From positions 1-16,183 of the forward strand of contig PFWQ01000067.1 in assembly GCA_002791215.1 (NCBI GenBank): a DNA stretch of 16,183 bases, read 5' to 3'. Below, piece by piece: positions 1 through 16,183 of this stretch (positions are counted from its first letter, which is position 1; each line of letters opens with the position of its first letter). A model generated the notes under the pieces. That model did no database searches. It was not told where the DNA came from and worked only from the letters and a program-made list of their open reading frames with translations. The stretch is from a candidate division SR1 bacterium CG_4_9_14_3_um_filter_40_9. GTDB lineage: Bacteria; Patescibacteriota; Gracilibacteria; Absconditabacterales; Absconditicoccaceae. The position numbers and the translations under genes are program-made.

Positions 1-166
1 CCCATTGAGCATCAACCAGTATATCAACATCAAAGGGGCATCAATAATAAAGAGTCTCTTGAACTGGCTGTACGATTATCTTTGCCGCAAAAGTTGGCAT
101 CATAAAAAATCATGTGCATAGCACAATCAATCATAATATACTTTTTTTGACATCAATGGTGAACAT
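1..166 (-). CDS. Cohesin-like secreted protein, N-terminal part only (runs off the window)
   Basis: The first 55 codons are visible from an ATG at 166; the gene continues past base 1. Residues 1-28 form a signal peptide (KK at 7-8, hydrophobic core about 9-26, then AAK), and two of its glycines are TGA codons. The mature start, with CPFDVDILVDAQ at 43-54, matches the cohesin-like protein at 2941-3696 (CPSKIDVLLDTEG) in spacing, Cys position and order: AAK, a beta strand, Cys-Pro, then a strand ending in Asp. It follows the dockerin gene stop by 25 nt, so it is probably co-transcribed. I infer that it is a second cohesin-like, possibly membrane-anchored protein. Most of the domain is not visible, so the family call rests on this short similarity. 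Confidence 0.6.
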
Positions 167-191
167 ACGTAATAGTATTTATTTGTTAAAA

Positions 192-2762
192 CTAATCGAA
201 TATATCAAAGAATGTAGTATTTGCCCTAGTTCTCACTGATCTATTATCAAGATTTGCATTGATTATAGCTATATCAGTACTCTTAATATCTCCATCCGCG
301 TTAACATCTCATGGATGATACTGGACAAAAGGCAATCTGCCACTCAAAGGATCTGCAGTGACTAACTCAGTACCTGTCCATACATGAAATCCGCCAGAAT
401 ATATTTGATATCATCACGTCATCTGAACCCAAGTCAAAATAGCTCATATATCTGATGCATTAACTTCACCATCCTTTACAGAGTTAGTTGTCAGAGTTGA
501 TTGACCAATCTGAAACAATAGCAGATCTCATGCTATCAATCTAGACGCTCATATGGCGGCATCTCACACCATATCTCATGTTTGAGTTACATTGAATATT
601 CTTGCCCCGGTAATAACAAGTCACGTACGAACGGTGCTGACATGACTTTGAGATTCGAAAATCAACGCATACGTGCCACTAGCGAAGCCATAATCAAACG
701 TGTATATGCCAGTCGAACTAGTCTTTATAAGTCATGAGAATACGACATCTCAACTTCGTTGAAGGAATCAATCAGAAGAATTATAGCCGCTTACAAAACT
801 GAATCTTGAGATGACTCATGAATTTGATAATGCATAAGAACTCAAATCTTCACGATTACTAGGTACGGCTATGATGGTATATGTCGCAGCCAATTCGATT
901 CCCGTCACATTCACATACATCTCTCAGGCATTATTTGCCCTATCTCTGTAATAAATATATCCAGTCCGGTTATCATTGAAAACGATATTGGTGTGATACA
1001 GACTATAAGCTCATGAATCATATCATCCTGTGTAGGTCACATTAGGCGTATTGCTTGAACCGCCTACGCCGCTGTATGCGTAGATAATAAATTCATCATC
1101 CATTATGCTATCAGCGTTTCCCGTAGCGAAACCCGTCAAAGTCAATGTTGCACGATGAAGCTGGCCGTTTTCTCCCGTATATGCCAGACTTCAGGTTATT
1201 TCTGTAGTGATTCTATCTATCCGAAACACATCTATATTGAAGTCATAGGTATAATTAGTTCATCCTGTGGCGTAGGTCTGACCATAATTTGGATCCATGC
1301 CCTCCATCGGAATATCTTGGAACGTAACGAATCCAGTCATGTTACCAGTAAAAATCAAGGTTTGATTGATACCGCTGTATCCATTACCTCAGCTTATGTA
1401 TACATTCAAATCTGTGCCAGAGAATCCAACGACATTGGTCATGATAATAATCTCACTTCATGTAAGATGGATTTCTGTATCATCTTTTGTCCAATACTCC
1501 CGACCAGATCTTTGTTCGCTAGAAAATGATGGACCAGCTCACGTCGTATTAAATCCGTTTAAAGCACCAGTCCATTGATAGTCACCAAGTACGATATATG
1601 GGGGCGTATTGTCTATGCCATTGATAGTTATAGGGAACGAAATTACTCACGTATTAAGAATTCACCGATAATTTAGATTGTCGACACCTGTAATAGTTAC
1701 CTGTATAGTCTGATTGGAATCGAGTTGCACTCCTGAGAATCCAACCAACCCTGTAGAGGTTAAAATACAGTCATATCCTCTATCCAAGCGATTCCAGGTC
1801 AATGTATTTCACATCTCTGGAGTTGTCGATATCGGAGTGCAATCGAAGAGATCCGAGCTGTTTAAACTTGACAGAGTGAAACTCGTATATACCAAAGTTC
1901 ATCACGAATAATATCAGCCAGACTCGCCAGTGAATGTGCTAGACTCAAACGATAATCATGATAGACCGACAATGATTGTTCAAGAATTCACTCAATATTG
2001 GTTATCTATATCCAACAAACCGACTCATGTATAATCATTATAATCTGCGTACACAGGGCCATCCCATCGATAATGATAGGTACTATTATAACCGGAAATA
2101 CGTAGACCTGTAAAATCATACACCGTGAAAGAAATTCAAGAAAGATAGGAAACATCTGCTCCGCTACTATATCATGTGTAAATTGGTGCATCAGTATCAG
2201 GGATACAAGGCCTAGCGACGAAGTCATAATATCATGAATTTATCGTATCTAATACATCAATGAAGTTGTTAACGATTCCGGATTGGATATTACTATCATC
2301 ACCATTCCATCCGCCAGAATAATAAAAATCAAGATATCACGTCAATACATTTGCCGTGGTCTGGAAATATCGAGTATAATAAGAAATATCACTTACACCG
2401 GATAAAGGAGTAATAAGATCAGTCCGGTTGAACAACCGATATTTTGAACCAGCAATATAGCTCGCCCATCCAAGATCTATAGCGACTGTGGTAGTACCAG
2501 TTCTGACAAGATAAGTACCATATGTGATTTGGCCCGTTCAATCACCGGTAAATTGCATACTATCTCAGCTATAAATTACTCTCATATCCACGGCCTTAGA
2601 TTCGATACCACTGACATTTACAGAAAAACTTATAGGATAGATGCAACGCATCCCAAAACTTCAGGTAGATGGAGACAAACTCATGCTTCACGCATGAGAA
2701 ATTCACAAGGAAATGAATGTAGACAATATAATTCACCGAAGGAGCCTTCTGATCTGATGCAT
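192..2762 (-). CDS. Large secreted surface protein with C-terminal dockerin and cohesin-like N-terminus
   Basis: 856 aa when TGA is read as Gly; the first real stop is TAG at 192-194. A signal peptide covers residues 1-24 (two Arg pairs, a hydrophobic stretch, then SHA). The next ~100 residues begin like the neighbouring cohesins (strand, Cys, strand, then VDMRVIYSGDSM), so I suspect a divergent cohesin domain. The middle is Ser/Thr/Gly/Tyr-rich beta-sandwich-like sequence with a DNTPP linker typical of Ig-like surface repeats. The C-terminal ~95 residues form a dockerin: a degenerate first calcium loop near 760-771 (KDGEVNASD) and a perfect second loop at 819-830 (DVNADGDIKSTD), each followed by a short helix. 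No catalytic domain is recognisable. The ATG at 2762 has no Shine-Dalgarno but sits 5 nt after a good -10 box. Confidence 0.82.
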
Positions 2763-2767
2763 CACAC

Positions 2768-2795
2768 AATATAATCAATTAAATTTTTTTATCAA
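2768..2795 (-). promoter_or_regulatory. Promoter of the large dockerin gene, probably giving a leaderless mRNA
   Basis: On the minus strand TTGATA (2795-2790) is followed by 16 nt and TATATT (2773-2768), each one mismatch from the sigma-70 consensus. Only 5 nt separate the -10 box from the ATG at 2762, so transcription should start at or within the start codon. No ribosome-binding site is present, which fits a leaderless message. It lies in the 178-nt AT-rich gap after the upstream cohesin gene, so this gene may be transcribed both from here and by read-through. Confidence 0.5.
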
Positions 2796-2940
2796 AAAAG
2801 AAACTTACACTATTCCACATATATCTAACAGAATACTCACAAAATACAAGCAGACCTAGCGAAAATTAAGTTGACAAGAGGAGAGAATTATTAGAAAAGA
2901 CTAATCAAAACAGAGAGAAAATATGTAATAGTGATTTGTA

Positions 2941-3696
2941 TTATTTCTTTCAACTTGGAATAGAAATTGGAGGATTTTTATGAACAAAGCGTCGAGCCAG
3001 AAAACACAATACAAGAGCAAGAAATACAACAATAATCATAGATATATTATGCACCAACCAAGACACAATTGCATCAAGTTTCTCCTGAAAGGGATGCTGA
3101 GAAACAAAAGAAGAATTCTGGATAAGAGTGACTTTACCCAATTGTTGATACAGGACAGTTTGTTTTCATATGATATCTGGACAATCACCAACGCTAATAG
3201 GTAAATACAATTCAGAAGTTTTATCTAGAACGTCAAAGGTCTCTCATCCAGAGACAATAACCACGTTACTATCATCGCTATCCTTATTGGGAACCATTGA
3301 AAATTTCAAATTAAGATACGGAGCGTCTGAAACTAATTTTGGGATCACTGTTATTGTTCCTACTTTACCCACACCATTAAATCACCACCTAGACAATGTA
3401 GACAGCAAGATATATGAGGTTTGAATTCAATCCGCGGACGAAAAATATGGCAAAGTAGAAGTCTTAAAAACGCTTCCATCGATATCAAAGTACTCCCGAC
3501 TCATCACACTTGGATCAAAAAGGATTTTCAAGTCCATAGCAGTAGTCATCTGCCCTTCAGTATCAAGCAGCACGTCAATCTTGGAAGGACAATCATCCAC
3601 CAACGAAGTTTGAGGATATGAAAATGATAGCTTTGCCGCGGAGGAGAAAGTGAAGAAACCAAACATGCATATCGATAAGAATATTACCTTCTTCAT
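2941..3696 (-). CDS. Membrane-anchored cohesin-like protein
   Basis: 251 aa with five TGA codons read as Gly, stop TAA. Residues 1-20 are a signal peptide (MKK, hydrophobic core, SSA). Residues 22-165 resemble a cohesin domain: strand, CPSKIDVLLDTEGQ (36-49), MDLKILFDPSVM (54-65, the usual 'D-L-x-x-x-Y/F-D-P' element), then WGFNGVGKVGTITVI (104-118), matching the conserved G-F-x-G-x-G-x-[IL]-x-T-I turn of cohesins. Cys36 and Cys172 could form a disulfide. A C-terminal transmembrane helix (about 217-234) followed by RR and a short basic tail would anchor it in the membrane with the domain outside. It lies between two dockerin genes, 19 nt after the stop of the upstream one. The cohesin call comes from motif reading, not from a profile search. 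Confidence 0.75.
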
Positions 3697-3715
3697 CTAG
3701 ACAAATGTAGACAGA

Positions 3716-4936
3716 TTAAAAAGATCGAGGAAACTGGTCAGGGGCTGGACTTGGATCATCTCAGGTTAATAGTCAAGCGCCTAAAATATCTTTGAAATAT
3801 CTCCAAAATCCATTCTTCCTAACTGCTTCAAGCATGATTGCCTGATCCTTGGACGTAATATATCCATCCTTATCAAAGTCGTAATTAGTATTCACAGGGC
3901 TAAAATTTACCGTCATATTATAATTTATCAGCGCAAGATCTGATGCTCAGACATAATCATTATTATTGGTATCTCATGCTACAAGCAATGACCTATCACC
4001 GCTGAATCCTTGCACCTCAGGTAAGTCGATCATATATATTTTATTATACCATCAGCTGTCATAGACATAAGAATCAAGTCCGATGAAATTGGTAAAGTCT
4101 AAACTACCAGAAGAACCGGCATCAAATACTCACGTATATCCTGCGGATAAATAGGAAGGTACCTTAATCAACGCCATATATCCTGAACCGTCTTGTGGAA
4201 ACATATACACAAACTCCCCTGTCCCATCAGCAGAAAATCACACCATGCCAGTGGTGGATGAGTTATCCCCAGACATGGCAGAGAAATCATCTCCTATCCA
4301 AAATCACATAAACCCGGTCATAGTGAAAGTTCCATAGCGATACGCAGGCAAAGCTTTGACGAGACATTTTGAACAATTAATATCATCTTTTAGCACCTGG
4401 AGGTCCAAGAAACTTGCTTTCCCCAACGATACGTCAAACGATCCGACATCAATCATACCGGTCTGCAGCTGCATCAGACATCATAAGTCCAATCAGCTGA
4501 AACAGTAATTATAATTAAGGTCGATAGTTTTTGTTACACCAGAATTTGCTGGCACAAGAAATGATCCAGTATCCCATATCAAAGTACTGGCGAAGTCATC
4601 GACTGAATGGACCCTATCACAGGATTTTCTATTTTCTCCATCATTAGTAAGTACTTGATCAAAAAAATCTATCATAATTGTTTGATCTTGGTCCATAGGA
4701 TTCGAAATTGTTACAAAAAAACTTGAGCCATCACCAGCAGTGACGGTCGTCTGCAGATAGGAAGTCTCCCCTGCACCCGTAGAGAATGTAGCATCTGTAT
4801 AGCCAAATCCTTCTAGCTGAGCGAAAGTTACTCCGAAGAATCAAAGAGCGAGGAGAATCACAAATGAGACGCCGACCCCGACCGTTCGGGGTAACGTCGA
4901 TTTTGTCCAGCTCTGCTGAGGAATCTTTTTCTGCAT
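3716..4936 (-). CDS. Secreted dockerin-containing protein
   Basis: 406 aa, with about eleven TGA codons read as Gly and stop TAA. The N-terminus is a long signal peptide (basic residues 3-17, hydrophobic 18-38, likely cleavage after Ala39). The central ~280 residues are secreted beta-rich sequence with four to five Cys (including CSKC) and no recognised domain. Residues 321-380 are a classic type I-like dockerin. Calcium loop 1, DTNNNDYVGASD (322-333), is followed by a LALINYN helix; loop 2, DFDKDGYITSKD (353-364), is followed by QAIMLEAV. Both fit D-x-[ND]-x-[ND]-x5-x-D. The tail is Pro/Asp-rich. It is the first gene of the alternating dockerin/cohesin cluster and is divergent from the gene at 5079. 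An AGG about 8 nt before the ATG may be a weak Shine-Dalgarno. Confidence 0.83.
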
Positions 4937-4964
4937 ACAGCTACCTATCAGATAAAATACAACA

Positions 4965-4992
4965 AAAATAATGTTTTAGATAGAGCTTTCAA
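4965..4992 (-). promoter_or_regulatory. Candidate promoter of the dockerin/cohesin cluster
   Basis: In the 142-nt divergent intergenic space, minus-strand TTGAAA (4992-4987) lies 16 nt before TATTTT (4970-4965), about 29 nt upstream of the ATG at 4936. The -35 matches 5 of 6 consensus bases and the -10 matches 4 of 6. The surrounding DNA is very AT-rich, so chance matches are likely. I found no convincing promoter for the divergent plus-strand gene. Confidence 0.3.
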
Positions 4993-5078
4993 GAAGAAAT
5001 ACGCATTTCAAATTGCATTTATAGGGAAAATAGATAAATAAAGAGAAACAATTACTAATTTTTAACTAACATAAAAAA

Positions 5079-5633
5079 ATGAGGAAATCTCTCCTGCTTG
5101 TAGTAATAACCACAATATGATTGGGCATATATTCTATAATCAAAGCAGCAACTGCAGATTTAACATTAGAAATAATGCCAGGACGCATCGCTATCGATAG
5201 CTCAGGAGCAGTTGATATCTGAGCCATCAGTTCTAACCCGACCACTGGAGAAATCACTACATGATTTTCATCAAACAGCTTTAGGATGATAGATATGAGA
5301 TGATGATCATGATACTATACCACTATTCAATTCGATGATTTGATAAAGTGAGGAGATAGAATAGCAAAAGGATATATCCAATTCAAAACAATCGCCACTC
5401 CAAACACCATTAATGGAGACAATACCGGACAGATAAGATTTGGTAGTGGAATAGGCAATCAATACGGTTACAGCGATCAGCCCATGACATACTTTGTAAG
5501 AAATCCGAATCAATGAACCGGGCTTATAGGGAAGTATGGCGATACTCCGGATATTAAAATCACTATTCCAGCAAACCAGCCATCAGGGGCATACAGAGGG
5601 ACAATATATTACACTTTGTATGATATGGAATAG
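5079..5633 (+). CDS. Secreted WxL-like beta-domain protein
   Basis: 184 aa, with eight TGA codons read as Gly and stop TAG. Residues 1-23 are a signal peptide (MRK, hydrophobic core, IIKA). Two elements recall the WxL domain of Gram-positive surface proteins: MIDMRGGSGYYTTIQFDDL, which parallels the D-x-RG-x-G-x-G-W strand, and the C-terminal IPANQPSGAYRGTIYYTLYD, which parallels the final G-x-Y-x-G-T-x-x-W-x-L strand with Tyr instead of Trp. The middle has an SGIGNQYGYSDQP loop. The family match is tentative, since the defining tryptophans are replaced. Transcription diverges from the dockerin/cohesin cluster, so the two may be co-regulated, and it ends at the hairpin 20 nt downstream. No Shine-Dalgarno is visible; the start follows a run of A. 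Confidence 0.7.
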
Positions 5634-5653
5634 ATAATTAGCTTGCAATATAC

Positions 5654-5679
5654 AAAAAAACACCCCTCTGGGTGTTTTT
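5654..5679. terminator. Bidirectional Rho-independent terminator
   Basis: ACACCC (5660-5665), loop CTCT (5666-5669) and GGGTGT (5670-5675) form a perfect 6-bp stem, flanked by a run of A on the left and a run of T on the right. The hairpin therefore has a U-tract on both strands. It lies between the convergent ends of the WxL-like gene (stop at 5633) and dnaA (stop at 5695) and can terminate both. Confidence 0.88.
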
Positions 5680-5694
5680 AATTAAAGAAATTTC

Positions 5695-7167
5695 TTACTT
5701 CCCCAGCCAATCCACAAACACCTGGTAATCATGAGCCATATCTGTGTCAGTCTTCATTTTTTTCTCAGTATTATTGATTGCATAAATCACAGAAGCATGG
5801 TTTTTCCCACCGAAATAATCACCTATCTTCTCCAAAGTTCGTCAGAAATACTTCTTCGCCAAGAGCATGAGGATCTGCCTGGAAACAGTTATTTCTCTTC
5901 TTCTGGATTCAGATTTGAGTTCATTGACTCAGACATTGTAATACTGTGCCACCATATCTACGAGATTAGCAAAATTCTGGATGCTTTTGGTGTTGGATTG
6001 GATAGCTTTCTGTGTGTTGTCCATCTCCTGCTCTAGGTAGTAGCCCAAAGTCTTGAGACAGGCGACCACGTCGTCTCTCGTGAGTTCCGCATGCAGCACC
6101 TTTTTTCTAGTGATCAAGATATTTAAAGCTCCTTCGAGCTCTCTTACATTGTCTTTGATATGTTTGGCAATGAGTTCTAGGAATTCGAAATCCAAAGCTT
6201 CAGATTTCGCGTTGAGTTTGGATTGAAGTATCGCTATCCTCGTCTCAAAATCAGGCGCCTGGATATCAGCGACCAAGCCCAAAGCAAAGCGGCTTTTGAG
6301 CCTTGGTTCGATGTGCACAAGTTCCTTCGGAGGACGATCTGAGGATAAAATGATCTGTTTTTTCTTGAGTTGGAAATCATTGAAGATATTATAGAAGATT
6401 TCTTGAGTTTTTTCTTTGTCAGCGAGGAATTGGATATCATCAATGAGTAACACATCCACTTCCTCAAATTTTTTGAGGAGATTGCCCAATTTATTGCCTC
6501 TCAAAGCAAGGACTATTTCATCGATAAGTTTGCTGGTAGGGAGATATAAGACGACCTTTTCTGGATAGTGTTCCATGATTTCATTGCCGATAGCTTGCAT
6601 CAAGTGGGTTTTTCATAGTCACACATGCCCATAAAGGAACAAAGGATTATAGGTCTGACCGGGATGCTCAGCAGTAGCTTTGGATGCAGAAAAAGCGATA
6701 TTGCTGTTCGCGCCTACCACAAAGTTATCAAATCTATAGATTGGATCGAACAAGATGCCGAAATATTCAGCCAATTCTGACTTTATGGACTTTTTGATGC
6801 TAGGATGCTCCATTTCTTTGGTGCTTTCTTTGATATTTAGGACTTTTTTGAGATTGATGAGCAATTCGCTGCCGTTATTCGCAAAACCCGAATAAATGAC
6901 GAATTTGACGTTAAATTGCGGATTGTAGACAGTATTTATGGCTTCTTTGATAGATTTCTGAAAAAATTTCTTGGCTTGAGTGAGGACGAACTCATTTGGC
7001 ACGCCCACATGCACAACCTTATCCTTCTCATCGATTCCGACGATACCGACCTTAGCAAGGAAAGACACGATTTTTTTGTGATCTTCTTTCATGCCCAACT
7101 GCAAAATCACCTTTTCCCGCAATTCACGGTAAAAAGTAACCTTTTCTTTATCATACTGTTGTACCAT
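5695..7167 (-). CDS. dnaA: Chromosomal replication initiator DnaA
   Basis: 490 aa with TGA read as Gly; DnaA opens the replication origin. Domain I covers roughly 1-85, followed by a short linker. The AAA+ core has Walker A GHVGLGKTH (180-188), in which Gly183 and Gly185 are both TGA, and Walker B VLLIDDIQFL with Asp243/244, then the PPKEL and LKSRF (arginine-finger) motifs. Domain IV carries the DnaA-box-binding signature GGKNHASVIYA at 453-463, close to the usual GGRDHTTV. The second Gly of GGVGLGKT is His here. I chose the ATG at 7167 because the promoter at 7214-7241 places the transcript start below an earlier in-frame ATG at 7224; 7179 is an alternative. Neither neighbour is dnaN, so the classic dnaA-dnaN origin layout is absent. 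Confidence 0.96.
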
Positions 7168-7213
7168 ATCCAAGAGCATAAAAAATTTGCCTACAAAATA
7201 AACTAGTGAGGCT

Positions 7214-7241
7214 ATACTAAACAATACAAACCTGTTTTCAA
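7214..7241 (-). promoter_or_regulatory. Candidate dnaA promoter
   Basis: Minus-strand TTGAAA (7241-7236), a 16-nt spacer and TAGTAT (7219-7214) form a sigma-70-like promoter. It would start transcription near 7207, giving a leader of about 40 nt before the ATG at 7167. No TTATCCACA-type DnaA boxes are seen here, so autoregulation is not evident. Confidence 0.4.
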
Positions 7242-7275
7242 CATCAGTTCAATTTAAAATTTTGCCCTTGCGACT

Positions 7276-7303
7276 TGTCATTGCGAGCGTAGCGCAGCAA
7301 TCT
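7276..7303. repeat. Palindromic intergenic repeat (TGTCATTGCGAG...GCAATCT type)
   Basis: An imperfect palindrome: ATTGC (7280-7284) pairs with GCAAT (7297-7301) around a GC-rich centre containing GAGCGTAGCGC. It stands out from the AT-rich surroundings. Sequences of the form TCATTGCGAG...GCAATCT are widespread dispersed intergenic repeats in many unrelated bacterial genomes. It lies between dnaA and the upstream gene. Only one copy is present in this window. Confidence 0.6.
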
Positions 7304-7320
7304 AGGAGCAAAATGGACTG

Positions 7321-7350
7321 TTAACTGCTATTTGTTAGTTGTTAACTGTA
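7321..7350. repeat. Repeated AT-rich word at the end of the small membrane protein gene
   Basis: TTAACTG occurs at 7321-7327 and again near 7342-7348, separated by related TTTGTTAGTTG text. The array covers the last codons and the stop of the gene at 7328-7756. It is one of several short repeated-word patches found at gene boundaries in this window. Confidence 0.4.
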
Positions 7351-7756
7351 TTTTTTCACGTATTTTTTCCTCCAAATGCCCGCTCTGATACAAAACCTTC
7401 ATCATGGACTCAATTTCTCCATCTTCAAACCCATGCTGTGCCAGCAATTGATCAATGGAATGATATGACGCATTTGTGGCAAATCTCTCTAAATATTCAA
7501 TAAAGAATACAAGTAATTGCTTACCTTCAGAATCTCCAATCTTTTGAGCCAACATTTGCTTACCCAAACGACTTGCCTGAAATTGTAAATGCTCCAATTG
7601 CTTATACAATTTCTTCCTTCCACGACATTTCACGATAAAATACCACAGCAAAAATGCAAGAACCAAAAAAATACCTAAAGCGAAAAATATCTGCAGCAAT
7701 AATTGCAATTTCAATCAAAAGATATTGGGGAATGTGGGCAAATACATGCTTTCCAT
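7328..7756 (-). CDS. Small membrane protein coupled to the vWA gene
   Basis: 142 aa with one TGA (Gly14), stop TAG. One strong transmembrane helix (about 18-42) is followed by a basic RGRKK stretch and a helical cytoplasmic tail (52-142) containing YLERFATNASYHSIDQLLAQ. Its ATG lies 1 nt after the TAG of the vWA gene, so translation is probably coupled. Small one-helix proteins of the DUF4381 type occupy a comparable place in Bat-type operons, and the tail is compatible with that, but I cannot confirm the family. The last codons (LTTNK, stop) lie within a TTAACTG / TTAGTTG word repeat that continues downstream, suggesting the C-terminus was altered by repeat sequence. TTG at 7714 is a less likely alternative start. 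Confidence 0.72.
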
Positions 7757-7757
7757 A

Positions 7758-8564
7758 CTACAAAACCAAAAGGATAAATACTCACAACACAACAACAAGA
7801 AGCTGAACCTCACTATGCGAGAAAGTCCTTGAACTGCTGACTATCTGCCCTATCACGCTATCCATGTTGTTCACGTTTTCTACCTGAAATAATTTGGCAT
7901 TCAGAACCTTACTTATCGTAGTAGCAGTCTGCACATCAAAACTAGTAATAATATTTTTTCAATTCATTTTCATAATAGTACCATTGGGCAATGTCGGATT
8001 TCCACCTTCTTCTGTACCCACACCGATGAAATATTTCTTCGCAGTCGCCAAAGACTTTGTACCAGGTACTAGGTACTTTGCACTAGAGGCTAACGCCTCG
8101 GCATCGGAAATAAATATTATCTTAGCATAAGATGTTTTATCCCCTGAGAAAATTTTCTGAAGTGAATTCCAGTCGGTACCGCCCCCAGGCAAAAGCCCCG
8201 TATTCACATCTTTTATATAATCCATAAAAGTTCAAGTATCAGCAGTCAAAGGCACGTATTGCGTAGCTGACTGTGAAAAGATAACCAACCCGTAATTCGC
8301 CTCGCCTCACACTTCAACAATCTGCTTTATGATTTCTTTCGCCGCATCTAACCTAGAAATTTTACCTTCAACCTTCGACCTTCAACCTTCAACTGACGTT
8401 ATGTCCTTTGCATTCATACTATACGAAAGATCCACGACAAAAAGGATATTATTATCATATGCAGTTTTTTGTCCCAACGAAGAAAATAAGAGCAATACTA
8501 TCACAGCTAAAGCTCCTATCAAAGCGACTATTCTCAATATAGTAAAGTAAGTATTCTTCTTCAT
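7758..8564 (-). CDS. BatA/BatB-like von Willebrand factor A membrane protein
   Basis: 268 aa, stop TAG. There is an N-terminal transmembrane segment (about 8-29), a vWA domain (about 38-230) and a C-terminal transmembrane segment (254-268), the layout of BatA/BatB proteins, though BatA usually has two helices at the N-terminus. The metal-ion-dependent adhesion site is intact: DLSYS (Asp45, Ser47, Ser49), Thr130 in GGGTDW and Asp154 in ISDAE. BatA/B proteins act with MoxR-type AAA+ ATPases in envelope stress or maturation of partner proteins; no MoxR or DUF58 gene is in the window. An ATG at 8570 is an alternative start. Two short repeats lie in the coding sequence: four ACCTTCR heptamers (residues about 58-67, next to the MIDAS loop) and a GGTACT-type repeat (residues 163-169). 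Confidence 0.85.
8059..8076. repeat. GGTAC-type tandem repeat inside the vWA gene
   Basis: GTACCAGGTACTAGGTAC contains three GTAC cores spaced 7 nt apart, AGGTACT being the repeated unit. It encodes part of YLVPGTK and is in frame. Confidence 0.45.
8364..8391. repeat. Four tandem heptamers (ACCTTCR) inside the vWA gene
   Basis: Four consecutive 7-mers, ACCTTCA / ACCTTCG / ACCTTCA / ACCTTCA on the plus strand. In the gene (minus strand) they encode part of VEGGRSKVEG, including one TGA glycine. Seven is not a multiple of three, so gain or loss of one unit would shift the frame. Confidence 0.85.
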
Positions 8565-8604
8565 CAGCATAATTAACGCGTAAACCAATTCAAAGTAATT
8601 TGTG

Positions 8605-8641
8605 TCCCTTGAGAAAGGGAAGGGGCCCCACAAGCGTGGGG
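8605..8641. repeat. Double-hairpin intergenic element
   Basis: Two adjacent perfect hairpins: TCCCTT (8605-8610) / AAGGGA (8615-8620) with a 4-nt loop, and CCCCAC (8626-8631) / GTGGGG (8636-8641) with loop AAGC. It is GC-rich, unlike the flanking DNA, and fills most of the 90-nt gap between the Nudix-fusion gene and the vWA gene. No U-tract follows on the minus strand, so it is not a standard terminator. It may be a dispersed palindromic repeat or an mRNA processing or stability element. Confidence 0.65.
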
Positions 8642-8660
8642 TAGGGATTTGTTAGCATTT

Positions 8661-9689
8661 TTATTTATTTTTTAGTTGGATAATCCATTCATTTCTTCCA
8701 TTGAAATTTCTCAAGGCGACCTTATCGATTGACATCATCGTTGGTATCCTTTGGGTGGATAGTCTGACGATCTCTTGGGCCTTTTCTGATTTAGCATAAT
8801 TACAGATATTCATATGGTTTGCAATATACTTAATATAATCGGAGTGTAATGAACGTTTTAACCTGCTGTCACGAATCCTCTGTACATAAGATGCAGTATC
8901 GTCCACTCACAAAATTTTGCAGACAGAAATCACCTCACGGGCGATACGCTTGAGACGTACATCATCAAACGACAAAGCGACCCGGGATACACCATTGGGG
9001 TAACGTTTGGAAATAGTGTCTAATTTATGAAGCTTATTGATTATTTTATTGCAACTTAGCGGAAATGATTCGAAATATTTTAAAGTGCTCTTCAATCTCA
9101 AGTATACAGATTGCAACTGCGAAGGCGCACATAAAATCTGGGCCAGCGTGATATGGACATCTGAAGTGCTTTTTTTGTTTTCATATCTGAATCCATACGC
9201 ATAAAAATATTGTTTCAGGCTGTTGAGTAACGTCAGCGACAAATCATCAGGCAACGCTGTAAGTAGATATTTTTCATAACCCAGATGATCAAGTACGCTA
9301 TCCAGGATGCCTTTGGCAGAATCAAAGGTCAACAGATTCCTTGCATCAGGAAGCGAAACCCGACGATAAGCACTCAATTCTCTTTTGTCCATAACGACTT
9401 TCTTGTTGGCCACATATGCGATGAAATATCAGACATGCTTGCTGATGATTTTTTTCTTTTGAGTGAATATATAATGATCCTTGAATATTTTCGTTTCATC
9501 CACTTTAACTTTCTTGATTCATGCCTCTTCCTGAAGTTCTCTGACGGCAGCCTCGACAGGAGTTTCGCCTTCTTCGATATGTCATTTCGGGAATCATCGA
9601 TATCATGCTCATTTTACAACAAGTATTTCGACGCGTCCATTCTTATCTTTATACAGCGTGATCGTGCCATATGAATATTCCTTGATCAT
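8661..9689 (-). CDS. Nudix hydrolase fused to a 2H-phosphoesterase (LigT)-like domain
   Basis: 342 aa, with seven TGA codons read as Gly and stop TAA. Residues 1-135 are a Nudix domain with a complete Nudix box at 36-58 (GHIEEGE...REL.EEAGI, metal ligands Glu51, Glu54, Glu55); its first and last Gly are TGA. FPKGHIEEGET resembles Ap4A-type hydrolases. The C-terminal half resembles the 2H phosphoesterase / 2'-5' RNA ligase fold: YLLTALPDD (141-149), then HIT (179-181) in DVHITLAQI, and a second motif HMN (292-294) in NHMNICNYA, followed by the expected final strands (MSIDKVALRN, EWIIQL). The second motif normally reads H-x-T/S, so activity of this half is uncertain. Together they suggest processing of nucleotides or RNA ends. 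The gene lies in the putative five-gene operon. Confidence 0.8.
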
Positions 9690-9699
9690 ACACAACAGA

Positions 9700-9737
9700 T
9701 TAGAACATTAAAAGATTTAGAACATTAATTAAAAGAT
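9700..9737. repeat. Tandem repeat of an AT-rich word
   Basis: TTAGAACATTAAAAGAT (9700-9716) is followed directly by TTAGAACATTAATTAAAAGAT (9717-9737): two copies of one word, the second with a TTAA insertion. It fills much of the 69-nt gap between the Nudix-fusion and SufD-like genes. Confidence 0.65.
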
Positions 9738-9758
9738 CAGTAAGATATCAACAATTTT

Positions 9759-10427
9759 TTAATATTTTAATTTTTTAATTGCATCAAAAGCAACGAATGA
9801 TCTTACCACCGCAAGCTCTTTTTCTGGGAACTGTTCAAAATGAGACAAAATCATATTCACATACCCATCAATGACCAATTTCTGAGCCTCATTTGAGGAC
9901 AGTCATTTGGATTGCATATAGAATAATTTATCTTGATTGATTTTCTCTATTTTGGCTCCATGAGAAGCTTGAACATCATGAGAAGCGACAGACAGGGCAG
10001 GAAGAGATTTGATGGAAATATTTTTACCGAAAACGATATTTTCTTCGAGAAGATGAGCAACGACGTCCCTGATTCATTTTTTGATGTCGATATCCGCATC
10101 CACAGAGATTTTTCCATATTCTCCTAGCAAAGAAACGACATATGTTTCCGCTTTCACGGAAGAGCTCGTGATATAAGTAAGTATTTTCGCATTCACATGT
10201 GCTGTATCAGAGACGAAAATCGCAAAAATCTGACAGACCGAATCCTGTCATTGCATGTCGACATGGAGATCCAATTGAGAAGATTTCGCTACAATAAGGT
10301 AGGCCAGATGGGACTTTCACTGCACAGTGATCCTCTTTTCACCGGAAGCGCCAGAAAAAATATCAATGATGTGCGAATCACCTTTTGCAGATATATCGAC
10401 AAAACTATTTTTCAAAAATCTTTTCAT
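9759..10427 (-). CDS. Half-length SufB/SufD-like Fe-S cluster assembly protein
   Basis: 222 aa, with four TGA codons read as Gly and stop TAA. The C-terminal signature of SufB/SufD is clear: SLPALSVASHDVQASHGAKI (141-160), then DKLFYMQSKGLSSNEAQKLV, matching the family's P-x-L-x-V...DV-x-x-SHGA...LFY-x-x-S-RG-[IL]. The upstream part reads as the parallel beta-helix core. SufB and SufD are usually 400-480 aa; this protein lacks the N-terminal ~200 residues yet starts with a clean ATG. The position of the SufB catalytic Cys (CSHGA) is Ala here, so it is SufD-like. The family forms SufBCD scaffolds with the ATPase SufC; neither sufB nor sufC is visible nearby. Upstream is the membrane protein gene at 10469-10912, 41 nt away. 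Confidence 0.85.
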
Positions 10428-10429
10428 AC

Positions 10430-10466
10430 CAAAAACTAAAGACTATCGGCTAAAGACTAAAAACTA
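10430..10466. repeat. ACTAAA word repeat
   Basis: The gap between the SufD-like gene and the membrane protein gene consists almost wholly of variants of one word: AAAAACTAAAGACTA, then GGCTAAAGACTA and AAAACTA. It is another short repeated-word patch at a gene boundary. Confidence 0.5.
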
Positions 10467-10468
10467 TT

Positions 10469-10912
10469 TTATTTTTCATTCTTGATGATATCGAGCAATT
10501 GTTGGGATTTGGAAGTTCAGGTAGATGAATATTCTCCAGATCCATCGGTCGTGAAACCGAAATCTGTTTCGGCATCACCATAATCACCAGAAGAAAGTGT
10601 ATCTTGAGGTATTTCATTCAGATCTTCTTCGAAGCTTGGATCATAGACATCGATTCAAGTACCCACTTCTGAACCATCCTCTCCTGTCAATAATTCCATG
10701 TCCCCAGTGCTGTCGACAAGCGCCTCTCCTCGGAAAATTCAGGGGATGCCGCCTTGCTCTCGCGATTCAGATCGACTTTTCTCGTTGAGAAGCTGGATAT
10801 ATCCTTTTACGTCTCGATTATTTTTGGCTAATCCTACCAATAATAACAGCACGATAGCTATGAGGATAAGCCGCAAAACGTATCTAAAAATTTTTCAAAA
10901 AACAGTATACAT
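10469..10912 (-). CDS. Single-pass membrane protein with acidic tail, unknown function
   Basis: 147 aa, with four TGA codons read as Gly and stop TAA. The N-terminus is basic (GKIFRYVLR), followed by one transmembrane helix (about 11-28), a mixed-charge segment (29-55) and a Ser/Gly/Asp/Glu-rich, probably disordered tail, ending in a short amphipathic stretch (SQQLLDIIKNEK). I recognise no family. The orientation is probably N-in with the tail outside, but the lack of a cleavage site and the few internal positive charges leave this open. It is the first gene of the minus-strand operon that continues with the SufD-like, Nudix-fusion and vWA genes, and it has its own promoter in the divergent region. 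Confidence 0.72.
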
Positions 10913-10944
10913 TGTGTTTTTGTTTAAAAGATAAATATGCAGTA

Positions 10945-10972
10945 TATATAATTATTGTGAGGCATATATCAA
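10945..10972 (-). promoter_or_regulatory. Candidate promoter of the minus-strand operon
   Basis: Minus-strand TTGATA (10972-10967), a 16-nt spacer and TATATA (10950-10945) lie 33 nt before the ATG at 10912. A TA-repeat around the -10 box also allows an 18-nt spacer. It is in the 160-nt divergent space shared with the plus-strand promoter at 11007. Confidence 0.42.
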
Positions 10973-11006
10973 CAATAAATCATCGGGAATCTTCTTTAAA
11001 AAAGGT

Positions 11007-11035
11007 TTGACAAACGACATGAATATGTGTATACA
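11007..11035 (+). promoter_or_regulatory. Promoter of the plus-strand surface-protein operon
   Basis: A perfect -35 box TTGACA (11007-11012), a 17-nt spacer and TATACA (11030-11035, 4 of 6). Transcription would start near 11042, leaving an AT-rich leader of about 30 nt without a Shine-Dalgarno before the ATG at 11073. An apparent earlier start at 11007 overlaps the promoter and is rejected. Confidence 0.55.
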
Positions 11036-11072
11036 TAATACAGAACATTTTACATTCTTCATTTTTATTAAA

Positions 11073-12842
11073 ATGAAAAAAACATTAGTGTTTATAGTGA
11101 GCATACTAGCAATCCTAGGGATAGGAAATACAGTTTCAGCTTGCGAAGAGATTGATTTCGACTCATATGGAACGATATGTGTAGATCTCGACAAAGATGG
11201 GAATACTTATGATCTGAACGTAGATTACAGTGATCTTTCTCTTTCTCACACCAATGCATATTTCTATGTGCTTTTGCCGAACAAAAAAACTAGTAAAACC
11301 AGTGGATGATGATTGCTTTCACCAAGGCTTACCGACAATAATTCAGATTTCAGCTATAATTATAAGACATATAACGGATATGACAGCACGACAAGATTCG
11401 TAAAAGTATATGCTATCATCGGGAATGAAGTAAGAAGCACGGAAGTTTATTATGATTTCTCTGATGGAGATCGATCAGATGAAGATAACGAATGAACGTC
11501 AAACGGTGATCTGGATAATTTCTACATCACACTTAGCGACAGCACTCCTAGCCAAAATCAAAAAGTGACTTTAAATATCAAAGCTCGCGACGATGACAAC
11601 GATACCATATCAGACTACAATGGCAGAAACGCGGACATCAAGGTAGAATACAAAACGTCATCAAGTAGCTCATGGAGATTAGTGACGTCGACATATATGA
11701 CGCTCGACGACAAATCACCGAGATTCGCAGATGGAACAGCAAAAACTTACATCACTTTCAAATACAATTATCAATATAGAGTGACCGTTACAGACGATGA
11801 TGAAGATATAGATGACTACAAGATTTTCAGCGTCGGTGACTCATCGTCCTCTACGTCAAATGGGAATCTCGATAATTTCGCAATTTCATTGAGTGATAGT
11901 ACGCCTAGCAAAAATCAGAAAGTGACATTGCACATCAGAGCGCTTGATGATAGCGATGATGTCATTACAGATTATGATGGTAGCAACGCAGATGTTGCCG
12001 TCGAATACAGGACATCCTCAAGCAGCACACGGAGAACAGCTACTTCAACCTATGCATCCATTGATGATACGACTCCTAGCTTTGACAATGGTATCGCCGA
12101 AACAAACATCACCTTCAAATATAATTACGAATACAGAATCACCGTCACTGACGACAGCAAAAACATCGACGATTATAAAGTCTTCGATGTAGGAGGAACT
12201 AGCAGTTCGTCCAACGGAGATCTTGATAATTTCTACGTAACAAAAAGCGACAGCAGTCCCGACATAAATGAATGGGTAGATCTGACAATCAGAGCACGTG
12301 ACAACGATAACAACACATTGACCGACTATACAGATAGCGTAGATTTCACAGTGTATTATAGAACATCTTCTTCAAATGTACGAACTCCTACGACATCATC
12401 AAATTATTATTCCATAGGTTCCAATTATGTTAATGGATATGATTTTTCTTCTTCCGATGACTGATCGGTCACTCTAAATGATTTCATAAAGTTTAGGCAA
12501 AAATTTGAATACAAAGTAGTGGTAGAAGATAGCAACGATGCAAATTTGAATGGATATACAGTCTTCAACCTTCGCAACCAGAATAGTGATGTCGATGGGT
12601 TTACCGCATCGCAATTGGACACAGTGACGAAAATCTATAATGCTCGAAACAGGATGATCAGCAGTCTCAAAAGCGAGTATTCCAGATTAAGAACCAACAA
12701 TACGTGGATAAATATGTCAGATGATTTTTATGAAAACATGAAAGATGTCATAAACAACAAAACAAACAGAGAATTTGATGACTACAGCGACTATCTAGAC
12801 ACCTTCAGAGATCGATACGAATATACCATAGATAATAGATAA
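11073..12842 (+). CDS. Repeat-containing surface lipoprotein
   Basis: 589 aa, with four TGA codons read as Gly and stop TAA. The signal peptide MKKTLVFIVSILAILGIGN is followed by VSAC, which fits a lipobox, so Cys24 may be lipidated. After an N-terminal domain (24-140) come three repeats of about 119 residues starting near 146, 265 and 383. Each opens with G-[DN]-L-DNF and S-D-S-[TS]-P-S/D, then an Ig/invasin-like beta pattern (VTL.I.ARD.D...I.DY), a Ser-rich RTSSS loop and an EYR[IV]TVTDD strand. The repeats are rich in Asp, Ser and Tyr. The C-terminal ~80 residues are a separate helical domain (IYNARNRMISSLKSEYSRLR, then FYENMKDV...FDDY.DYLD). Its likely role is at the cell surface, in adhesion or host contact, by inference from architecture only. 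A membrane protein gene follows 24 nt downstream. Confidence 0.85.
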
Positions 12843-12866
12843 TCTTTATCTTTACTACCTTTTCTC

Positions 12867-13622
12867 ATGATCATCAAAAAAAAATTAGCAAAAAAAACAA
12901 CAGCAAAAAAAGCAGCCCACAGTCTTGCCAAGAAAAGTAATCGTGGCAGACCCAGAAAAGAATTTAAGTCGAAACACAAAAGACTGCAAGAGCAAGCCCT
13001 GATTACGACAACAATCGTAGAACACAGATTGCCGACGCACGAAAGGATTTTTCGTATGCCAAGCAAAGATAAATCGATTTTTTATCTGTTCATTTTCTCA
13101 ATTGCATTGTTCCTTTTCTCACTCGCGATTTCCTTCATCAAAAAAGATGACATCAAACAGTTGCAGGAAATACAGGACGAGAACACTGCAATCACTGCTG
13201 AAACATGAATCGATACAGCAACAGAACAGACAGCGATTACATCAGCCGCACAAACCGTAGAAAATATGTATTGAACTATAAATGCTTGTGTCAATTGTGT
13301 CAATTACCGGGATGTAAGCATAAAAAATAGTAATACAGTTAAGACATATTTCAGTACCAAACGGCTTACAAGATTCCTCGGTGGGATCAAAGACTGATCA
13401 ATCACAATCAGCGATGTACATCAAGAACAAATTAAAGATTATAGTTGGAAAGTAGACTACAAATTAAGCTACACGCTCCTGGATGGTCAGCCATTCGAAG
13501 AAGAACGAAGTGCAACAGTTCTCAGAAAGGATGACGTATACACAATTGCAAGCATCAAATGTGAAACCGCAGGATGTTCAAGAATGCCATTTTTTAATCC
13601 AGGGAAATACGGTATAAAATAA
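12867..13622 (+). CDS. Bitopic membrane protein with basic AT-hook-like tail and external Cys-containing domain
   Basis: 251 aa, with three TGA codons read as Gly and stop TAA. Residues 1-45 are extremely Lys/Arg/Ala-rich (KKLAKKTTAKKAAHSLAKK, like histone H1 tails) and contain RGRPRK at 26-31, the core of an AT-hook. A transmembrane helix spans about 71-90, flanked by KDK and KK; a short charged helical stretch (92-112) follows, then an outer domain (about 125-251) with CVNC and a C....C pair (KCETAGC). The outer domain's strand pattern (WKVDYKLSYTLLDG, SATVLRKDDVYTIASI) suggests an NTF2-like fold, which I infer rather than recognise. The inside-positive charge puts the basic tail in the cytoplasm. 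The stop overlaps the miaA start (TAATG), implying coupled translation. Confidence 0.78.
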
Positions 13623-14575
13623 TGGAAATTGAAAACATAGTCTCACAAGTCAAAGAAGATATCACAGATTTTCATACACATCATCCCAATTGAATCATCA
13701 TCATCCGATGAGCGACAGTCACAGGGAAAAGCAAGCTTTCCATACTTTTGTCGGAATTTTTCGATGTAGAAATCATTTCTGCCGATAGCAGACAGATTTT
13801 TAAGTATATGGATATCGGCACTGATAAAGTGCCTCTAAAAATCCGCAAAAGAATCCCACATCATCAGATAGATACCATCGATCCGGATGAACGATATACG
13901 GCAGGCCAACGACAACACGACACCAAAAGAATCATCAAAGAAATCCAAAAAAGGAAGAAACTTCCTATGATTGTAGGAGGTACAGGACTCTATATCGACA
14001 CCATCTATAAGAATTTCACCATGCCCGATGCCGAACCGAATCTCGCGCTTAGAGAGCAGCTCTATAAACAAGAAGAATCTGACCCATGATCACTGCACAG
14101 AGAGCTTATGAAGGTTGATCCTGAAGAAGCTATAAAGATCCATCCCAAGAGCACAAGATATCTGGTGAGAGCATTAGAAATCTACAAAACGACAGGAGAA
14201 AAAAAATCCGACACTTTTCTGCAACAGGAAGTCGACCAACCAATATTGATGATCGGACTCCGGAGAAACAAAGAAGAAACGAACAGAAGAATCAATATAA
14301 GAATCAAAGAGATGCTGAAATGATGACTCATCGATGAAGTAAAATGACTGCAAGAAAAATGATATATACCAGACCTACAATCCATGCAAGGCATCGGCTA
14401 CAAAGAAACCATCGAATATCTACAGTGAAAATATGACATAAAGAAGCTGGAAGAGAATCTAAAAAAGGCTACGCACCATCTCGCGAAGAAACAAAGAACG
14501 CGATTCCGCAGATACATAGCCGAAGGTAAGGCCTCACCCAAGAAAAATGTGATCTATAAAGTATTTGAATTATAA
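13622..14575 (+). CDS. miaA: tRNA dimethylallyltransferase MiaA
   Basis: 317 aa, with eight TGA codons read as Gly and stop TAA. MiaA transfers a dimethylallyl group to N6 of A37 in tRNAs reading UNN codons, the first step of ms2i6A. Features: P-loop GATVTGKS (30-37, its first Gly is TGA), ISADSRQIFKYMDIGTDK (usual DSxQ-Y-x-x-[ML]-D-I-G-T-x-K), HH-x-ID, YTAGQRQHD, VGGTGLYI, and the C-terminal Q-x-x-x-Q-G-I-GYKE segment followed by a basic helical end (KKQRTRFRR). Length is normal for the family. The start overlaps the upstream stop by 1 nt. Two TGA codons occur back to back in KGGLIDEV. The N-terminal ~20 residues before the P-loop strand are longer than usual. Confidence 0.95.
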
Positions 14576-14709
14576 ATTGAGTCAGTCTAAACTCTAAGCT
14601 CTACAATCAATCCCCTATTGCATCATACACTTCTTTCATACCTCGACCGCCAACCCGAGTATTCGGGATGAATGCGAGAGGGATCAAAGAAAACTTAAAA
14701 AATTACCAA
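14576..14709. other. Intergenic space between convergent genes, with a palindrome
   Basis: No gene is recognised here. CCCGA (14654-14658) and TCGGG (14663-14667) form a perfect 5-bp stem with loop GTAT, set in a locally GC-rich stretch. No T-run follows on either strand, so it is not a clear terminator for miaA or for the small gene downstream. It could be a dispersed palindromic repeat. Confidence 0.4.
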
Positions 14710-14904
14710 CTACAAACTCTCTTCAATAGCAGCATAAATTTCTTTGATAAATTCCTTATCCTGATCCAATCATTCTTCTTTGATGAATTCCATGATTTCT
14801 TGGATTCTTTTTTTCTTTTTTTGCAATTCCTGCACCTCATTTTCTCAGGCGATTTGGAAAGGCACTACTCCATCATCTTTTTTCTTTCCATTTTGAACTA
14901 CCAT
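14710..14904 (-). CDS. Small charged protein, unknown
   Basis: 64 aa, with two TGA codons read as Gly and stop TAG. It is very rich in Lys and Glu and is predicted helical: an ELQKKKKRIQEIMEFIKEEG segment then DQDKEFIKEIYAAIEE. No signal peptide or membrane segment. It lies 49 nt after the ahcY stop, on the same strand, and a TATAAT sequence is at 14923-14918 just upstream, though without a good -35 box. I recognise no family. A real gene is supported by coding-like amino acid composition and by the TGA codons falling at plausible helix ends (AGENE, EEGLD). Confidence 0.55.
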
Positions 14905-14953
14905 AGCAAATGATAAAATTATAAACAATTTTTATCGCGAAGCGTTTATCATT

Positions 14954-16183
<1,230 letters not shown>

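Follow-up and report, generated by a model that had tools for sequence, protein, structure and literature searches.

The genes between positions 2 and 4,936 of the window (the whole 16,183-nucleotide stretch analysed, which is the entire contig C27 of a genome of 922,604 bases in 95 contigs, 88.5% complete) probably build an ordered, calcium-dependent, non-cellulosomal scaffold at the cell surface. From the sequence, we infer that the dockerins bind these cohesins, which partner is held by which, and that the structure is attached to the S-layer. The dockerin at the end of 3716-4936, the cargo or tip, would plug into a cohesin; 192-2762, which combines a leading cohesin-like domain with a terminal dockerin, would act as an adaptor; and 2941-3696 would provide a cohesin-like socket anchored to the cytoplasmic membrane. 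The assembly would be kept in the envelope by a further cohesin protein, one that carries a degenerate S-layer-homology tail and is encoded last in related operons. The scaffold as a whole most likely serves to attach the cell to a partner or to prey. This interpretation is supported by a gene order that recurs in the class and the phylum. The dedicated non-cellulolytic surface scaffold proposed in an earlier note, in which a dockerin protein would pair with a membrane-anchored cohesin encoded next to it, thus stands as the best reading, although the exact matching of each dockerin to its own neighbour is a presumption. The simple alternation of dockerin and cohesin genes proposed with it was abandoned, since 192-2762 carries both modules and the operons of relatives also encode a cohesin protein whose tail is S-layer-homology-like.

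Layout of the locus

On the minus strand, 3716-4936 is followed after 19 bases by 2941-3696, after a further 178 bases by 192-2762, and after another 25 bases by a frame that runs from 166 to the contig end. The features are listed below, with the evidence in parentheses.

3716 to 4936, minus strand: cargo or tip protein, 406 aa (ORF; Dockerin_1; leave-out profile; identity to related first operon genes)
3833 to 3979, minus strand: dockerin of the cargo protein, residues 320-368, with one canonical and one variant calcium loop (Dockerin_1, profile)
2941 to 3696, minus strand: cohesin-like protein of 251 aa, anchored to the membrane at its C-terminus and lying 19 bp behind 3716-4936 (ORF, profile, nine-strand model)
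3172 to 3633, minus strand: cohesin-like domain of 2941-3696, about residues 22-175 (model, profile)
192 to 2762, minus strand: adaptor-like protein, 856 aa, its frame opening at TTG 2795 (ORF, Dockerin_1, BLASTP, profiles)
2181 to 2690, minus strand: N-terminal cohesin-like domain of 192-2762, overlooked in the earlier note (BLASTP, profiles)
405 to 527, minus strand: first dockerin-like half of 192-2762 (weak; profile)
204 to 323, minus strand: second dockerin-like half of 192-2762 (Dockerin_1 E 1.3e-3, profile)
2 to 166, minus strand: beginning of another secreted cohesin-like protein, which lies 25 bp behind 192-2762 and is truncated by the contig end (BLASTP, profiles)

Under translation table 25, all three complete frames that had been claimed are present, as 192-2795 (with an ATG at 2762), 2941-3696 and 3716-4936, while the frame from 166 to base 2 is open. 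The proposed use of UGA for glycine is supported by the S-adenosylhomocysteine hydrolase at 14954-16183, in which in-frame TGA lies opposite Gly of PDB entry 6gbn in 11 of 11 codons. An NCBIfam scan of five window proteins gave zero matches, and protein-database searches yielded few relatives (2, 1 and 9 proteins, counting the query or its near copy).

Dockerin and cohesin-like modules

The calcium-loop motif of Dockerin_1 consists of two repeats of D-x-[ND]-x-D-G...D. In 3716-4936, a signal-like N-terminus is followed by an N-terminal domain common to the first genes of related operons (33-35% identity of the protein to those of G026, G018 and G035) and by the C-terminal dockerin. Dockerin_1 (PF00404) matched in a protein scan with E 5.6e-4 and 20.5 bits, below the curated cut-off of 22.9 bits, and in a six-frame genome search with 24.4 bits, above it. 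A profile trained without the protein's own genome scored this dockerin at 12.3 bits, compared with at most 6.3 bits for 1200 sequences obtained by shuffling six proteins, and gives moderate support to the prediction. The fold model of the cargo dockerin failed, with a pLDDT of 37.4. Among PDB sequence matches of 3716-4936 (E of 0.063 or higher), the top three were MazF entries, judged to be chance; dockerin-bearing enzymes came next in the list, at E 1.1 and 1.2.

The protein 192-2762 comprises an N-terminal cohesin-like domain, a beta-rich middle and a C-terminal split dockerin, the two halves of which are parted by an insert. Dockerin_1 matched residues 817-853 in the protein scan (E 1.3e-3, 19.4 bits) and gave 20.2 bits in the genome search, both below the cut-off. 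With the own-genome-free profile the halves reached 8.6 and 7.7 bits, barely above the best shuffle, and support for the putative dockerin is weak. The paired C-terminal loops that had been thought to fit dockerins on both proteins match Dockerin_1 at scores near its cut-off, with one canonical and one off-motif loop per protein; the two dockerins are unlike each other. The N-terminal domain of 192-2762 was matched by BLASTP at E 2e-12 to L033 12081-12839, a membrane cohesin-like protein on contig C86 of the same genome, and at E 4e-5 by a cohesin-like profile trained without its own taxonomic family. Since a cohesin-like start is combined with a dockerin end, the protein may be regarded as an adaptor (cohesin...dockerin).

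The membrane anchor that had been assigned to the complete cohesin-like protein, 2941-3696, agrees with a hydrophobic C-terminal segment that begins near residue 207 and that the model places in a helix (202-240); the N-terminal stretch is signal-like. A scan with Pfam Cohesin (PF00963) gave no match for 2941-3696 or 192-2762, and a PDB sequence search with 2941-3696 also returned none. With the profile trained without the entire taxonomic family, 2941-3696 was recognised at E 4e-20 and the truncated frame 166-2 at E 2.5e-5, the latter also reaching L033 12081-12839 by BLASTP at E 2e-7, so that a profile-positive cohesin-like gene does lie on the same strand behind each dockerin gene, as the earlier note had described. 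This profile had 38 training rows and a best shuffle of 7.4 bits; the profile used to delimit those segments had included the own sequences, and so the segment limits, but not the rows, are incompletely independent. At least seven loci were matched in the same frame by both the family profile and Pfam Cohesin. Some relatives of the family have a Pfam Cohesin match and others (L060, L083, L037) have none, and because the two window proteins also have none, the term "cohesin-like" is used. The structure model of 2941-3696 displays nine strands at a pLDDT of 58.8. In fold comparison, integrin domains matched it equally well as cohesins, and the hhalign comparison of the family with nine Pfam-positive cohesins was weak (probability 2.4).

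A paralogous cluster (L033) lies on contig C86. It includes a dockerin-like protein open at the contig end (12876-14438), the membrane cohesin-like protein at 12081-12839, which is 34% identical to 2941-3696, and a third protein, the first part of which is 37% identical to 192-2762 over 378 columns. The dockerin-like tail scored 4.1 bits in the leave-out test, not above shuffles, and a 217-column BLASTP alignment (E 1e-15) ties the protein to 3716-4936. Past a masked stretch a frame with a degenerate S-layer-homology pattern is found, and an S-layer-tailed cohesin protein is probably present as two frames flanking that stretch. The orientation of C27 and C86 is compatible with one locus, the joining sequence being missing. 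A further cohesin-like protein is located on C82, in the 10,770 bases of which no dockerin gene was seen. A Cohesin match on contig C4, a 47-aa frame under the cut-off, was rejected.

Recurrence of the gene order and operons of relatives

Among 353 genomes of the class, Dockerin_1 was found in at least 99, the A3 profile in 43 and Pfam Cohesin in at least 150. An upstream dockerin, on the same strand and no more than 1 kb away, accompanied at least 21 of 80 matches of the A3 profile, itself built partly from counted genomes (G000, G014, G031, G040, G044, G052), and this was the case in 16 of the 18 genomes with both among the matches listed. Under uniform placement about 0.03 such upstream pairs would be expected, and in every listed A3-dockerin pair within 5 kb the dockerin lay upstream. 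For Pfam Cohesin in the class, at least 18 of 150 listed matches, in 18 genomes, were likewise preceded within 1 kb by a same-strand dockerin, and 0 had one on the opposite strand; 53 genomes held both modules among the matches listed. Nine more listed matches had the dockerin downstream in a frame of equal length, and therefore probably in the same protein (one frame was seen in G241 and G308). In a phylum sample of 239 genomes, Dockerin_1 was found in at least 85 and Cohesin in 70, the rejected C4 match being counted within the latter, and 44 held both among the matches listed. Here, at least 26 of 112 Cohesin matches, in 22 genomes, had a dockerin upstream within 1 kb, with 4 downstream and 0 on the opposite strand; part of this sample comes from the class, and with those genomes set aside the pattern holds for at least 24 matches in 20 genomes. 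Dockerin-before-cohesin pairs are far above chance in both class and phylum. Their excess over pairs with the dockerin downstream is partly caused by the position of dockerins at protein ends and of cohesins at protein starts, and among the matches listed the adjacent pair is absent from most class genomes with one module. Counted against the scaffold were this positional component, the absence of the pair from those genomes, the lack of a Pfam Cohesin match, the hhalign probability, the equal integrin matches, the dockerin model at pLDDT 37, the split dockerin of 192-2762 and the C86 tail.

The relatives include G031, whose homologue is recorded for a candidate division SR1 bacterium, and G052, recorded as Candidatus Gracilibacteria. 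In G026, G018 and G035, which belong to one genus, the operon encodes a dockerin protein, a cohesin...dockerin protein, a 580-589-aa cohesin protein, a membrane cohesin of 246-266 aa and, last, a cohesin protein of about 800 aa with an S-layer-like tail. In G044, G347, G338 and G348 a gene for a dockerin protein is followed by one for a cohesin...dockerin protein and one for a cohesin protein, and three of these four last proteins have a membrane segment at the C-terminus. For SLH (PF00395), none of five last-gene proteins scanned exceeded the cut-off of 20.8 and three had no match at all; the weak matches reached 17.5 and 16.7 bits (L037 5482-9261 and L033 10089-11045), and eight S-layer-like tails align mutually.

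The identities in the G026 genus would also permit a head-to-tail polymer, in which the adaptor cohesin would bind the adaptor dockerin, the cargo would cap the tip and the S-layer-tailed or membrane cohesin would form the base of a non-covalent, pilus-like fibre. We consider this unlikely. Cargo and adaptor dockerins there are 81-88% identical within a genome and 57-81% between genomes, and adaptor and S-layer-tailed cohesins form one class, 52-60% identical within a genome, where the remaining cohesin pairs reach 23-33%; adaptor and last gene have about 570 aa in common (45-51% in the rows compared), with different tails. However, the within-genome value of G035 (81.2%) does no more than tie the top between-genome value. 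Cargo and adaptor also show 52-59% identity over the 125 residues that precede the dockerin, and the dockerin similarity may thus stem from a shared duplication. The operons of G031 and G061 are without an adaptor. In the four G044-like genomes, from another family, dockerins are 55-75% identical between genomes by role and just 32-39% between the cargo and adaptor roles within a genome, with cohesins at 57-64% and 21-26%, respectively; this is the pattern expected for two matched specificities and an ordered, non-repeating assembly, and orthology alone would look alike. Since the two dockerins of the window genome differ, the pattern is absent there and the fibre stays a bold rival. It is doubtful that Absconditabacteria and related Patescibacteria build a calcium-locked cohesin-dockerin fibre, with an anchored cohesin base, an adaptor shaft and a dockerin-only tip meeting host or prey; if true, cohesin-dockerin pairing would offer the phylum as a whole a substitute for pili that are covalent or assembled by chaperones.

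Other readings and known systems

Dockerin adjacency far above chance, the seven loci recognised in frame by both profiles, and the presence of both modules within a single protein in 11 proteins of relatives also bear on an improbable alternative, namely that the shared N-terminal beta-sandwich serves generally in the assembly of surface stalks or S-layers and binds no dockerin, the C-terminal calcium loops stabilising the tail or binding another partner. These results argue against it. In its favour, the domain begins every protein of the G026, G018 and G035 operons save the cargo, so that one dockerin type would face three cohesin classes; the model is matched just as well by integrin and other Ig-like sandwiches; and the alignment to Pfam-positive cohesins is weak.

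In clostridial cellulosomes, dockerin cargo is combined with adaptor scaffoldins, which carry cohesin and dockerin, and with anchoring scaffoldins. The putative scaffold described here is similar in its dockerin cargo, cohesin plus dockerin proteins, anchoring cohesins and S-layer-homology-like tail; it differs in that no enzymes or carbohydrate-binding modules were found, each window protein has one cohesin-like domain, and the cohesin is too divergent for Pfam. Adaptor scaffoldins are the topic of PMC4959524, as far as its available part indicates. A reduced cellulosome-like enzyme complex for polysaccharides is very improbable: these modules are best known from cellulosomes (PMC9012536, available part) and an alpha/beta-hydrolase match, weak and under the cut-off (E 5e-4), occurs in the anchored cohesin protein of one relative, but Pfam gave no glycoside hydrolase or carbohydrate-binding family in the eight window proteins scanned, as the earlier note had expected for glycoside hydrolases, or in 30 more (29 from relatives, one from C86), and the window dockerin proteins were without an enzyme domain. 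Digestion of cellulose by the surface structure is unlikely.

Non-cellulosomal dockerins and cohesins are already known, according to the available parts of the papers cited here, from ANME archaea and Omnitrophota, with a dockerin domain in a Saccharibacterium. ANME archaea have dockerin/cohesin proteins, with up to five cohesins and a dockerin and with substrate-binding-protein cargo (PMC9012536). They resemble the present case as non-cellulolytic organisms with dockerin and cohesin together in proteins; the conserved pairing of neighbouring genes seen here is not described in the available part of that paper. In Omnitrophota a dockerin is found on a giant protein (PMC10066038), and in a genetically tractable Saccharibacterium a dockerin-domain protein is reported to be essential (PMC10633639); adhesin or glycan binding was suggested by the authors. 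As in our case, these dockerins sit on envelope or adhesin-like proteins, and the bacteria are small and depend on a host; a cohesin partner is not named in the available parts of these two papers. The literature searched, in which subscription journals are thinly covered, gave no account of dockerin-cohesin gene pairing in Patescibacteria.

The attachment of host-dependent Patescibacteria is poorly understood. The recurring plug-and-socket gene pair, the cohesin side of which is too divergent for Pfam in this genome, offers a testable surface system, and if the scaffold reading is true, cohesin-dockerin biology would extend far from cellulose.

Window proteins outside the dockerin-cohesin cluster

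5079-5633, plus strand: 184-aa protein with a signal-like start, located before the dockerin-cohesin cluster and on the opposite strand
11007-12842, plus strand: 611-aa secreted protein in which a repeat of ~110 residues, in about three copies, can be discerned by eye

The 184-aa protein was without a match in Pfam or NCBIfam, and its score of 9.0 bits against the cohesin profile, which was built from the cohesin-like family of the window protein 2941-3696, is close to the shuffle level. For the 611-aa protein, the Pfam scan returned no match.

Further loci in the same genome

A cohesin-like membrane protein of 407 aa is encoded at 1353-2576 of contig C82 (locus L053), a contig on which no dockerin match was found. 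An additional Dockerin_1 match (23.1 bits, with neighbours) is located within a long frame at G000:C6:2180-2371 (locus L003). Regarding the use of TGA, a long frame containing 0 TGA codons adjoins a frame containing six at locus L001 on contig C4, a putative member of the bin.

Dockerin and cohesin proteins in relatives

In the relative G209, a 104-aa protein consisting of a dockerin only, with a signal-like N-terminus (L061, 6608-6922), is followed immediately by a cohesin protein that contains a membrane segment. Among the matches listed in the Dockerin_1 search of the class genomes, family f5 has numerous dockerin frames with lengths of 104-130 aa. The membrane cohesin protein of G040 (L034, 7119-10295) displayed a weak alpha/beta-hydrolase match (E 5e-4) that does not reach the cut-off.

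In G295, one protein (L054, 5798-8070) combines a Lamin Tail Domain with Pfam Cohesin, fn3 and a dockerin; it is followed by a cohesin protein of 249 aa that has a membrane segment. A similar arrangement, in which a cohesin...dockerin protein precedes a short cohesin protein, can be observed in G276 and G241.
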